64,000 nt of DNA from Acidimicrobiaceae bacterium (lineage in GTDB: Bacteria > Actinomycetota > Acidimicrobiia > Acidimicrobiales > RAAP-2). A program made the translations under genes and the position numbers. The DNA is taken from assembly GCA_027306605.1 (NCBI GenBank), contig DAHUZK010000011.1, positions 1 through 64,000 of the forward strand, given 5' to 3'. The notes beneath the pieces are model-generated. The model was given only the letters and a program-made list of their open reading frames with translations. It was not told where the DNA came from and did not search any database. Shown here piece by piece: positions 1-64,000 of this stretch (position 1 is the stretch's first letter; every line of letters begins with the position of its first letter).

Positions 1-163
1 CCGCAGACCCGAAACCATCGATCACCTCGAGGCGAGAACCAGCGGCCGGTCCACGAGGGGGGAGCGGTGCAGTGGGTGGCCTGGAGCTGGCTCGAATAGA
101 CCATCCGCCAGCAGCGCCCGGGCTCGGACATGAAACCAGGACACGGGTCACCGGGCAGCGGTG

Positions 164-628
164 TCACGGAAGAAAGTGATCGAGCAGATCAGTGATCACT
201 CTCACGATCGTCGCGTCTGGACTGTCGGGCAGTGGAAACGGGTCCGAAGTCGGTCCGATCATCGGTTTGGATGGTGCTGACCCGCGGAAGCATTCGACAC
301 TTCTGGGCTGACGCTCCTCGTCAACGGTGAGCGCTATGCAAATGGGGTCAGCCGACACCCGCGTGCGTTCATCGACCCAGAGCATTGGGCGCCGCACGTC
401 CTGGATCTCAATACTTGAAGGGAACCCGTGTTCTCGGATTACGTCTGCGGTGCGGGTGAAAAGGGGGCCGTACCGCGGCCTTGTGAACGGCGGTACGTCA
501 AACTGCTCCCCGCTCCCTTCACCGTCAACCGGGACCTGAACCGTCTTTCGAGCCATGACGGCATGGAGCCGCCTAAAGGCTTCGTTGAGATCGTCGTCGG
601 CTCCGGTCACCTCTGTATTGTGGCGCAA
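164..628 (-). CDS. hypothetical protein
   Basis: 154-aa ORF with no recognised family; lies left of the tRNA fragment. Confidence 0.4.
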   Translation of the reverse strand: MRHNTEVTGADDDLNEAFRRLHAVMARKTVQVPVDGEGSGEQFDVPPFTRPRYGPLFTRTADVIREHGFPSSIEIQDVRRPMLWVDERTRVSADPICIALTVDEERQPRSVECFRGSAPSKPMIGPTSDPFPLPDSPDATIVRVITDLLDHFLP

Positions 629-706
629 TTCAACCTACTAGTTATGCGTATTCGCAGGCCACGGTCCCTGGACTTTTGCGCGTAAGCGCACCGCATATTC
701 CGGCAT

Positions 707-750
707 GGCTTACAACCAGCAGGTCGGCGGTTCGAGTCCGTCAGCGCCCA
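707..750 (+). other. 3' half of a tRNA-Val(TAC)-like gene (candidate att scar)
   Basis: GG-CTTACAA-CCAGC anticodon loop/3' stem, AGGTC variable loop, GGCGG-TTCGAGT-CCGTC T arm, AGCGCCC-A acceptor 3' strand; no matching 5' half upstream. Confidence 0.7.
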
Positions 751-904
751 CTCCGAAAATTCGACAAACCAATTTGAGAAGTTTCGGCACTTGGCCATCT
801 CTTGAGCCGATGCGGCGCTCGACTGATCCGGACCTGGTGGCGAGCGGCGCGGTGTGACGCTGCCACATCGGCGGAGCGTTCACCTCATGGCGGTGTGCGT
901 CTAC

Positions 905-1348
905 TCAGCCGGGTTCTCTGGCTTGGTAGGCGGGCCATGGGCTGACGGTGGTGTTGCCGAACTCTTCCGGGGCCACATCCGCGACTGCTTTTGCGAACTG
1001 CCAGCGATGGCCGAAGGGGTCCTCGAGGGTGCAGTCGCGCTCGCCGTACTCGCGGTCGACGGGCGCTTCGAGCACGTCAGCCCCATGGTCACAGGCGCGG
1101 GCGAATACGGCATCGACATCTTCCACTCGGATCCGGACGAGATGGGTGTGACCGCCAGATTGTGGCGGGCGCCGTTCGCCACCGACATCTGCGACGATCA
1201 CAGCGCCGTCGTCGCCAACGGCCATCTGGGCGCGATGGCTCTCGCCGATGCGGGTGCGCTCGACGAAACCGAAGGCGGCGGTCAGGAACGCCACCGCGGC
1301 GCGCACGTCGGGGTAGACGAGGACCGGTACGACCGTGGCCGGCGGCAC
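905..1348 (-). CDS. VOC family (glyoxalase/bleomycin-resistance-like) protein
   Basis: VPVLVYPDVRAAVAFLTAAFGF ... DPFGHRWQFAK motifs typical of VOC proteins. Confidence 0.85.
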   Translation of the reverse strand: MPPATVVPVLVYPDVRAAVAFLTAAFGFVERTRIGESHRAQMAVGDDGAVIVADVGGERRPPQSGGHTHLVRIRVEDVDAVFARACDHGADVLEAPVDREYGERDCTLEDPFGHRWQFAKAVADVAPEEFGNTTVSPWPAYQAREPG

Positions 1349-1360
1349 CGAGCGGTTGAT

Positions 1361-1786
1361 CTAAATGGATGGACCCCCTTCTCTCGGCGGCCAGTGCCCG
1401 AGCGGCCGTCCGATCTCCCAGTGATGGCCGAAGGGGTCGGCCACCCGGCCCAGTAGCCAACCGTGCGCTACCTCGACCGGGCGGACCTGGCGCGCCCCCT
1501 GAGCCACCGCTTGTTCGAGGACCGCGCTGGGGTCGTCGACGACGAGAAGCAGTCGCTCGGTCGCTCCGCCCAGGGTCTCGGGGCTGAAGTTGTGGTGTTC
1601 TGGCGACTCGTCCTCGACCCAGAACACGGTCTCGCCGACTGCCAGCTGAGCCACCACTTCTCCGTCTCCCTCGAAGCAGAAGACCTCGACGGCACCGAAC
1701 GCCTCACGATAGAAGGCGATCGCTTCACGTCCGCGTCGCACCGACAACTGCACCTGGACCCCGACGCCTGCCGCCTCTGCCGTCAC
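1361..1786 (-). CDS. VOC family protein
   Basis: REAIAFYREAFGAVEVF ... DPFGHHWEIG motifs. Confidence 0.85.
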   Translation of the reverse strand: MTAEAAGVGVQVQLSVRRGREAIAFYREAFGAVEVFCFEGDGEVVAQLAVGETVFWVEDESPEHHNFSPETLGGATERLLLVVDDPSAVLEQAVAQGARQVRPVEVAHGWLLGRVADPFGHHWEIGRPLGHWPPREGGPSI

Positions 1787-1848
1787 CGTCAGCCTTCCCG
1801 CCGTCGATTCACCGCCAGGTCAGATCCAGGCACGGCCTCTCCTGAGTT

Positions 1849-1867
1849 TAGCTATGGAGATAGCCTA
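1849..1867. promoter_or_regulatory. candidate TetR operator in divergent intergenic region
   Basis: GCTAT-GGAG-ATAGC inverted repeat with imperfect TA/TA extension, 7 bp upstream of the TetR start. Confidence 0.4.
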
Positions 1868-1873
1868 GCCAAT

Positions 1874-2524
1874 ATGACCGGAGGCGCAAGAGCTGAGCGG
1901 CCTCGTCCCTACCGCTCTATCAAACGCCAGGAGCAGGCCCGTCGGACTCGCCGCCAGATCCTCGATGCAGCCAGCGAAGCGTTCCGTGCCTCCGGCTACG
2001 CCGGCACGACCATGAACGCCGTCGCCACCGCAGCGGGAGTGTCGGTCCCGACCGTCGAGCTCGTCTTCTCGACCAAGGCGTCCCTTCTCAAAGAAGCGAT
2101 CGACGTCGCTATCGCCGGGGACGACGAGCCCGTCCCGATCCTCGAACGCCCCTGGGTCACCGAGATCCAGGCGACGACGACCCCTGAGCAGTTCTTGGCA
2201 GGCGTCGCCCAGGTGCTGGTCGCCTCGGCCCAGCGGGCCGACGCCCTCGTGCTCGCCGCTTTCGAGGCGGCACGGAGCGACCGGCGGCTCGCACCACTCG
2301 CCGCTCAGCTCAAGGCGCAAAGGACCACGATCGCCTCCTGGATCGTCGATGGCGTCGCCACGCGTTGCCCGCTCCGGACTGACCGCGCCGAGGCGATCGA
2401 CACTGTCTGGCTCCTCATGGACCCTGCGCTCTTCGACCGGCTCACCACCGACCGTGGCTGGACCCCCCAACGCTATGGCGCCTGGTTTGCCGACTGCGCA
2501 CTCCGACTCCTCACCGGTCCGTGA
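1874..2524 (+). CDS. TetR/AcrR family transcriptional regulator
   Basis: TRRQILDAASEAFRASGYAGTTMNAVATAAGVSVPTVELVFSTKASLL helix-turn-helix; start set at ATG 1874 inside a longer ORF. Confidence 0.88.
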   Translation: MTGGARAERPRPYRSIKRQEQARRTRRQILDAASEAFRASGYAGTTMNAVATAAGVSVPTVELVFSTKASLLKEAIDVAIAGDDEPVPILERPWVTEIQATTTPEQFLAGVAQVLVASAQRADALVLAAFEAARSDRRLAPLAAQLKAQRTTIASWIVDGVATRCPLRTDRAEAIDTVWLLMDPALFDRLTTDRGWTPQRYGAWFADCALRLLTGP

Positions 2525-2779
2525 CACCGGGTCGCTCCCACTTCACTACCGCTCCCCATCAGCCGAGCGAAGAACGGTGTTGGTAGCTGGCAGACCCAGG
2601 GGTTCGCCGTCGAGAACGGCCGTGAGCTGGTCGTTTCCGGATCCGGGGGTCTTCGTATGCTGCCACCCCAAGACCACAAATTTGCCTGTACGAACCACGC
2701 TCTGAGATCGCGTGTTCGGGCCGCCTACGGGGTCGCGGCTGGTGGTCGAGCCGGGTCGTTCGAGCAAGGACCGCCTAGG

Positions 2780-2810
2780 TGGTACCAAGCGTGGTATCGC
2801 AATGGTACTA
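2780..2810. promoter_or_regulatory. candidate operator of antitoxin-toxin module
   Basis: TGGTACCA, TGGTATCG and TGGTACTA at 2780, 2792 and 2803, spaced 12 and 11 bp, just upstream of the antitoxin start. Confidence 0.45.
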
Positions 2811-2824
2811 TTCCGAGCTTGGCG

Positions 2825-3094
2825 ATGAACCTTCGACTGAGTCCCGAAGCCGAGGAAGCCGTTCGACGCGAGGCGGAACGGACCGGGCGCTCGCAGCAAG
2901 AAGTGATCCGTGAGGCCGTTGGCCGCCATCTCGGCCTTGTGACGGGTGAGAGTGCCCGCAGCGAACTTGGCGTGCTGGTCTCCACGGGGAATGTCCGCCC
3001 ACCGCGGACGCCGTCTCGCAAGGTCGTCAGGCGTCTGAGGCTTCCGCCGGGGGTGACCAGCGCCGATCTTCTTGATCGGGGCGACCGGATCTGA
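2825..3094 (+). CDS. ribbon-helix-helix antitoxin (VapB-like)
   Basis: MNLRLSPEAEEAVRREAERTGRSQQEVIREAVGRHL RHH fold; next to PIN protein. Confidence 0.8.
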   Translation: MNLRLSPEAEEAVRREAERTGRSQQEVIREAVGRHLGLVTGESARSELGVLVSTGNVRPPRTPSRKVVRRLRLPPGVTSADLLDRGDRI

Positions 3095-3095
3095 C

Positions 3096-3515
3096 GTGCG
3101 GGTCTATTTCGATAGCAGCGCTTTGATCAAGAGGTCGGTGCAGGAAGCCGAGTCCGACGCGGTGGAGGCAGCATTCGACCGCTACGTCGCTCAGGATGCC
3201 GTGATCATCTCGTCGTCACTGGCTTGGGTCGAGGTCAGCCGGGCACTGCGGACGCGGCTCGAGAGCGGTTCGTACGGCGAGGGCGAGATTCACGACGCCG
3301 TTGAAGGAGCGCTGGCCGGAGTGGCCGAGCGGCTCATCACCGGGGAGGTCATCGGTCTCGCCCGGCGTGTCGCTCCTCCGCTCTTGCGCACGCTCGACGC
3401 GATCCATCTCGCCACCGCGATCGTGCTCGACGTCGATGAGGTCGTCGTATACGACGATCGCCTGATCGACGCATGTCGCTCCAACGGCCTCACCACTGCT
3501 GTGCCCGGCCTCTAA
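3096..3515 (+). CDS. PIN domain toxin (VapC-like)
   Basis: VYFDSSALIKR ... ARRVAPPLLRTLDAIHLATAI ... VVVYDDRLIDAC PIN acidic motifs. Confidence 0.88.
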   Translation: MRVYFDSSALIKRSVQEAESDAVEAAFDRYVAQDAVIISSSLAWVEVSRALRTRLESGSYGEGEIHDAVEGALAGVAERLITGEVIGLARRVAPPLLRTLDAIHLATAIVLDVDEVVVYDDRLIDACRSNGLTTAVPGL

Positions 3516-3683
3516 GGCCCGTGACTGGCCCGCCCGCCATTGACCACTGAGACCGCGGACGACAAAGGTCACCCGTGGTCGAGATCGATCACTGGGCCGG
3601 CGATTACCGCGGAGCGGTTCGTATTGTTGGAAGCAGAGACCACTGAGAAGGAGACCAGATCTCGCTATTCGAACTGCTACTCG

Positions 3684-3992
3684 TCAGCAGCCGAGCGCGT
3701 AACTGATCGCCGTGCAGACCCGTCGCATTGTGTCGTCGCCCACCTGTCCGACAGGACCGGTAAGCAATGCCTGCTCGACGGTGTGGAGACCGTCACAATT
3801 GATGACCGACGGTCGGTCCAGCCCGACTTCCAAGTGGTCGATGTCGACTTCTGCAGTGAGGCCACGGATAGAAGTGGTGACCTCGGCCACCGTCACGAGG
3901 CTGCGCGCGTCGAGCACCTCGGATCGGGTCAACAGCAGGACCGGCCGCTTCTTCTGACCAGCTTCGGCCAACCACACCTCGCCGCGTCTCAA
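3684..3992 (-). CDS. PemK/MazF-like toxin
   Basis: MRRGEVWLAEAGQKKRPVLLLTRSEV typical MazF N-terminus; start overlaps antitoxin stop. Confidence 0.85.
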   Translation of the reverse strand: MRRGEVWLAEAGQKKRPVLLLTRSEVLDARSLVTVAEVTTSIRGLTAEVDIDHLEVGLDRPSVINCDGLHTVEQALLTGPVGQVGDDTMRRVCTAISYALGC

Positions 3993-4198
3993 GGCTCACC
4001 CCACGCCTCAGCCTCGGTCCAGAAGGTGTCGGCACGTTCCGGTTGTCTCAGGTAGGCGTCCCGGTCAGCTCGCGCCAGGGCGGCACGCACCGCATCGGTG
4101 ACTCCTTGACGAGCAGCCGCCGAAATGTTGACGCCGAGTCGCCGAGCCCGCTCGGCCAACTCCTCGTCCAGCGTGAAGGTCGTTCTCGATGAGGCCAT
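3989..4198 (-). CDS. CcdA/MazE-like antitoxin
   Basis: 69-aa RHH-like protein upstream of and overlapping MazF. Confidence 0.75.
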   Translation of the reverse strand: MASSRTTFTLDEELAERARRLGVNISAAARQGVTDAVRAALARADRDAYLRQPERADTFWTEAEAWGEP

Positions 4199-4204
4199 CC
4201 ATAT

Positions 4205-4239
4205 ATGCTAGCATCTGATGATGCAAATGATGCTAGCAT
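4205..4239. promoter_or_regulatory. candidate antitoxin operator
   Basis: Two identical 10-bp palindromes ATGCTAGCAT (4205-4214, 4230-4239), 25 bp centre to centre, immediately upstream of the antitoxin start. Confidence 0.6.
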
Positions 4240-4436
4240 CAGTGAACTGACCAGCCGTCAGGTGCGTGCTTGGTGAAGGACTGAGGGCGTTCCCGCACCT
4301 CAGCGAAGTTCGAGTACGAGCGACGACGGCCCACGACGCTGCGGCATGGACCATCGGCCTGACCGTGGCGTTGGACGGGCAGCCACCGGCCGGGATTGAT
4401 GGTTTGCCCTATCTGCGGCAGTCTCCCGTCGAGCAG

Positions 4437-4484
4437 GCACGCACGACGACAAGCACGCACGACGACAGGCACGCACGACGACAA
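4437..4484 (+). repeat. 3 x 16-bp tandem repeat GCACGCACGACGACA(A/G)
   Basis: Units 4437-4452, 4453-4468 and 4469-4484, followed by GAGGAG and ATG 4495. Confidence 0.9.
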
Positions 4485-4494
4485 GAGGAGACCG

Positions 4495-6864
4495 ATGGCA
4501 GACCCACTCGTCACCTATCCGGCGGACGGACCGTTTCCCGGAACGGTGGGACGGACGCTCGAAACCTCATCGCCCGCCTGGCCTGCCCGGCCGACACCCC
4601 CGCCGGACTCGCCCAACGTCGTGGTCATCGTGCTCGACGACGTCGGCTACGGGCAGCTCTCCGCCTTCGGCGGGCTGTGCGAGACCCCGAACCTCGACAG
4701 ACTGGCGAACCGCGGTCTGCGCTTCTCCAACTTCCACACCACCGCCCTGTGCTCCCCGACGAGGGCTTGTCTGCTGACGGGGCGGAATCACCACACGGTG
4801 GGACTGTCGTCCATCACCGAGCTCTCGCTGGGCTATCCCGCCCACAACGCCACGATGGGCTTCGAACACGGCATGCTCCCCGAGATCCTGGTCGCCGCCG
4901 GGTACAACACGTTCTGTGTCGGAAAGTGGCACCTGACCCCACCCGAAGAGACCACGTCGGCCGGCCCCTTCACCCGCTGGCCGCTCGGACGCGGGTTCGA
5001 GCGCTACTACGGATTCCTCGGTGGAGACACCGATCAGTTCCATCCCGAGCTCGTCTTCGACAATCACTCCGTGCGTCCCCCCGCGACACCGGCCGAGGGT
5101 TATCACCTCAATGCCGATCTTGCCGACCATGCCATCGACTTCGTCAAGGATGCGCACGCCGTCGCACCCGACAAGCCGTTCTTCCTCTGGTTCGCCACCG
5201 GCGCCGGCCATGCCCCTCACCAGGTGGAGCCCGAGTGGGTCGAGCCCTACCGAGGTCGTTTCGACATGGGCTGGGACGAGTACCGCCACCGGGTCTTCGA
5301 GCGCCAGATGGAGCTCGGACTGATGCCCGCGGGTACCGAGCTCTCGGAGCGAGATCCCGACGTGCCCGCGTGGGAGTCGCTCGGCGAAGACGCCCGCGCG
5401 CTCTACGCCCACCAGATGGAGGTCTACGCCGGCTTCTTGACCCAGACCGATCACCACATCGGGCGCGTGCTCGATTTCATCGAGAGCTTGGGCGAACTCG
5501 ACAACACGATCGTGGTCTGTGTTTCGGACAACGGAGCCAGTGCAGAGGGTGGCGAACACGGCGTGCGGAACGAAGGGCTCTTCTTCAACCTCGTGCCCGG
5601 AAAGCTGGAGGACAATCTCGAGGCCCTGGACGCCTGGGGCAGCGAGGACGTCTTCGGTCACTACTCGTGGGGATGGACGTGGGCCGGGGACACGCCGTTC
5701 CGCCGCTGGAAGCGTGAGACCTATCGCGGGGGCGTGACCGATCCGTGCATCGTGACCTGGTCCCGGGGTATCCCCGATCCCGGTCGCGTCCGGGCCCAGT
5801 ACCTCCATGCCATCGACCTCATGCCCACTCTCCTCGAGATCCTGGGTATCGAGCCGCCTGCCACCCTCAGGGGTGTTCCCCAGTCACCGATCCAGGGCGT
5901 CAGCTTTGCCGCGGCGATCGGCGACGGCAACGCACCGGATCGCCACCGAACGCAGTACTTCGAGATGTTCTCGCACCGCTCGATCTATCACGAGGGCTGG
6001 AAGGCGGTGTGCCCGTATCCCGGTCCCAGCATGTCCGAGGGCCTGGAGAGGGGCCATCCCTTCGGCACCCCCCTCAGCGAAGCGATCCTCGACGAGCTCG
6101 ATGCCAACGACTGGGAGCTCTACGACCTCACCACCGATCCTGCCGAATGCAACAACATCGCGGCGAGCCACCGCGACAAGCTCGAGGAGCTGAAAGCTCT
6201 CTGGTGGACCGAGGCTCGGCGCCACGGAGTTCTTCCCCTGGCCGCCACGGAGCTCGGTCGCCTCATCGCTCCTCGCCCCAGCGTGGGATCCCCTCGCCAG
6301 GTCTTCGAGTTCTACCCCGGCGGCTCGCCGGTTTCCTTCGCCGCCGCACCCCGTGTCAACAACCGTGCTCACTCCATCACGGCGTTCGCCGACATTCCCC
6401 AGGGAGGTGCCGAGGGAGTCATCTTGACTCAGGGAAACCGCCACGGCGGCTACGCCCTCTATATCTCCGGTGACCGTCTGTGCTTCGTCCACAACTATCT
6501 CAGCCTCGCCCGTTTCACGGTGAGAGCGGACGAGCCGGTGCCCCGCGGAGCGGTTGCGCTCCGGATGGAATTCGCGCCGACGGCACCAGCGAGCTTCGCG
6601 GGCGGTCGCGGGTGTCCGGCCGAAGTCCGTCTGTTCCACGACGAGCGAGTGGTCGGCTTCGGCGAGGTTCCCTACAGCGTCCCGGTCGTGTTCTCGACGA
6701 CCGGAGCAAGCTGTGGCTCTGCCTTCTTCGACACCGTCGACCCGGCCGCGTACCAGGCTCCGTTCACCTTCACCGGAGCTCTCGAAAAGGTCGTTCTCGA
6801 CATCAGCGGCACACTCACCGTGAATCCGACCGCGGAGTACACGCGTTTGATGGCCCAGCAATAG
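4495..6864 (+). CDS. arylsulfatase (AtsA-like, with C-terminal extension)
   Basis: PNVVVIVLDDVGYGQLSAFGG ... LCSPTRACLLTGRN (C-S-P-T-R FGly motif) ... GKWHL. Confidence 0.92.
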   Translation: MADPLVTYPADGPFPGTVGRTLETSSPAWPARPTPPPDSPNVVVIVLDDVGYGQLSAFGGLCETPNLDRLANRGLRFSNFHTTALCSPTRACLLTGRNHHTVGLSSITELSLGYPAHNATMGFEHGMLPEILVAAGYNTFCVGKWHLTPPEETTSAGPFTRWPLGRGFERYYGFLGGDTDQFHPELVFDNHSVRPPATPAEGYHLNADLADHAIDFVKDAHAVAPDKPFFLWFATGAGHAPHQVEPEWVEPYRGRFDMGWDEYRHRVFERQMELGLMPAGTELSERDPDVPAWESLGEDARALYAHQMEVYAGFLTQTDHHIGRVLDFIESLGELDNTIVVCVSDNGASAEGGEHGVRNEGLFFNLVPGKLEDNLEALDAWGSEDVFGHYSWGWTWAGDTPFRRWKRETYRGGVTDPCIVTWSRGIPDPGRVRAQYLHAIDLMPTLLEILGIEPPATLRGVPQSPIQGVSFAAAIGDGNAPDRHRTQYFEMFSHRSIYHEGWKAVCPYPGPSMSEGLERGHPFGTPLSEAILDELDANDWELYDLTTDPAECNNIAASHRDKLEELKALWWTEARRHGVLPLAATELGRLIAPRPSVGSPRQVFEFYPGGSPVSFAAAPRVNNRAHSITAFADIPQGGAEGVILTQGNRHGGYALYISGDRLCFVHNYLSLARFTVRADEPVPRGAVALRMEFAPTAPASFAGGRGCPAEVRLFHDERVVGFGEVPYSVPVVFSTTGASCGSAFFDTVDPAAYQAPFTFTGALEKVVLDISGTLTVNPTAEYTRLMAQQ

Positions 6865-6882
6865 CGGGCCGCAGCCCCTAGC

Positions 6883-7356
6883 GTGGGGCCGGTGCCGCGT
6901 CGGCCGCTCATCACGCACCATGGCCACTACGAGTTCGGGAGGCCTCCTGCGGATCTCTGGCGTGCCCTCGAGGAGGTGGACCAGTTCGAGAGCTGGTGGT
7001 CGTGGCTCGAGGACTTCAGGATCGATGGCGGGTCCGTTGCCCGGGGCGCCGTGCTTCACGGCGTGGTCGCTCCACCGTTGCCGTACCGCATGCGCATCCG
7101 GGTGGAATTGAGCGAATGCGAGCCCTGCCGCCGCATCGGTGCTCTGGTCCATGGCGATTTGGAGGGGGAGGCACAACTCGAGATCGCAGAAGCGGGAACG
7201 GGTTCCGAGGTCGAGGTGAGCTGGACGGTCGAGATGATGCAGCGTCCCATGCGAGTGGCGAGCCGGTTCGCCCACCCGCTCATGCAGTGGGGCCACGACG
7301 CTGTGGTGGCCGTCACGGTCGCGGGGTTCCGGCGACGTCTCGAGTCGATGGAGTGA
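6883..7356 (+). CDS. SRPBCC / polyketide cyclase-like protein
   Basis: GHYEFGRPPADLWRALEEVDQFESWWSWLEDF pattern. Confidence 0.7.
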   Translation: MGPVPRRPLITHHGHYEFGRPPADLWRALEEVDQFESWWSWLEDFRIDGGSVARGAVLHGVVAPPLPYRMRIRVELSECEPCRRIGALVHGDLEGEAQLEIAEAGTGSEVEVSWTVEMMQRPMRVASRFAHPLMQWGHDAVVAVTVAGFRRRLESME

Positions 7357-8169
7357 TCAGGTCAGCCGCGCGACCGCCCACGACGCCGCCAGGAACACCA
7401 TGCCCCACGACAGCGCGTGCAGCGCCTTCTCCAGGGGCAGGAGCAAGCTCTGCTTGTCGATGGAAAGGATCGTCCCGTCCGACAGGGACGCCCTCGCCTC
7501 GATCGCGGCCGTGCGCCTCCGGAGGAAGCGGGCGGGGGTGCTCAAGTGGCGTTGCGCCGCCGAGACGAAGAACGCGGCAGCTGCGGCGAGCACAGGGGCC
7601 GGAGCCACGTCGCCGGTCTGGGCAACGTACGCCACGAGCACGGGGAAGGAACCCCAGGCCAAGGCGAAGGTGACGTCGGTATGCAGGCGTCCTCCCAAGA
7701 GCTCCAGGTTGTAGCCGACGGCGAGAACCGGTCCGATCACCATGAACGGAAGCAGAGCCCACCCCACCCGCCACACTCCGACCGCGCCCAGAACGACGGC
7801 TCCTGTCAGGCTCAGCACGCTCAGCACGACCAGCACCGGCTTCGAGATCCGGGTGCCGAGCGGACGGCCGTGCAGCTCGTCGAGAGCATGGGCGCCGATG
7901 CCGACCGCCAGGAAGAAGGCCAGGAGCGTCGCCAGGAGGTACGGCACGCTGACCCGTGTGGCCAGGCATGCGCCGAACACGACGTAGGCGAGATGCCACG
8001 CCGTGTAGGGAGGATGGAGCAACGTCCACCAGTCGCGCCAGCCCCCCGGTCGTGCCGCGTAGAAGGACGGCCGTCCCACGCGTTCCGTGTCGGCCGGTGC
8101 CAGCGGCGTCTCGGTATCCCGAGGTCCCTCGGGATGGGGTGCGGGCGGCGGTGCCGGATCGTCAAGCAC
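7357..8169 (-). CDS. UbiA-like membrane protein (degenerate Asp-rich motif)
   Basis: Polytopic; HALDELHGRPLGTRISKPVL resembles the UbiA first-loop region; overlaps the methyltransferase gene. Confidence 0.6.
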   Translation of the reverse strand: MLDDPAPPPAPHPEGPRDTETPLAPADTERVGRPSFYAARPGGWRDWWTLLHPPYTAWHLAYVVFGACLATRVSVPYLLATLLAFFLAVGIGAHALDELHGRPLGTRISKPVLVVLSVLSLTGAVVLGAVGVWRVGWALLPFMVIGPVLAVGYNLELLGGRLHTDVTFALAWGSFPVLVAYVAQTGDVAPAPVLAAAAAFFVSAAQRHLSTPARFLRRRTAAIEARASLSDGTILSIDKQSLLLPLEKALHALSWGMVFLAASWAVARLT

Positions 8170-8896
8170 GCCGGCGGGTGCCCCACATCACCAGTCCGCC
8201 GCCGAGGCTCATGATGCGAAAGCCGACGTCGTCGAACCCGGCTCGGCGCCACGCGTCCTCCAGGAAGGGCAATGGATACTTCCTGTAGTGCTGGGAGATG
8301 TTGGGGCCGAGGAAGCGCCCGACGTCGAACCAGTCCTTTCCGCCGGTGACCAGGCCTCCGAGTGGGAGGACCATTCGGGTGTAGAGCCACCACATGAAAC
8401 GCCAGAACGGGTTGGGGGGGAGGAAGAAGTCCAGGCTGGCCATGACGCCACCCGGCTTGACCACGCGCGCGAGTTCACGCAGGGTGGTGGCGGGGTCGTC
8501 GACGTATCGCAGGAGGTAGGTGAACATCAGCGCGTCGAAGGCGCCGTCGGCGTACGGCAGCTGCTCGGCTTGTCCGACGACGAGCGCGATCCTCCGGCTC
8601 AAGCCGTGCCGGGCGACGTTCACCCGACCTTGTGTCAACATCGCCTCGGTCAGATCGACGCCGACGATGTCGCATGAGGTGCGCTCGGCCAGTTCGATGG
8701 CGACCCCGGCCGTCCCCGAGGCGACATCGAGAACCCGGACCCCGGCCATGGGCGCCACCCTGTCGATCAATGCCGTGCGCCAACGGCCGTTCTGACCCAT
8801 GGAGAGAATTTCGGCCAGCCGGTCGTAGCGCTGCGGCAGCGGTGTGAACAGGCCCTGGGCAAAGCGGTTCCGATCACCGCCCACATACCGCAGCAT
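8162..8896 (-). CDS. class I SAM methyltransferase, UbiE/MenG-like
   Basis: RVLDVASGTAGVAIELA ... GQAEQLPYADGAFDALMFTYLLRYVDDP ... ARVVKPGG. Confidence 0.85.
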   Translation of the reverse strand: MLRYVGGDRNRFAQGLFTPLPQRYDRLAEILSMGQNGRWRTALIDRVAPMAGVRVLDVASGTAGVAIELAERTSCDIVGVDLTEAMLTQGRVNVARHGLSRRIALVVGQAEQLPYADGAFDALMFTYLLRYVDDPATTLRELARVVKPGGVMASLDFFLPPNPFWRFMWWLYTRMVLPLGGLVTGGKDWFDVGRFLGPNISQHYRKYPLPFLEDAWRRAGFDDVGFRIMSLGGGLVMWGTRRRA

Positions 8897-8953
8897 GGAT
8901 ACCTCCTCGGGTGGGAGGATCTCACTGTAGATCCCGCAACGAGAGGGAGCACC

Positions 8954-10234
8954 GTGAGCCGATCTCGCCTCGACGTGGCAGTTGTGGGGAGCGGGCCGGC
9001 TGGGAGCGCGGCTGCGCTCGTGCTGGCCCGTGCCGGGGCTCGGGTCGCGTTGGTGGACAAGGCTTCCTTTCCCCGCGACAAGGCGTGCGGTGACATCGTC
9101 GGTCCGCGGGGCCTTCGCGTTCTGAGCGAACTGGGATTGGACCGCCCTGCCGGTCGCGATGTCGGCGACGTTCTGGTGATGGGGCCGACCGGTCGGCGCG
9201 TCCGGCTGCCCTCGGTGGAGGGCCTGACGTATCCGGGCCATGGAACCGCGATCACCCGGGTGGAGTTCGACGCGTTCCTACGCGATGCGGCGGTGATGGC
9301 AGGGGCCATGCCTGTCCGTGGTCGGGCCGAAGAACCTCTGTGGGACGGAGGGCGGATCGACGGGTATCGGCTCGCCGGCGGGCAGCGGATCCACGCCGAT
9401 TTCGTGATCGGGGCTGACGGTGCGACGAGCCATGTCGCCCGTAGCGCTGGCCTCGTCGACGAGAAGAAGGCCTTGTGGGGATTCGCCGTCCGGTCGTACG
9501 TGTCCACGAGCGTGGAGCTTCCGCTCATCGTCTTCTGGGAGCCGGCGCCGTGGCGCGCCGTCCCCGGGTACGGGTGGGTCTTCCCCGGTCCCGGGGGCGG
9601 GGCGAACGTCGGCTTCGGCCTGGCCACGCTCTCGGATCGCACGGCTGGGACCAGGGCTGCCCGCGCCTTCCCTCACTTCCTCGAGCACCTTTCACGGCAC
9701 GGCTTCCTGGCGGAGGCACCCGATCGGAGTGTGGGCAGGCCACTGGGAGGGTGGCTGAAGATGGGCCTGATCGGGACGAAGCCTGCGGCCGGGCGGGTGC
9801 TGCTGATCGGCGACGCGGCCGGCCTCGTCAATCCCCTGCAGGGAGAGGGCATCGCGCAGGCGCTCGGAAGCGGGCGACTGGCTGCCGAGGCCATCGTCGG
9901 CGCGCCGGCCGATGCGGCCGGCCGCTACCGGACGAGCCTCGCCGCGGCGCACCTCCCCTTCCACCGCGTCGCCGCCACGTTGCAGGTGGTGATGGCCGGT
10001 CGTCCCCGAGCCGTCGCCTCGCTCAGCCGACTCCTTGCTGTGGTCGGCCAGTTGGATGCATTCGCCGGCGGGTGGTCCATCTTCTGGAACGAACTGCTCG
10101 AGGGCGCACCGGCGAACCTCCACCGAACGGTGGCGCGCCTCATGACCTGGGCCGGGCAGATATCGACGGCCCCCACCTCTTCGGCGGCGTGGTTCGCCGA
10201 CACGCTGGCGAACGGTTCGCGTCTCCGGAGCTGA
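8954..10234 (+). CDS. geranylgeranyl reductase family FAD-dependent oxidoreductase
   Basis: DVAVVGSGPAGSAAALVLARAGARVALVDKASFPRDKACGD ... LIGDAAGLVNPLQGEGI. Confidence 0.88.
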   Translation: MSRSRLDVAVVGSGPAGSAAALVLARAGARVALVDKASFPRDKACGDIVGPRGLRVLSELGLDRPAGRDVGDVLVMGPTGRRVRLPSVEGLTYPGHGTAITRVEFDAFLRDAAVMAGAMPVRGRAEEPLWDGGRIDGYRLAGGQRIHADFVIGADGATSHVARSAGLVDEKKALWGFAVRSYVSTSVELPLIVFWEPAPWRAVPGYGWVFPGPGGGANVGFGLATLSDRTAGTRAARAFPHFLEHLSRHGFLAEAPDRSVGRPLGGWLKMGLIGTKPAAGRVLLIGDAAGLVNPLQGEGIAQALGSGRLAAEAIVGAPADAAGRYRTSLAAAHLPFHRVAATLQVVMAGRPRAVASLSRLLAVVGQLDAFAGGWSIFWNELLEGAPANLHRTVARLMTWAGQISTAPTSSAAWFADTLANGSRLRS

Positions 10235-10412
10235 CGGTTTCGCGGCCCCGCACCGGGCAGGGGAAGTCCCATCTTCGGCCCGTCTTTGTTGACACCCGGA
10301 GCGTAATGAAGTAAGCCTTGCTGGCTGAGTAGCGGATTGTCCCTGTCACGATCAGTGGCGGCGGTGGACAGATGGCGGCGGCGATGCGTCAAGCGAGGAG
10401 GGCCTTGGCGTC

Positions 10413-12458
10413 GTGAGAGCATTCTTGAGTCGCCCCGGGGCGAGGCGGGTACCGGCGACTGATCGCAGGAGCCCGCGGACCCTGATTCTGGCGTCTGTGC
10501 TGCTGGTTGGGCTTCCTCTCTTGACGACGGGCTGCAACTGGCCCGCTTATCTGTTCAGTCCCGCTCACAGTTCGGACAGCGCGGGAGAATCCGCGATCAA
10601 CACGAGCACCGCCGCTTCCCTGAGTCCCGCATGGAATGTCACGCCTCCCGGAAATCTTGGCGGCGAGATCTTCTCGAGCCCCACTGTCTACGACGGCGGG
10701 GTCTACTTCGGGTCGGCGAACGGAACGTTCTACGACGTCAACGAAGCCACGGGGGCGGTCGTCTGGAGTCATTTCACCACCCAGTTGGCGGCAACGACGT
10801 GCCCCGAACCCCAGGCGGGCGCGCAGGGCTTCGTCTCCACCGCCACGATCGCGAACGATCCGACGACAGGTGCTGCAACTGTGTATGTCGCCGCACCTGA
10901 CGGCTACCTCTATGCATGGGATGCCAGTACCGGGAGCTTGCGTTGGCGAAGCGTCATCGCGATACCGTCGAACACGGTCAATGACTACTTCAACTGGTCC
11001 TCGCCAACGGTTGCCAACGGCAAGATCTATGTAGGAGTCGCTTCTGCCTGTGATGATCCCCTGGTCCAGGGAGGCGAACGGGCTTATGACCAGGCGACCG
11101 GAAACCTGCTGGCCAGCTTCAACACGACTCCTGCAAACGATCTGGGCGGCAGCATCTGGAGCAGTGCCATGGTCGCCAGCGATGGATCGGTTTACGTCAC
11201 GACAGGTAATTCGAACAACACTGGTGGAGCACCGGGATACTCGGAATCGGTCGTCGAGCTCAACCCTCAGACCCTCCAGCCCGAGGACTCCTTTGCAGTT
11301 CCGGAGGCACAACAGGGTACCGATACAGACTTCGGCGGATCGGCAACGGCGTGGACGGCTGATCGCGCAGGGGTCTCGACGCCGATGGTCGGGGCCTGCA
11401 ACAAGAACGGCTACTACTACGCCCTCAACCCTTCGGACTTGGCTGCCGGGCCGATCTGGGAAGACATGGTCGCCCAAGGGGGACCCAACGGTGAATGCCT
11501 TGCGGCCGCCGTGTGGGATCAAGGGAACAATCGCCTGTACCTCTCCGGCGCTGCCACGAGCATCAATGGCACGCAATACAACGGATCGGTTGAAGCGGTC
11601 GATCCCGCCACCGGCACTCCAGTCTGGCGGACGGGTTTCCCGGCAGCCGTTTGGGGCACGCCGACGTTGGACGGGGCCGGTGTCCTTGCCGTCGGAACCA
11701 TCGGAAGCAACGGAGCGCAGAACGGTGCCTATCTCCTGAACGCGGCGACAGGTCAGATCCTTGCCACCATAAGCACGGCCGATGCCGGGGTCTTTGCCCA
11801 ACCTGTCTTCGCCGACGGTTACCTCTTCGTCGCCACCGCCGGCCAAGGGCTCTGGGCATACCGACCCAGCACCCTGACGACGAGGGTGCACATTCCGCAG
11901 GATGGTGCGTCCTACTCCTCCGACAGCACGATCCTCGCTGCCGGCGCATCCGCCAACGCGTCGCGGGTGGAGTTCCAGCTGAGCGGAGGAAGCCTCAACG
12001 ATGCGCTGATTGCCTCGGGGACTTCGACGGTGTGGGGCTGGCTTGCCTCTTGGGACCCAAGCAGCGTTCCTGACGGGGATTACATTCTTCAGAGCGTCGC
12101 CTTTGATGCGAATGGGAACAGCAGTGCCAGCCCACCTGTCTGGTTCGCGGTCGATCACTCCCCGCCGACGACGAGCGTGGCGCTTCCCTCGGCCGGGGCT
12201 TCCCTGTCCGGCAGCCAATATCTCGATGCTCTCGCCAGCGACAACCTCGACTCGTTGTCGAAGGTCGAGTTCGTGCTGACGGGGCAAGGGCTCGACAAGA
12301 GCGTCATCGCCGTCGCTGGCGCGAGCGACATCGGATGGTTGACCCTTTGGAACACCACCACGGTTCCCGACGGGACGTACACGCTGCAGAGCGAAGCCAT
12401 CGACGCGGCCGGCAATGTCGGCTACAGCGCAGGCACCACCGTGACGGTAACGAACTAG
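10413..12458 (+). CDS. PQQ-type beta-propeller lipoprotein with two C-terminal Ig-like repeats
   Basis: Lipobox LLTTGC; GGVYFGSANGTFYDVNEATGAVVW-type blades; two C-terminal repeats each ending W..W(D/N)xxxVPDG(D/T)Y(I/T)LQS. Confidence 0.85.
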   Translation: MRAFLSRPGARRVPATDRRSPRTLILASVLLVGLPLLTTGCNWPAYLFSPAHSSDSAGESAINTSTAASLSPAWNVTPPGNLGGEIFSSPTVYDGGVYFGSANGTFYDVNEATGAVVWSHFTTQLAATTCPEPQAGAQGFVSTATIANDPTTGAATVYVAAPDGYLYAWDASTGSLRWRSVIAIPSNTVNDYFNWSSPTVANGKIYVGVASACDDPLVQGGERAYDQATGNLLASFNTTPANDLGGSIWSSAMVASDGSVYVTTGNSNNTGGAPGYSESVVELNPQTLQPEDSFAVPEAQQGTDTDFGGSATAWTADRAGVSTPMVGACNKNGYYYALNPSDLAAGPIWEDMVAQGGPNGECLAAAVWDQGNNRLYLSGAATSINGTQYNGSVEAVDPATGTPVWRTGFPAAVWGTPTLDGAGVLAVGTIGSNGAQNGAYLLNAATGQILATISTADAGVFAQPVFADGYLFVATAGQGLWAYRPSTLTTRVHIPQDGASYSSDSTILAAGASANASRVEFQLSGGSLNDALIASGTSTVWGWLASWDPSSVPDGDYILQSVAFDANGNSSASPPVWFAVDHSPPTTSVALPSAGASLSGSQYLDALASDNLDSLSKVEFVLTGQGLDKSVIAVAGASDIGWLTLWNTTTVPDGTYTLQSEAIDAAGNVGYSAGTTVTVTN

Positions 12459-12531
12459 CGTCCACTGAACCTGGGCAGATCGAGGGCTTGGTCGGCCTGG
12501 TATTCGCGTCCCATGCGGCGCTCAACGGTGC

Positions 12532-13554
12532 TCAGCCGATAGACAGCACGGCGACGAAATCGCGGGTCCAGCCCGCCTCGCACTGGTCGGCAGGGCGGTT
12601 CTGCCCAGGGATCTGTGCCACCAGCGGGCCGCCCGGAGTCGCTGCGGTGTCCATCTGCACCCATTCGGGATTGATGTCCAACTCCATCGCCCTGACGGCT
12701 CCCGCGTCGATCAACGCCGTGGCCAGGTCGACCGGAACGGCCGACATGCTCGCTGCGTAGAGCAGGTCGCCCGCAGCGTCCTCGCCCAAGGCGCTCCGGG
12801 CCACGTACGCTCCTCCGCCGAGCGTCGCACCCCACGCGGAGACGTTGTCGATCTGCGGGCTCGGTTGGCCGCCCTCGACGAGGGGGGAGAGGTTCTGGCG
12901 GACACTGGCCACGTTGACGCCTGGTGGGGGCACGTCCTGGCCCCAGGCTCCGACGGAGCCGCCGCCGGCGGTGTCGATGACCAGGCTCGCCAGCCCGCTC
13001 GTCAGGGGCATCAGGACTTGGCCGTCGACCTCGAATCCTCCTGCCCCGGTGTTGGCCTTGAAGCCTCCGTTGAAGCACCCCAGGAGAAGGGGCTGCTCGG
13101 CCGCTCCGATCGCCGGGCCCGAGTCCGGGCCGATCACTGCCTGGCCCGTGGGCGGGTCCTGGCTCCCGACGTGCAGGCTGTAGTCCACGTGGTCGTGCAG
13201 GAATCGCACGACCGTGATCTGGGTCCCATCGGTCTGTGGGTAGGTCCGCTCGTCGATCGCGATGCCCCGTGGACCCGTGCTGAGGGTGCTCCAGCCCGGC
13301 TGCTCCGGGGCGAAGGTGGTGGTCGTGGGGGCGGCGGTCGTCGTGGTGGTGGTGGGTCGAGACGTCGTCGTGGCGGCGCGGGCCGCGTCATGGGCGGGGC
13401 GGCTCGACGGTGCGGACGTCCTCGAGGCCGCCGCGCCGCCACCGGTGGGCGCACTCGTCGCGCAGGAGCTGGCGAGCACTGCGGCGACGGTGGTCGCGGC
13501 CAGGGCGATCGTCAGTCGGTTGGGCCGCCCGCGCATCGGGTCCGGTCGCTTCAA
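12532..13554 (-). CDS. phosphodiester glycosidase (NAGPA-like) family lipoprotein
   Basis: Lipobox-like LASSC, Thr-rich linker, LLGCFNGGFK ... AMELDINPEWVQM motifs. Confidence 0.75.
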   Translation of the reverse strand: MKRPDPMRGRPNRLTIALAATTVAAVLASSCATSAPTGGGAAASRTSAPSSRPAHDAARAATTTSRPTTTTTTAAPTTTTFAPEQPGWSTLSTGPRGIAIDERTYPQTDGTQITVVRFLHDHVDYSLHVGSQDPPTGQAVIGPDSGPAIGAAEQPLLLGCFNGGFKANTGAGGFEVDGQVLMPLTSGLASLVIDTAGGGSVGAWGQDVPPPGVNVASVRQNLSPLVEGGQPSPQIDNVSAWGATLGGGAYVARSALGEDAAGDLLYAASMSAVPVDLATALIDAGAVRAMELDINPEWVQMDTAATPGGPLVAQIPGQNRPADQCEAGWTRDFVAVLSIG

Positions 13555-13669
13555 TGCCGTGGCCGCATCGGCTCTGACCTGGACTTTGTCCTGGACATCG
13601 ACCCGGACGTCGATTCGAACCCCGGGCGGAGGAGTGGCACCGGCGTCAGGATATCCGCTCCTCCCTGGC

Positions 13670-14545
13670 CTATTCGGTCTTCGACAGCCCGCGCACTGCC
13701 AGGACGAAGAAGATGGCTGCGAAGCAGAGGACGATGAGCAACTCCAACCAGGTCGGCAGCGGCCAGCCGAACCACGTGACGGTCGTCGAGAAGTGCCTCT
13801 TGGCCACCGCCGACATGTGCTGGGCCTCGAAGATCACCTGGCGGAACGGCGCGATGGCATAGGTCAGTGGGTTCAACCGTGTGATGAAGGCGAGCCACGG
13901 TGGAAGGCCGTTGAGGGGGAACAGCGCGCCGGACAGGAAGAGCATGGGCAACAGGAGCATCTGCATGACGACCTGGAAGGACTCCATCTTGGAGATCCGG
14001 CTTGCCACGAACACGCCGAACGTGGTCATGGCCACGGCCATGAGGAGCTCGAGGCAGATCATCTGCACTACCAACAGCGCGGTGAGCTCTATTCCGACCA
14101 GGGGGGCGAGAACCAGCATGATGGTCCCCTGCATGGCGGCTACCGTGGCTCCGCCGAACATCTTGCCCAGCACGAGGGTGGAACGCTGGACCGGAGCAAT
14201 CAGCATCTCGCGCAGGAACCCGAACTCGCGGTCCCACACGATGGAAAGTGCGGAGAACATCGCCGTCATGACCACGCTCATGGCCACGACCCCGGGATAC
14301 ACGAATTCGTGGAAGTTGAAGCCACCGACGGTTCCGACCAGCCCGCTCATGCCGTAACCGAGCACGAAGAGGAACAGCACCGGCTGGATGAGACCGCTCA
14401 AGATCCGAGTTCGAGTACGTACGTAGCGAATGAGCTCACGCTCCCAGACCATGCCGACGACCCGCAGCTCGGCGACGGCGCCGGAGCTCTGTCTGACCGG
14501 GGTCGTCACCATCCCCGCCCGAGCCGGCGATGCGGCGACCGTCAT
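13670..14545 (-). CDS. ABC transporter permease (ABC-2/DrrB-like)
   Basis: WERELIRYVRTRTRILSGLIQPVLFLFVLGYG ... EFVYPGVVAM ... DREFGFLREMLIAPV. Confidence 0.9.
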   Translation of the reverse strand: MTVAASPARAGMVTTPVRQSSGAVAELRVVGMVWERELIRYVRTRTRILSGLIQPVLFLFVLGYGMSGLVGTVGGFNFHEFVYPGVVAMSVVMTAMFSALSIVWDREFGFLREMLIAPVQRSTLVLGKMFGGATVAAMQGTIMLVLAPLVGIELTALLVVQMICLELLMAVAMTTFGVFVASRISKMESFQVVMQMLLLPMLFLSGALFPLNGLPPWLAFITRLNPLTYAIAPFRQVIFEAQHMSAVAKRHFSTTVTWFGWPLPTWLELLIVLCFAAIFFVLAVRGLSKTE

Positions 14546-14552
14546 GACGTCC

Positions 14553-15683
14553 TCACCTCCTGTGGGCTCCATGCGCGCGGGCGAACATCGGTACGCCTCC
14601 CTCCCCGTGCTGATCACGTATCTCGCGGCCGGTGTAGTGAAGGAACACGTCGTCGAGAGTGGGACGGTGGACCCGCACGGTGTGCACAGGTACTCCTGCT
14701 GTGGCCACGAGCGGACCCACGGCCGCTTCCTCGTCCTCGACGTAGACCGTCAGGCCGTTCTCCGCACGCCTCACTCGGTATCCTGCAACGCGGAGGGCGG
14801 TGAGTGCACCGTCGTCGTCCGCGGTCTCGAGCGTGATGGTGTCGCTGCCCACCGAACCTTTGAGGGCGTCCGGCGTATCGAGAGCGATGATCTCGCCGTG
14901 GTCGATGATGGCGATGCGCGCCGCGTTCTCTGCTTCGTCCATGTAATGGGTCGTCAGGAAGATGGTCACCCCTTCCTCGTGGCGGAGGCGGTGGATGTCC
15001 TCCCAGATGAGTGCCCTGGTTTGCGGATCGAGTCCGACCGTGGGCTCGTCGAGGAAGAGGACGCGGGGCGTGTGCAGCATGCCACGGGCGATCTCGAGCC
15101 GGCGGGCCATGCCTCCTGAGTACGTCGAAACGAGATCTCTCCGTCGATCCGACAGGGCCACCAGTTCCATGACGCGGCTGATGCGGCCATCGACCTGGCT
15201 GGAGGGTACGCCGTAGAGGACGGCGTGGAACCGGAGGTTCTCCTCCGCCGTGAGTTGATCGTCGAGGGTCTGTTCCTGGAAGACGAGTCCGATGTGGCGG
15301 CGCACGTGCCGCGCTTCGGTGACGACGTCGTAGCCCCCGACCGTCGCCGAGCCGGAGGTCGGCCTGGCCAGCGTGCACAGAATGCTGATGGTGGTGGACT
15401 TTCCCGCACCGTTGGGGCCCAAGAAGGCGAAGATCTCACCCTGTGCCACTTCGAAGCTGATGTCGTTGACCGCGATGAGCTCGCCGAACGACTTGGTCAC
15501 ACCGCGCACCTCCACGGCCGGGGGCGTGTCGCCTCGGCCGGGGACGGCCGGATCACGCTCGACCCCGGAGCTGACAACCGCGGCCATGCGTGTCCTCATC
15601 CCTCGGCAGCCATCATCTCCTTGCCGTGGCGCCGGCACGCCGGAACGCCGCGACGCTTCTTGACCCATGTTCGAGCCGGCCAC
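14553..15683 (-). CDS. ABC transporter ATP-binding protein (DrrA-like)
   Basis: FLGPNGAGKSTT Walker A, YSGGMARRLEIA signature, LFLDEPTVGLDP Walker B; true start may be internal. Confidence 0.9.
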   Translation of the reverse strand: MAGSNMGQEASRRSGVPAPRQGDDGCRGMRTRMAAVVSSGVERDPAVPGRGDTPPAVEVRGVTKSFGELIAVNDISFEVAQGEIFAFLGPNGAGKSTTISILCTLARPTSGSATVGGYDVVTEARHVRRHIGLVFQEQTLDDQLTAEENLRFHAVLYGVPSSQVDGRISRVMELVALSDRRRDLVSTYSGGMARRLEIARGMLHTPRVLFLDEPTVGLDPQTRALIWEDIHRLRHEEGVTIFLTTHYMDEAENAARIAIIDHGEIIALDTPDALKGSVGSDTITLETADDDGALTALRVAGYRVRRAENGLTVYVEDEEAAVGPLVATAGVPVHTVRVHRPTLDDVFLHYTGREIRDQHGEGGVPMFARAHGAHRR

Positions 15684-15824
15684 GGTGACGGACCAGGGTC
15701 CTTCGTCCCATCGTGGGCAAGTCGTGACGGGTTGGTGACTTAAGACCCTGTCAGACCGTAGGGGCCGGTCTCACGCTGAAGGCAACCGAGGTCGCATGTG
15801 CCTCGCGGGTGAGGAGGCCGTGAC

Positions 15825-17009
15825 GTGCGCGTTCTTGTACTCGGAGGGGATGGCTACCTCGGGTGGCCGACGGCACTGCATCTTTCGGCAGTGGGCCACC
15901 ACGTCATGGTGGTGGACAACTTCGCGCGGCGAGGCTACGACGACGAGCTCGGCGCCACGTCGCTCGTACCCATCGCCCCCCTGGACCGGCGTATCGATGC
16001 GTGGCGTGCCGTTTCGGGTCGCACGATCGAGAGCTGTGCCGGAGATCTCGTGGATCCGGTCTTCACACACAATGCGATCGAACGCTTCGGTCCCGACGCG
16101 ATCGTGCACTTCGCCGAGCAGCGATCGGCGCCCTACTCCATGATCGACCAGGCGCACGCCGTCTACACCCAGACGAACAACGTGGTGGGGACGCTGAACG
16201 TGCTCTACGCCATAGCCGAGCTGAATCCGGCGATCCATCTGATCAAACTCGGCTCGATGGGCGAGTACGGGACGCCGAACATCGACATCGAGGAAGGATG
16301 GCTCGAGGTCCACCACAACGGTCGTCGCGACAGGATGCTGTACCCGAAGCGCCCGGGATCCTTCTACCACCTGTCCAAGGTCCACGACAGCCACAACATC
16401 GAGTTCGCCTGCCGCACCTGGGGCCTGGCGGCCACCGACCTCAACCAGGGCATCGTCTACGGGCAGGAGACGGAAGAGACCCGGCGTCATCGGGATCTCT
16501 CGACCCGCTTCGACTACGACGCCGTCTTCGGGACCGTGCTCAACCGCATGGTGGTCCAGGCCGTCTGCGGCCATCCGCTCACCGTCTACGGAACGGGGGG
16601 GCAGACCCGCGGCATGCTCGACATACGCGACACCGTCGAATGCATCCGTCTTGCCTGCGAGCACCCGGCCGGCCCCGGGGAGTTCCGGGTCTTCAACCAG
16701 TTCACCGAAGAATTCTCCATTCGGAGCATTGCTTCGATGATCCAGCGTGCTGCCGGCGACGGTGCCAGCGTCGTCATGATCGACGACCCGCGAGTGGAGG
16801 CCGAGGAGCACTACTACCATGCCGCGCACTCGGCCCTGCTCGACCTCGGACTTCAGCCCCACTATCTCGAGGACACACTCGTGGAGTCGTTGCTCTCCAT
16901 CGCCCGGCGCCACCGCCACCACGCCGACGCCAGTCTCTTCGTGCCGAGCGTGCAATGGCGCGCCACTGCAAGTCCCGTCGGTCCCCGTGCCCACACCCTC
17001 GTCGCATGA
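15825..17009 (+). CDS. NAD-dependent UDP-sulfoquinovose synthase-like protein (SQD1/SqdB/Agl3 type)
   Basis: LGGDGYLGWPTALHLS ... KLGSMGEYGTPNIDIEEGW ... YPKRPGSFYHLSKVHDSHNIEFACRTWGLAATDLNQGIVYG. Confidence 0.85.
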   Translation: MRVLVLGGDGYLGWPTALHLSAVGHHVMVVDNFARRGYDDELGATSLVPIAPLDRRIDAWRAVSGRTIESCAGDLVDPVFTHNAIERFGPDAIVHFAEQRSAPYSMIDQAHAVYTQTNNVVGTLNVLYAIAELNPAIHLIKLGSMGEYGTPNIDIEEGWLEVHHNGRRDRMLYPKRPGSFYHLSKVHDSHNIEFACRTWGLAATDLNQGIVYGQETEETRRHRDLSTRFDYDAVFGTVLNRMVVQAVCGHPLTVYGTGGQTRGMLDIRDTVECIRLACEHPAGPGEFRVFNQFTEEFSIRSIASMIQRAAGDGASVVMIDDPRVEAEEHYYHAAHSALLDLGLQPHYLEDTLVESLLSIARRHRHHADASLFVPSVQWRATASPVGPRAHTLVA

Positions 17010-17530
17010 CGGTCATGGCGCGCCTCCCCGCCGTCGCGCTCGGTCGTGAAAAGCGCCCGGCATCGGTCCCGTGGACCACGAGCCGGGCGAAGCGTTGGTG
17101 GCGCTACGCCGTCACCTCCGTCGTCGCCACCGCCGCCAGCGAGACGACGCTGCTCCTGGTCTACGGCTTCCACCTGATGGCGGCCTCGTGGGCCGCCGTG
17201 GTCGCGAGTCTGGCCGGGAGTATCCCGTCCTACGCCTTGAGCCGGTATTGGATCTGGCCCGAGGCCGATCGCCGTCGTCCGGGGCGCCAGGCTGTCGCGT
17301 ACTGGGTCGTGGCGCTCGTGAGCCTCGGACTCTCGAGCCTCGTGACGGGTCTTGCGGCCGCCAACGGACCCGCCGCCGGTACGGCGCGGCTCTGGGTGGT
17401 GGGGTTGGCGTACATCGGGACCTACGGTGGTCTGTGGATCTTGAAGTTCGTCGTCTACCAGAAGCTCTTGTTCCATCCAACGGAGTTGCCGCTGAACGGC
17501 ATGGCAATTGACGAAGCCGGCATGCCCTGA
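17006..17530 (+). CDS. GtrA family membrane protein
   Basis: RYAVTSVVATAASETTLLLVYG ... SIPSYALSRYWIW ... KFVVYQKLLF; ATGA overlap with SQD1-like gene. Confidence 0.85.
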   Translation: MTVMARLPAVALGREKRPASVPWTTSRAKRWWRYAVTSVVATAASETTLLLVYGFHLMAASWAAVVASLAGSIPSYALSRYWIWPEADRRRPGRQAVAYWVVALVSLGLSSLVTGLAAANGPAAGTARLWVVGLAYIGTYGGLWILKFVVYQKLLFHPTELPLNGMAIDEAGMP

Positions 17531-19265
17531 CGCGGGTCGGATGCGTGCATCGGCACGTGTCCGCACCCGACCGAAGAGGCGAGCACGGTCGTCTTCGGCT
17601 TGGCTCCTGGTGGGCGGACTCCTCGCCGCGGCCGCCGTGGCAGCGGTCGTCGGCATGAGGACGGAGCAGGCTCCGTCCCGCTCCGAGACACTGTTGCCTT
17701 CGCTGGCGTCCCCGATCGAGCCGGCGCCGAGCGTCGGCGGCCGGCCTCCGGTGCAAGGACCCCTTGGCGCTCCCGGTGGCCCCTTTCTGTACGACGACGC
17801 TGGGCGCGTCGTCTTCCTCCGCGGCGTCAACGTGGTCTACAAGCATCCGCCCTACGAGGTCTTTCCGGACCCGGGAAAGGCCTGGAATTTCGACGCGGCC
17901 GATGCCTCCCTGATGGCCCGCTTGGGCTTCAACGTGGTCAGACTGGGGATGACCTGGCGTGGGCTCGAACCTGGCACGGCGCCGGCGAACGACCCCGCCA
18001 TCTGCCGCAAGGGTCCGCCCGGTGACCCGCATCAATTCGATCAGGCTGTGCTCGACCGCTACCTCGCGAGGCTGAAGCAGACCGTTGATCTACTCGGCCG
18101 CTACCACATCTTCACGATCCTCGACATGCACCAGGACGTCTACAACGAGATGTTCGACGGCGAAGGTGCACCCAACTGGGCGGTCTGCACCGATGGGGTC
18201 CCCAGCGTGGATCCGCCTGGTCGCTGGTCGCTGGAATACGCGACAGCCGCAGCCGGCATCGCCTACCGCCATTTCTGGGACAACGACGTGGTCGGCAACC
18301 TGCAGGGGCAGTACGACCTGACCTGGGGCAAGGTGGCCGAATACTTCCACCACGATCCCTGGGTGGCCGGCTACGACCCCTTCAACGAGCCCTTCTCCGC
18401 CTCCCTGGTGCGATTGGGCGACGAGCACTTCGATGCCCAGCTCCAGTGCTTCTACACCGGGCGGGCGCATCCCAGCCGGGCCAAGAACGGGATCCTCCTG
18501 CAATGCCCGGCCTCGGACCCTTCCGAAGGCGTGATTCCGACGATCCTGGCCGGCGATCCCGGACACTTGGTCTTCGACGAGCCCGACAACTTCGCCAGCC
18601 GTGGCTTTCCCACCTTCCTCGGGCCGATGGACTTCCCCCGCCTCGTCTACAACGTCCACATCTACTGCGGTGCCCGCAGCCCCAAGACCGGCAATCCGAC
18701 CGACCTCGGGGCCTGCGTCTCCCAGGAGGTCCGTTCCCTGACCCTCAGGGCCGAGGACCGGCCGGAGATGACCTCACCGGCCCAACCCGGAGGCCCGCCG
18801 TGGTTCGTCAGCGAGTTCGGCGCCACCTCCGAACCTTCGCTGGTGGCCACATTCGCCGCTCAGGCGAACGCGCATCTCGTGGGGTGGGCCTTCTGGTCCT
18901 GGCGGTACTACGCCGATCCGACCGGCAGCGCGGCCGAGTCGTTGCTCATGGCTGACGGGAGGCTCCGATCGACGGCGCGGGCCTTGTCGCAGACCTATCC
19001 GGAGGCTGTCGCCGGTCGACCGACCTCGATCTCCTTCGACGAGGCGACGGGGGCCTTCCGGCTCCGCTACGTCCCGGATCGTTCCATCCGTTCCCCGACG
19101 GTGGTCGTCGTGCCGACCGGAGTCCACTATCCCGCGGGCTACTGCGCCAGCGTCGCGGGGGGGAGAGTCGTGTCGGGATCCAACAGCGAGCTGCTCGTCG
19201 TGCGCAACGCACCCGGTGCCGCGACCGTCCAGGTGAGCGTCTCGGCCGGTCCGTGTCGCGGCTGA
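17508..19265 (+). CDS. glycoside hydrolase family 5, endoglycoceramidase-like, secreted/anchored
   Basis: FLRGVNVVYKHPPYEV ... LGFNVVRLGMTWRGLEP ... DMHQDVYNEMF ... GYDPFNEPF (acid/base) ... FVSEFGAT (nucleophile); N-terminal TM. Confidence 0.88.
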   Translation: MTKPACPDAGRMRASARVRTRPKRRARSSSAWLLVGGLLAAAAVAAVVGMRTEQAPSRSETLLPSLASPIEPAPSVGGRPPVQGPLGAPGGPFLYDDAGRVVFLRGVNVVYKHPPYEVFPDPGKAWNFDAADASLMARLGFNVVRLGMTWRGLEPGTAPANDPAICRKGPPGDPHQFDQAVLDRYLARLKQTVDLLGRYHIFTILDMHQDVYNEMFDGEGAPNWAVCTDGVPSVDPPGRWSLEYATAAAGIAYRHFWDNDVVGNLQGQYDLTWGKVAEYFHHDPWVAGYDPFNEPFSASLVRLGDEHFDAQLQCFYTGRAHPSRAKNGILLQCPASDPSEGVIPTILAGDPGHLVFDEPDNFASRGFPTFLGPMDFPRLVYNVHIYCGARSPKTGNPTDLGACVSQEVRSLTLRAEDRPEMTSPAQPGGPPWFVSEFGATSEPSLVATFAAQANAHLVGWAFWSWRYYADPTGSAAESLLMADGRLRSTARALSQTYPEAVAGRPTSISFDEATGAFRLRYVPDRSIRSPTVVVVPTGVHYPAGYCASVAGGRVVSGSNSELLVVRNAPGAATVQVSVSAGPCRG

Positions 19266-19277
19266 GACCCGAGGCTC

Positions 19278-19466
19278 TCATCTGAGCTGCAGGACGTGAT
19301 AGACGACGAAGGCCGGCCACACGACCGACTTCATGATCGCCAGCAGCACCAGCCAGAACGTCCCGGAGTGGGTGTGGATGTAATAGACGAGAGCTCCGAT
19401 GAAGCCGAGGAACCAGATCCCCCCCGCCCCACCGCCAGCCATCCTCTTGTTGCCTTCGTTCGCCAT
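19278..19466 (-). CDS. small membrane protein
   Basis: 62 aa with hydrophobic segments GGIWFLGFIGALVYYI and FWLVLLAIMKSVVWPAFVVYHVL. Confidence 0.6.
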   Translation of the reverse strand: MANEGNKRMAGGGAGGIWFLGFIGALVYYIHTHSGTFWLVLLAIMKSVVWPAFVVYHVLQLR

Positions 19467-19568
19467 GTGCCCTCCAGATGTCCTCTGGAAGGGTGGTCAC
19501 GTCCAGGGGTGCCGGGCCAGGGTCGAAGGTCACCAGTGACGGTCCGTCGAAGCGGGTCCGGCTCGGGC

Positions 19569-20159
19569 TCAGGCACCGACCGCGACGAGTCGCCACCATG
19601 CGGCGCCATCGCCGGGGTCGACGCGCCCGAGCACCCGTGGATCCTTCAGGACGTCGTCCCGGTGGAAACCGGGCACTGTTCTGTAACGGATCGTGCCGGG
19701 GACGCAGACCAATTCGAGCACACGCCAGAGCGACCGGGCGTAGAACTGCGCACCCCCCGGATCGGTCCATTCGTACACGCCGCGGTAGCGATCCAGTTCG
19801 TCGCGGTCCACCCAGAGCTTGGACACGAAGCCGGGAAAACCGAGGAACATCGGCGTGTTCAGGATGCACTCCCACAGGAACAGGTTGTGCCAGCGACCCC
19901 TGAGGAGCCGCAGCCGGAACTCGACGACCAAGAGGCACGGGTCCCGAGGCTGCGCGTGGTCGACGACTGTCTCCCTGAAGACCTGACCTGTGGTGCCGTC
20001 GCCGAAGTGCAAGCGCAGGCCGCAATTCCGTTTCGGTAGATGCATCTGCCGCCGGGCCATCAACCGTGCACTCCGCGCCACACTGTGTGCGGTGGCCCGG
20101 GCCGCGGTGGCAACGGGCAGCGCGTCGTGCGGATCGGCACTCGGGGCGAGAGGAGCCAT
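19569..20159 (-). CDS. hypothetical protein
   Basis: 196-aa ORF with protein-like composition; start uncertain. Confidence 0.6.
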   Translation of the reverse strand: MAPLAPSADPHDALPVATAARATAHSVARSARLMARRQMHLPKRNCGLRLHFGDGTTGQVFRETVVDHAQPRDPCLLVVEFRLRLLRGRWHNLFLWECILNTPMFLGFPGFVSKLWVDRDELDRYRGVYEWTDPGGAQFYARSLWRVLELVCVPGTIRYRTVPGFHRDDVLKDPRVLGRVDPGDGAAWWRLVAVGA

Positions 20160-20195
20160 GTACCCGGGTGTCCCGAGAGGTCCTGGGTTACCGCG

Positions 20196-20831
20196 TCAAC
20201 CGAAGCTCAGTCCGAGGATCCCCCCGAGCTCGCGCAGCGCGGCGTCAGGGTCGGCAACCTTGATCGTGTGCATGCCGAGGGCCCTGGCGGGTTTGAGGTT
20301 GACCCCGAGGTCGTCGAGAAACACAGCTTGCGCGGGGGAGACGCCGAGGGCCTCGCAGGCCAGCTCGTAGAAGCGCGGATCGGGCTTGCGCACGCCGAGG
20401 ACACGCGACTCGAGGACGGCGTCGAAGAGCGCGTAGACCTCGGCCACCTGTTCCGAGAGCCGGCGTTCGGTCGAGACGAAATTGTTCGTCAGGCACGCCG
20501 TCTTGTACGACCGGCCGCAGGCTTCGACGGCAGCGACCATACGCGGGCGGATGTCACCGGCCAGCATCTCGAGGATCCGGCGGCCGTCGATCTCGTGCCC
20601 CAGTTCCCGCGACTCGGCCGCCCACTGGGCCCCGAACGCTTCGAGGTCGATCTGACTGCGCTCCAGCCGCGCCCATGCGTTGTCGTCGGGATTGGTGGCG
20701 TTGACCTTCCGGATGAAGCCGGCCGGCAATCCGTGGGCCTCCTCGAAGTGCGCAAACGCCTCGAACGGGCTGGACGAGATCACGCCTCCGAAGTCGAAGA
20801 GGACAGCGCGGATGGCCGTGTCGTCGCGCAT
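20196..20831 (-). CDS. HAD-IA family hydrolase
   Basis: AVLFDFGGVI ... CLTNNF ... RKPDPRFY ... VFLDDLGVNLKPARALGMHTI. Confidence 0.9.
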   Translation of the reverse strand: MRDDTAIRAVLFDFGGVISSSPFEAFAHFEEAHGLPAGFIRKVNATNPDDNAWARLERSQIDLEAFGAQWAAESRELGHEIDGRRILEMLAGDIRPRMVAAVEACGRSYKTACLTNNFVSTERRLSEQVAEVYALFDAVLESRVLGVRKPDPRFYELACEALGVSPAQAVFLDDLGVNLKPARALGMHTIKVADPDAALRELGGILGLSFG

Positions 20832-21577
20832 CAGCTCGCGGTGAGCCCGTTGTCGATGGTGTAGACGGCTCCGGTGACCGAGCGAGCTTCGTCCGAGGCG
20901 AGGAATGCGAACAACGCCGCCACCTCCTCGGGCTCGGCCAGTCCGCGCAGGCCGCCCATGCGCCCGGCCAGGTCCGCATCCATGTCCGCCGGGAAGCCGG
21001 CGTTGGCGGCGATGTCGGTGTTGGTCCCGGCGGGTGCGATGGCGTTGACCCGCAGGGGTGACTTGAGGTACTCGACGGCCAGCGAACGCGTGAGCTGGAT
21101 CACGCCTCCCTTGCTCATGCAGTACGCGGCCGAATAGGGGATACCTTGGATCCCGGCGTTCGAGGCGATGTTCACGATGTTCCCACCGTGCTCGAGCAGA
21201 TGGGGGATGGCGGCCTGCGCCAGGTAGAAATATGCATCGAGGTTGACCGCCATCAGTCGGCGGTAGCGCTCACGCGACATCTCGGGAGTGTGTGCCGCGG
21301 CGTAGATGCCCGCGACGTTGCCGAGGACGTCGAGCCGCCCGAGTCGTGAGATGCACGCGCTCACCGCGGCCGGACAGGCATCCGCCTCTGCCAGGTCGGC
21401 CCGATAGGTGATCAGCATGCCCGAAGCTGCCTTGCTCGTCTCGACGAGGCCTTCGTGATCGACGTCGACGCCGAAGACGGTGGCGCCTCCGTCCGCCAGT
21501 CGCAGGGCGATGGCACGACCGATGCCGGCGCCCGCGCCGGTGACGAGCGCAACGCGGCCGTCGAATCTGCCGGGCAC
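20831..21577 (-). CDS. SDR family oxidoreductase
   Basis: VALVTGAGAGIGRAIALRLA ... NVAGIY ... YSAAYCMSKGG. Confidence 0.9.
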   Translation of the reverse strand: MPGRFDGRVALVTGAGAGIGRAIALRLADGGATVFGVDVDHEGLVETSKAASGMLITYRADLAEADACPAAVSACISRLGRLDVLGNVAGIYAAAHTPEMSRERYRRLMAVNLDAYFYLAQAAIPHLLEHGGNIVNIASNAGIQGIPYSAAYCMSKGGVIQLTRSLAVEYLKSPLRVNAIAPAGTNTDIAANAGFPADMDADLAGRMGGLRGLAEPEEVAALFAFLASDEARSVTGAVYTIDNGLTAS

Positions 21578-21664
21578 AGGCGCAATGTAGCACCGTGAGG
21601 TGCAGACGCATTGACGGCCCGGGCTCCTGGAACCCGCGGATCGGGTGCTGCCGTCGTCCGTGCG

Positions 21665-22468
21665 TCAGACGAAATCGGATCCTCCGTCGACGTTGACGCA
21701 GGCACCGGTGACGTAACCGTTGCGCTGCGAGACGAGGTAGGCCGTCAGCGAGGCGACCTCGTCGGGGAGGCCTGCCCGGCCGAGGTCGGCCGGCTGGTGG
21801 AACGTCTGGTCGATCCAGCGCATCACGTCGTACGGATCGCCGGCGTCGAGGCCCTCGGTGGCGAAGACGTCCTTGAGGTTCTCCGTGAAGCTGGCCGTGA
21901 CGATGGAACCGGGACAGACCGCATTGACGAGGATGCCGTCCGGTGCGAGCGACTTGGCGAGGTTCTTGGCCACGCTCGTCAAGGCCGCCTTCGATGCCGT
22001 GTAGGCGACGAGGATCGGGCTCTGGCGCTGGATCGAGTGTGCGGAGAACATGGCCACGCGAGCCCAGGACGCAGCGCGCAGGAGGGGGAGCGCGGCGCGT
22101 ACGGCGCGCACGGCTGACATGGTGCCCAGAGCGAAGGCCTCCTCCCAGTCGGCGTCGTCGAGTTGCTCGAAGCGGCCTGCCCCCGGCCCGATCGTGTGCA
22201 CCAGTACGTTCAGCGAGCCCCAGCGGTCGCCGATCTCGGCGAAGGCGGCAGCGATCGAGGCCGGGTCCCGCATGTCGACACCGAGGCCGACGGCGTCGGG
22301 ACTTCCGGCTGCTCGCAGGGCGTCGACCGTCTCGTCCAGGGCTTCGCGCCCGCGTGCCATCACCGCGACCCGCGCCCCCTCCGCGGCCAGCACCTCGGCC
22401 ACGGCCCGGCCCATTCCCTTGCTGCCGCCGGTCACGGCAGTGGCGGCGCCGGTCAGCCCCAGGTCCAT
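21665..22468 (-). CDS. SDR family oxidoreductase
   Basis: AAVTGGSKGMGRAVAEVLA ... VAYTASKAAL ... VNVDGGSDFV. Confidence 0.9.
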   Translation of the reverse strand: MDLGLTGAATAVTGGSKGMGRAVAEVLAAEGARVAVMARGREALDETVDALRAAGSPDAVGLGVDMRDPASIAAAFAEIGDRWGSLNVLVHTIGPGAGRFEQLDDADWEEAFALGTMSAVRAVRAALPLLRAASWARVAMFSAHSIQRQSPILVAYTASKAALTSVAKNLAKSLAPDGILVNAVCPGSIVTASFTENLKDVFATEGLDAGDPYDVMRWIDQTFHQPADLGRAGLPDEVASLTAYLVSQRNGYVTGACVNVDGGSDFV

Positions 22469-22504
22469 GTGGTCCTCCTTCGTCGTGGGTCCCGTGGGGT
22501 CCCG

Positions 22505-23650
22505 CTACGCCACGGCTTCGTACGAGTCGAGGTACGGCGCGAATCGCCGCCGGACCCGGTCGGCGTCGAGGCCGAAGTCCGCGAGGTCGTACCTGTGTTG
22601 CCCGTGCGAGCCCGGCGTATGGCCCGTCGCCCATCGCGTGACGGCCCTCCTGGACGCGTCGGGGAAGCCGATGTCGATGTGCTCGAGGGCCTCGCCGAGG
22701 GCGCCGACCGGGTCGACCTGGAGGTGGGCGAAGGCGACGTCGGCGAACCGTTCGTCACCGACCCGCGAACGGAAGTCCATGGCCCGGGACACTGCGAGCC
22801 ACCAGCGGTCGAGCTGCTCGGCTCCGAGCTCGACGGCATCGTCGCGTTCGCTGCTCCAACTGCGCGTGTAGTGGATCAGGCTGCACACCGATCCGAGCAC
22901 CTTTGCGGGGTCCCGGTGGCTCCAGAGGAACCTGGCGTTCGGGTAGGCCTCGAGCAGAGCGTCGAGGGCGAACATGTGTACCGGGGTCTTCAGGTGCCAG
23001 AGCGTCGGTGGACAATGCCACTGCAGGAGCCGGAGGACGCGACGGTGGTAGAGATAGGTGGCGCGCATGTCGCAGTCCGTCACCCATGCGAGGTACGACG
23101 GCACCCGGCCGAATCCGTCGAAGTGCACGGTCCGGAAGCTCATGCCGAGGAGATCCTGGCACTCAGTGGCCGTGGTGGCCTCTTGGTGGTGCATGCCTCG
23201 CATGAGCGGGAACATCTCGTACATCATGGCGAGCCCCGCTTCGGCCTCGGCGATGCGGGGATCCGTGCGTTCGGTGGCCGCTTCGGGCGGCGGACACGGC
23301 GACGAGGACTCCCACATCCGCAAGGATCGGAACTGCGGGTCCGCCGCCACCAGCTGGCTGAGCGCCGTCGTCCCGGTTCGCGGGAGCCCGATCACGAAGA
23401 CGGGACCGTCGATCTCCTGCCTTTCGATCTCGGGATGCCTGCGGTAGGTGTCCTCGATCTGCAGCCGAGAGGCCAGCAGGCTCGTCAGCCGGATCCGCTG
23501 CATCACTTCGCCCGTCTCCGTGAGCTCCGCCTCTTCGTTGAACGATTGCACCAGGCGCCCGAGACCCTCGCGGAAGTCCGTCGCGCCGAAGTCGATCAGC
23601 CCGGTCTGGACACGGGCGTCACGTTCGATCTCGTCGGCGTCCAGTGTCAT
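22505..23650 (-). CDS. sulfotransferase family protein
   Basis: GPVFVIGLPRTGTTALSQLVAADP (5'-PSB loop) ... ARFLWSHRDPAKVLGSVCSL. Confidence 0.88.
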   Translation of the reverse strand: MTLDADEIERDARVQTGLIDFGATDFREGLGRLVQSFNEEAELTETGEVMQRIRLTSLLASRLQIEDTYRRHPEIERQEIDGPVFVIGLPRTGTTALSQLVAADPQFRSLRMWESSSPCPPPEAATERTDPRIAEAEAGLAMMYEMFPLMRGMHHQEATTATECQDLLGMSFRTVHFDGFGRVPSYLAWVTDCDMRATYLYHRRVLRLLQWHCPPTLWHLKTPVHMFALDALLEAYPNARFLWSHRDPAKVLGSVCSLIHYTRSWSSERDDAVELGAEQLDRWWLAVSRAMDFRSRVGDERFADVAFAHLQVDPVGALGEALEHIDIGFPDASRRAVTRWATGHTPGSHGQHRYDLADFGLDADRVRRRFAPYLDSYEAVA

Positions 23651-24873
23651 CGGGCAAACCTCCTGCTGACGGCGAGCCGCCGTGCGGCGATCACAGCCCG
23701 GCGCTCTTCCGGAGTGACCCGGTGCGTTCCGGCAGGCAGGACTGCATCGACATCGCCGAACGCGACGACGCGGGTCGCGGGTATCGGCGCGGACTCGGTT
23801 CGGACGCAGCGCAGGATCACCGGGCCCGCACCGTGCCCCGCGGTGTCCAGCCAGTTGGCGACGCCCGGATCGTCGTGGGCCACGACTGCCCGGACCACAC
23901 CGTCGTCGTCCACCGCGGCCTGATGTCCGTTGATGCTGCTCTGATGGCGCGCGTAGTCGATCGTCTCCCACCAGGGGTTGCCGAGCGAGAAGCTCCAATA
24001 GAGACCCTGCGGCGGTCTCACCTCGATGATGAGCGCCTCGTCGGGTTCCAGCTGCCAGGAGCCGATGACCGGTCGGTTCTCGGCCGCCGCCCCCATTGCC
24101 GTTCCGTCCAGAGGGGGGAGGAAGGTGTTCGGCGTCTCGGGGCGCGCGAATTGGAGGAAGAATTCCAGGTTGGCCAGGACGAAGTCGCCCAGGGCAACGA
24201 GCTGGCGGGCGACGACGGCCCGCGGGTCGACGGGCGGGCGGTCAGGCGTCGTCGAAGCGGCACCGATGCGCTCGATGGAGAGGGTCGACGCTTCCTCGGT
24301 GTCCCAGTCGTAGAAGAAATGGCGCACGACGAGGCCGGTGGCGTCACCGGCGATCGGCAGCCAGTTCCCGTCGTGGGCCTGCTCGGAGAGGACGAGCTCG
24401 ACCTCTCCGTTCGGTCCGAGGTCGAGCTCGTCGAGCAGCACATTGGCGGACGAGGCCATGCCTGCCATGGACTGCAGCCCGACGTAGCGGGCCGAACCGC
24501 GGGAGCCCCAGAGCCGGTAGCTCTCGCCGCCTCGCAGCGGCGCTCCCGTATAGATGCAGTCGGGGCAGTCCATGCCCCACTTGTAGACGGCATCGACACC
24601 GGACGGCTTGACGTCCAGCACCGGATCGGCCTCGGCGCGCAGGCCCTGGTCGATGCCGGTGCCCAGGAGGACCAGCAGGTGCCGGAACCCTGCCGCCACG
24701 TCGACCGGGCTGCGCGCCGTCTCGTCGGACAGCACGACGTCGGCCGACCTGCGCAGGGCGTCGAGGAGGTGCGACCAGGCCCGTCCCGACAGGAGATCGT
24801 CGGCCGCCGCATCGCCGGCGCGCGCGGCCTCGCTCACCGAGTGGGGCATCCACGACGGGTTGACGAACGTCAT
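23647..24873 (-). CDS. DUF1214-like protein
   Basis: SYRLWGSRGSARYVGLQS ... PPQGLYWSFSLGNPWWETIDYARHQSSINGHQA; ATGA overlaps with both neighbours. Confidence 0.65.
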   Translation of the reverse strand: MTFVNPSWMPHSVSEAARAGDAAADDLLSGRAWSHLLDALRRSADVVLSDETARSPVDVAAGFRHLLVLLGTGIDQGLRAEADPVLDVKPSGVDAVYKWGMDCPDCIYTGAPLRGGESYRLWGSRGSARYVGLQSMAGMASSANVLLDELDLGPNGEVELVLSEQAHDGNWLPIAGDATGLVVRHFFYDWDTEEASTLSIERIGAASTTPDRPPVDPRAVVARQLVALGDFVLANLEFFLQFARPETPNTFLPPLDGTAMGAAAENRPVIGSWQLEPDEALIIEVRPPQGLYWSFSLGNPWWETIDYARHQSSINGHQAAVDDDGVVRAVVAHDDPGVANWLDTAGHGAGPVILRCVRTESAPIPATRVVAFGDVDAVLPAGTHRVTPEERRAVIAARRLAVSRRFAR

Positions 24874-26336
24874 CCGCCCGTGAAGACGCTCGGATGGGGC
24901 CGCGCCGGGGGCGTGCGGAAGAACGGCCTCACGTGGGCCTCCATCATCTCGTCGATCGCCGGCGCTGCCTGGGGATCGGCTACCAGGTTGCGATCCTCGT
25001 GCGGATCTTCCGCCAGGTCGAACAGCTGGCACGGTGTGCCGGCGTCCTCGTCGACGACGAGCTTGTACCGGTCGGTTTCGAAGGCGGCGAAGCCCCAGTT
25101 CTCGCTGACCGCCACGATGCGGTCCGTGTCGGCCCCGCCGCACACCGTTCCCAGGAGCGATCGCCCCTCGCTGCCGGGCACCGCGGGCGCTCCGGCGATC
25201 TCGCGAACCGTTGCCGGCACGTCGAGGTGCTCGACCAGCGAGTCGACCACGGCCGCCGTGCATCCTCCTGGCGGTCGGATCACGAGGGGCACGCGCACCG
25301 CTGGTTCGTAGAGGACGCACTTGGACATGAGACCGTGGCTTCCCGCCATCTCGCCGTGATCGCTCGTGTAGATCACCCATGTCTCGTCCGCGACGCCTTT
25401 CCGCGCCAGGGCATCGACGATCAGCCCGACTGCGTGGTCGATGACAGAGATGTCGGCGGCGTAAGCACGCCGCATCCCACGGATGGCGTCCTCGGTCATC
25501 GTCTCGGAGTCCGAGAGCGACAGGAAGGCGTCGAGAAGCGCGCCGTAGCGACCGGTGCCTTCGACCACGGGCCGGGTCGTCGACGTCGGCATCGAGATGT
25601 CGACGTCGCGGTAGCGTCGACGCGCCTCTTCCGGAGCATCCCACGGGTCGTGGGGCCCGGGAAAACCGACGAAGAGGAAGAACGGTTCGGGGCGGCCGTA
25701 CGACTCGATCCACCGCACGGCCTGCTGGCCGTGCCAGGTGTCGACGTAGGCGTGCAGCGGCAAGGGCACCGGTGTGGAATCCCACATGGGTACGCACTTC
25801 GTGGCGTTCTGCCCGTCCTCGTTCTCGCCCTGGTAGCTCCGGTCGGCGATGTGTCTCCTGTAGGCCTCGAGCAACCCCTCCTGTTCGAGGTGATCGCTGT
25901 AGCGCGTCGAGACCTTCGGCATGAACTTGTCGCCCGTCTCGAAGACCTCGGCGAACCCGAGGGCCACGAGCCGGCCCGCCATGTCGTCCACGTGCGCCAC
26001 CGGCAGGTTCTCGTCGAGGTACAGGTGTGCCTTGCCCAGGAGCGCCGTGTGGTAGCCCGCTTCACGGAGCGATCGGGCGTAGGTGGGGCTTTCCGGCGCG
26101 ATCTCCTCCCAGTTGGTGAAGACGCCGTGATCGCGGACGTAGCGCTCGGTCATGAACGAGGCGCGCGCCGGCATGCAGAGCGGTCCCTGGCACGAGACCC
26201 TCGAGAACCGCACCCCCTCCGAGGCCAGCGCGTCCAGCGAGGGTGTCAGCACAGACGGATCCCCGGCGCATCCCATCATGTCGGCGCGGTGCTGGTCCGA
26301 CATGACGAGCACGATGTTCGGTGATCCGGTGTTCAT
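24870..26336 (-). CDS. sulfatase (alkaline phosphatase superfamily)
   Basis: PNIVLVMSDQHRADMMGCAG ... CMPARASFMT (C-x-P-x-R) ... YTSDHGEMAGSHGLM. Confidence 0.92.
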   Translation of the reverse strand: MNTGSPNIVLVMSDQHRADMMGCAGDPSVLTPSLDALASEGVRFSRVSCQGPLCMPARASFMTERYVRDHGVFTNWEEIAPESPTYARSLREAGYHTALLGKAHLYLDENLPVAHVDDMAGRLVALGFAEVFETGDKFMPKVSTRYSDHLEQEGLLEAYRRHIADRSYQGENEDGQNATKCVPMWDSTPVPLPLHAYVDTWHGQQAVRWIESYGRPEPFFLFVGFPGPHDPWDAPEEARRRYRDVDISMPTSTTRPVVEGTGRYGALLDAFLSLSDSETMTEDAIRGMRRAYAADISVIDHAVGLIVDALARKGVADETWVIYTSDHGEMAGSHGLMSKCVLYEPAVRVPLVIRPPGGCTAAVVDSLVEHLDVPATVREIAGAPAVPGSEGRSLLGTVCGGADTDRIVAVSENWGFAAFETDRYKLVVDEDAGTPCQLFDLAEDPHEDRNLVADPQAAPAIDEMMEAHVRPFFRTPPARPHPSVFTGG

Positions 26337-26557
26337 GGGAGGCCGATCATCGCACCTCTGTTGCAAGGGATCGAGCGGACGTCGGTCGGCGGCCGGGCGT
26401 GGCGTAATTCCTGCTCAGGAGCTCGGTGGCCGCCACCGATCCGGACCGGGCGGCGCCGGGCCCGTCCCCGGTGCGGCGGCTCCGCCGAACGGTCGATGGA
26501 CAACGTTGAGCAAAAGCCCCTTGTGAGCAGGTCGATTTCTGCCGAAGACACGGGGCG

Positions 26558-29500
26558 GTGGGCAAGCGGATGCGCGACTTCCATCGGCGTGCCGGTGCAG
26601 CGCGCCGTCTCACGGCCTGGTCGCTGCTGGCCGTACCCGCGGCCCTCCTGGTGGCGCTGGTCGTGGCCCTGGCCGGGGGAGCCGCTCCGGCTTCTGGCGC
26701 CGGGCCCGGGCTCCAGCCGCTGCACGGACGCCAGGGCCAGGTGCCCCCGGGTGCCACGTCGCTCGGCCCGGCGCCTTCGTCGACGGTGCTTCCGCTGACG
26801 GTCACGCTTCAGCCGCGCGATCCGACCGGACTGGCCGCAGAGGCTGCTGCCGTCTCCGATCCCGCTTCCCCCCGGTACCACCACTTCCTCACCCCGCGCC
26901 GGTTCGCCGCGCGGTACGGGCCGACACCCGCCACCATCGAGCAGGTCACCGCCGCCCTGCGCAGCGCAGGCCTCTCGGTCGGCGCGCCGTCGGCGACCGG
27001 CCTGTCCTTGCCGGTCTCGGGCCGCGTCGCCCAGGTCCAGTCGGCCTTCTCCACGCCCATCGACCGCTACAAGCTGTCGTCGGGGAAGACCGGCTACCGC
27101 AACAGCGCGGTCCCCAAGCTGCCGGCGAGCGTCGCTCCTCAGGTCGAGGGGATCATCGGACTCGACACGCTCAGCCCACCGCGTCCCACGGCCAGTCTTC
27201 CGCTTCCGGCCGCAGCACCCGGCCACGGCGTGGGCCCCTCCTCGCCCGTCATCCCCCCCGCCCCCGCCCCCGCCGGCTCCGCCGCCGCCGTCGCCCCCGC
27301 CGGTTCCGCCGGCACCCCGGCGCTGGCGTCAGGACAGCCGGCCCCGGCGGCCGGCAACTGTGCCACCTCCATCAGCACCGTCCAGTCGACGTACGGGGCT
27401 CTCGATGCGCCCCAACTCGCGCAGGCCTACTCGTTCGGCTCGCCCTACTCGTCGGGCGATTACGGTGCCGGCACCACGGTGGCTCTGGTCGAGCTGTCCG
27501 GCGCCGGGTACTCCACCAACGACATCGCCGCCTTCGCCGCCTGCTACGGCATCAGCCTGTCCAGCGGACAGGTGACCCAGAGGGTGGTGAGCGGTGGCGG
27601 CGCGACGGGCAGGGGGACGGTCGAGGCGGAGCTCGACATCGAGACCGTTCTGTCCATGGCGCCCAAGGCCGACATCGAGGTCTACGAGGGCGGGCCCTCC
27701 GCCGACCTCTACGACGTCCTCAGCAGTGTCGTGAACGACGACTCCGCCAAGATCGTGAGCGTCAGCTGGACCAACGGCTGTGAGGCCTATGTCGGATCCG
27801 CCATGCAGAACGCCGAGAACACCCTGCTGCAGACGGCGGCCGTCGACGGCCAGTCGGTCTTCGTGGCCTCCGGCGACCAGGGGTCGGAGGGCTGCAACGT
27901 CAACGGTGTCATCTCGGCGCCGACCGGAGGGTCGCCCGTGGCGCAGGCGGTCGACACCGCCACCGGAACCCTGTACGTGGCCAACCGCTCCGGCAACACG
28001 TTGAGCGTGGACGGCGAGGGCACGACCACGAACCCTTCGGGCTTCTCGACGGCCGGCTCCGTGACCACCGGGACGGCGCCCGACGCCGTCGCGCTCGCAT
28101 CGGGCGCAGGCAAGGTCTTCGTCGCCAACGCCTCGTCGAGCTCGCTCACGGCTGTGTCGACGTCGACCTGCAACCAGGCCAACACGAGCGGTTGCGCATC
28201 GCCGACCCAGGTCGCATCAGGCGGCCATCTGTCCGGACCGACCGCGCTGGCCGCCGACGGGTCCACTCTCTACGTGGGCAACGCCAACGGGACCGTCGCC
28301 GTCTACAACGCCGGCACCGACGCCTACGTGGCCACGGTGGCCCTCCCGACGGGGTCCGTGCCCAGCGCCCTCACCGTCGACACCGGCAGCGGGGTGGCGT
28401 ACGTCGCCGATGGCGCCAACAACAGGATCGCGTACTTCGACACCGCCACGTGCAATGCCGGCGTGACCACCGGCTGCGCCACCACGCCCTCCACGGTGGC
28501 GGTCGGCAACGACCCCGTCGGTCTCGCCGTCGACGATGCCGTCGGCAACCTCTACGTGGCGAACGCCGGCAGCGGTGGTGGTGTCTCCGTGGTCAGCCTG
28601 AGCACCCACACCGTGACGACGACGGTCTCCACCGGCCAACCCTCCGTGACCGGGCTGGCCGGCACGGGCGTCGTCCGGTCGGTGGCGCTGTCCCCGGACG
28701 GGCGTGCGGTGCTCGCCGTCCTCGACGGGCTGAGTTTCCCCGGCGACGTCCTGGCCACCATCGATCCGACGACCGGGGCCATCACCGCCACCGTCAACCT
28801 CCAGACCGGGAGCGACACCATGGGCGCGCTGGTCAGCGACAGCAGCCGCAACCTCGTCTGGGTGACCGACCAGACCGCCGGTGACGACGTCGTCCAGAAC
28901 CTCAACCTCGGCGTGTCGGATCCGGCCAGCCAGCCGATGGTCACCTCCGTCGGCGGTACCTCCATCAGTGCCCTGGGGCCCGCCCCGACCGAAAGCACGT
29001 GGAACGACCAGCTGCACTACGCCGAAGGCGCCGGTGGAGGCGGAATCTCGCGGACCTTCGCCATGCCGGCCTTCCAGCAATCGCTCGGTACGGTGGCGGG
29101 GAGCAGCGGTACGCCCTGTGGCAACGTGAACGGGGATTGCCGGGAGGTCCCCGACGTGTCGGCCGACGCCGACCCCAGCACCGGGTACGTGATCTACGAC
29201 AGCGTCAACGGGTATGGCTGGACTGCGATCGGCGGGACGAGCGGGGCCGCGCCCCTCTGGGCCGCCGTGCTCGCCGTGGCCTCGTCTGCCGACGGCAACA
29301 CCGTCGGCTTCGGGGACCTGAACCCGATCCTCTACGAGCTGGCCCAGAAGTCTCCCGGTACGTACCTGAACGACGTGACCACCGGCAACAACGATCTGAA
29401 CGGCACCGACGGCCAGCAGTTCGCTGCGACGAGCGGCTACGACATGGCGACCGGGCTCGGCACGCCGGTGACCTCCGCGCTCGCCACCGGCCTGAGCGCG

Positions 29501-32389
29501 GTCCCGCTCGACGTCGCCGTGTCGGGGACACAGCCCTACGGCGGTTCGCCCACCTTCACCGCCACTCCCGACTTCGGCGGGTCGACCACCATGCCCTACG
29601 GCGTGGTGATGGTGAGCGCAGGGTTCACCTGTACCGAGGTCGGGACGTCGACGACCATCTCGCCCTCTCTGCCGGTGGGGAGCAACACGCTGGTGACCTC
29701 GTCCTGCAGCGGCATCAGCCTGAGCGGTGCCAACGCCGGCGGCTACAACCTGGTCCTGACCAGCGCCACCGGGGACTTCACGGTCAGCCCGGCCCCGGTC
29801 CAGGTGTCCGTGAGCGGGACGCAGACCTACGGCGGTTCGCCGTCGTTCACCGCGAGTGCCTCCAGCCCTCCGAGCGGCGTCACCGTGGACACGAGCGCCG
29901 TGACCTGCACCGAGGTCGAGCCCTTCAAGTTCATCACGCCCGGCCTGGCCGCCGGGAGCTACACCTTGTTCTCGGGCTCGTGCTCCGGGGTGACACTCAG
30001 CGGGACCGACGCCGCGGACTACGCCCCGTTCTATGTCAGCACGACCGGCAACTTCCCCGTGGCGCCGGCATCGCTCACCGTCACCGGCTCCAGCCCGGCC
30101 ATGACCTACGGCAGCGCGCCGCCCACCATCACGCCGCTCTACAGCGGCTTCGTCAACGGCGACACGGGGTCGTCGCTCAGCACCCAGCCGACGTGCTCGA
30201 CCACGGCCACGCAGACGAGCCCGGTGTCCGGCTCCCCTTATCCCTCCTCGTGCAGCGGCGCCGTCGACCCGAATTACGTGATCGGGTACAGCGCGGGCTT
30301 CGTCACGGTCACCCGGGCACCGCTCACGGTCACGGCGTCGAGCCCGACCATGACCTACGGCAGCGCGCCGCCCACCATCGCGCCGCTCTACAGCGGCTTC
30401 GTCAACGGCGACACGCCGGCCGTGCTCAGCACCCAGCCGACCTGCTCGACCACGGCCACCAGCACCAGCACGCCGTCGACCTATCCATCGTCGTGCTCCG
30501 GCGGGTCCGCCGCCAACTACGCCCTCTCCGACGAACCGGGCAGCGTCACCGTGGGCAAGGCCCTCCTGACCGTGACCGCTTCGAGCGGCACCATGCCCTA
30601 CGGCAGCGCACCGCCCGCCATCACGGCTTCCTACAACGGGTTCGTCAACGGGGACGGGCAGTCGTCCCTCTCCGCGCTGCCTTCGTGCACCACCGTGGCC
30701 ACCAGCGGGAGCGGGGTGGCCGGGTCACCGTATGCCACCTCGTGCTCGGGAGCCGCCGCGGCGGACTACACGTTCTCGTACGTGGCCGGCACGGTCACGG
30801 TGACGAGGATGCCCCTGACCGTTACCGCGTCCGACGGAACCATGACCTACGGCAGCGCGCCGCCCGCCATCACGCCGCTCTACAGCGGATTCGTCAACGG
30901 CGACACGGGGTCGTCGCTCAGCACCCAGCCGGCGTGCTCGACCACGGCCACGCAGACGAGCCCGGTGTCCGGCTCCCCCTATCCCTCCTCGTGCAGCGGC
31001 GCCGCCGACCCCAACTACTCCATCACCGACGACCCGGGGACGGTCACGCTCACCCGGGCACCGCTCACGGTCACGGCCTCCAGTCCGACCATGACCTACG
31101 GCAGCGCACCGCCCACGATCGCGCCGCTCTACAGCGGGTTCGTCAACGGCGACAGCGCGTCGTCGTCGCTCGGCACCCAGCCCACCTGCTCGACCACGGC
31201 CACCAGCACCAGCACGCCGTCGACCTATCCGTCGTCGTGCTCGGGCGGGTCCGCCACCGACTACGTCCTCTCCTTCCAGCCCGGCCTCGTCAGCGTGATG
31301 CCGGCGCCGATCACCGTCACGGTCGTGGGTTCCCAGAACTACGGCAGCGCGCCGACGTTCACGGGGACGACCACGACGCCGCCCGTGGGGGTCACCGTCG
31401 ACGCGGGGAGCATCACCTGCAGCCAGGTCGCGCCCTCGACCACCATCACGCCGGGCATGGTCGGAGGGAGCTACACGCTGGTGCCCGGCTCGTGCCGGGG
31501 CGCGACGCTGAGCGGTTCGAGCGCCGGTGACTATGTGGTGGTCTATGTGGCCGCGGCCGGGAACTTCTCGGTCTTCGGTGGGCCGCCAACCCCACCGCCA
31601 CCAGCCCCGCACGGCTATTGGCTGGTCGGCTCCGACGGTGGCATCTTCACCTTCGGCTCGGCGCACTTCTTCGGGTCGACGGGAAGTCTCCGTCTCCAGC
31701 GGCCGGTGGTCGGGATCACGCCGACCGCAGATCAGGGCGGATACTGGCTCGTCGCGTCCGACGGTGGCATCTTCGCCTTCGGAGATGCCGGCTTCTTCGG
31801 TTCCATACCCGGTCTCGGTCTGGGACCGGCGGGCTCCGGCCCGCACGCGCTGAACGCTCCGATCGTCGGTATGGTGCCCTCGGCCGACGGTGGTGGCTAC
31901 TTCATGGTCGCCTCCGACGGAGGGGTGTTCGCCTTCGGCGACGCGCAGTTCGAGGGTTCGTGCCCGGGGATCGGGGGCTGTAGCGGCGCCGCCGTCTCGG
32001 TCGTCCCCGACGCTTCCGGGCGCGGCTACTGGCTGGTCACCAGGACCGGCAACGTGTACACGTTCGGCGACGCGCCCTATTACGGGGCACCCGGACCGCA
32101 GGCCTCGCCCATCACCGCTGCCGTGCGCAGTGCGGACGGGGCCGGCTACTACGTCCTGCTGGCCGACGGAACCGTGGACGGTTTCGGCGATGCCGTCCCG
32201 CGTGGCGGCCCGGTCGGGGCGGTGGGAGGTCTGAGCCCGGCCTCGGCCATCTTCACCGACAAGGGCGGGGGAGGCTACTGGGTGGCCTCCGCGACGGGAG
32301 CCGTCTTCACCTACGGCGATGCGCCGGCGGACGGCTCCATGGCGGGAACACCCCTCAACGGGGCGATCATCGCCGGAACGGGCTTCTAG
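26558..32389 (+). CDS. secreted S53 peptidase (sedolisin) with nested beta-propeller, MBG-type repeats and C-terminal beta-propeller
   Basis: Signal peptide; pro-kumamolisin prodomain; [15 protein letters not shown] (E/D), [29 protein letters not shown] (Ser), [15 protein letters not shown]-like repeats; MTYGSAPP repeats; GYWLV.SDGGIF.FGDA repeats. Confidence 0.9.
30070..31310 (+). repeat. MBG-type repeat array with 741-bp DNA super-repeat (A-B-C-A'-B')
   Basis: Near-identical segments: GACACGGGGTCGTCGCTCAGCACCCAGCC at 30161 and 30902; ACCATGACCTACGGCAGCGC at 30347 and 31088; offset 741 bp both times. Confidence 0.85.
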
Positions 32390-32462
32390 CGACGGGGCGC
32401 CAGGCCGACGCGGCACGGCGCCGGCTGGAGCCCCGCAGCACGGATCGGGCACACTGGTCGCC

Positions 32463-34117
<1,655 letters not shown>

Positions 34118-34142
<25 letters not shown>

Positions 34143-34888
34143 CCGCTCGTCCAGAGCGCGGAAACCGGCTCGTAGGCCGTGAGGCAGGGCGGCCCGTCGG
34201 CCACCCAGACGCGGGGAGCCACGCTCTCGGCCACGGGCACGCGCACGATGCAGGACGAGCGGGTGCCGAAGGCCTCGAGGTGGACGCAATTGGCCGCGTT
34301 GGGGCGCTCGTCGCCATCGGGCAGCCGGTGGTCGGCCAGCACGCCGCGGAAGGCGGCCACCACCTCCTCGCCGCGTGCCGGTTCCCCCAGCGCGGCCCGC
34401 ACCAGGTCGACCTTGCCCGACGGCGTCCCGTACGCGCTGTTCTCGAGCACGTGGAGGCCGGGGGGCAGCGCCCTGGCGGTGCCGCCGCTCTCGTCGGTGA
34501 AATCGACGAAGTACAGCGAGGCGCGGTCACCGACCAGGAGCCACGAGCCGTTGTAGTCCCGGGGGCGGAAGCGTCCGAGCAGATCGTCGACGGCGGTGGC
34601 CGCTGTTGTATGGCGGGCCAGCGCCAGCGGGAGCTCGCCGCGAGAGCGTCGCGTCGGGTCCTTGGCCTCCCCGAGCGGCTGGTTCGTGAGCCCGGCACAG
34701 ACGCCGTGCTCGTTCACCGCGAGCCAGGTGCCCCCCGACAGCTCGTCCCGGCCTCCGAGAACGCGCGGTGGACCCGGCTCGAGCACGGTCACCGCCGTGG
34801 AGGGGCGCTCGAGGACCTCGTCGCGGTTGGCCCCGACGATGAGTGGTTCGTCGGCCACGAGCCGTGAGGCGACGACGAGGAGGCACAC
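34118..34888 (-). CDS. NRDE family protein (TANGO2-like)
   Basis: MCLLVVA ... [15 protein letters not shown] ... [18 protein letters not shown]. Confidence 0.88.
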
Positions 34889-34979
34889 GGGATCACGTTA
34901 CCGAGCGGTCGTCGGGTTCCCACCTCGCCCGCGGCGGCTCGCCGTTCGTCCCGGACAGTGCCAGGGGCTACCGTGCGGC

Positions 34980-35576
34980 ATGCGCCGGGGCGCCGTGAAC
35001 GATCGCTGGGGACAGAGCGGAGTGCCGCGCGGCGCCGCCTATGACGAGCGCTTCGCGCAGCTGGCGGCCTCGGGTGCCGACGTGCACGGTGAGGCCGCGT
35101 TGGTCGATTCCTACCAGCCCGGCTCGGTGCTCGATGCGGGGTGTGGCACCGGGCGGGTGGCCATCGAGCTCTCCCGTCGCGGCCGTCGGGTCGTCGGCGT
35201 CGACGTCGACCCCACCATGCTCGAGACGGCGAGAGCGAAGGCCCCCGCGCTGGAGTGGGTCGAGGGCGATCTATCCGATGGCGCGCTCGACCTCGGGCGC
35301 ACCTTCGAGTTGGTCCTCCTGGCGGGCAACGTCCTGCTCTTCGTGCCGCCCGGCACCGAGGGGCTGGTCATCGCCAACGCGGCGCGCTGGCTCGCTCCGG
35401 GAGGCCGCCTCGTCGCCGGGTACTCCCTCCGTCCCGGAGGCCTCCAACCGGCCCAACACGATGCCTTCGCCGCCGGTGCCGGCCTCGAGCTCGAGTCCAG
35501 GTGGTCGACCTGGGATCGGCAGCCCTTCGTGGACGGTGACGCCTATGCCGTCACCGTCCACCGCCGGCCGGCCTGA
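34980..35576 (+). CDS. class I SAM-dependent methyltransferase
   Basis: SVLDAGCGTGRVAIELSRRGRRVVGVDVDPTMLETAR. Confidence 0.88.
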   Translation: MRRGAVNDRWGQSGVPRGAAYDERFAQLAASGADVHGEAALVDSYQPGSVLDAGCGTGRVAIELSRRGRRVVGVDVDPTMLETARAKAPALEWVEGDLSDGALDLGRTFELVLLAGNVLLFVPPGTEGLVIANAARWLAPGGRLVAGYSLRPGGLQPAQHDAFAAGAGLELESRWSTWDRQPFVDGDAYAVTVHRRPA

Positions 35577-35661
35577 CGAAAAGGGCTCCGCGCAACGGAG
35601 TAGCAACCGAGGAGCCGCTTGGTGCACTGAATGTGCAGGGGAACCCGGTCTCGTTAGGCTT

Positions 35662-36147
35662 ATGGGCATGGGAACAGAGGAACTCGATCCGATAGATCAT
35701 CACATCATCGAATTGCTGTCTCACAATGCACGTCGCACGATGGCCGACATCGGCGAGCAGGTCTCCCTCTCCGCATCGGCTGTGACCAGGAGGATCGAGC
35801 GGCTCGAGCGGACCGGGGTCATCGCCGGCTACACGGTGGTGGTCGACCATCGCAAGGCGGGCCGCCCCATCCAGGCCTTCACCGAGGTCCGCTTCGCCGG
35901 CACGGCCGACCTCCAGGAGATCAAGGACACCGCCATGCAGCTCTCGGAGGTCCAGGCCGTCTTCACCACGGCCGGCGATCCCGACGCCTTGGTCTGGCTC
36001 CAGGTTCCCGACGTCGAGCGGCTCGGCCACGTGATCGAGCAGCTGCGCCGGCGGGGCCGTGTGACCGGTACCAAGACGCTGATCGTCCTCGACACCTGGT
36101 CACGTCATCGGGCCCTGGAGGCCAACGGCCTCCCGGCCCGCACCTAG
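35662..36147 (+). CDS. Lrp/AsnC family transcriptional regulator
   Basis: LDPIDHHIIELLSHNARRTMADIGEQVSLSASAVTRRIERLERTGVIAGY. Confidence 0.92.
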   Translation: MGMGTEELDPIDHHIIELLSHNARRTMADIGEQVSLSASAVTRRIERLERTGVIAGYTVVVDHRKAGRPIQAFTEVRFAGTADLQEIKDTAMQLSEVQAVFTTAGDPDALVWLQVPDVERLGHVIEQLRRRGRVTGTKTLIVLDTWSRHRALEANGLPART

Positions 36148-36149
36148 GC

Positions 36150-37163
36150 GTGGGGCCCCGGGCGGCACGGGGCGCCGCAGCGCTGGCGGCGGCCGTCGTG
36201 ATGCTCGCCGCCGCGGGCTGCGCCTCGAAGCCCGGGAGCTCGAGCGCTCCGACCACGGCGAGCACGCCACGAGCCACCACCTCGACCGTCCCGCCGCCCG
36301 CGGGCGCGTGGTCCAAGGCGCTGCGGGTGGCGTCGGGCGCGGACCTCTCCGTCGTGTCGTGCCCCGCCGCCGACACGTGCGTCATCGGATCGGCTGCGGG
36401 TCAGACCTACCGGCTCTTCTTCGAGAAGGTCCAGGCGCTCGGTTCGCCGGTGCCCGATCCGTCGCCTCAGGGCAAGGCCTTCGTCTCCTGCGCCACAGCG
36501 GGATTCTGCGCCGCTGCACCGAACCTGAACCAGGTCGCCTTCTTCGACGGATCGGCCTGGCAGGCCCCGTCCACCCTTCCGGCCGCGCAGGGCATCACCG
36601 CCGTCGACTGCACGGGCCCCACCTTCTGCATCACCGTCGACGGCGAAGGTAACTCGTTCGCCTTCGACGGGCAGGGCTGGTCGGGCAATCTCGGTGCCTG
36701 GGGAGCGGCCAACCAGATCTCGTGCACGTCGCCGAGTTTCTGCATCGCCGCCGAGGGCGGTCCCTCCGTCTTCGACGGGAGCTCGTGGACGCGTCCGAGC
36801 AACGTCGACACCCAGGGTCAGCTCAACTCCGTCTCCTGCGCCACCCCGACCTTCTGCGTCCTCGTCGACAGCAGCGGCGACGTCGTGACGTGGAACGGCT
36901 CGGGGTTCAGCGCGCCCGCACCCATCGCCACCGAGCCCCCGCTGACCGGAACCGACGCCTCGGGCTTGACGTCCGTCTCCTGCCCGACCACCGACTTCTG
37001 CCGTGCCGTCGACTCCATCGGCCGGGTGTTCGGTTGGAACGGGACCTCGTGGAGCTCGGGCACGCTGATAGACAACGGCCACGCGCTCACGAGCATCTCG
37101 TGCGCCAGCACCACCTACTGCGTGGCGGTCGACCGCGCCGGCAACGCCTTCGTCTCCGACTGA
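36150..37163 (+). CDS. lipoprotein with seven C-x5-C repeats (predicted beta-propeller)
   Basis: Lipobox AAGC; SCPAADTC, SCATAGFC, DCTGPTFC, SCTSPSFC, SCATPTFC, SCPTTDFC, SCASTTYC. Confidence 0.75.
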   Translation: MGPRAARGAAALAAAVVMLAAAGCASKPGSSSAPTTASTPRATTSTVPPPAGAWSKALRVASGADLSVVSCPAADTCVIGSAAGQTYRLFFEKVQALGSPVPDPSPQGKAFVSCATAGFCAAAPNLNQVAFFDGSAWQAPSTLPAAQGITAVDCTGPTFCITVDGEGNSFAFDGQGWSGNLGAWGAANQISCTSPSFCIAAEGGPSVFDGSSWTRPSNVDTQGQLNSVSCATPTFCVLVDSSGDVVTWNGSGFSAPAPIATEPPLTGTDASGLTSVSCPTTDFCRAVDSIGRVFGWNGTSWSSGTLIDNGHALTSISCASTTYCVAVDRAGNAFVSD

Positions 37164-37187
37164 GGGCCGGGTCGCCGGGCGGTCCGG

Positions 37188-37793
37188 CTACCAGGGATCC
37201 AGCGGCGGCGCCTCCCCCCGGCCGATCACCCACGCCAACAGGGCGCCGGCGTCGGTGCGCTCGGCCAGCCGGGGCAGTTCGCGGGGCAGCCAGGCGGCCA
37301 CCAGGTCCGGTGGAAGGAGGACCGGGCCGAGGCCCAGGTCGCCATGGTGCACGACGACCTCACGCCACCGAGAGAAGACGGCGTCACGGGAGGTCTCGAC
37401 GAACCCGCGCGACGTGCGCGACGGGGCCTCCCACGCCGCATCCGGCAGTCCCGCCATGGTCCGGGCCACCGCGGCCGAGGAGCGGGAGACGTCGGCCACC
37501 AGCTCCGCCGCCGGCCGGTCCGCACCGGCGTCGATCTCCGAGCGGCGTTGCTCCAGCCCGCCGGGGTACTGGTCGCGCACCTCGCCGGCCGCCGCCCCTT
37601 CCAGCCGCCACACGACGCTGTCGGCGTTGCGCGCGATGTGCGTGAGCACGTGCCCGACCGTCCAGCCCGGTAGGCGGCTCGCCCCTCGTGCCGCCGTGTC
37701 GTCGAGGTCCGCCAACGCTTCGTCGAGGTCCTGCTGGGCCGTCAGGCAGCCGGCGATCCACCTGTCGGGTCTGCCCGAGCCGGCGGGGCTCAC
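37188..37793 (-). CDS. maleylpyruvate isomerase-type/DinB-like protein
   Basis: LPGWTVGHVLTHIARNADSV ... WREVVVHHGDLGLG; GTGA overlap with upstream gene. Confidence 0.8.
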   Translation of the reverse strand: MSPAGSGRPDRWIAGCLTAQQDLDEALADLDDTAARGASRLPGWTVGHVLTHIARNADSVVWRLEGAAAGEVRDQYPGGLEQRRSEIDAGADRPAAELVADVSRSSAAVARTMAGLPDAAWEAPSRTSRGFVETSRDAVFSRWREVVVHHGDLGLGPVLLPPDLVAAWLPRELPRLAERTDAGALLAWVIGRGEAPPLDPW

Positions 37794-39184
37794 CGAGTCG
37801 GGATGGTGGACTGGCCGTCGAGCATGTCCGCCATGACCGTGCGGATGAACTCGTCCGCCTCCGCGGTCATGCCCCCGGCCACGCCGCCGTAGATCGCGCC
37901 CGATCGGGGTGCTTCGCCGGTGTGTTGCTCGGCGTAGGCGACGGCCTCCGCCAGATCCGCGGCGAAGGCGTCCACCACACCCGGCTGCGTCTGCGGCCGC
38001 GTCACCGCCATGTGCAGCGCGTTGGGGTATTGCTGCCCGTTGAAGCGCCAGCCCCGGGTCCGCATGAAGTCGTTCACGTGATAGATGTCGAAGGCGTCCG
38101 AGGTGAAGGAGAACAGGAAGGTCGGGCGTCCCATGAGGCGCAGTTCGGGGTGCGCGCTGACCGCCTCCTGCATGGCGAAGGACGTCTCGAAGATCTGGCG
38201 GGCGTAGTCCAGGTAGCCCTCGTGCCCCAGCTGCACCATGGCGGCCCACGTGGCGGCGAGGAGTCCGCCCGAGCGCGAGCCTTCGATGCCCGGTGAGGTG
38301 TACTTCCCGCCGCTCCAGTCGGTCAGGTAGAAGTACTGCGCGTTGCGGAGCTCCTTGGAGCGGAAGGTGAGCACGGACGAACCCTTGAAGGCGTACCCGT
38401 ACTTGTGGGTGTCGGCCGAGATCGAGGTCACCCCCGGCACGGTGTAGTCGAAGGGCGGTATGGCGTAACCCAGTTCCCGGCCGAAGGGGAGAATGAACCC
38501 GCCGAGGCACCCGTCGACGTGGAGGCCGACGCCCCGCTGCAAGGCGAGGTCCGAGAGCGCGCCGATGGGGTCGACGGTGCCGTAGCCGTAGTTGCAGGCA
38601 GAGCCGATCAGCGCCACCGTCTGGTCGTCCATGTGGTCGCGGACCCAGTCCACGTCGACGCCGGTGCTGACGGGATCGATCGGGGCCCGGCGCAGCTCCA
38701 CGCCGAAGAGATGGCATGCCTTGTCGAAGGCGGGGTGTGCCGTCTCGGGCTTGATGACGTTGGGCCGCGTGATGGCGCGTGACTGCGCACCGTGCTCCCG
38801 GTAGGCCAGGATCGCGTGCAGGATGCTGCCGGTGCCGCCCGTGGTGACGAGGCCGCACGGATCGTCGCCAGCGGCGCCAGCCGTGTCGCCGCCCTGGAGC
38901 CCCAGGGTCATGGCGATGATCTCGGCCTCGAACTTGGTGGCACTCGGGCACATGTCACGCTGCAGCACGTTCACGTGGGCGAAGAGCCCGAACGCCTCGT
39001 TCATGAAGCGGTAGTGGTCGTGGTCGCCGCAGTACATGGTGCCCGAGCACTTCCCGGTCTCCCAGAAGGCGTCCTCCTCCCGCGCCATGGCATGGAGCTG
39101 TGCCAGGACGTCCTCCCTGCGCATGCCCGTCTCGGGCAACGTCCGGTTGATCTCGAAGCGGTCGGCGTAGGGGTAGTCGCTCAT
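37790..39184 (-). CDS. PLP-dependent decarboxylase, sphingosine-1-phosphate lyase-like
   Basis: CGLVTTGGTGSILHAILAYR ... HVDGCLGGF ... SISADTHKYGYAFKGSSVLTFR (PLP Lys). Confidence 0.82.
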   Translation of the reverse strand: MSDYPYADRFEINRTLPETGMRREDVLAQLHAMAREEDAFWETGKCSGTMYCGDHDHYRFMNEAFGLFAHVNVLQRDMCPSATKFEAEIIAMTLGLQGGDTAGAAGDDPCGLVTTGGTGSILHAILAYREHGAQSRAITRPNVIKPETAHPAFDKACHLFGVELRRAPIDPVSTGVDVDWVRDHMDDQTVALIGSACNYGYGTVDPIGALSDLALQRGVGLHVDGCLGGFILPFGRELGYAIPPFDYTVPGVTSISADTHKYGYAFKGSSVLTFRSKELRNAQYFYLTDWSGGKYTSPGIEGSRSGGLLAATWAAMVQLGHEGYLDYARQIFETSFAMQEAVSAHPELRLMGRPTFLFSFTSDAFDIYHVNDFMRTRGWRFNGQQYPNALHMAVTRPQTQPGVVDAFAADLAEAVAYAEQHTGEAPRSGAIYGGVAGGMTAEADEFIRTVMADMLDGQSTIPTR

Positions 39185-39200
39185 GGTGGTTCGAGACTAT

Positions 39201-39281
39201 TCAATCGATCGGTCCCATGGACCCCGGTCAATCGATCGGTCCCGTGGACCCCGGTCGATCGATCGGTCCCGTGGACCCCGA
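39201..39281. repeat. 3 x 27-bp tandem repeat TC(A/G)ATCGATCGGTCCC(A/G)TGGACCCCG(G/A)
   Basis: Units 39201-39227, 39228-39254 and 39255-39281, differing at three positions; in divergent intergenic region. Confidence 0.95.
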
Positions 39282-39337
39282 CTCCCGACAGGGCCCGGCT
39301 CCGCGACGAGGTGGTCGGGCTCCGCGATGATGGCGCC

Positions 39338-41062
39338 GTGCGAGGGCCTCTCCTGTTCCCGTCGCTGCACGGCTACCGGCGTGCCTGGGCCGGGGCGGAC
39401 CTGGTGGCCGGCATCACCCTCCTCGTGATCGCCGTGCCCGAGCAGCTGGCCACCTCGCGTCTGGCCGGCATGCCGCCCGTCACGGGTTTCTACGCGTTCG
39501 TCGCCGGGACCGTGTTGTTCGCCCTGCTCGGCTCGAACCCCCAGATGTCGGTCGGGGCCGACTCTACCATCGCGCCGCTCTTCGCCGTCGGTGTCGCGGC
39601 CCTCGCCGCCACCAGGTCGGCACACTATGTCGAGCTGGTGAGCATCCTCGCCGTCATGGTGGGTGTTCTGGTGGCGCTGGTGGGGCTCCTGCGGCTGGGC
39701 TGGATCGCCGAGTTCCTCTCGGCGCCGATCGTCGCGGGCTTCCTCTCCGGTGTCGCCGTGATCATCATCGTGCACCAGCTTCCGGATCTCCTCGGGATCC
39801 CCGCCGCTTCGGGGAGCAACGCCAACCGGATCGGCTCCATCGCCCTGCACCTCGACGAGGTCAACGGTTGGACGCTGGGCATCGGGCTCTGCGTGTTGGC
39901 GATCATGGTCGTCAGCGCCCGCGTCGACCGCCGGATCCCCGGCGCGCTCGTCGCAACCGTGCTGTCCACGGCCGTGGTGGCGGCCGCCGGGCTGCAGTCG
40001 CGCGGCGTCGCCGTGCTCGGACCCGTCAGGGCCGGCGCGCCGCACCTGGGTCTCGATGCGCTGTCGTGGTCGGCCGTGGTGGACCTGGCGCCGCTGGCGG
40101 CCGTCGTTGCGCTGGTGGTGGTGACACAGTCGGCGGCGACCACCCGAGCCTTCGCCGAGCAGGGCGGCTACGACGTCAAGGCCAGCCGCGACTTCCTCGC
40201 CGTCGGTGCGGGCAGCGTGGTCGCCGGGCTGGTCGGTTCCTTCCCGGTTGACGCCAGCCCGCCACGGACCGGGGCGGTGGCCGCCGCCGGGGGACGCACT
40301 CAGGCCGGGGCTCTCGGCGCCGCCCTCGCGGTGGTCCTGCTCATCCCCTTCTCAGACGGGCTGCGTGACCTGCCGCTGGCCACACTGGCCGCCATCCTCA
40401 TCTTCATCGCCCTGCGCCTCTTCGACGTGCGCGGGCTGCAGTCCATCGTGCGTTTCAGCCTGGTCGAGTCCGCCCTGGCCGCCGTCACGCTGCTCACGGT
40501 CGTCCTGGTCGGAGTGGAGCAGGGCATCGTCGTCGCGGTCATCCTCGCCATCCTCGACCGGATCCGGCTCAGCGCCCGGCCCCAGCTCCACGTGCTCGGC
40601 CGGCTGCCGGGCAGTACCAGCTGGGCGCCGCTCTCCGCCGGGTCCGGAGCGGCGCAGGTGCCGGGGGTCTTGGCCGTGCTCTTCGCCACCCCGCTCTGGT
40701 ACGCCAACGCGGTGCACTTCCGCGAGGAGGTGGCCGCCGCGTTCAGGCGCGCCGAAGGTACTCCGCGAGCCCTCGTGTTGGACACCATCGGGATGACCGA
40801 CCTCGACTTCACCGGGTCGCGCGAACTGAGCCGCGTGCTCGACGCCTGCGAACGCGATCACATCGTCGTCGGCGTGGCGCGGGCCGGGGAGAGGGTCGTC
40901 GCCTCGCTCCGGCGCAGCGGTCTGGCCTCACGTATCGGCACCGACCACTTCTACGCGTCCGTCGACGAGGCGGTCACGGCGCTGGCGGCGGCGGCACCGC
41001 CGGATGCACTGCCGCCGGATGCACCGCCGCGGACGGCGCCTCCCGACCTGCCGCCGCGCTGA
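39338..41062 (+). CDS. SulP family anion transporter with C-terminal STAS domain
   Basis: GADLVAGITLLVIAVPEQLATSRLAGMPPVTGFYAFVAGTVLFALLGSNPQMSVGADSTIAPLF; STAS LDTIGMTDLDFTGSREL. Confidence 0.88.
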   Translation: MRGPLLFPSLHGYRRAWAGADLVAGITLLVIAVPEQLATSRLAGMPPVTGFYAFVAGTVLFALLGSNPQMSVGADSTIAPLFAVGVAALAATRSAHYVELVSILAVMVGVLVALVGLLRLGWIAEFLSAPIVAGFLSGVAVIIIVHQLPDLLGIPAASGSNANRIGSIALHLDEVNGWTLGIGLCVLAIMVVSARVDRRIPGALVATVLSTAVVAAAGLQSRGVAVLGPVRAGAPHLGLDALSWSAVVDLAPLAAVVALVVVTQSAATTRAFAEQGGYDVKASRDFLAVGAGSVVAGLVGSFPVDASPPRTGAVAAAGGRTQAGALGAALAVVLLIPFSDGLRDLPLATLAAILIFIALRLFDVRGLQSIVRFSLVESALAAVTLLTVVLVGVEQGIVVAVILAILDRIRLSARPQLHVLGRLPGSTSWAPLSAGSGAAQVPGVLAVLFATPLWYANAVHFREEVAAAFRRAEGTPRALVLDTIGMTDLDFTGSRELSRVLDACERDHIVVGVARAGERVVASLRRSGLASRIGTDHFYASVDEAVTALAAAAPPDALPPDAPPRTAPPDLPPR

Positions 41063-41101
41063 CGGACCGCCCACCGCCCACCCGGCGCCGGGGGCGCTCC
41101 T

Positions 41102-41917
41102 TCAGGAGCCGAGGTCGATCTCGGCCCGCACCGGCCGGTGGTCCGAACCCGCATCGGGCAGCACGGCTCCCGAAATCGCGCGCAGGGACCCGCGCACCAA
41201 GATGTGATCGATCTGGCTGTGTGGTCGCCAGGCCGGCCAGGTCCTGCCGCGCACGGCACGCCGCCACCCCGGCATGAAGAGGCGGACCAGGGGCCCCCAG
41301 GTGTTCATGTCTCCGGCCAGCACGGCGTCGGGGCGCGCCGCCGTCCGGAGCGCGGTGCGCAGATCGGTCCAGTTGCGGTGCGATCCGGCGAGAAGGTGCG
41401 ACATGTGCGTGCCGACGACCGAGATCTGCCTGCCCTCGACGGTGAGATCGACAACCAAAGCGGCACGCTCGACGAGGTCGGCCCGAAGGACCCGCATGGG
41501 GACCAGCTGCGTCGCCTCGACGGCGATGCCGGATCGCACCAGGACGGCGATGTCGAAAGTCCCCGGTTCGGCATCGCAGTAGCGCGGCAACGAGCGGACT
41601 TTGGGAGAGAACTGGCGCACACCCTCGAGGTACAGCGTACGGTTTCGGACGGACCACACGGGCCGGCCGCCCCACGTCTCGCCGCGGCGCTCCTGGGGAG
41701 TGATACGCCGTCCCCGGCCGATGGTGTGCGTCAGCGCGCGGTAGCCGAGCGCGGCGGCGGCGGCCTCGGCCTGTCCCTGCGGCGCGCCATCGGCGGTCCA
41801 GGACTCTTCGACCATGACGACGTCGGCGTCGAGCGCGGCGATGGCGGCGACGTGGTCGAAGGGATGGCCCCACCCGTCCATTCCGCAGTGCATGTTGAAG
41901 TTGGCGACACTGAGCAT
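41102..41917 (-). CDS. endonuclease/exonuclease/phosphatase family protein
   Basis: SVANFNMHCGMDGW ... VVGTHMSHL ... AGDMNTW ... QIDHILV ... GSDHRPV. Confidence 0.88.
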   Translation of the reverse strand: MLSVANFNMHCGMDGWGHPFDHVAAIAALDADVVMVEESWTADGAPQGQAEAAAAALGYRALTHTIGRGRRITPQERRGETWGGRPVWSVRNRTLYLEGVRQFSPKVRSLPRYCDAEPGTFDIAVLVRSGIAVEATQLVPMRVLRADLVERAALVVDLTVEGRQISVVGTHMSHLLAGSHRNWTDLRTALRTAARPDAVLAGDMNTWGPLVRLFMPGWRRAVRGRTWPAWRPHSQIDHILVRGSLRAISGAVLPDAGSDHRPVRAEIDLGS

Positions 41918-41968
41918 GTGGGCGCCGACGATAGGCCGGGGCCGGGCGGCGCAGGTACCATCGTCGCG

Positions 41969-43150
41969 GTGGCAACAGCGGCGGACGCGTACCTGGCCCG
42001 GCGCCTGCGTCCGTTCGCCACGACGATCTTCGCCACCATGTCGGAGCTGGCCACCGCGACCGGCGCCGTCAACCTCGGGCAGGGCTTCCCGGACACCGAC
42101 GGCCCTTCGGCCCTGCGGGAGGCCGCGGTGGCGGCCATCCGTGAGGGGCGCAACCAGTACCCGCCGGGCAACGGCATCCCAGAGTTGCGCCGGGCCGTCG
42201 CCGCGCACCAGCGGGACTGGTACGGGCTCGCGCTCGATCCGGAGACCGAGGTGCTCGTCACCGTGGGCGCCACCGAGGCCATCGCCGCCACCGTGCTCGC
42301 CCTGTGCGAACCGGGTGACGAGGTCGTCATGTTCGAGCCCACGTACGACTCCTACGCCGCCTGCGTGGCCATGGCGGGCGCGGTGCCGCGTCTCGTTCGC
42401 CTGCACCCCCCGGGGTGGACCTTCGACCCCGGCGAATTGGCCGCGGCCGTCACCTCGCCGCGCGCCCGGTTGGTGCTGTTGAACACGCCGCACAATCCGA
42501 CGGGCAAGGTGTTCTCACCGGACGAATTGGCGCAGGTGGCCGCCCTGTGCCGGGACCGGGACCTCCTGGCGGTGACCGACGAGGTCTACGAGCATCTCGT
42601 CTTCGACGGCACGCACGTGCCGCTGGCGACCTTGCCGGGGATGCGCGACCGCACGGTCACCATCTCCTCGGGCGGCAAGACCTTCTCGTTGACGGGGTGG
42701 AAGGTGGGATGGGTGAGTGCCGCCGCGCCGTTGGTCGCCGCGGTCCGGGCGGCCAAACAATTCCTCACGTACACCAGCCCGGCCCCCTTCCAGGTGGCGA
42801 TGGCCCACGGGCTGGCCCTGCCGCCCGGCGAGCTGCAGCGGCTCGCCGACGAGCTGGCGGCCAAGCGCGACCTGTTGTGCGAGGGCCTGGAGCACCTCGG
42901 CTACCGGGTCTACCGTCCGCCCGCCACCTACTTCGCCACGACCGACATCGGCCCGGTCGCTCCGGGTCTCGGCGCGGAGGAGTTCTGCCTGGCGCTGGCC
43001 GCCCGCTGTGGAGTCGTCGCCATCCCGAGCTCCGTCTTCTACGGCCCCGGCGACCCGGCTGCGGGCCGCACGCTCGTGCGCTGGGCCTTCTGCAAGCGCG
43101 AGTCCGTGCTGCGCGACGCCCTGGCCCGTTTAGCATCGTGGGTGCCATGA
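41969..43150 (+). CDS. class I/II PLP aminotransferase (DapC/kynurenine aminotransferase-like)
   Basis: VNLGQGFPD ... NQYPPGNGIPELR ... NTPHNPTGKV ... SSGGKTFSLTGWKVGW. Confidence 0.9.
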   Translation: MATAADAYLARRLRPFATTIFATMSELATATGAVNLGQGFPDTDGPSALREAAVAAIREGRNQYPPGNGIPELRRAVAAHQRDWYGLALDPETEVLVTVGATEAIAATVLALCEPGDEVVMFEPTYDSYAACVAMAGAVPRLVRLHPPGWTFDPGELAAAVTSPRARLVLLNTPHNPTGKVFSPDELAQVAALCRDRDLLAVTDEVYEHLVFDGTHVPLATLPGMRDRTVTISSGGKTFSLTGWKVGWVSAAAPLVAAVRAAKQFLTYTSPAPFQVAMAHGLALPPGELQRLADELAAKRDLLCEGLEHLGYRVYRPPATYFATTDIGPVAPGLGAEEFCLALAARCGVVAIPSSVFYGPGDPAAGRTLVRWAFCKRESVLRDALARLASWVP

Positions 43151-43950
43151 ACATCCCGGTCGCCTGGGTCGACGCCTTCAGCGACGTGGCCTTCGCCGGC
43201 AACCCCGCCGGCGTCTGCCTCCTCGAGGAGGCGCTCGACGAGACCCGCATGCAGTCGATCGCCTGCGAGCTCGGCATCGCCGAGACGGCCTTTCTCACCC
43301 CGAGCCGCCAGCCGTCGACCTTCGGCCTGCGCTGGTTCTCCCCCGTGACCGAGATCGACCTGTGCGGGCACGCCACGCTGGCCTCGGCCCACGCGCTGCG
43401 CCAGTCGGGAGTGGTCGACGGGCGCGGTCCGCTGAGCTTCCACACCCGCTCGGGGCTCCTGCGCGCCGCCTTCGAGGGCGACCGGATCGAGTTGGACCTC
43501 CCGGCCGATCCGGTCGTGCCGGGCCCGCTGCCGGGACCGCTGGCGGGGGAGTGGCCGGGATCCGTGGCCGCCAGCGGCACCACGTCGCTCTTCACCTTCG
43601 TCGTGCTGTCCTCGGCGGAGGCGGTGCGCGCCTACGTGCCCGACCTGGACGCCATCGCGGCGACCGGCTCCAAGTCGCTCCTGCTCACCGCCGCCGCGCC
43701 CGGTCCGGGCGCCGATTTCGACTACGTCCTGCGCGTCTTCGGGCCCAACGTCGGCATCGACGAGGACCCCGCCACCGGTTCGGCCCAGTGCGCGGCGGGC
43801 CCGTACTGGTCGGAGCAGCTCGAGCGCACCGCGCTGGTGGCTCGCCAGCTGTCGGCCCGCGGTGGCACGCTCTACGTCCGCCCGGACGGGGAACGGGTCC
43901 GCATCGCCGGTCACGCCACGACCGTCCTCGTCGGCGAACTGGTGTGCTGA
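43147..43950 (+). CDS. PhzF family isomerase/epimerase
   Basis: WVDAFSDVAFAGNPAGVCLLEE ... EIDLCGHATLASAHAL ... GIDEDPATGSAQCA. Confidence 0.92.
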   Translation: MNIPVAWVDAFSDVAFAGNPAGVCLLEEALDETRMQSIACELGIAETAFLTPSRQPSTFGLRWFSPVTEIDLCGHATLASAHALRQSGVVDGRGPLSFHTRSGLLRAAFEGDRIELDLPADPVVPGPLPGPLAGEWPGSVAASGTTSLFTFVVLSSAEAVRAYVPDLDAIAATGSKSLLLTAAAPGPGADFDYVLRVFGPNVGIDEDPATGSAQCAAGPYWSEQLERTALVARQLSARGGTLYVRPDGERVRIAGHATTVLVGELVC

Positions 43951-43961
43951 GGAGGACGGAG

Positions 43962-44501
43962 ATGGGGTTCTCCACGGCCGACCTGCGTGCCCTGGTCGCG
44001 GGCCACGAGCCCTCGACGCCACGGGAAGCGACGGCCGCGGCGCGCTTCCTGGCCGAGCTCGAGCGGTTGGACTCGCCCTGTGACGAGCACGCCGACCCGA
44101 CCCACGTCACCGCGTCGGGCATCGTGGTCGGGCCTCGCGGCACGGTCCTGCACCGACATCGGCGCCTGGGCATCTGGATGCAGCCCGGCGGCCACATCGA
44201 CCCCGGCGAGAGACCGGAGACGGCGGCGCGCCGGGAGGCCATCGAGGAGCTCGGCCTTGCCGTCGCTCACCCGCCGGCGGGTCCGCTGCTCTTGCATCTC
44301 GACGTGCATCCGGCGGCGCTCGGACACGTCCACCTCGACCTCTGCTACCTGCTGCTGGGCGAGGACGCCGATCCGCACCCACCCGAGGGTGAGAGCCCGG
44401 AGGCGCGGTGGTGCGGGTGGGACGAGGCCATGGCCCTGGCTGATCCGGTGTTGGCCGATGCGCTGCCCCTCGCCCGCAAGGCCTACGAGGCCCAGCCATG
44501 A
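43962..44501 (+). CDS. NUDIX hydrolase
   Basis: GGHIDPGERPETAARREAIEELGL Nudix box. Confidence 0.92.
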   Translation: MGFSTADLRALVAGHEPSTPREATAAARFLAELERLDSPCDEHADPTHVTASGIVVGPRGTVLHRHRRLGIWMQPGGHIDPGERPETAARREAIEELGLAVAHPPAGPLLLHLDVHPAALGHVHLDLCYLLLGEDADPHPPEGESPEARWCGWDEAMALADPVLADALPLARKAYEAQP

Positions 44502-45226
44502 GCGACCGCGACCGCGACCTCGAGCGGCTCCTGGCGGTGCAGGACCTCGACACCTCGATCGTGCAGCTGCAGCACCGGCGCGACGGCCTGCCCGAAGCCC
44601 TGGGCCTCTCGCGGGTCGAGGCGCAGCTGCGGGCCCTGGCCGCCGAGGAAGCGGACGCCGCGGCGCGGCGTGCTTCTCTCGCCGCGTCGCAGACGGAGCT
44701 CGAAGAGCAGATCGCCGCTCTCACCGAGCGCCGCAAGGCCATCGAGCAGCGCATGTACGCCGCCACCAGCTCGTCGGGCCGCGACCTCCAGGCCATGAGC
44801 GACGAGGTGCGGCACCTGACGGACCGCCGAGCCGAGCTGGAGGAGCAGGAGCTGGCGGTGATGCTCGACCAGGACCCCGTCGAGGCGGAGCTGGCCGCGC
44901 TGCGTGCGCGGGGGGCTCCGCTCGAGCAGCGAGCAGAGGAGCTGCGGGCCCAGGTCGCCCAGGCCCAGAGCGAGATGGACGGCGAGCTGGCCGAGGCCAC
45001 GGCGGCCCGCGCCACCGAGGCGGCGCAGCTGCCCACCGGGCTGGCCGACCGCTACGAGACGTTGCGCGCCCGCCTCAAGGGGACAGGAGCGGCGCGACTG
45101 ATCGGGAACCGCTGCGACGGGTGCCATCTCGAGCTCTCCTCGGTGGAGGTCGAGAAGATCCGCGCGCTCCCGCCCGGCGGGATCGCCACCTGCGAGCAGT
45201 GCGGTCGCATCCTCGTGCCGGTGTGA
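44498..45226 (+). CDS. coiled-coil protein with C4-type zinc ribbon
   Basis: Long helical N-terminus; CDGCHLELS ... CEQCGRILVP. Confidence 0.88.
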   Translation: MSDRDRDLERLLAVQDLDTSIVQLQHRRDGLPEALGLSRVEAQLRALAAEEADAAARRASLAASQTELEEQIAALTERRKAIEQRMYAATSSSGRDLQAMSDEVRHLTDRRAELEEQELAVMLDQDPVEAELAALRARGAPLEQRAEELRAQVAQAQSEMDGELAEATAARATEAAQLPTGLADRYETLRARLKGTGAARLIGNRCDGCHLELSSVEVEKIRALPPGGIATCEQCGRILVPV

Positions 45227-45236
45227 GCGCCGCCCC

Positions 45237-45845
45237 GTGTTGATCCTCGTCCGCCACGGCGAGTCGGTGGCCAACGCGCAGGGCCTGCTGCTCGGACGGA
45301 CCGACGCCGAGCTGACCGCCCACGGCCGCGCCCAGGTGGCGGCGGCGCGGGCGCTCCTGGCGGGTCCCGTCTCCGAGCTGCGCACGAGCCCGTTGGCCCG
45401 TGCTCGCGACACGGCGGCGCTGCTGGGGTTCGGCGCGCCCGTCGCCGTGGACGATCGCTGGATCGAGATCGACTACGGGGCGTTCGAGTGCCAGGCGCTC
45501 GGTGCGGTGCCGGCCGAGGTGTGGCAGCGCTGGCTCACGGACCGGCACTTCCGGCCAGAGGGGGGCGAGACGTTGGCGGAGGTGGACGCCCGTGTCACCG
45601 TCGCCTGCGAGGAGCTCTTCGCCGAGGACGGCACCGGGGCGCGGCGCCGCGACGGCGACGTCGTCGTCGTGAGCCACGTGACGCCGATCAAGGCGGCCGT
45701 GGCCTGGGCACTCGGGTCCCTCGACCTCTACTGGCGCCTGCACCTGAGGACGGCCTCGGTGACGCGGATCGGATGGGGCCGCGGGGCGCCGGTCCTCCAC
45801 AGCTTCAACGAGGTCGGGCCGGAGGTGGCGCCCGCGTCGCGCTGA
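45237..45845 (+). CDS. histidine phosphatase family protein
   Basis: LILVRHGESVANAQGLLLGRTDAELTAHGRAQ. Confidence 0.92.
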   Translation: MLILVRHGESVANAQGLLLGRTDAELTAHGRAQVAAARALLAGPVSELRTSPLARARDTAALLGFGAPVAVDDRWIEIDYGAFECQALGAVPAEVWQRWLTDRHFRPEGGETLAEVDARVTVACEELFAEDGTGARRRDGDVVVVSHVTPIKAAVAWALGSLDLYWRLHLRTASVTRIGWGRGAPVLHSFNEVGPEVAPASR

Positions 45846-45861
45846 GCGCCACAATCACGAC

Positions 45862-46509
45862 GTGCCCGACACCCCCCCGACCGTTGCCGCGCTGCGACCC
45901 GCGCCGCCCTCGGGCGAGGAACCCGTGCACCGCCGCACCATCGAGGTCGAGGTGTTCTTGCGTGGGGAGTACTTCTTGGTCGTGGGAACGCTCCGGGACC
46001 GGCGGCCGTGGGCCAGCGGGGCCCTGGGCCCGAGGGAGCTGCATGCCATGGAGCTGGCCATCGTGGTGCGCCGTGTCGACATGACCATCGTCGACGCGGC
46101 GGCGGACATGACGACCTTCCCGCACGCGGAGTGCACCGAGATCGAAGCGGAGTTCCGTGACCTGATCGGACTGTCGGTGACCCGCGGCTACACCGCTGCG
46201 GTCCAGGAGCGGTTCGGCCGCCAACGCGGCTGCAGTCACCTGGAGTTCCTGGCTCGGGCCATCGGGCCCGTCGTCGTGCAGGGCCTGACGTCGTCGGGAG
46301 CCTTCGAGGCGGAGATGGGGATCGGCGTCCATCCGATGAGCGAGGGCGGTTTCGGCTTCCTCGCCGACACCTGTCACGTGTGGACCGCGGACGGCCCGGG
46401 CGCGCAGAAGATCGCCGCAGGCTGGCGGCCGGGAATCCTGGAGTACCCGGCCCCCTCCGTCGCCGAGGTCCGCCTTCGGCTCGCCGAGGAGGCGGACGGG
46501 CCGACCTGA
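45862..46509 (+). CDS. DUF2889-like protein
   Basis: HRRTIEVEVFLRGEYFLVVGTLRDRRPW pattern. Confidence 0.6.
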   Translation: MPDTPPTVAALRPAPPSGEEPVHRRTIEVEVFLRGEYFLVVGTLRDRRPWASGALGPRELHAMELAIVVRRVDMTIVDAAADMTTFPHAECTEIEAEFRDLIGLSVTRGYTAAVQERFGRQRGCSHLEFLARAIGPVVVQGLTSSGAFEAEMGIGVHPMSEGGFGFLADTCHVWTADGPGAQKIAAGWRPGILEYPAPSVAEVRLRLAEEADGPT

Positions 46510-46535
46510 GCGGCGTGCCGCCGCCGGGGCGGGCG

Positions 46536-48221
46536 TCAGGGCGTCGTTCGGGGTGCAGAGGAAGAGGAAACGACGCGGCCGCCCTCGAGGGCCACGGTCG
46601 CGTCGCACCGGGCGGCCTCGCCGGGCCGGTGGGTGATCACCAGCACGCTGCGCCGCCCGGCCGCGGCGAGCACCCCGTCGATGACCTCGTCGGCCAACGC
46701 GGCATCGAGCCCGCTGGTCGGCTCGTCGAGCACCACGACGTCGCCCGGTGCCAGGAGGGCACGGGCCACGGCGAGCCGGCGCCGTTCGCCTCCGGAGACG
46801 GCAATCCCGTCCTCGCCCACCGGCGTGTCGAGTCCTGCCGGCAGCGAGTCCACCCACCGGTCCAGCCGGGCCGAGCGCAGCACCTCGAGCAGGTCCTCCT
46901 CCGTGGCGTCGGGCCGCACCAAGAGCAGGTTCGTGCGTACGGTGCCGGCGAAGAGGCGCGCGTGCTGGTCGGCCAGCGCGAAGGCCGTCCGCACCGACCG
47001 GCCGGACAGTCGTTCCACATCGGTGCCGGCGAGCGTCAACGTCCCTTCCTCGAGTGGCCAGAAGCGCAACAGCGCGTGCACCAGGCTGGTCTTTCCCGCG
47101 CCGCTCGAGCCGGTGACGGCGACGCGGCCACCGGCAGGGAGCTGCAGGGTCACGCCGTCGAGCGCGCGCGGCAGGCCCGGTCCGTAGCGGATCGAGGCAC
47201 CGCAGAACGCGACCTCGGGCACGCCGGGCGACCGCGCTGCGGGAGCTTCCGGGTCGTGCACGGGCACGGCCACGTCCTCCAGGGCGAAGAGCCGGTCTGC
47301 TGCACCGCGCACGGCGAGGGCGCGGGCCACGGCGATCGGCACGCCGGGCACCGTCTCGAACGCGGCCAGCGCCGCCAGGGGCAGCACGGCCACCATGACC
47401 TGTCCGATGCGGTGATCGTGCACGGCGGCGACGCCGAGCGCGAGCGTCGCCGTCACCGCCACGGCCAGGCAGAGCTGGATCACCACGCCCGCCCCCGTGG
47501 CCAGGCGGGCGTGCCGGCGCTCCAGCGCGTCGGCTCGAGCCGCCGCTGCCTCGATGCCCGCCAGGGCGGCCGCATCGGCTCCGAAGGCCAAGAGCTCGGG
47601 GGCCCCCGTGAGCAGGTCGACCACCCGTGCGGCGATCTCCCCGCCGACGGCGGCGATCTCGTCGTCACCGCTGCGACGCCACGTCAGGAGCGCCGGCACC
47701 GTCAGTGCCACCGCCAGGGGGAGGCCGAGCGTGAGCGAGGCCCAGGGGGTCACCAGCCCGACGGCGACCGTCGCGATCGCGGCGGCGCCCGCGGCCACGG
47801 ACACCGGCAACAGCGTGCGCAGGTAGAGATCCTGCAGGGCGTCGACATCGTCGATGGCCCGCGCCAGGAGGTCGCCGCTCCGCCACCCGGCCAGGGCCGC
47901 GGGCACCCGCGGGGTCAAGCAGTCGTAGAGCCACACCCGCCAGCGCGTCAAGGCCCGCAGGGCGGCGTCGTGACCGACGAGCCGCTCGGCGTAGCGCAGC
48001 GGGCCACGAAGAAACGCCAGCACCTCCACCGTGGCCAGGATGCCGACGAGCGCCCCCAGACCCGGCCGCAGCGCGGCGCGCCCGACGACGTACCCCGAGC
48101 CCGCCAGCAGGCCGATGGTCGCCGCGGCGGATGCCAGCCCGAGCAGGCCCGCGCCCGCCAGTCGCGCCCGCGGCGTCGCCGGGTCCGCCAGGACGCGCCG
48201 AAGCGAGCGACGGGAGCTCAC
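46536..48221 (-). CDS. cydC: thiol reductant ABC exporter subunit CydC
   Basis: TM domain followed by NBD with VTGSSGAGKTSLVHALLRF, VSGGERRRLAVARALL; downstream of CydD-like gene. Confidence 0.85.
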   Translation of the reverse strand: MSSRRSLRRVLADPATPRARLAGAGLLGLASAAATIGLLAGSGYVVGRAALRPGLGALVGILATVEVLAFLRGPLRYAERLVGHDAALRALTRWRVWLYDCLTPRVPAALAGWRSGDLLARAIDDVDALQDLYLRTLLPVSVAAGAAAIATVAVGLVTPWASLTLGLPLAVALTVPALLTWRRSGDDEIAAVGGEIAARVVDLLTGAPELLAFGADAAALAGIEAAAARADALERRHARLATGAGVVIQLCLAVAVTATLALGVAAVHDHRIGQVMVAVLPLAALAAFETVPGVPIAVARALAVRGAADRLFALEDVAVPVHDPEAPAARSPGVPEVAFCGASIRYGPGLPRALDGVTLQLPAGGRVAVTGSSGAGKTSLVHALLRFWPLEEGTLTLAGTDVERLSGRSVRTAFALADQHARLFAGTVRTNLLLVRPDATEEDLLEVLRSARLDRWVDSLPAGLDTPVGEDGIAVSGGERRRLAVARALLAPGDVVVLDEPTSGLDAALADEVIDGVLAAAGRRSVLVITHRPGEAARCDATVALEGGRVVSSSSAPRTTP

Positions 48222-48228
48222 AGGATGC

Positions 48229-50001
48229 TCACGGGATGCTCACCGCCGGCAAGGTGGCGACCGGCAAGGCGATGACGGCGTCGAAGCGCCCCAGCAGAAC
48301 CGGGGCGTGCGACGCCACCACGACGGTCCGGCCCTCCAGCCAAGGTTCGATCGCCGGTGCCAGCTCCGCCACCGTCGGCGGGTCGAGCGATGCCGTGGGC
48401 TCGTCGAGCAAGAGGATCGGCGCCGGGCGGAGCAGGGCGCGGGCCAACCCGACCCGCTGGCGCTCGCCCGCGCTGAGGGTGAGCCCGTCGTGGCCGAGCG
48501 CGGTGGCCAGGCCCTCGGGCAGGGCGGCCACGAGCTTGGCCAGCCCCACCGCGGCGAGGATCCGGTGCAGCTCGGGATCGGTGGCGCGGGGTGCCCCCAG
48601 CCGCAGGTTCTCCGCGATCGAGGCCTGGAAGAGGTGGGGACGCTGGGGCAGCCACGAGAAGTGGCGGCGCCAGCTCTCGGCGCTCTCCTCCTCGGCGTCA
48701 CGACGCCCGACCCTCAGCGTCCCTGCCTCCGGCTCGACGAAGCGCAGCAGGGCGGCCAAGACCGTCGACTTGCCAGCGCCCGACGGGCCCGTCAGCGCCA
48801 CCCGTGCACCGGCCGGCGCATGGAAGGTGACCGAGCGCAGCGCCGGCAGCTCCCGGTGGGGATAGGCCACGCTCAGCCGGTCCACTTCGAGGGCGGCCGA
48901 GTTGGTGGCCGAGTTGGTGGCCGAGGCGGTGGCCGAGCCGGTGGCCGAGGCGGTGGCCGAGGCGGAGGCCGAGCCGGCGTCGGCGTCCGCGGGCACCGGC
49001 GCCGACCCGGCGGGGCCCGCCGTGTCGAGCACGCCCAGGATCCGGGCCGCCGCGGCCTGGCCTTCGGTGCTGGCGTGGAACTCGGCGCCGGCCCGACGGA
49101 GCGGGATGAAGATCTCCGGTGCGACGAGGAGGACGGCCATGGCCGTCTGCAGGTCGAGTTGGCCCCACAGCAGACGGAGGCCCACGACCATGGCGACGAA
49201 TCCGACGCCGAAGCCGGCGATCATGTCCATGGCCAGGGCAGAGAGGAACGCCACGCGCAGGGTGCGCACGGTGGCGGCGCGGACGCCCTCGGTGGCCGCC
49301 GCGACCTCCCGGCGACCCTGCTCCTCACGGCCGAAGGCGCGCAGCGTGGCCAGGCCCTCCACCAGTCCGAGGAAGTGGCCGGCCAAGGAGCCGAGACGAC
49401 GCCACTGACGCTGGGAGCGCCGGGTCGCCTCTCGCCCGAAGTACACCATCGTCAGCGGGATGGCCACGACGAGCGCGATGACGACGACCAGGGACAGCCA
49501 ATCCTGGGTCGCCACCCACACCAGCAAGAGCGCGGGCACGACCGCTGCCGCGGCCGCCTGCGGGAGGTACTGCCCGTAGTAGACGTGGAGGGCGCGCAGA
49601 CCCCGGGTGGCGGTGAGGGAGAGTTCGCCCGGCCGTTCGCCCGACAGCCAGCCCGGGCCGAGGGCCAGGGCGTGGCGCAGAAGGTCACGGCGGAGCCTGG
49701 CGACGACGCCGTCGGCCGCCCCGCCGGCCGCCAGGTTGCCCACCGCATGCACCACCGCCCGGAGGATCAGGGCCAGGCCGACCACGACCAGCCAGGGCAG
49801 GAGCGACCACAGCGTGACGTGGTCCAGGAGGGACCGTGCGACCACGTGGGCCAGGGCGACGGCTTGGACGACGACGACCAGCGCGCTCACGGCGCCGAGC
49901 AGCAGCGCGACGCCCGCCGCCCGCCGCAGTCCCGGCACCCGGGCCGCGAGTGCAGGGTCGACCAGGCGCGGGCGTCCTGGGCGAGAGGCGGGAGCGCTCA
50001 C
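48229..50001 (-). CDS. cydD: thiol reductant ABC exporter subunit CydD
   Basis: RPRLVDPALAARVPGLRRAAGVALLLGAVSALVVVVQAVALAHVV; ABC NBD GPSGAGKSTVLAALLRF, LSAGERQRVGLARALL. Confidence 0.85.
   Translation of the reverse strand: MSAPASRPGRPRLVDPALAARVPGLRRAAGVALLLGAVSALVVVVQAVALAHVVARSLLDHVTLWSLLPWLVVVGLALILRAVVHAVGNLAAGGAADGVVARLRRDLLRHALALGPGWLSGERPGELSLTATRGLRALHVYYGQYLPQAAAAAVVPALLLVWVATQDWLSLVVVIALVVAIPLTMVYFGREATRRSQRQWRRLGSLAGHFLGLVEGLATLRAFGREEQGRREVAAATEGVRAATVRTLRVAFLSALAMDMIAGFGVGFVAMVVGLRLLWGQLDLQTAMAVLLVAPEIFIPLRRAGAEFHASTEGQAAAARILGVLDTAGPAGSAPVPADADAGSASASATASATGSATASATNSATNSAALEVDRLSVAYPHRELPALRSVTFHAPAGARVALTGPSGAGKSTVLAALLRFVEPEAGTLRVGRRDAEEESAESWRRHFSWLPQRPHLFQASIAENLRLGAPRATDPELHRILAAVGLAKLVAALPEGLATALGHDGLTLSAGERQRVGLARALLRPAPILLLDEPTASLDPPTVAELAPAIEPWLEGRTVVVASHAPVLLGRFDAVIALPVATLPAVSIP
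48895..48987. repeat. ~12-bp imperfect tandem repeat (GTGGCCGAGNNG) within cydD
   Basis: Encodes the SASATASATGSATASATNSATNSA linker between TM and NBD. Confidence 0.85.
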
Positions 50002-51464
50002 AGGCTGAATGTCGTGTCCTTTACCTCGACCGGCCGCCCGATCACGCCCTCGGTCGCGGCGAGACGGGCGGTGCCGGCATCATCGCAGGTCGCGGCCGTT
50101 CGTTGCCCGTCGGGCAGTTCGGCCACGACCACCGTCCGCACCGGATCGAGACCGAGCTCGCCCCCGTAGGTGACCGTGAACGACGTGACGAGAGCCGGCG
50201 TCGGCGTCGTCGGGGGTGCCGCCGCCACCGGAACGACCGCCGTGGCCTCGGCCGCCTCCGGAGCCAGATCTCTCACCAGCGGTGGCCCCGCCGGGGGCGT
50301 GGCCGACCAGACCCCGAGACCGGGTTTGGAGAGCATGCCCGAGACCGTGGTCACGAGCCCGAGCTCGCCGGGCGCTGCGCGCAGGCGGCCGCCGAGCGCG
50401 ACGAGGGACATGAGGACGTAGTGGTTGAAGGGACCGCCGGCGAAGGACATGCCTCCGATCAGGGTCGGCGTGCCCGCAGGGTCGAGGCCGAGCTCGCGCT
50501 GTTGCACGCGGACGGCGGCGGGAAAGCACGAGTAGAGCTCGACCAGCTCGAGGTCACCCAGGTCGCGGCCGAGGTGCTCTCGTGCGACCCGACCGAGCAC
50601 CTCCATGGCGGGCCAGCGCGCCAGGTCGGCCCGCGCCGTGAGGCTGACGGCGCCGGAGCAGTGCAGCGCCACGTGGGGGAACAGCCAGCGGTCCCGTGGG
50701 ACCCCGACCTCGGCCGCCTTGGCGGCGGAGCACACGAGGAGCGCCGATGCCTGGTTCAGCGTCCATTGACTGGCGTGCCATTTGTTGTACGGGAAGGCGA
50801 GGGGTCGATTGCCCGGCGCCGGGGTGGCGATGTCCTGTGCGCTGCGGGGTCGCCCGAAGGCGGCATCGGGGTTCTTGACGGCCACCTCGTTGAGTCGTGC
50901 CCAGAGCGCGGCGATGTCGGCGCGCTGCGCGCCGATGTCTCGCCCTTCCCGCGCCCCCAACGCGTTCTCGATCATGGCGTACTGCTGCACGGGCGGCCAG
51001 ACGATGCCCGCGGCCACCTCGACCGGTGCCACGAAATCGGGCGGCCTGGCGAGCACGTCGTCGGGTGGCCCCGAGGTGTCGACCTCTTCGGACCCGGAGT
51101 CGCGTGCCCAGGCCCGCGCCTCGGCTCCGACCACGGCCACCGCGTCGTAGGTTCCGCCCGCCACCGCGGCCAGGGCGTAGGTGATCACCTCCTGTTGCGA
51201 GACGCCGACCTCGCAGCGCACCGTGCGCGCCGTGGGCGCACCCACCTGTTCGGCGACGGTCCGTGCCGGGTCGGAAAGAGACCACGAGCCCTGCGGCACG
51301 ACCACGCACTGGATCGAACCGAGCAGCCGCGGGACGCCGGCGTCGGCGGCGGCCTCCCGGACGGCAGCGGTCATGAGTTCGGCCACCGGCGCCGCCAGCG
51401 CGGTCTTGCCGAGACCGACGACGACGGGCGTCGCTGGGTCGAGGGGGAGGGGGGGTCCGGCCAC
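49998..51464 (-). CDS. thiolase-like protein (TLP1/SCP-x type) with extra C-terminal domain
   Basis: Thiolase-type sequence; TLIGGMSFAGGPFNHY; C-terminal OB-like TSFTVTYGGELGLDPVRTVVVAELPDGQRTAAT. Confidence 0.78.
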   Translation of the reverse strand: MAGPPLPLDPATPVVVGLGKTALAAPVAELMTAAVREAAADAGVPRLLGSIQCVVVPQGSWSLSDPARTVAEQVGAPTARTVRCEVGVSQQEVITYALAAVAGGTYDAVAVVGAEARAWARDSGSEEVDTSGPPDDVLARPPDFVAPVEVAAGIVWPPVQQYAMIENALGAREGRDIGAQRADIAALWARLNEVAVKNPDAAFGRPRSAQDIATPAPGNRPLAFPYNKWHASQWTLNQASALLVCSAAKAAEVGVPRDRWLFPHVALHCSGAVSLTARADLARWPAMEVLGRVAREHLGRDLGDLELVELYSCFPAAVRVQQRELGLDPAGTPTLIGGMSFAGGPFNHYVLMSLVALGGRLRAAPGELGLVTTVSGMLSKPGLGVWSATPPAGPPLVRDLAPEAAEATAVVPVAAAPPTTPTPALVTSFTVTYGGELGLDPVRTVVVAELPDGQRTAATCDDAGTARLAATEGVIGRPVEVKDTTFSL

Positions 51465-51488
51465 GACGGTCGATGCTACGGTCCGGCC

Positions 51489-52340
51489 ATGGCGTCCAGC
51501 GAAGCGGGCCGGTGGCAGGCGGCGCTCGACGGTTACACGAAGGAATCCTTCGATGCCGAGGGCGTGCGGCGCGCCGTCTACCGGACCGGAAGCGGACCCG
51601 CCGTCGTGGTGGTCAGTGAAATGCCCGGGATCACGCCGATGGTGGCGCAATTCGGGCGTCGGGTCGCGGCTGCCGGTTGCACCGCCGTGCTGCCGCACCT
51701 CTTCGGTGACCCCGGACGGCCGGCCTCCCCTGGCTACATGCTGCAGTCCCTGGGGCCCGCCTGCATCTCGAGGGAGTTCACCTGCTTCGCCCTGCGCAAG
51801 ACGAGCCCGGTGACGTCGTGGTTGCGTCGCTTGGCGGCGTCCGAGCACGACCGCTGCGGTGGTCCAGGTGTCGGTGTGGTCGGCATGTGCTTCACGGGCG
51901 GTTTCGCTCTGGCCATGATGGTCGACGACGTGGTCCTCGCCCCCGTCCTCAGCCAGCCGTCGCTGCCGTTCCCCGTCAGCCGGCGCCACAAGGCCGACAT
52001 CGGGATCTCGGACGCCGACCTCGCCCGCGTCAAGGAGCGCACGGCGTCAGGCACCTGCGTGCTCGGCCTGCGCTTCTCCAACGACCCCTTCTGCTTCCCG
52101 GAGCGCTTCGCGACGCTCCGGCGCGAGCTGGGTGACGCCTTCGTCGCCGTGGAGATCGACTCCGCCCCCGGCAACCCGCACGGGCACCCGAAGAACGCCC
52201 ACTCGGTGCTCACCGAGCACCTCGTGGACCGGCAGGGGTCCCCGACGCGGGCCGCCCTCGACCAGACCCTCACCTTCTTCCGCCAGCGGCTCGCCGTGGG
52301 CCAAGGCCCGGGCCCGCGGCCCGAGGGGCTGGGCCCGTAG
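51489..52340 (+). CDS. dienelactone hydrolase family protein
   Basis: PAVVVVSEMPGITPMVAQFGRRVAAAG ... VGVVGMCFTGGFAL (Cys nucleophile). Confidence 0.88.
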   Translation: MASSEAGRWQAALDGYTKESFDAEGVRRAVYRTGSGPAVVVVSEMPGITPMVAQFGRRVAAAGCTAVLPHLFGDPGRPASPGYMLQSLGPACISREFTCFALRKTSPVTSWLRRLAASEHDRCGGPGVGVVGMCFTGGFALAMMVDDVVLAPVLSQPSLPFPVSRRHKADIGISDADLARVKERTASGTCVLGLRFSNDPFCFPERFATLRRELGDAFVAVEIDSAPGNPHGHPKNAHSVLTEHLVDRQGSPTRAALDQTLTFFRQRLAVGQGPGPRPEGLGP

Positions 52341-52423
52341 CGACGCCGCGGCAGACGTGATGGTTCTGTGAGGGACCACCCCGTTCGGGCCATCGGCGGC
52401 GCCGGAGATGGAAGGCTAGGTCC

Positions 52424-53101
52424 GTGAGTTCGGACAACGGGACCGTGGTCGTCGTCGAGGACGACCCCCACATCGCCGATCTGGTGGATCTGTACCTCCG
52501 GCGCGAGGGGTACCGGGTGCTGCTGGCGGGGGACGGCGAGCAGGGCCTCGAGCTTTGCCGCCGCGAGGGGCCCTCCATGGTGGTTCTCGACGTCGGTCTG
52601 CCCGGGAACCGGGATGGGTTCGAGGTCTGCCGCGAGATCCGCAACCGCAGCTCGGTGCCCGTCCTCTTCCTCACGGCGCGCGACGACGAGTTCGATCGGG
52701 TCCTCGGTCTCGAGCTCGGAGCCGACGACTACCTGGTGAAGCCGTTCTCACCCCGCGAGCTGGTGGCCAGGGTGCGGGCCATCTTGCGCCGCACCCGCGA
52801 GGGGCCGGCTCCGCAGGACGTGGTCACGGTCGGAGACTTCGAAGTCGACCTCCGGCGCCGCGAGGCGCGGCACGCCGGGGAGGTGGTGGCGCTCACCACG
52901 CGGGAGTTCGATCTGCTGGCCTTCCTGGTCGACAACACCGGCCTGGCGCTGTCACGTCAGCAGCTGCTCGACGGTGTCTGGGGTCCCGACTGGTACGGCG
53001 ACGAACGGACGGTGGACGTCCACGTGGCACAGCTGCGCAAGAAGCTCGGCGCGGACCTGCCCCTCGCCACCGTGTGGGGCGTCGGCTACCGGTTCGGCTG
53101 A
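52424..53101 (+). CDS. OmpR-family response regulator
   Basis: VVVVEDDPHIADLVDLYLRREG ... LVKPFSPRELVARV ... winged helix DERTVDVHVAQLRKKL. Confidence 0.93.
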   Translation: MSSDNGTVVVVEDDPHIADLVDLYLRREGYRVLLAGDGEQGLELCRREGPSMVVLDVGLPGNRDGFEVCREIRNRSSVPVLFLTARDDEFDRVLGLELGADDYLVKPFSPRELVARVRAILRRTREGPAPQDVVTVGDFEVDLRRREARHAGEVVALTTREFDLLAFLVDNTGLALSRQQLLDGVWGPDWYGDERTVDVHVAQLRKKLGADLPLATVWGVGYRFG

Positions 53102-53105
53102 CCCC

Positions 53106-54566
53106 GTGCGCCGCCGCTTGCTGTTCGCCATGGTCGGCCTGGTCGCCGTCGTGCTCGTGATCGCCGGCGCCGGCAGCTTGATCCTGACCCGCAACGCGGC
53201 GCGCAACCAGGCCGAGCAGCAGCTCGTCTCCGAGGCCCAGTCGCTCACGTCCTCCAAGCTCGGGTCGCGGTCGCTCGGTGCCCTGCGCATCGTGCGACGC
53301 ACCCTCACGCTCGAGAACGCCGACGTGATCGTGATCAACCGCCTGGGCAACGTGGCCTCGGTCGGCAAGGGCTCCACGGGGCTTCCCGACGGCCTCACGG
53401 CGAACGACGTCGACATCGCCGCCGTGCAGGCGGGCCGGACGACCTCGGGGCGCAAGGGCAATCTCGTCTTCGCGGCGTCGCCGGTGGTGATCTCCGACCA
53501 GCTCCGCGCCCAGCTGGACCAGCGCCATCCCCGGATCCCCTTCGAGGGAACCTTCGCCGTCCTCCTCACCCGCGACGTCGGCGACCTGGGACCGAGCTGG
53601 GGCTACTTCATCGTGGCCGGTGGCGCTGCACTCCTCGTGGCCGCGGTGGTGGCCTGGCAGATGAGCCGGCGCATGGCGCGGCCGCTCGTCGAGGCCATGG
53701 AGGTCACCGGGCGCATCGCCTCGGGGGAGCTGGCCAGCCGGGTCCCGGTGCGGGTGCACGACTACCCCGAGTTCGCCTCCCTCGCCGGTTCCGTCAACCA
53801 CATGGCCCAGAGCCTCGAAGACGGCCGGGCCCGGGAACGCCAACTGCTCCTGGCGGTCTCCCACGACCTGCGGACGCCGCTGACGTCGATCCGCGGCTTC
53901 GCCGAGGCCATCAAGGACGGGGCCATCGAAGACAGCGGGCAGGCGGCGGACGTCATCATCGCCGAGTCGCGGCGCCTCGAGCGGCTGGTCGGCGATCTGC
54001 TGGACCTGACCAAGCTCGAGGCACACGAGCTGTCGATCTCGCTGCGCCCGACCGATGCGGCCGAGGTCGTGGCCACGACGGCCGAGGGGTTCCGTCCCGC
54101 CGCGGCGAGGTCGGGGCTCCGGATCCGGGTGCAGGTGGCGGGCTCTCCGCCTCCGGAGCTGCCGGCGGTGTCCGCGGATCCGGACCGGCTGGCCCAGCTC
54201 CTGGCCAACCTGCTCGAGAACGCCCTGACCTTCGCCCGCTCGACGGTGGTCGTCGCCGTGTCCGGCGACGCCGACGGCGGTGGGTGCCTCGTCACGGTCG
54301 ACGACGACGGCCCGGGGATCGCGCCCGGCGACCTGGAGCGGGTCTTCGAGCGCTTCTACCGGGCCGACCGCGGGCCCAACCGCCGGATGGGATCGGGCCT
54401 CGGCCTGGCCATCGTCTCCGAGCTGGCGTCGGCGATGGGGGGACGCGTGCGGGCCGAGTCACCGCTCGGCGCGGGCGGCGGCACGCGCTTCGTCGTGACG
54501 CTGCGCCCCTGGAGCGGCCCCAGGGGGGTCGCCAGCCCCGAGCCGTCACTGACGGGTGAGGGCTAG
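53106..54566 (+). CDS. sensor histidine kinase (HAMP-HisKA-HATPase)
   Basis: LLAVSHDLRTPLTSIRGFAEAI ... VTVDDDGPGIAPGDLERVFERFYRADRGPNRRMGSGLGLAIV. Confidence 0.93.
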   Translation: MRRRLLFAMVGLVAVVLVIAGAGSLILTRNAARNQAEQQLVSEAQSLTSSKLGSRSLGALRIVRRTLTLENADVIVINRLGNVASVGKGSTGLPDGLTANDVDIAAVQAGRTTSGRKGNLVFAASPVVISDQLRAQLDQRHPRIPFEGTFAVLLTRDVGDLGPSWGYFIVAGGAALLVAAVVAWQMSRRMARPLVEAMEVTGRIASGELASRVPVRVHDYPEFASLAGSVNHMAQSLEDGRARERQLLLAVSHDLRTPLTSIRGFAEAIKDGAIEDSGQAADVIIAESRRLERLVGDLLDLTKLEAHELSISLRPTDAAEVVATTAEGFRPAAARSGLRIRVQVAGSPPPELPAVSADPDRLAQLLANLLENALTFARSTVVVAVSGDADGGGCLVTVDDDGPGIAPGDLERVFERFYRADRGPNRRMGSGLGLAIVSELASAMGGRVRAESPLGAGGGTRFVVTLRPWSGPRGVASPEPSLTGEG

Positions 54567-55474
54567 CCCTCGAGGAAGGTCGCGCCGAAGGCCTGCACCC
54601 ACTCGACCGGCCCCGGCGCGCGGGACCACGGCGCGCCGACGATCGTCCAGTCGATTCCCATCTCGTCCAGCTCGCCCAGGCGCTGGCGGATCTGTTCGGC
54701 GTCGCGTTGGAAGTCGGCCAGGCTCGGGCCCTGGTAGCCCATGATCAACTCGAGCTGCCCGAAGCGCTCGCCCGCGAACCGCTCGAGCGTGTCCAAGCGC
54801 TCGCGCAATTGCTCCTGGTTGGTCACGGGCGGGGTCCGGGCCGTCTTGGCCACCGAGGCCGGGGCCGTCATCGGCATCCAGCCGTCGGCATGGGTGGCGG
54901 CGCGCCGGAGCGCGGCGTCCGAGTTGCCGCCCATCCAGATCGGGACCCGGTGATGCCGAGGGGCCGGGAGGGCGCGGACGTTGCGCGCCGAGAAGTGCCG
55001 GCCCTCGAAGTCGAACGCTTCACCGCTCCAATGGAGCTTCATGACCTCGAGCGCCTCATCGAAGAGGGCGTTGCGTTCCTCGAAGTCGACCCCGAGCGCG
55101 AAGTACTCGGACTTGAGGTACCCGGCGCCCGCACCCATGTAGAAGCGACCCTCGGACATCCGATTGAGGGTGGCGGCGCTCTTGGCGAGGAGCAACGGGT
55201 TCCGGTAGGGGACGACGCTCAGGTTGGTCACCAGCGCCAGGGTCTTCGTCACGCCGGCGGCGGCCGAGAGCGCCACGAAGGGATCGAGGCTCTGGTGCCC
55301 GCCCGACTCCAGCCAGGTGCTGCTCGGTGCCGGGTGTTCCGTCAGCGCGATGCCGTCCCAGCCGGCCGCCTCGGCGGCCGCGGCCAGGTCGGGAACGGCG
55401 CCCGCCTCGAGCAGGTCCATTCCGCTCCCGCTGGCCTCGGGGTACTGAAGGATGAAACGCACGCCGCGCACCAT
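54563..55474 (-). CDS. LLM class (F420-dependent type) oxidoreductase
   Basis: AAAEAAGWDGIALTEHPAP ... RFYMGAGAGYLKSEY ... VPIWMGGNSDAALRRAATHADGWMPM. Confidence 0.88.
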   Translation of the reverse strand: MVRGVRFILQYPEASGSGMDLLEAGAVPDLAAAAEAAGWDGIALTEHPAPSSTWLESGGHQSLDPFVALSAAAGVTKTLALVTNLSVVPYRNPLLLAKSAATLNRMSEGRFYMGAGAGYLKSEYFALGVDFEERNALFDEALEVMKLHWSGEAFDFEGRHFSARNVRALPAPRHHRVPIWMGGNSDAALRRAATHADGWMPMTAPASVAKTARTPPVTNQEQLRERLDTLERFAGERFGQLELIMGYQGPSLADFQRDAEQIRQRLGELDEMGIDWTIVGAPWSRAPGPVEWVQAFGATFLEG

Positions 55475-55628
55475 AACGGCTCGTGGCGGTACCGACAGGG
55501 AGCGGGGCCCACGGGGGAGGTTCGGCCGTCTCGGAGCCGGGCGTGCGCCGTGACACGGTTTTGGAGGATCATCGGCGCATGCAAAAACGCGGGGGCGTGC
55601 TGCCGGGTCGGTCGCGGGCGGCGTTCGG

Positions 55629-56534
55629 GTGGCGGTGATCCCGCCGGAGCAGCGGGAGCAATGGGAGCGGGACGGGTGGAGCCTCCTCGAAGGATTCCTT
55701 CCTGCCGAGACGGTCGCCGCCGCGCAGGCCGCCCTGCCCGCGCTGTTCCCGACGGCCGAGGAGTTCGCCGCCGATGCCGATCCGGTTCGCAACGCGCCCT
55801 TCCGGGACGACTCGCACCGGGTCATGCCGCGCTTTCCCTTCGAGAGCGACGCCCTGAACCAGCTCGTCGTCCACGACCGCGTCCTCGATCTGGCCGAAGC
55901 GCTGCTGGCCCTGCCCGGCGCCGACCTCCGGATGTACCAGGCCATGGTGAGCGCCAAGTACTCGGGGGGTGCGCCGAGCGACGAACAGCTCTTGCACGCC
56001 GACTTCGGCAACCACACCCTCGTCGTGCCGCGCCACGAGCCCGGCTACCAACAGTTGGAGATGTTCTTCTACCTCAGCGAGGTCACCCCCGAGACGGGGG
56101 CGACCCGCCTGGTCTCCCTGCAGCGCACCGGGGGAGTACCGGTCGAGCGCACCTACCTGAGCGTCGAGGACTACCACGGCGTCTATGCACAGGAGGTGGC
56201 GGCGTCGGGGCCGGCCGGTTCCGTCCTGGCCTACCGTCCCGACGTCTATCACCGAGGCGTCCGCATGACGGCGCCGGGTGCGGCCCGCTTCATGCTGCAC
56301 GTCTCGTACAAGCCGGCGGCGAGCGACTGGCTGAATTCGTTCGGTCTGCCCGATGCCGGCGAGGACCTGGCGTGGTACCGCTTCGTGGGGACGGCCAGCG
56401 AGCGTCAGCTGACCGCCCTCGGCTTCCCGGCGCCCGGCCATCGGTACTGGACCCCCGAGACCCTGTCCGGTGTGGCGGCGCGCTATCCGATGCTCGACCT
56501 CTCACCGTGGCGTCCGGCCGCCGCGAGGTCCTAG
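55629..56534 (+). CDS. phytanoyl-CoA dioxygenase (PhyH) family protein
   Basis: PPEQREQWERDGWSLLEGFLPAETV ... HADFGNHTL ... YRPDVYHRGVRMT. Confidence 0.85.
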   Translation: MAVIPPEQREQWERDGWSLLEGFLPAETVAAAQAALPALFPTAEEFAADADPVRNAPFRDDSHRVMPRFPFESDALNQLVVHDRVLDLAEALLALPGADLRMYQAMVSAKYSGGAPSDEQLLHADFGNHTLVVPRHEPGYQQLEMFFYLSEVTPETGATRLVSLQRTGGVPVERTYLSVEDYHGVYAQEVAASGPAGSVLAYRPDVYHRGVRMTAPGAARFMLHVSYKPAASDWLNSFGLPDAGEDLAWYRFVGTASERQLTALGFPAPGHRYWTPETLSGVAARYPMLDLSPWRPAAARS

Positions 56535-56540
56535 GCAACC

Positions 56541-57326
56541 GTGGCACGTCTCGACGGCAAGGTCGCCATCGTGACCGGTGGTGGCGGCGGTATCGGCGGA
56601 GCATCGGCACGGGCACTGGCCCGCGAAGGCGCCGCGGTGCTGGTCGTCGACGTCGACGCGGCGGCGGCGGCGGCGACAGTCGAGACGGTGACGGGCGCCG
56701 GCGGGACTGCCGCGGCGTACCGAGCAGACCTCTCGGACGAGGCGCAGGCGGAGGCGGCCGTGGCCGAGGCCACGTCGCTGTTCGGCGGCCTCGACGTCCT
56801 GCACAACAACGCGGCGCTGACCGATTCGGCGTTCCTGTCCGAGGACCGTGCCGTGACGGAGCTCTCGGTCGAGGTCTGGGAGCGGACGTTGGCGGTGAAC
56901 CTCCGCAGCCAGATGCTCATGTGCAAGCACGGGGTTCCCCCGATGGTGCAGCGCGGGGGTGGGTCCATCGTCAACATGTCGTCGGGGGCGTCGTTCAAGG
57001 GCGATCGGACCCGGACGGCCTACGGGGTGTCGAAGGCGGGCGTCAACGCCCTGACCCTCTACGTCGCCACCAGCCACGGCAAGCAGGGTGTCCGCGCCAA
57101 CGCGATCGTGCCCGGGCTGGTCCTCACCGACGCGGTGCGGGCCCATCTCGACGAGAAGACGCTGGCCTCGCTGGGCCGGGCGACCCTGACGCCGGCGGTG
57201 GGCCAGCCCGACGACGTCGCGGACGTGGTCGTCTTCCTGGCTTGCGACGAGTCCCGTTACATCACCGGTCAGCTGATCTGCGTCGACGGAGGTATGTCGG
57301 CCCATGTCGGCCTGGCCGAGAGCTGA
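56541..57326 (+). CDS. SDR family oxidoreductase
   Basis: VAIVTGGGGGIGGASARALAREGA ... TAYGVSKAGVN ... CVDGGMSAH. Confidence 0.92.
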   Translation: MARLDGKVAIVTGGGGGIGGASARALAREGAAVLVVDVDAAAAAATVETVTGAGGTAAAYRADLSDEAQAEAAVAEATSLFGGLDVLHNNAALTDSAFLSEDRAVTELSVEVWERTLAVNLRSQMLMCKHGVPPMVQRGGGSIVNMSSGASFKGDRTRTAYGVSKAGVNALTLYVATSHGKQGVRANAIVPGLVLTDAVRAHLDEKTLASLGRATLTPAVGQPDDVADVVVFLACDESRYITGQLICVDGGMSAHVGLAES

Positions 57327-57332
57327 ACGTCG

Positions 57333-58145
57333 TCAGCGAGGCCCGAGGACGTACTCGTCGGTGTCAGGATGGTGGTACCAGCCGCTGGCGGCCTGGGTCC
57401 CGCCGTCGACGTGGATGGTCTGTCCGGTGATGTAGCTCGAAAGGTCGGAGGCGAGGAAGACCGCGGCCCCGGCCATCTCGTCGACGTGTCCCGCCCGGCC
57501 CATGGGTACGGTCAGCCCGAAGCGCTCCTGGGTCCCCTCGGGGTCGGGTGCGATGGCGGCGAGACCTTCCGTCCAGGTGATGTCGGGCGCCAGGGCGTTC
57601 ACGCGGATACCGTGCCGGGCGAGCTCCAGGGCGGCCGTCTTGGTGTAGTTGATGACGCCGGCCTTTGCCGCCGCGTAGGCCGCGTAGCCCGGCGCAGCGC
57701 GGACCCCTTCGATCGAGGTCACGCTCATGATGCTGCCGGCGACCCGGTGAGCCACCATGACCCTCGCCACCCGCTGGGTGCAGAGGATGACGTGCTTGAG
57801 GTTCGCCCGGTAGAGCGCGTCCCAGCCGTTCTCCGAGGTCTCGAGCAGCGGCGAGGCGAAGACGCCGCCGGCGTTGTTGACGAGGATGCCGACCGGCCCG
57901 AGCTCTCCGACCGTTCGTTCCAGTGCGGCGTCCACCTGTGCCGCGTCGCGCACGTCGACCTCGAGGCCGAGGCCGCCGACCTCCGCGCCGGTGGCGGCCG
58001 CGGTGTCCGCATTGCGCTCCCAGACAGCCACCCTGGCCCCGAAGGCGGCAAAGCCGTTGGCGATGCCCCGCCCGATGCCGGAGCCCCCGCCCGTGACGAC
58101 GGCCACGCGGTCGGTCAGCAAGACGGCCGAGGGGTCGATTGGCAT
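57333..58145 (-). CDS. SDR family oxidoreductase
   Basis: VAVVTGGGSGIGRGIANGFAAFGA ... AAYAAAKAGV ... HVDGGTQA. Confidence 0.92.
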   Translation of the reverse strand: MPIDPSAVLLTDRVAVVTGGGSGIGRGIANGFAAFGARVAVWERNADTAAATGAEVGGLGLEVDVRDAAQVDAALERTVGELGPVGILVNNAGGVFASPLLETSENGWDALYRANLKHVILCTQRVARVMVAHRVAGSIMSVTSIEGVRAAPGYAAYAAAKAGVINYTKTAALELARHGIRVNALAPDITWTEGLAAIAPDPEGTQERFGLTVPMGRAGHVDEMAGAAVFLASDLSSYITGQTIHVDGGTQAASGWYHHPDTDEYVLGPR

Positions 58146-58220
58146 GAGGTGCGACAGTACAGTAGGCAAGGAGTCGACGAAGAAGCTTCGGGGACGACAC
58201 CGGAGCGGACTGGGGGTGAC

Positions 58221-58802
58221 GTGCCGAGAATCGAGCCGATACCGCTCGAGCACATGGCGGAGGAGCCGCGCCGCATCATCGAGGAGGGCGTGGCCGAGGG
58301 CCTGTACGCCACACCCGTCCCGTTGCAGATCTTCGCCTACAAGACGCAACAGATCCTCATGACCAACGCGGCTCGCACGACCTGGGGGTCAAAGTCACTG
58401 CTCGGTGGACGGATCCTCGAGCTCTTGCGAATTCGGAGCGCGCAGCTGGGGGAATGCCAGCCGTGCATGCAGTCGAGGAAGCACGACTCCATCACCGAGG
58501 AGGACGTCGCCTGTCTCGTCGCGCCCGGGGGTTCCGAGCTCAACGAGCAGGAGCGCCTCGCCATCGAGTTCCTCGATCTGCTCTCCGCCGACCATCACGC
58601 CATCGACGACGACTTCTACCGGCGGCTCGGCGAGCACTTCACCGCCGCACAGATCGTCGAGCTGGGTTTCGCCTGCGCCAACTCCATGGGTCTGCACCGC
58701 TTCATCCACACCCTCGACGTGTTCGGGACGTCCGAGCCGGTGATCCGCTTCAGCCCGGACCAGGTCGACGCCGCCATCGACGAGCCCGCACTGCACTCAT
58801 GA
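58221..58802 (+). CDS. carboxymuconolactone decarboxylase/AhpD-like protein
   Basis: ELLRIRSAQLGECQPCMQSRKHDSI (C-x2-C). Confidence 0.82.
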   Translation: MPRIEPIPLEHMAEEPRRIIEEGVAEGLYATPVPLQIFAYKTQQILMTNAARTTWGSKSLLGGRILELLRIRSAQLGECQPCMQSRKHDSITEEDVACLVAPGGSELNEQERLAIEFLDLLSADHHAIDDDFYRRLGEHFTAAQIVELGFACANSMGLHRFIHTLDVFGTSEPVIRFSPDQVDAAIDEPALHS

Positions 58803-59800
58803 CCCAGACCGTCCTCGTGACGGGCGCCACCGGCCTGGCAGGGGCCAACATCTCCAAGCAACTGGTCGAGCGGGGGGACACGGTGCGCGCCCTGGCCCGG
58901 GCCACGGCAGACACCGGCCCGCTGGCCGCGCTCGGGGTCGAGATCGTGACGGGTGACGTCACTGATGCCGACGCCGTCATGCGCGCCACCCGGGGATGCG
59001 ACGCCGCCATCCACTGCGCCGCTCTCCTCGGTGGTGCCAGCCAGGACCTGGCCGATTTCGAGGCGGTGAACGTGCAGGGCACCAAGAACGTGCTCGATGC
59101 CGCCGAGGCGGTCGACCTGCGCCGCGTCGTCGCCGTCAGCACGGGGACCTTTTTCGACACCACCGGCGGCCTGGACCGCGAGGACGCGCCGGTGTCCGAG
59201 AATCCGAGCCGGGATCCCTACACGGTGACGAAGATGGCAGCCTTCCTCGATGCCATGGCACGAGCCGAGAAGGGCCGTGACGTCGTCAGCACGCACCCGG
59301 GGGCCATCTTCGGCCCGTCACCGGTGGCGAGCAACGCCCTGGGGCGGACGAGCTTCAACCGGGTCCTGCTCTCGGCCGCCCGTGGCCGTATCGAGCGCTA
59401 TCTCAAGTTCCCGGTGAGCTGGGTCTTCGGGGAGGACATCGCCCGCGGCTGCATCCTGGCCCTGGACAAGGGGGTGTCGGGGGAGCGCTACATGCTGGAC
59501 GGCCGGCCCGAGGATGTCGTCAGCACCGCCGACGCCTGCACCCGCATGTGCAGGCTCGCCGGCCTGGACCGGGTGGTCGTCGATGTCGAGCCGTCGGACG
59601 ACCCGGAGCTGCTGGCGGTGTTCGGGCCGACGCTCATCGCCATCGCCGCCAAAGCAGAGAAAGCGGCCAGGGCTGGTGGCGAGCGCAAGAAGCTGGAGGA
59701 CTCCAAGACCCATCAGCGCCTCGGCTACCGCCCCATCACCCTCGACGAGGGGCTCGGGCGCACGCTCCAGTGGTTCCGTGACGTCGGCAAGGTCGGCTGA
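58799..59800 (+). CDS. NAD-dependent epimerase/dehydratase family protein
   Basis: VLVTGATGLAGANISKQLVERGDTVRALAR ... DPYTVTKMAAF. Confidence 0.9.
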   Translation: MTQTVLVTGATGLAGANISKQLVERGDTVRALARATADTGPLAALGVEIVTGDVTDADAVMRATRGCDAAIHCAALLGGASQDLADFEAVNVQGTKNVLDAAEAVDLRRVVAVSTGTFFDTTGGLDREDAPVSENPSRDPYTVTKMAAFLDAMARAEKGRDVVSTHPGAIFGPSPVASNALGRTSFNRVLLSAARGRIERYLKFPVSWVFGEDIARGCILALDKGVSGERYMLDGRPEDVVSTADACTRMCRLAGLDRVVVDVEPSDDPELLAVFGPTLIAIAAKAEKAARAGGERKKLEDSKTHQRLGYRPITLDEGLGRTLQWFRDVGKVG

Positions 59801-59806
59801 ACGGGG

Positions 59807-60277
59807 TCAGGATGCGTCCGGCCGCCGTCGGCCCCGAGCGGCGATGACCGCATCGGCAATCGCGCACGAGGCGCCGAAGACGATCTCGTTGGGCAGCCGT
59901 TCGGGCGCCTCGTTCTGAGCCCACGTGTGGAGGCGCCGAACGGCCCGGGGGAACGGGTTGCGCCCCCAGAAGTAGAGGGCGGGTTTGTCGGCGTCGAGCA
60001 AGGTGGCTCCGGCGATGGCGGCCAGCGTGGCCACGCGGGCTCTGGGGTGGACGGCGACCGTCGCTCCCACGGTGACGGCGAGCCCCAGCATCCCGTCGCG
60101 GCGGGCATAGGCGAGGAAGCGGTTCCGCCCTTCGGGGTCCTTCATCTCGCAGCCCCAATGGGGAACCATGTCGAGCACGAGGTGTGAGGCCAGGCCGACC
60201 GCGAAGGCGGTCAAGGGACGCCGTTCGAAGGCGCGCCCGATCACGACCCCCGACAGCACATGGTTGGTGGCGAACAC
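59807..60277 (-). CDS. membrane protein, YdjM/metal-dependent hydrolase-like
   Basis: NHVLSGVVIGRAF ... GLASHLVLDMVPHWG motif. Confidence 0.55.
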   Translation of the reverse strand: MFATNHVLSGVVIGRAFERRPLTAFAVGLASHLVLDMVPHWGCEMKDPEGRNRFLAYARRDGMLGLAVTVGATVAVHPRARVATLAAIAGATLLDADKPALYFWGRNPFPRAVRRLHTWAQNEAPERLPNEIVFGASCAIADAVIAARGRRRPDAS

Positions 60278-60472
60278 CCTTCTCGTCCTAGTCCTCGGTC
60301 CCGCTCGTCACCGGGACACGGCGCGCCGCCGAGCACCCGTTGGCTGCTCTGAGCTGGAAGAACGCCACTCGAGACGAAGGGCGGGCCGGCTGGCTGGGGC
60401 GCCTGCGGACGGCAAGAACCCGGCGCTGGGGAATTTCCTCAAGTATCCTGGGGATCGTACCGAGAGGCTCCT

Positions 60473-60793
60473 GTGGTGACAGGCGCCGCATCTGGGGTTT
60501 TCCCGAGCGGGTCCCCGGGTATCGCGGACTTGGCATCGGGGAGCGGGAGCCCGCTGGGGGGTCGGATGATGCAGAAGCAACGTCACGGTGTGTGTCACCG
60601 CTGTGGTTGGGCCGGGCCGGTCGCCAAGGTCTCCATGGCGACCCGCAGGCGCCTCGGTTCCGGGTGGACCTTCGGACGGCTCTGTCCCGAGTGCTTCGAT
60701 ACCTTGACGGGCCAGCCGCCGGCGCGGACCTCCGTCCCGACGGCGACCACGAGGCGCCTCACGCTTCGCACCACGGAGTTGCTCCACCGCTAG
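60473..60793 (+). CDS. small zinc-ribbon-like hypothetical protein
   Basis: CHRCGWAG ... CPECFDTL; real start may be ATG near 60566. Confidence 0.5.
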   Translation: MVTGAASGVFPSGSPGIADLASGSGSPLGGRMMQKQRHGVCHRCGWAGPVAKVSMATRRRLGSGWTFGRLCPECFDTLTGQPPARTSVPTATTRRLTLRTTELLHR

Positions 60794-60901
60794 GGATCGC
60801 CGCTCGGAGCCGCTCCGCCCGGTACCTCACCATCGCGGGGTCTCTCCCATCGCGGGATCTCTCCACGCGGGGAGGCGGTGTCGGGCGTCAGCGGATGTCG
60901 A

Positions 60902-61897
60902 TCAGCCGAATTCCTCACCCAGTTGGAGAAGGGCGCCGTCCGCCTCGGACCAGGTCGCCTCCGCGGCGTTGCGGGCCGCCTTACGCTCGCGCACGACCTT
61001 GCGCTTCAGGCCCTTCCGCTCGGAATGGATGGTGCGCAGGACGCGGATGCCGTCCGAGATGGCGTTCAGGTTGCTCGCCCCGAAGTGGCGGGCCGTCTCG
61101 AAGCTGGGGATCTCGGTGACCCGGAGACCCTCCTTGGCGATCCGCACGTTGATGAGCGTCTCGACCTCGAAACCGTCGCCCCAGAGCATCGCCCCGTCCT
61201 CGCCTCGCAGGTCCGTCGCCGGCAGGCGCATGGCATCGAGGCACTCCCGGCGGAAGGCGTTGTAGCCGTAGCACAGGTCCGTGTAATTGGTCCCGTAGAG
61301 CACGTTGACGATCTTGTTGAGCCAGAAGTTGCCGATTCGCCGGATGAAGGTGATGTCGTCGCTCCCGCCGCCCGAGACGAAGCGGGAACCCTTGGCGAAA
61401 TGGGCGCCACGCCGCAGGGCATCGATGAAGCGGGGGATCTCACCGGGGTCGTTGGAGCCGTCGGCGTCGATCATGACGATGAAGTCACCCTTGGATGCCG
61501 CGAAGCCGCAGGCGAGAGCGTTCCCCTTGCCCCCGCGCGTCTGGTTCACGATGGTGATGTCCGGCCGGAGCGACTGGGCCACGGCGATCGTGTCGTCGGT
61601 CGAGTTCCCGTCGACCAGGATGAGCTCGCAGTCCTCGGGGAGCTTCTGGAGGACGTGAGGGAGGTTGCGGGCCTCGTTCTTGGCCGGGATCACGATGCTG
61701 ACGGTCGGTTCGGCCGCCTGCCCCACCGGAAGCTCGCCCTCCGCCTGTACCCCTCGGGGCCCCGTCTCGGATCCGCCCGAGGGAGGCTCGAAGCCTGTCG
61801 TCTCCACCGCCATGGCACCCGCCTTGCTGCTGCCCACCAGAGTCATGTCCCTCGTCCAGGTTTCGCCAAAAATTCGCCAAGTTCGCGGACCGAACAC
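60902..61897 (-). CDS. glycosyltransferase family 2
   Basis: VSIVIPAKNEARNLPHVLQKLPEDCELILVDGNSTDDT ... IVMIDADGSNDP. Confidence 0.92.
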   Translation of the reverse strand: MFGPRTWRIFGETWTRDMTLVGSSKAGAMAVETTGFEPPSGGSETGPRGVQAEGELPVGQAAEPTVSIVIPAKNEARNLPHVLQKLPEDCELILVDGNSTDDTIAVAQSLRPDITIVNQTRGGKGNALACGFAASKGDFIVMIDADGSNDPGEIPRFIDALRRGAHFAKGSRFVSGGGSDDITFIRRIGNFWLNKIVNVLYGTNYTDLCYGYNAFRRECLDAMRLPATDLRGEDGAMLWGDGFEVETLINVRIAKEGLRVTEIPSFETARHFGASNLNAISDGIRVLRTIHSERKGLKRKVVRERKAARNAAEATWSEADGALLQLGEEFG

Positions 61898-62088
61898 TCG
61901 GTAGTAGTGTCAGCCGCCCTTCGATCATGACAATCGGTCGCGCGCCCAGGTAGAGCCGATCGAACCTAATCAGGACGCCAATTCCTGACGAAGTGTCAAC
62001 TCCGGGACACATTGCGAATCCTTTCACAATTTCCGGACAACAACTGAGATGGGCCTGAGAGAATCGGGCCCCTGACAAGGCATGGGAG

Positions 62089-63693
62089 GTGGAGCTCGAA
62101 ATGGGCACGGCGCTGATCATCGGATCGGGTCCCGCCGCAGCCGGTGTCGCCCTGGCTCTGACCGCGCAGGGCTCCCACGAGGTGACCGTGATCGACGTGG
62201 GGACAACGCTCGAGCCCGACCTCCGGTCGGTGCTGACCCGCCTGGGGGAGGCCGACGAGGACTCCTGGTCGCCGGCCGACCTGGCACGCATCGGGCTCCA
62301 GCCGGTGCCGGCACGGCGCGGGCTCCTTCCCGAGAAGCGCGCCCACGGGTCGGACTTCCCCTTTCGAGACGTCGGGCAGCGCCAGGGTGTCGAGGCCGGC
62401 GGCCCGGCCAACGACGCCGTCGTGTCGGGCGCCTACGGCGGGTTCTCCAACGTCTGGGGCGCCCAGATCATGCCGTTCTCGAAGGCCACGTTCGACCGCT
62501 GGCCCCTCTCCATGCTCGACATGGAGCAGCACTACCGGGTGGCGCTGAGCGAGATGACGTTGGCGGGCGAGGAGGACGACCTCGCGGAGCTCTTCCCGTT
62601 GTTGGTTCCAGCTCGGTCGCTGCCACCGCCGGCAGAGCGGACCGAGCGGGTGTTGCGTCGTTACGGGGAACATCGGGCACTCGTCCAGTCGCACGGCATC
62701 ACGCTCGGTCGGGCCCGGCTGGCGTTCAGGGCCGACGAGTGCACCCGCTGCGGGCTGTGCATGACCGGCTGTCCCTACGAGCTGATCTACTCCAGCGCCC
62801 ACACCTTCGACCGCCTCCGGGCACGGAACCGGATTGCCTATCGCAACGGGTTGCTGGCGCTGCGGCTCGAGGAGATGGGGGGTGTGCCCCAGGTCGTGGC
62901 CCGGGACACCCGGTCCGGGCGCCTCGAGCGGATCAGCGCCGACCGGATCTTCGTGGCCTGCGGCGGGATCGGCACGACCCGGCTCGTGCTCGGGTCCCTG
63001 GGTCTCTTCGACGAGCCGACCTACCTGCAGGAGTCGGTGCAGTTCGTCGTGCCCGCTGTCTCGCTGCGACCCGTCGGTGATCCCCGGACAGCTCGGAATT
63101 TCACACTGAACCAGTTCAACCTTCTCTACGACGCCAGCGGCGAGGGCCGCGACCTCTGCCAGGTCCACTTCTACGACTACAACCCGGCCTACCTCGGATC
63201 GCTGCCGCCGGCCCTGCTGCGCAAGGGTGCCGGCCCCGCGCTGGCCGCCGTGCTGCGACGGGTCTCGGTGGGCCTCGGATACGTGCCGGGCTGGGCATCG
63301 CCGAGGGTCGAGCTCGTCGCACGCCGGTCCCGCACCGAGGATGCGCTTCCCGGGCTGGAGGTCGGGCGCCAGGGCGCGGACGGATGGCCTCCGATGCTGC
63401 GCGGCCTGGTGCTCGCCATGCTCAAGGCCGCACCGGCGCTGGACCTGTGGCCGGTCGTGCCGATGGTCTCCGTCTCGGCCGCCGCCAAGAGCTACCACTT
63501 CGGGTCGAGCTTCCCCCACGCCGACAGCCGCGGGGCGCGCGTGACCGACCGGACGGGCCGCCTGGCGGCCTGGGAGCGCATCCACCTGGTGGACGCCTCG
63601 GTCTTTCCCGACGTGCCGGCCACGACCTTCACCCTGACCGTCATGGCGAACGCTCACCGCATCGCCAGCGAGACGCTCGAGGCGGCCCGGTGA
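62089..63693 (+). CDS. GMC-type FAD oxidoreductase with ferredoxin-like Cys motif
   Basis: ALIIGSGPAAAGVALAL; CTRCGLCMTGCP; ACGGIGTTRLVL; SYHFGSSFPHAD ... VDASVFPDVPATTFTLTVMANAHRIA. Confidence 0.85.
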   Translation: MELEMGTALIIGSGPAAAGVALALTAQGSHEVTVIDVGTTLEPDLRSVLTRLGEADEDSWSPADLARIGLQPVPARRGLLPEKRAHGSDFPFRDVGQRQGVEAGGPANDAVVSGAYGGFSNVWGAQIMPFSKATFDRWPLSMLDMEQHYRVALSEMTLAGEEDDLAELFPLLVPARSLPPPAERTERVLRRYGEHRALVQSHGITLGRARLAFRADECTRCGLCMTGCPYELIYSSAHTFDRLRARNRIAYRNGLLALRLEEMGGVPQVVARDTRSGRLERISADRIFVACGGIGTTRLVLGSLGLFDEPTYLQESVQFVVPAVSLRPVGDPRTARNFTLNQFNLLYDASGEGRDLCQVHFYDYNPAYLGSLPPALLRKGAGPALAAVLRRVSVGLGYVPGWASPRVELVARRSRTEDALPGLEVGRQGADGWPPMLRGLVLAMLKAAPALDLWPVVPMVSVSAAAKSYHFGSSFPHADSRGARVTDRTGRLAAWERIHLVDASVFPDVPATTFTLTVMANAHRIASETLEAAR

Positions 63694-64000
63694 CGGGAGA
63701 GCGGTCCGTCGTCGCCATCACCGGTGCCACCGGCTACCTGGGCTCGGTCCTCGTCGACGCTTTCGAGTCGGCCGGCTCCACGGTCCGTCGGCTGGTGCGG
63801 TCTCCGGTGCCCGGGAGCAGCGACGGCTCCTTCGCACTGGGCTCCACCCCGCCACCGGGGACGCTCGACGACGTGGAGCTCCTGATCCACTGCGCCTACG
63901 ATCTGGGGCTGACCAAACGGGCCGACATCTGGGAGACCAACGTGTTCGGCACCGTCGCCTTGTTCGACCAGGCGCGGGCGAGCGGAGTCCGTCGGACGAT
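63690..64000 (+). CDS. NAD-dependent epimerase/dehydratase, truncated by window end
   Basis: VVAITGATGYLGSVLVDAFESAGSTVRRLVR ... NVFGTVALFDQARASGV. Confidence 0.85.
   Translation, partial: MTGERSVVAITGATGYLGSVLVDAFESAGSTVRRLVRSPVPGSSDGSFALGSTPPPGTLDDVELLIHCAYDLGLTKRADIWETNVFGTVALFDQARASGVRRT

Follow-up and report, generated by a model that had tools for sequence, protein, structure and literature searches.

A Predicted Seven-Bladed Beta-Propeller Inserted in the Catalytic Domain of an Acidimicrobiaceae S53 Peptidase, and Similar Insertions in Its Order

The S53 peptidase gene

The window, i.e., the whole 64,000-nucleotide stretch of DNA analyzed here, contains a gene for a putatively secreted S53 peptidase with an inserted propeller (26558..32389; this and all other window features given below are on the + strand). 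It is a continuous open reading frame of 1943 aa. The N-terminus (26558..26701) reads like a signal peptide, with a basic region, a long hydrophobic run and an Ala-rich end. A Pro-kumamolisin activation domain follows at residues 65-204 (26750..27169; PF09286, E=9.4e-29). The catalytic domain is in two pieces, residues 299-450 and 788-976, each of which phmmer aligned separately to human TPP1 as half of an S53 domain. The N-terminal half (27350..27895) carries E356 and D360 in the motif EAELD, and D440 in the motif SGD. From the invariant and catalytic columns and the kumamolisin alignment, D440 (codon 27875..27877) is the oxyanion-hole Asp, equivalent to kumamolisin D164 and TPP1 D360. The C-terminal half (28919..29512) carries VGGT, the catalytic S895 in GTSGAAP (codon 29240..29242, an invariant column), and DVTTGNN and a second calcium-site motif. 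Thus the catalytic Glu, Asp and Ser and the oxyanion Asp are all present, as are, at the motif level, both calcium-site motifs near the C-terminus.

Between the two halves lies an insert of residues 448-787 (27899..28918 by gap measurement), which stands where ordinary relatives have a loop of 8-18 aa. The flanking motif on the N-side ends at residue 446 and that on the C-side starts at residue 788; the insertion begins eight residues past the oxyanion Asp. In a first-pass annotation, made from the DNA letters, positions 27899-28916 had been read as a propeller of seven repeats that splits the S53 catalytic domain downstream of the oxyanion region and ahead of the Ser motif. Sequence, model and homologues agree with this placement, and the coordinates were correct to within a few bases. 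Downstream of the catalytic domain, the C-terminal tail consists of five MBG_2 domains (29513..31477, approximate boundaries; PF18676 in five stretches, E=1.8e-65) and YWLV-type repeats recognized by reading the sequence (31505..32386, approximate boundaries). The MBG_2 domains and C-terminal repeats (29513-32386) might build further repeat structure.

All the sequence and fold features tested identify the gene as that of an S53 (sedolisin/kumamolisin) peptidase. Its product is probably an active, secreted acid peptidase of this family. Acidophilic lifestyles have been linked to S53 peptidases (PMC6411800), which fits a bog organism. The genome from which the window comes has a second S53 gene without a propeller (G000:C24:7368-9137), a natural control within the same genome.

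The inserted propeller

The middle region of the window protein matched the YVTN surface-layer propeller 1l0q at E=3.8e-9 (phmmer), and the insert searched alone matched it at E=1.8e-11. The insert alone also matched the YncE model NF052280 at 1e-7, far under the equivalog cut-off of that model, and the YVTN repeat TIGR02276 at 2.5e-6, where a score of 27.4 bits narrowly missed the cut-off of 27.85. The Pfam propeller scores of the window's own protein were under the curated cut-offs.

Residues 50-1000 were modeled with AlphaFold from an alignment of 48 sequences, giving a mean pLDDT of 84.7 and a pTM of 0.81. The model contains 28 strands across residues 453-781 (27914..28900), i.e., seven groups of four. 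A Foldseek search with the whole model matched intact pro-kumamolisin 1t1e at E=9e-29 and a target TM score (TMt) of 0.88. The insert matched seven-bladed propellers over ~330 columns: 5nuv with a TMt of 0.78, G-beta with 0.65-0.77, a RACK1 orthologue with ~0.74 and YncE with 0.63-0.67. The insert is predicted from these data to be a closed ring of seven four-stranded blades of the YVTN/YncE type. The first-pass annotation had proposed an AlphaFold model as the check for a closed propeller, and the 28 strands and seven blades found in the modeled residues bear its reading out. The ring is joined to the catalytic domain by short linkers, ~7 residues on the N-terminal side and ~6 on the C-terminal side. 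The N-terminal linker has low confidence (pLDDT < 50 at residues 448-453), so the placement of the propeller relative to the catalytic domain may be flexible.

Conservation and divergence of the insert

The same architecture is found in other genomes. G003, a MAG of the same genus, has an identical domain arrangement with 65% identity across the S53-propeller region, and the arrangement is also seen in G492, from another genus of the same family, and G201, from another family of the order. GC3 is constant over the junctions of the window gene (0.92 in the N-half, 0.92 in the insert and 0.90 in the C-half). Between the window and G003, identity is 58% in the insert and 73% in the catalytic halves, and dN/dS, by a simple estimate with dS near saturation, is 0.36 and 0.21, respectively. 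The dN/dS of the insert is 0.13 in a close pair of inserted copies (L109/L110). In most of the pairs compared, the insert has changed more quickly than the catalytic halves; in the window gene, these substitution ratios indicate purifying selection on it. An assembly chimera or a frame error was ruled out by the homologues in other MAGs, the uniform GC3 and the purifying selection.

Loop length across the order

The survey took in 80 regions around S53 matches, drawn from 397 sampled genomes of the order (inferred to be Acidimicrobiales). Loop length was taken as the distance between profile matches to the N- and C-terminal S53 halves; it was measured in 82 copies, including the window and G003; one further copy, which does not have the N-half, was left out. 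The sample is skewed to copies most like the query, and the inserted fraction is not a population estimate. The distribution is bimodal: the loop is 8-18 aa long in 60 of the 82 copies and at least 290 aa in the other 22, with none between. G492 is one more inserted copy, bringing the total to 23. Inserted copies are spread over eight families of the order (f1, f9, f33, f39, f43, f45, f48 and f61). The search for other S53 proteins with the same kind of insertion, suggested in the first-pass annotation, thus showed that it recurs across the order; the recurrence extends to a second propeller type and to stacks, described below, which that annotation had not noticed.

Searches of the class and phylum beyond the order gave, among the matches listed, strong S53 matches in G742, G639 and G1016 only, all uninserted. 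A scan of genome contigs, including those of other phyla, found the same-genus relative alone. There was no full-length match in the plasmid search and no match in viral contigs.

Two propeller classes and their stacking

When the inserts were compared all against all, they fell into two sets, and one weak match was the only similarity detected across them. Class A is of the YVTN/lactonase type and comprises four proteins from three genera (the window, G003, G492 and G201). One of these, L040 from G201, clears the Pfam NHL and Lactonase cut-offs. Class B comprises 19 copies with a repeat of ~40-48 residues that contains an SC..C motif, for example SVSCASSTFCVAVN...WDGSSWS in L086:3128-4400. 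In four class-B members scanned against Pfam, the prodomain was the sole family matched, and three members scanned against NCBIfam gave no matches. Since no member scanned matched a propeller family in Pfam or any NCBIfam model, the SC..C repeat propeller is, on this evidence, an undescribed second kind.

Among the 16 class-B inserts with a single propeller, a blade profile detected seven repeats in 13; one spacing in L048 is doubled, a hint of an eighth repeat there. The model of a class-B protein, L118, resembles that of the window protein in combining the fold of kumamolisin (1t1e, TMt 0.82) with a propeller of seven blades (the designed protein 7bie, TMt 0.82). Longer inserts are also found. 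Eleven repeats were detected in a 667-aa insert, where the spacings imply 14, and 17 in a 986-aa insert, where the spacings imply 21. A 993-aa insert (L117) would have ~21 blades from motif spacing alone; the blade HMM detected zero blades in it. Blade counts in multiples of seven, together with the models, suggest that the inserts arrive as whole propellers.

The L117 region (G110:C27:57500-77000) has two S53 genes on the same strand within 20 kb, one with the 667-aa insert (~14 blades) and the other with the 993-aa insert (~21). The SC..C repeat also recurs widely within the order. The window itself codes for a free-standing protein with this class-B type of repeat, a 337 aa lipoprotein with a lipobox-like LAAAGCAS (36150..37163), separate from the S53 gene; it is in other families that the class-B propeller is found inside S53 enzymes.

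Number of insertions

A careful tree was built from the catalytic halves of 82 rows with the insert columns excluded. The inserted/uninserted state changes four times on this tree, and none of the bootstrap trees has only one change. A single clade of all the inserted copies was rejected by the AU test (p = 0.008 with the careful tree, 0.04 with a quick tree), which argues that insertion probably occurred more than once. The quick tree, with three class-A copies, is compatible with one origin for that class (p = 0.70). Three uninserted copies (L041, L042 and L149) nest beside the inserted class-B copy L056, suggesting a loss or a regain. As judged from these sequences, the loop probably received insertions independently at least twice; a swap of propellers within an inserted ancestor is less likely by the tree.

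The active site and the host loop

All 79 ordinary copies have the same catalytic Glu, Asp and Ser and the same oxyanion Asp. The same four are identical in every readable copy of the 23 inserted proteins, L071 being masked and L075 cut by a contig end. Thus the insert does not go with loss of the catalytic residues in the readable homologues, an outcome that the first-pass annotation had named as evidence against its proposal. Two cysteines flanking the active site are nearly invariant and may form a disulfide pair. The calcium-site Asp positions are retained in the window and most ordinary copies and are altered in most class-B inserted copies (e.g., L053, L117, L079 and L073). The alteration could reflect a lost calcium dependence or a shift in the alignment.

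The location of the host loop can be read from an uninserted copy, L050, in which the variable loop, counted from D164, aligns with kumamolisin residues 163-185. The host loop corresponds to about residues 164-179 of kumamolisin and takes in positions 169 and 179, which bear on specificity. The oxyanion-hole residue of kumamolisin is Asp164, and the redesigned enzyme Kuma010 carries D169G and D179H, to which Kuma030 adds S165Q and G169S (PMC5935664). The P1 Arg preference of kumamolisin-As is explained by Asp179 (PMC11294657). Since the loop aligns to pocket residues of kumamolisin, the propeller would grow from the substrate-pocket (S1) loop.

Possible roles of the propeller

The chances are about even that the propeller is a recruitment or steric-selection module beside the S1 pocket of an active S53 peptidase. 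The loop past the oxyanion Asp would have expanded to a whole seven-bladed propeller on two short linkers, and the linkers would keep it near the rim of the pocket. Next to the cleft, the propeller could bind a protein or glycan surface, limit access to the active site sterically, or both. The result would be a higher selectivity or a higher local concentration of substrate, with the pocket itself kept. The recruitment or gating role guessed in the first-pass annotation gains plausibility from the correspondence of the host loop to kumamolisin 164-179, with positions 169 and 179, and is carried here as a conjecture. The faster evolution of the insert fits recognition, and it equally fits weak constraint. 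The latter would be expected if the propeller is a tolerated decoration, the loop being permissive and repeat domains being inserted and drifting with little effect on activity. The several gains and losses on the tree, such as L056 beside the uninserted L041, L042 and L149, and an insert that outpaces the catalytic halves in most pairs are in line with decoration. We consider it unlikely, since the dN/dS of the L109/L110 inserts is low (0.13), and since only whole propellers are found and are kept across families and genera.

A stricter form of access control would be a gate like that of prolyl oligopeptidase, in which the propeller lies over the cleft and lets in only short or unfolded peptides, a convergence with family S9. 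The two short linkers from an active-site loop resemble the two-linker hinge of PREP (PMC5446394), and the loop of insertion lines the S1 pocket. However, two unrelated propeller types and stacks of 14 and 21 blades in the same loop are awkward for a fitted lid, and the protein keeps its S53 prodomain, which in the zymogen already fills the cleft; such a gate is therefore improbable. Recruitment or steric selection accounts better for a loop that accepts unrelated propellers, up to three in a row, and this tolerance makes the loop probably a general attachment port rather than the site of a precisely fitted lid. The converse extreme, that the insertion kills activity and leaves a pseudoenzyme with a binding or scaffold role, might be suspected from an insertion that starts eight residues after the oxyanion Asp and from the class-B inserted copies, often with changed calcium-site Asp. 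It is very improbable given that the Glu, Asp, oxyanion Asp and Ser are intact in every readable inserted copy, that the window protein retains both calcium-site motifs, and that the prodomain is kept.

Beyond the recruitment or steric-selection role in the window protein, a broader proposal is possible, to be held tentatively: the S1-pocket loop of the S53 peptidases in this order would be a modular docking port, into which unrelated propellers were inserted repeatedly and stacked by sevens. The outcome would be a protease of subtilisin-like fold that is controlled by a propeller and has come by convergence to resemble prolyl oligopeptidase.

Relationship to known systems

An enzyme would be expected to suffer from a large insertion a few residues away from a catalytic residue. 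In these peptidases, complete propellers appear to have entered a specificity loop more than once, with the catalytic residues intact. The resulting natural series, with no propeller, one of either of two kinds, two or three, could be used for testing the effect of repeat domains on protease selectivity. The loop is also a possible design site at which binding domains might be added to acid-stable S53 enzymes, e.g., the engineered kumamolisins. In the open-licence literature on sedolisin, serine-carboxyl, S53 or subtilase peptidases with a propeller, no description of this architecture was found. The S53 family and the propeller fold are known; relative to that literature, their combination, its recurrence, the second propeller type and the stacking of whole propellers are apparently new.

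Kumamolisin, sedolisin and TPP1 (MEROPS S53, e.g., 1t1e) share with the window protein the prodomain, the subtilisin-like fold, the Glu-Asp-Asp-Ser residues and the calcium-site motifs. In kumamolisin and the ordinary relatives, however, the loop is short, whereas that of the window protein holds a 340-aa propeller, and its tail adds MBG domains and YWLV repeats. YVTN/YncE propellers (1l0q, 3vgz) have in common with the insert the YVTN-like repeats and, in the model, seven blades, but they are free-standing or part of a surface-layer chain, while the one in the window sits in a protease loop. The SC..C propeller of class B is inserted at this same loop of S53 enzymes from other families in the order and is also modeled with seven blades, yet its sequence similarity to the window's propeller is undetectable, one weak match aside.

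An analogy in architecture is offered by prolyl oligopeptidase (PREP, S9), another serine peptidase, in which a seven-bladed propeller splits the catalytic domain and is tethered to it by two linkers. It is the known precedent for placing such a propeller beside the active site of a serine peptidase through a hinge of two linkers (PMC5446394). S9 enzymes have an alpha/beta-hydrolase fold with a Ser-Asp-His triad; the window protein has the S53 subtilisin-like fold and does not belong to S9. Since the two folds differ, any likeness between them is convergent.
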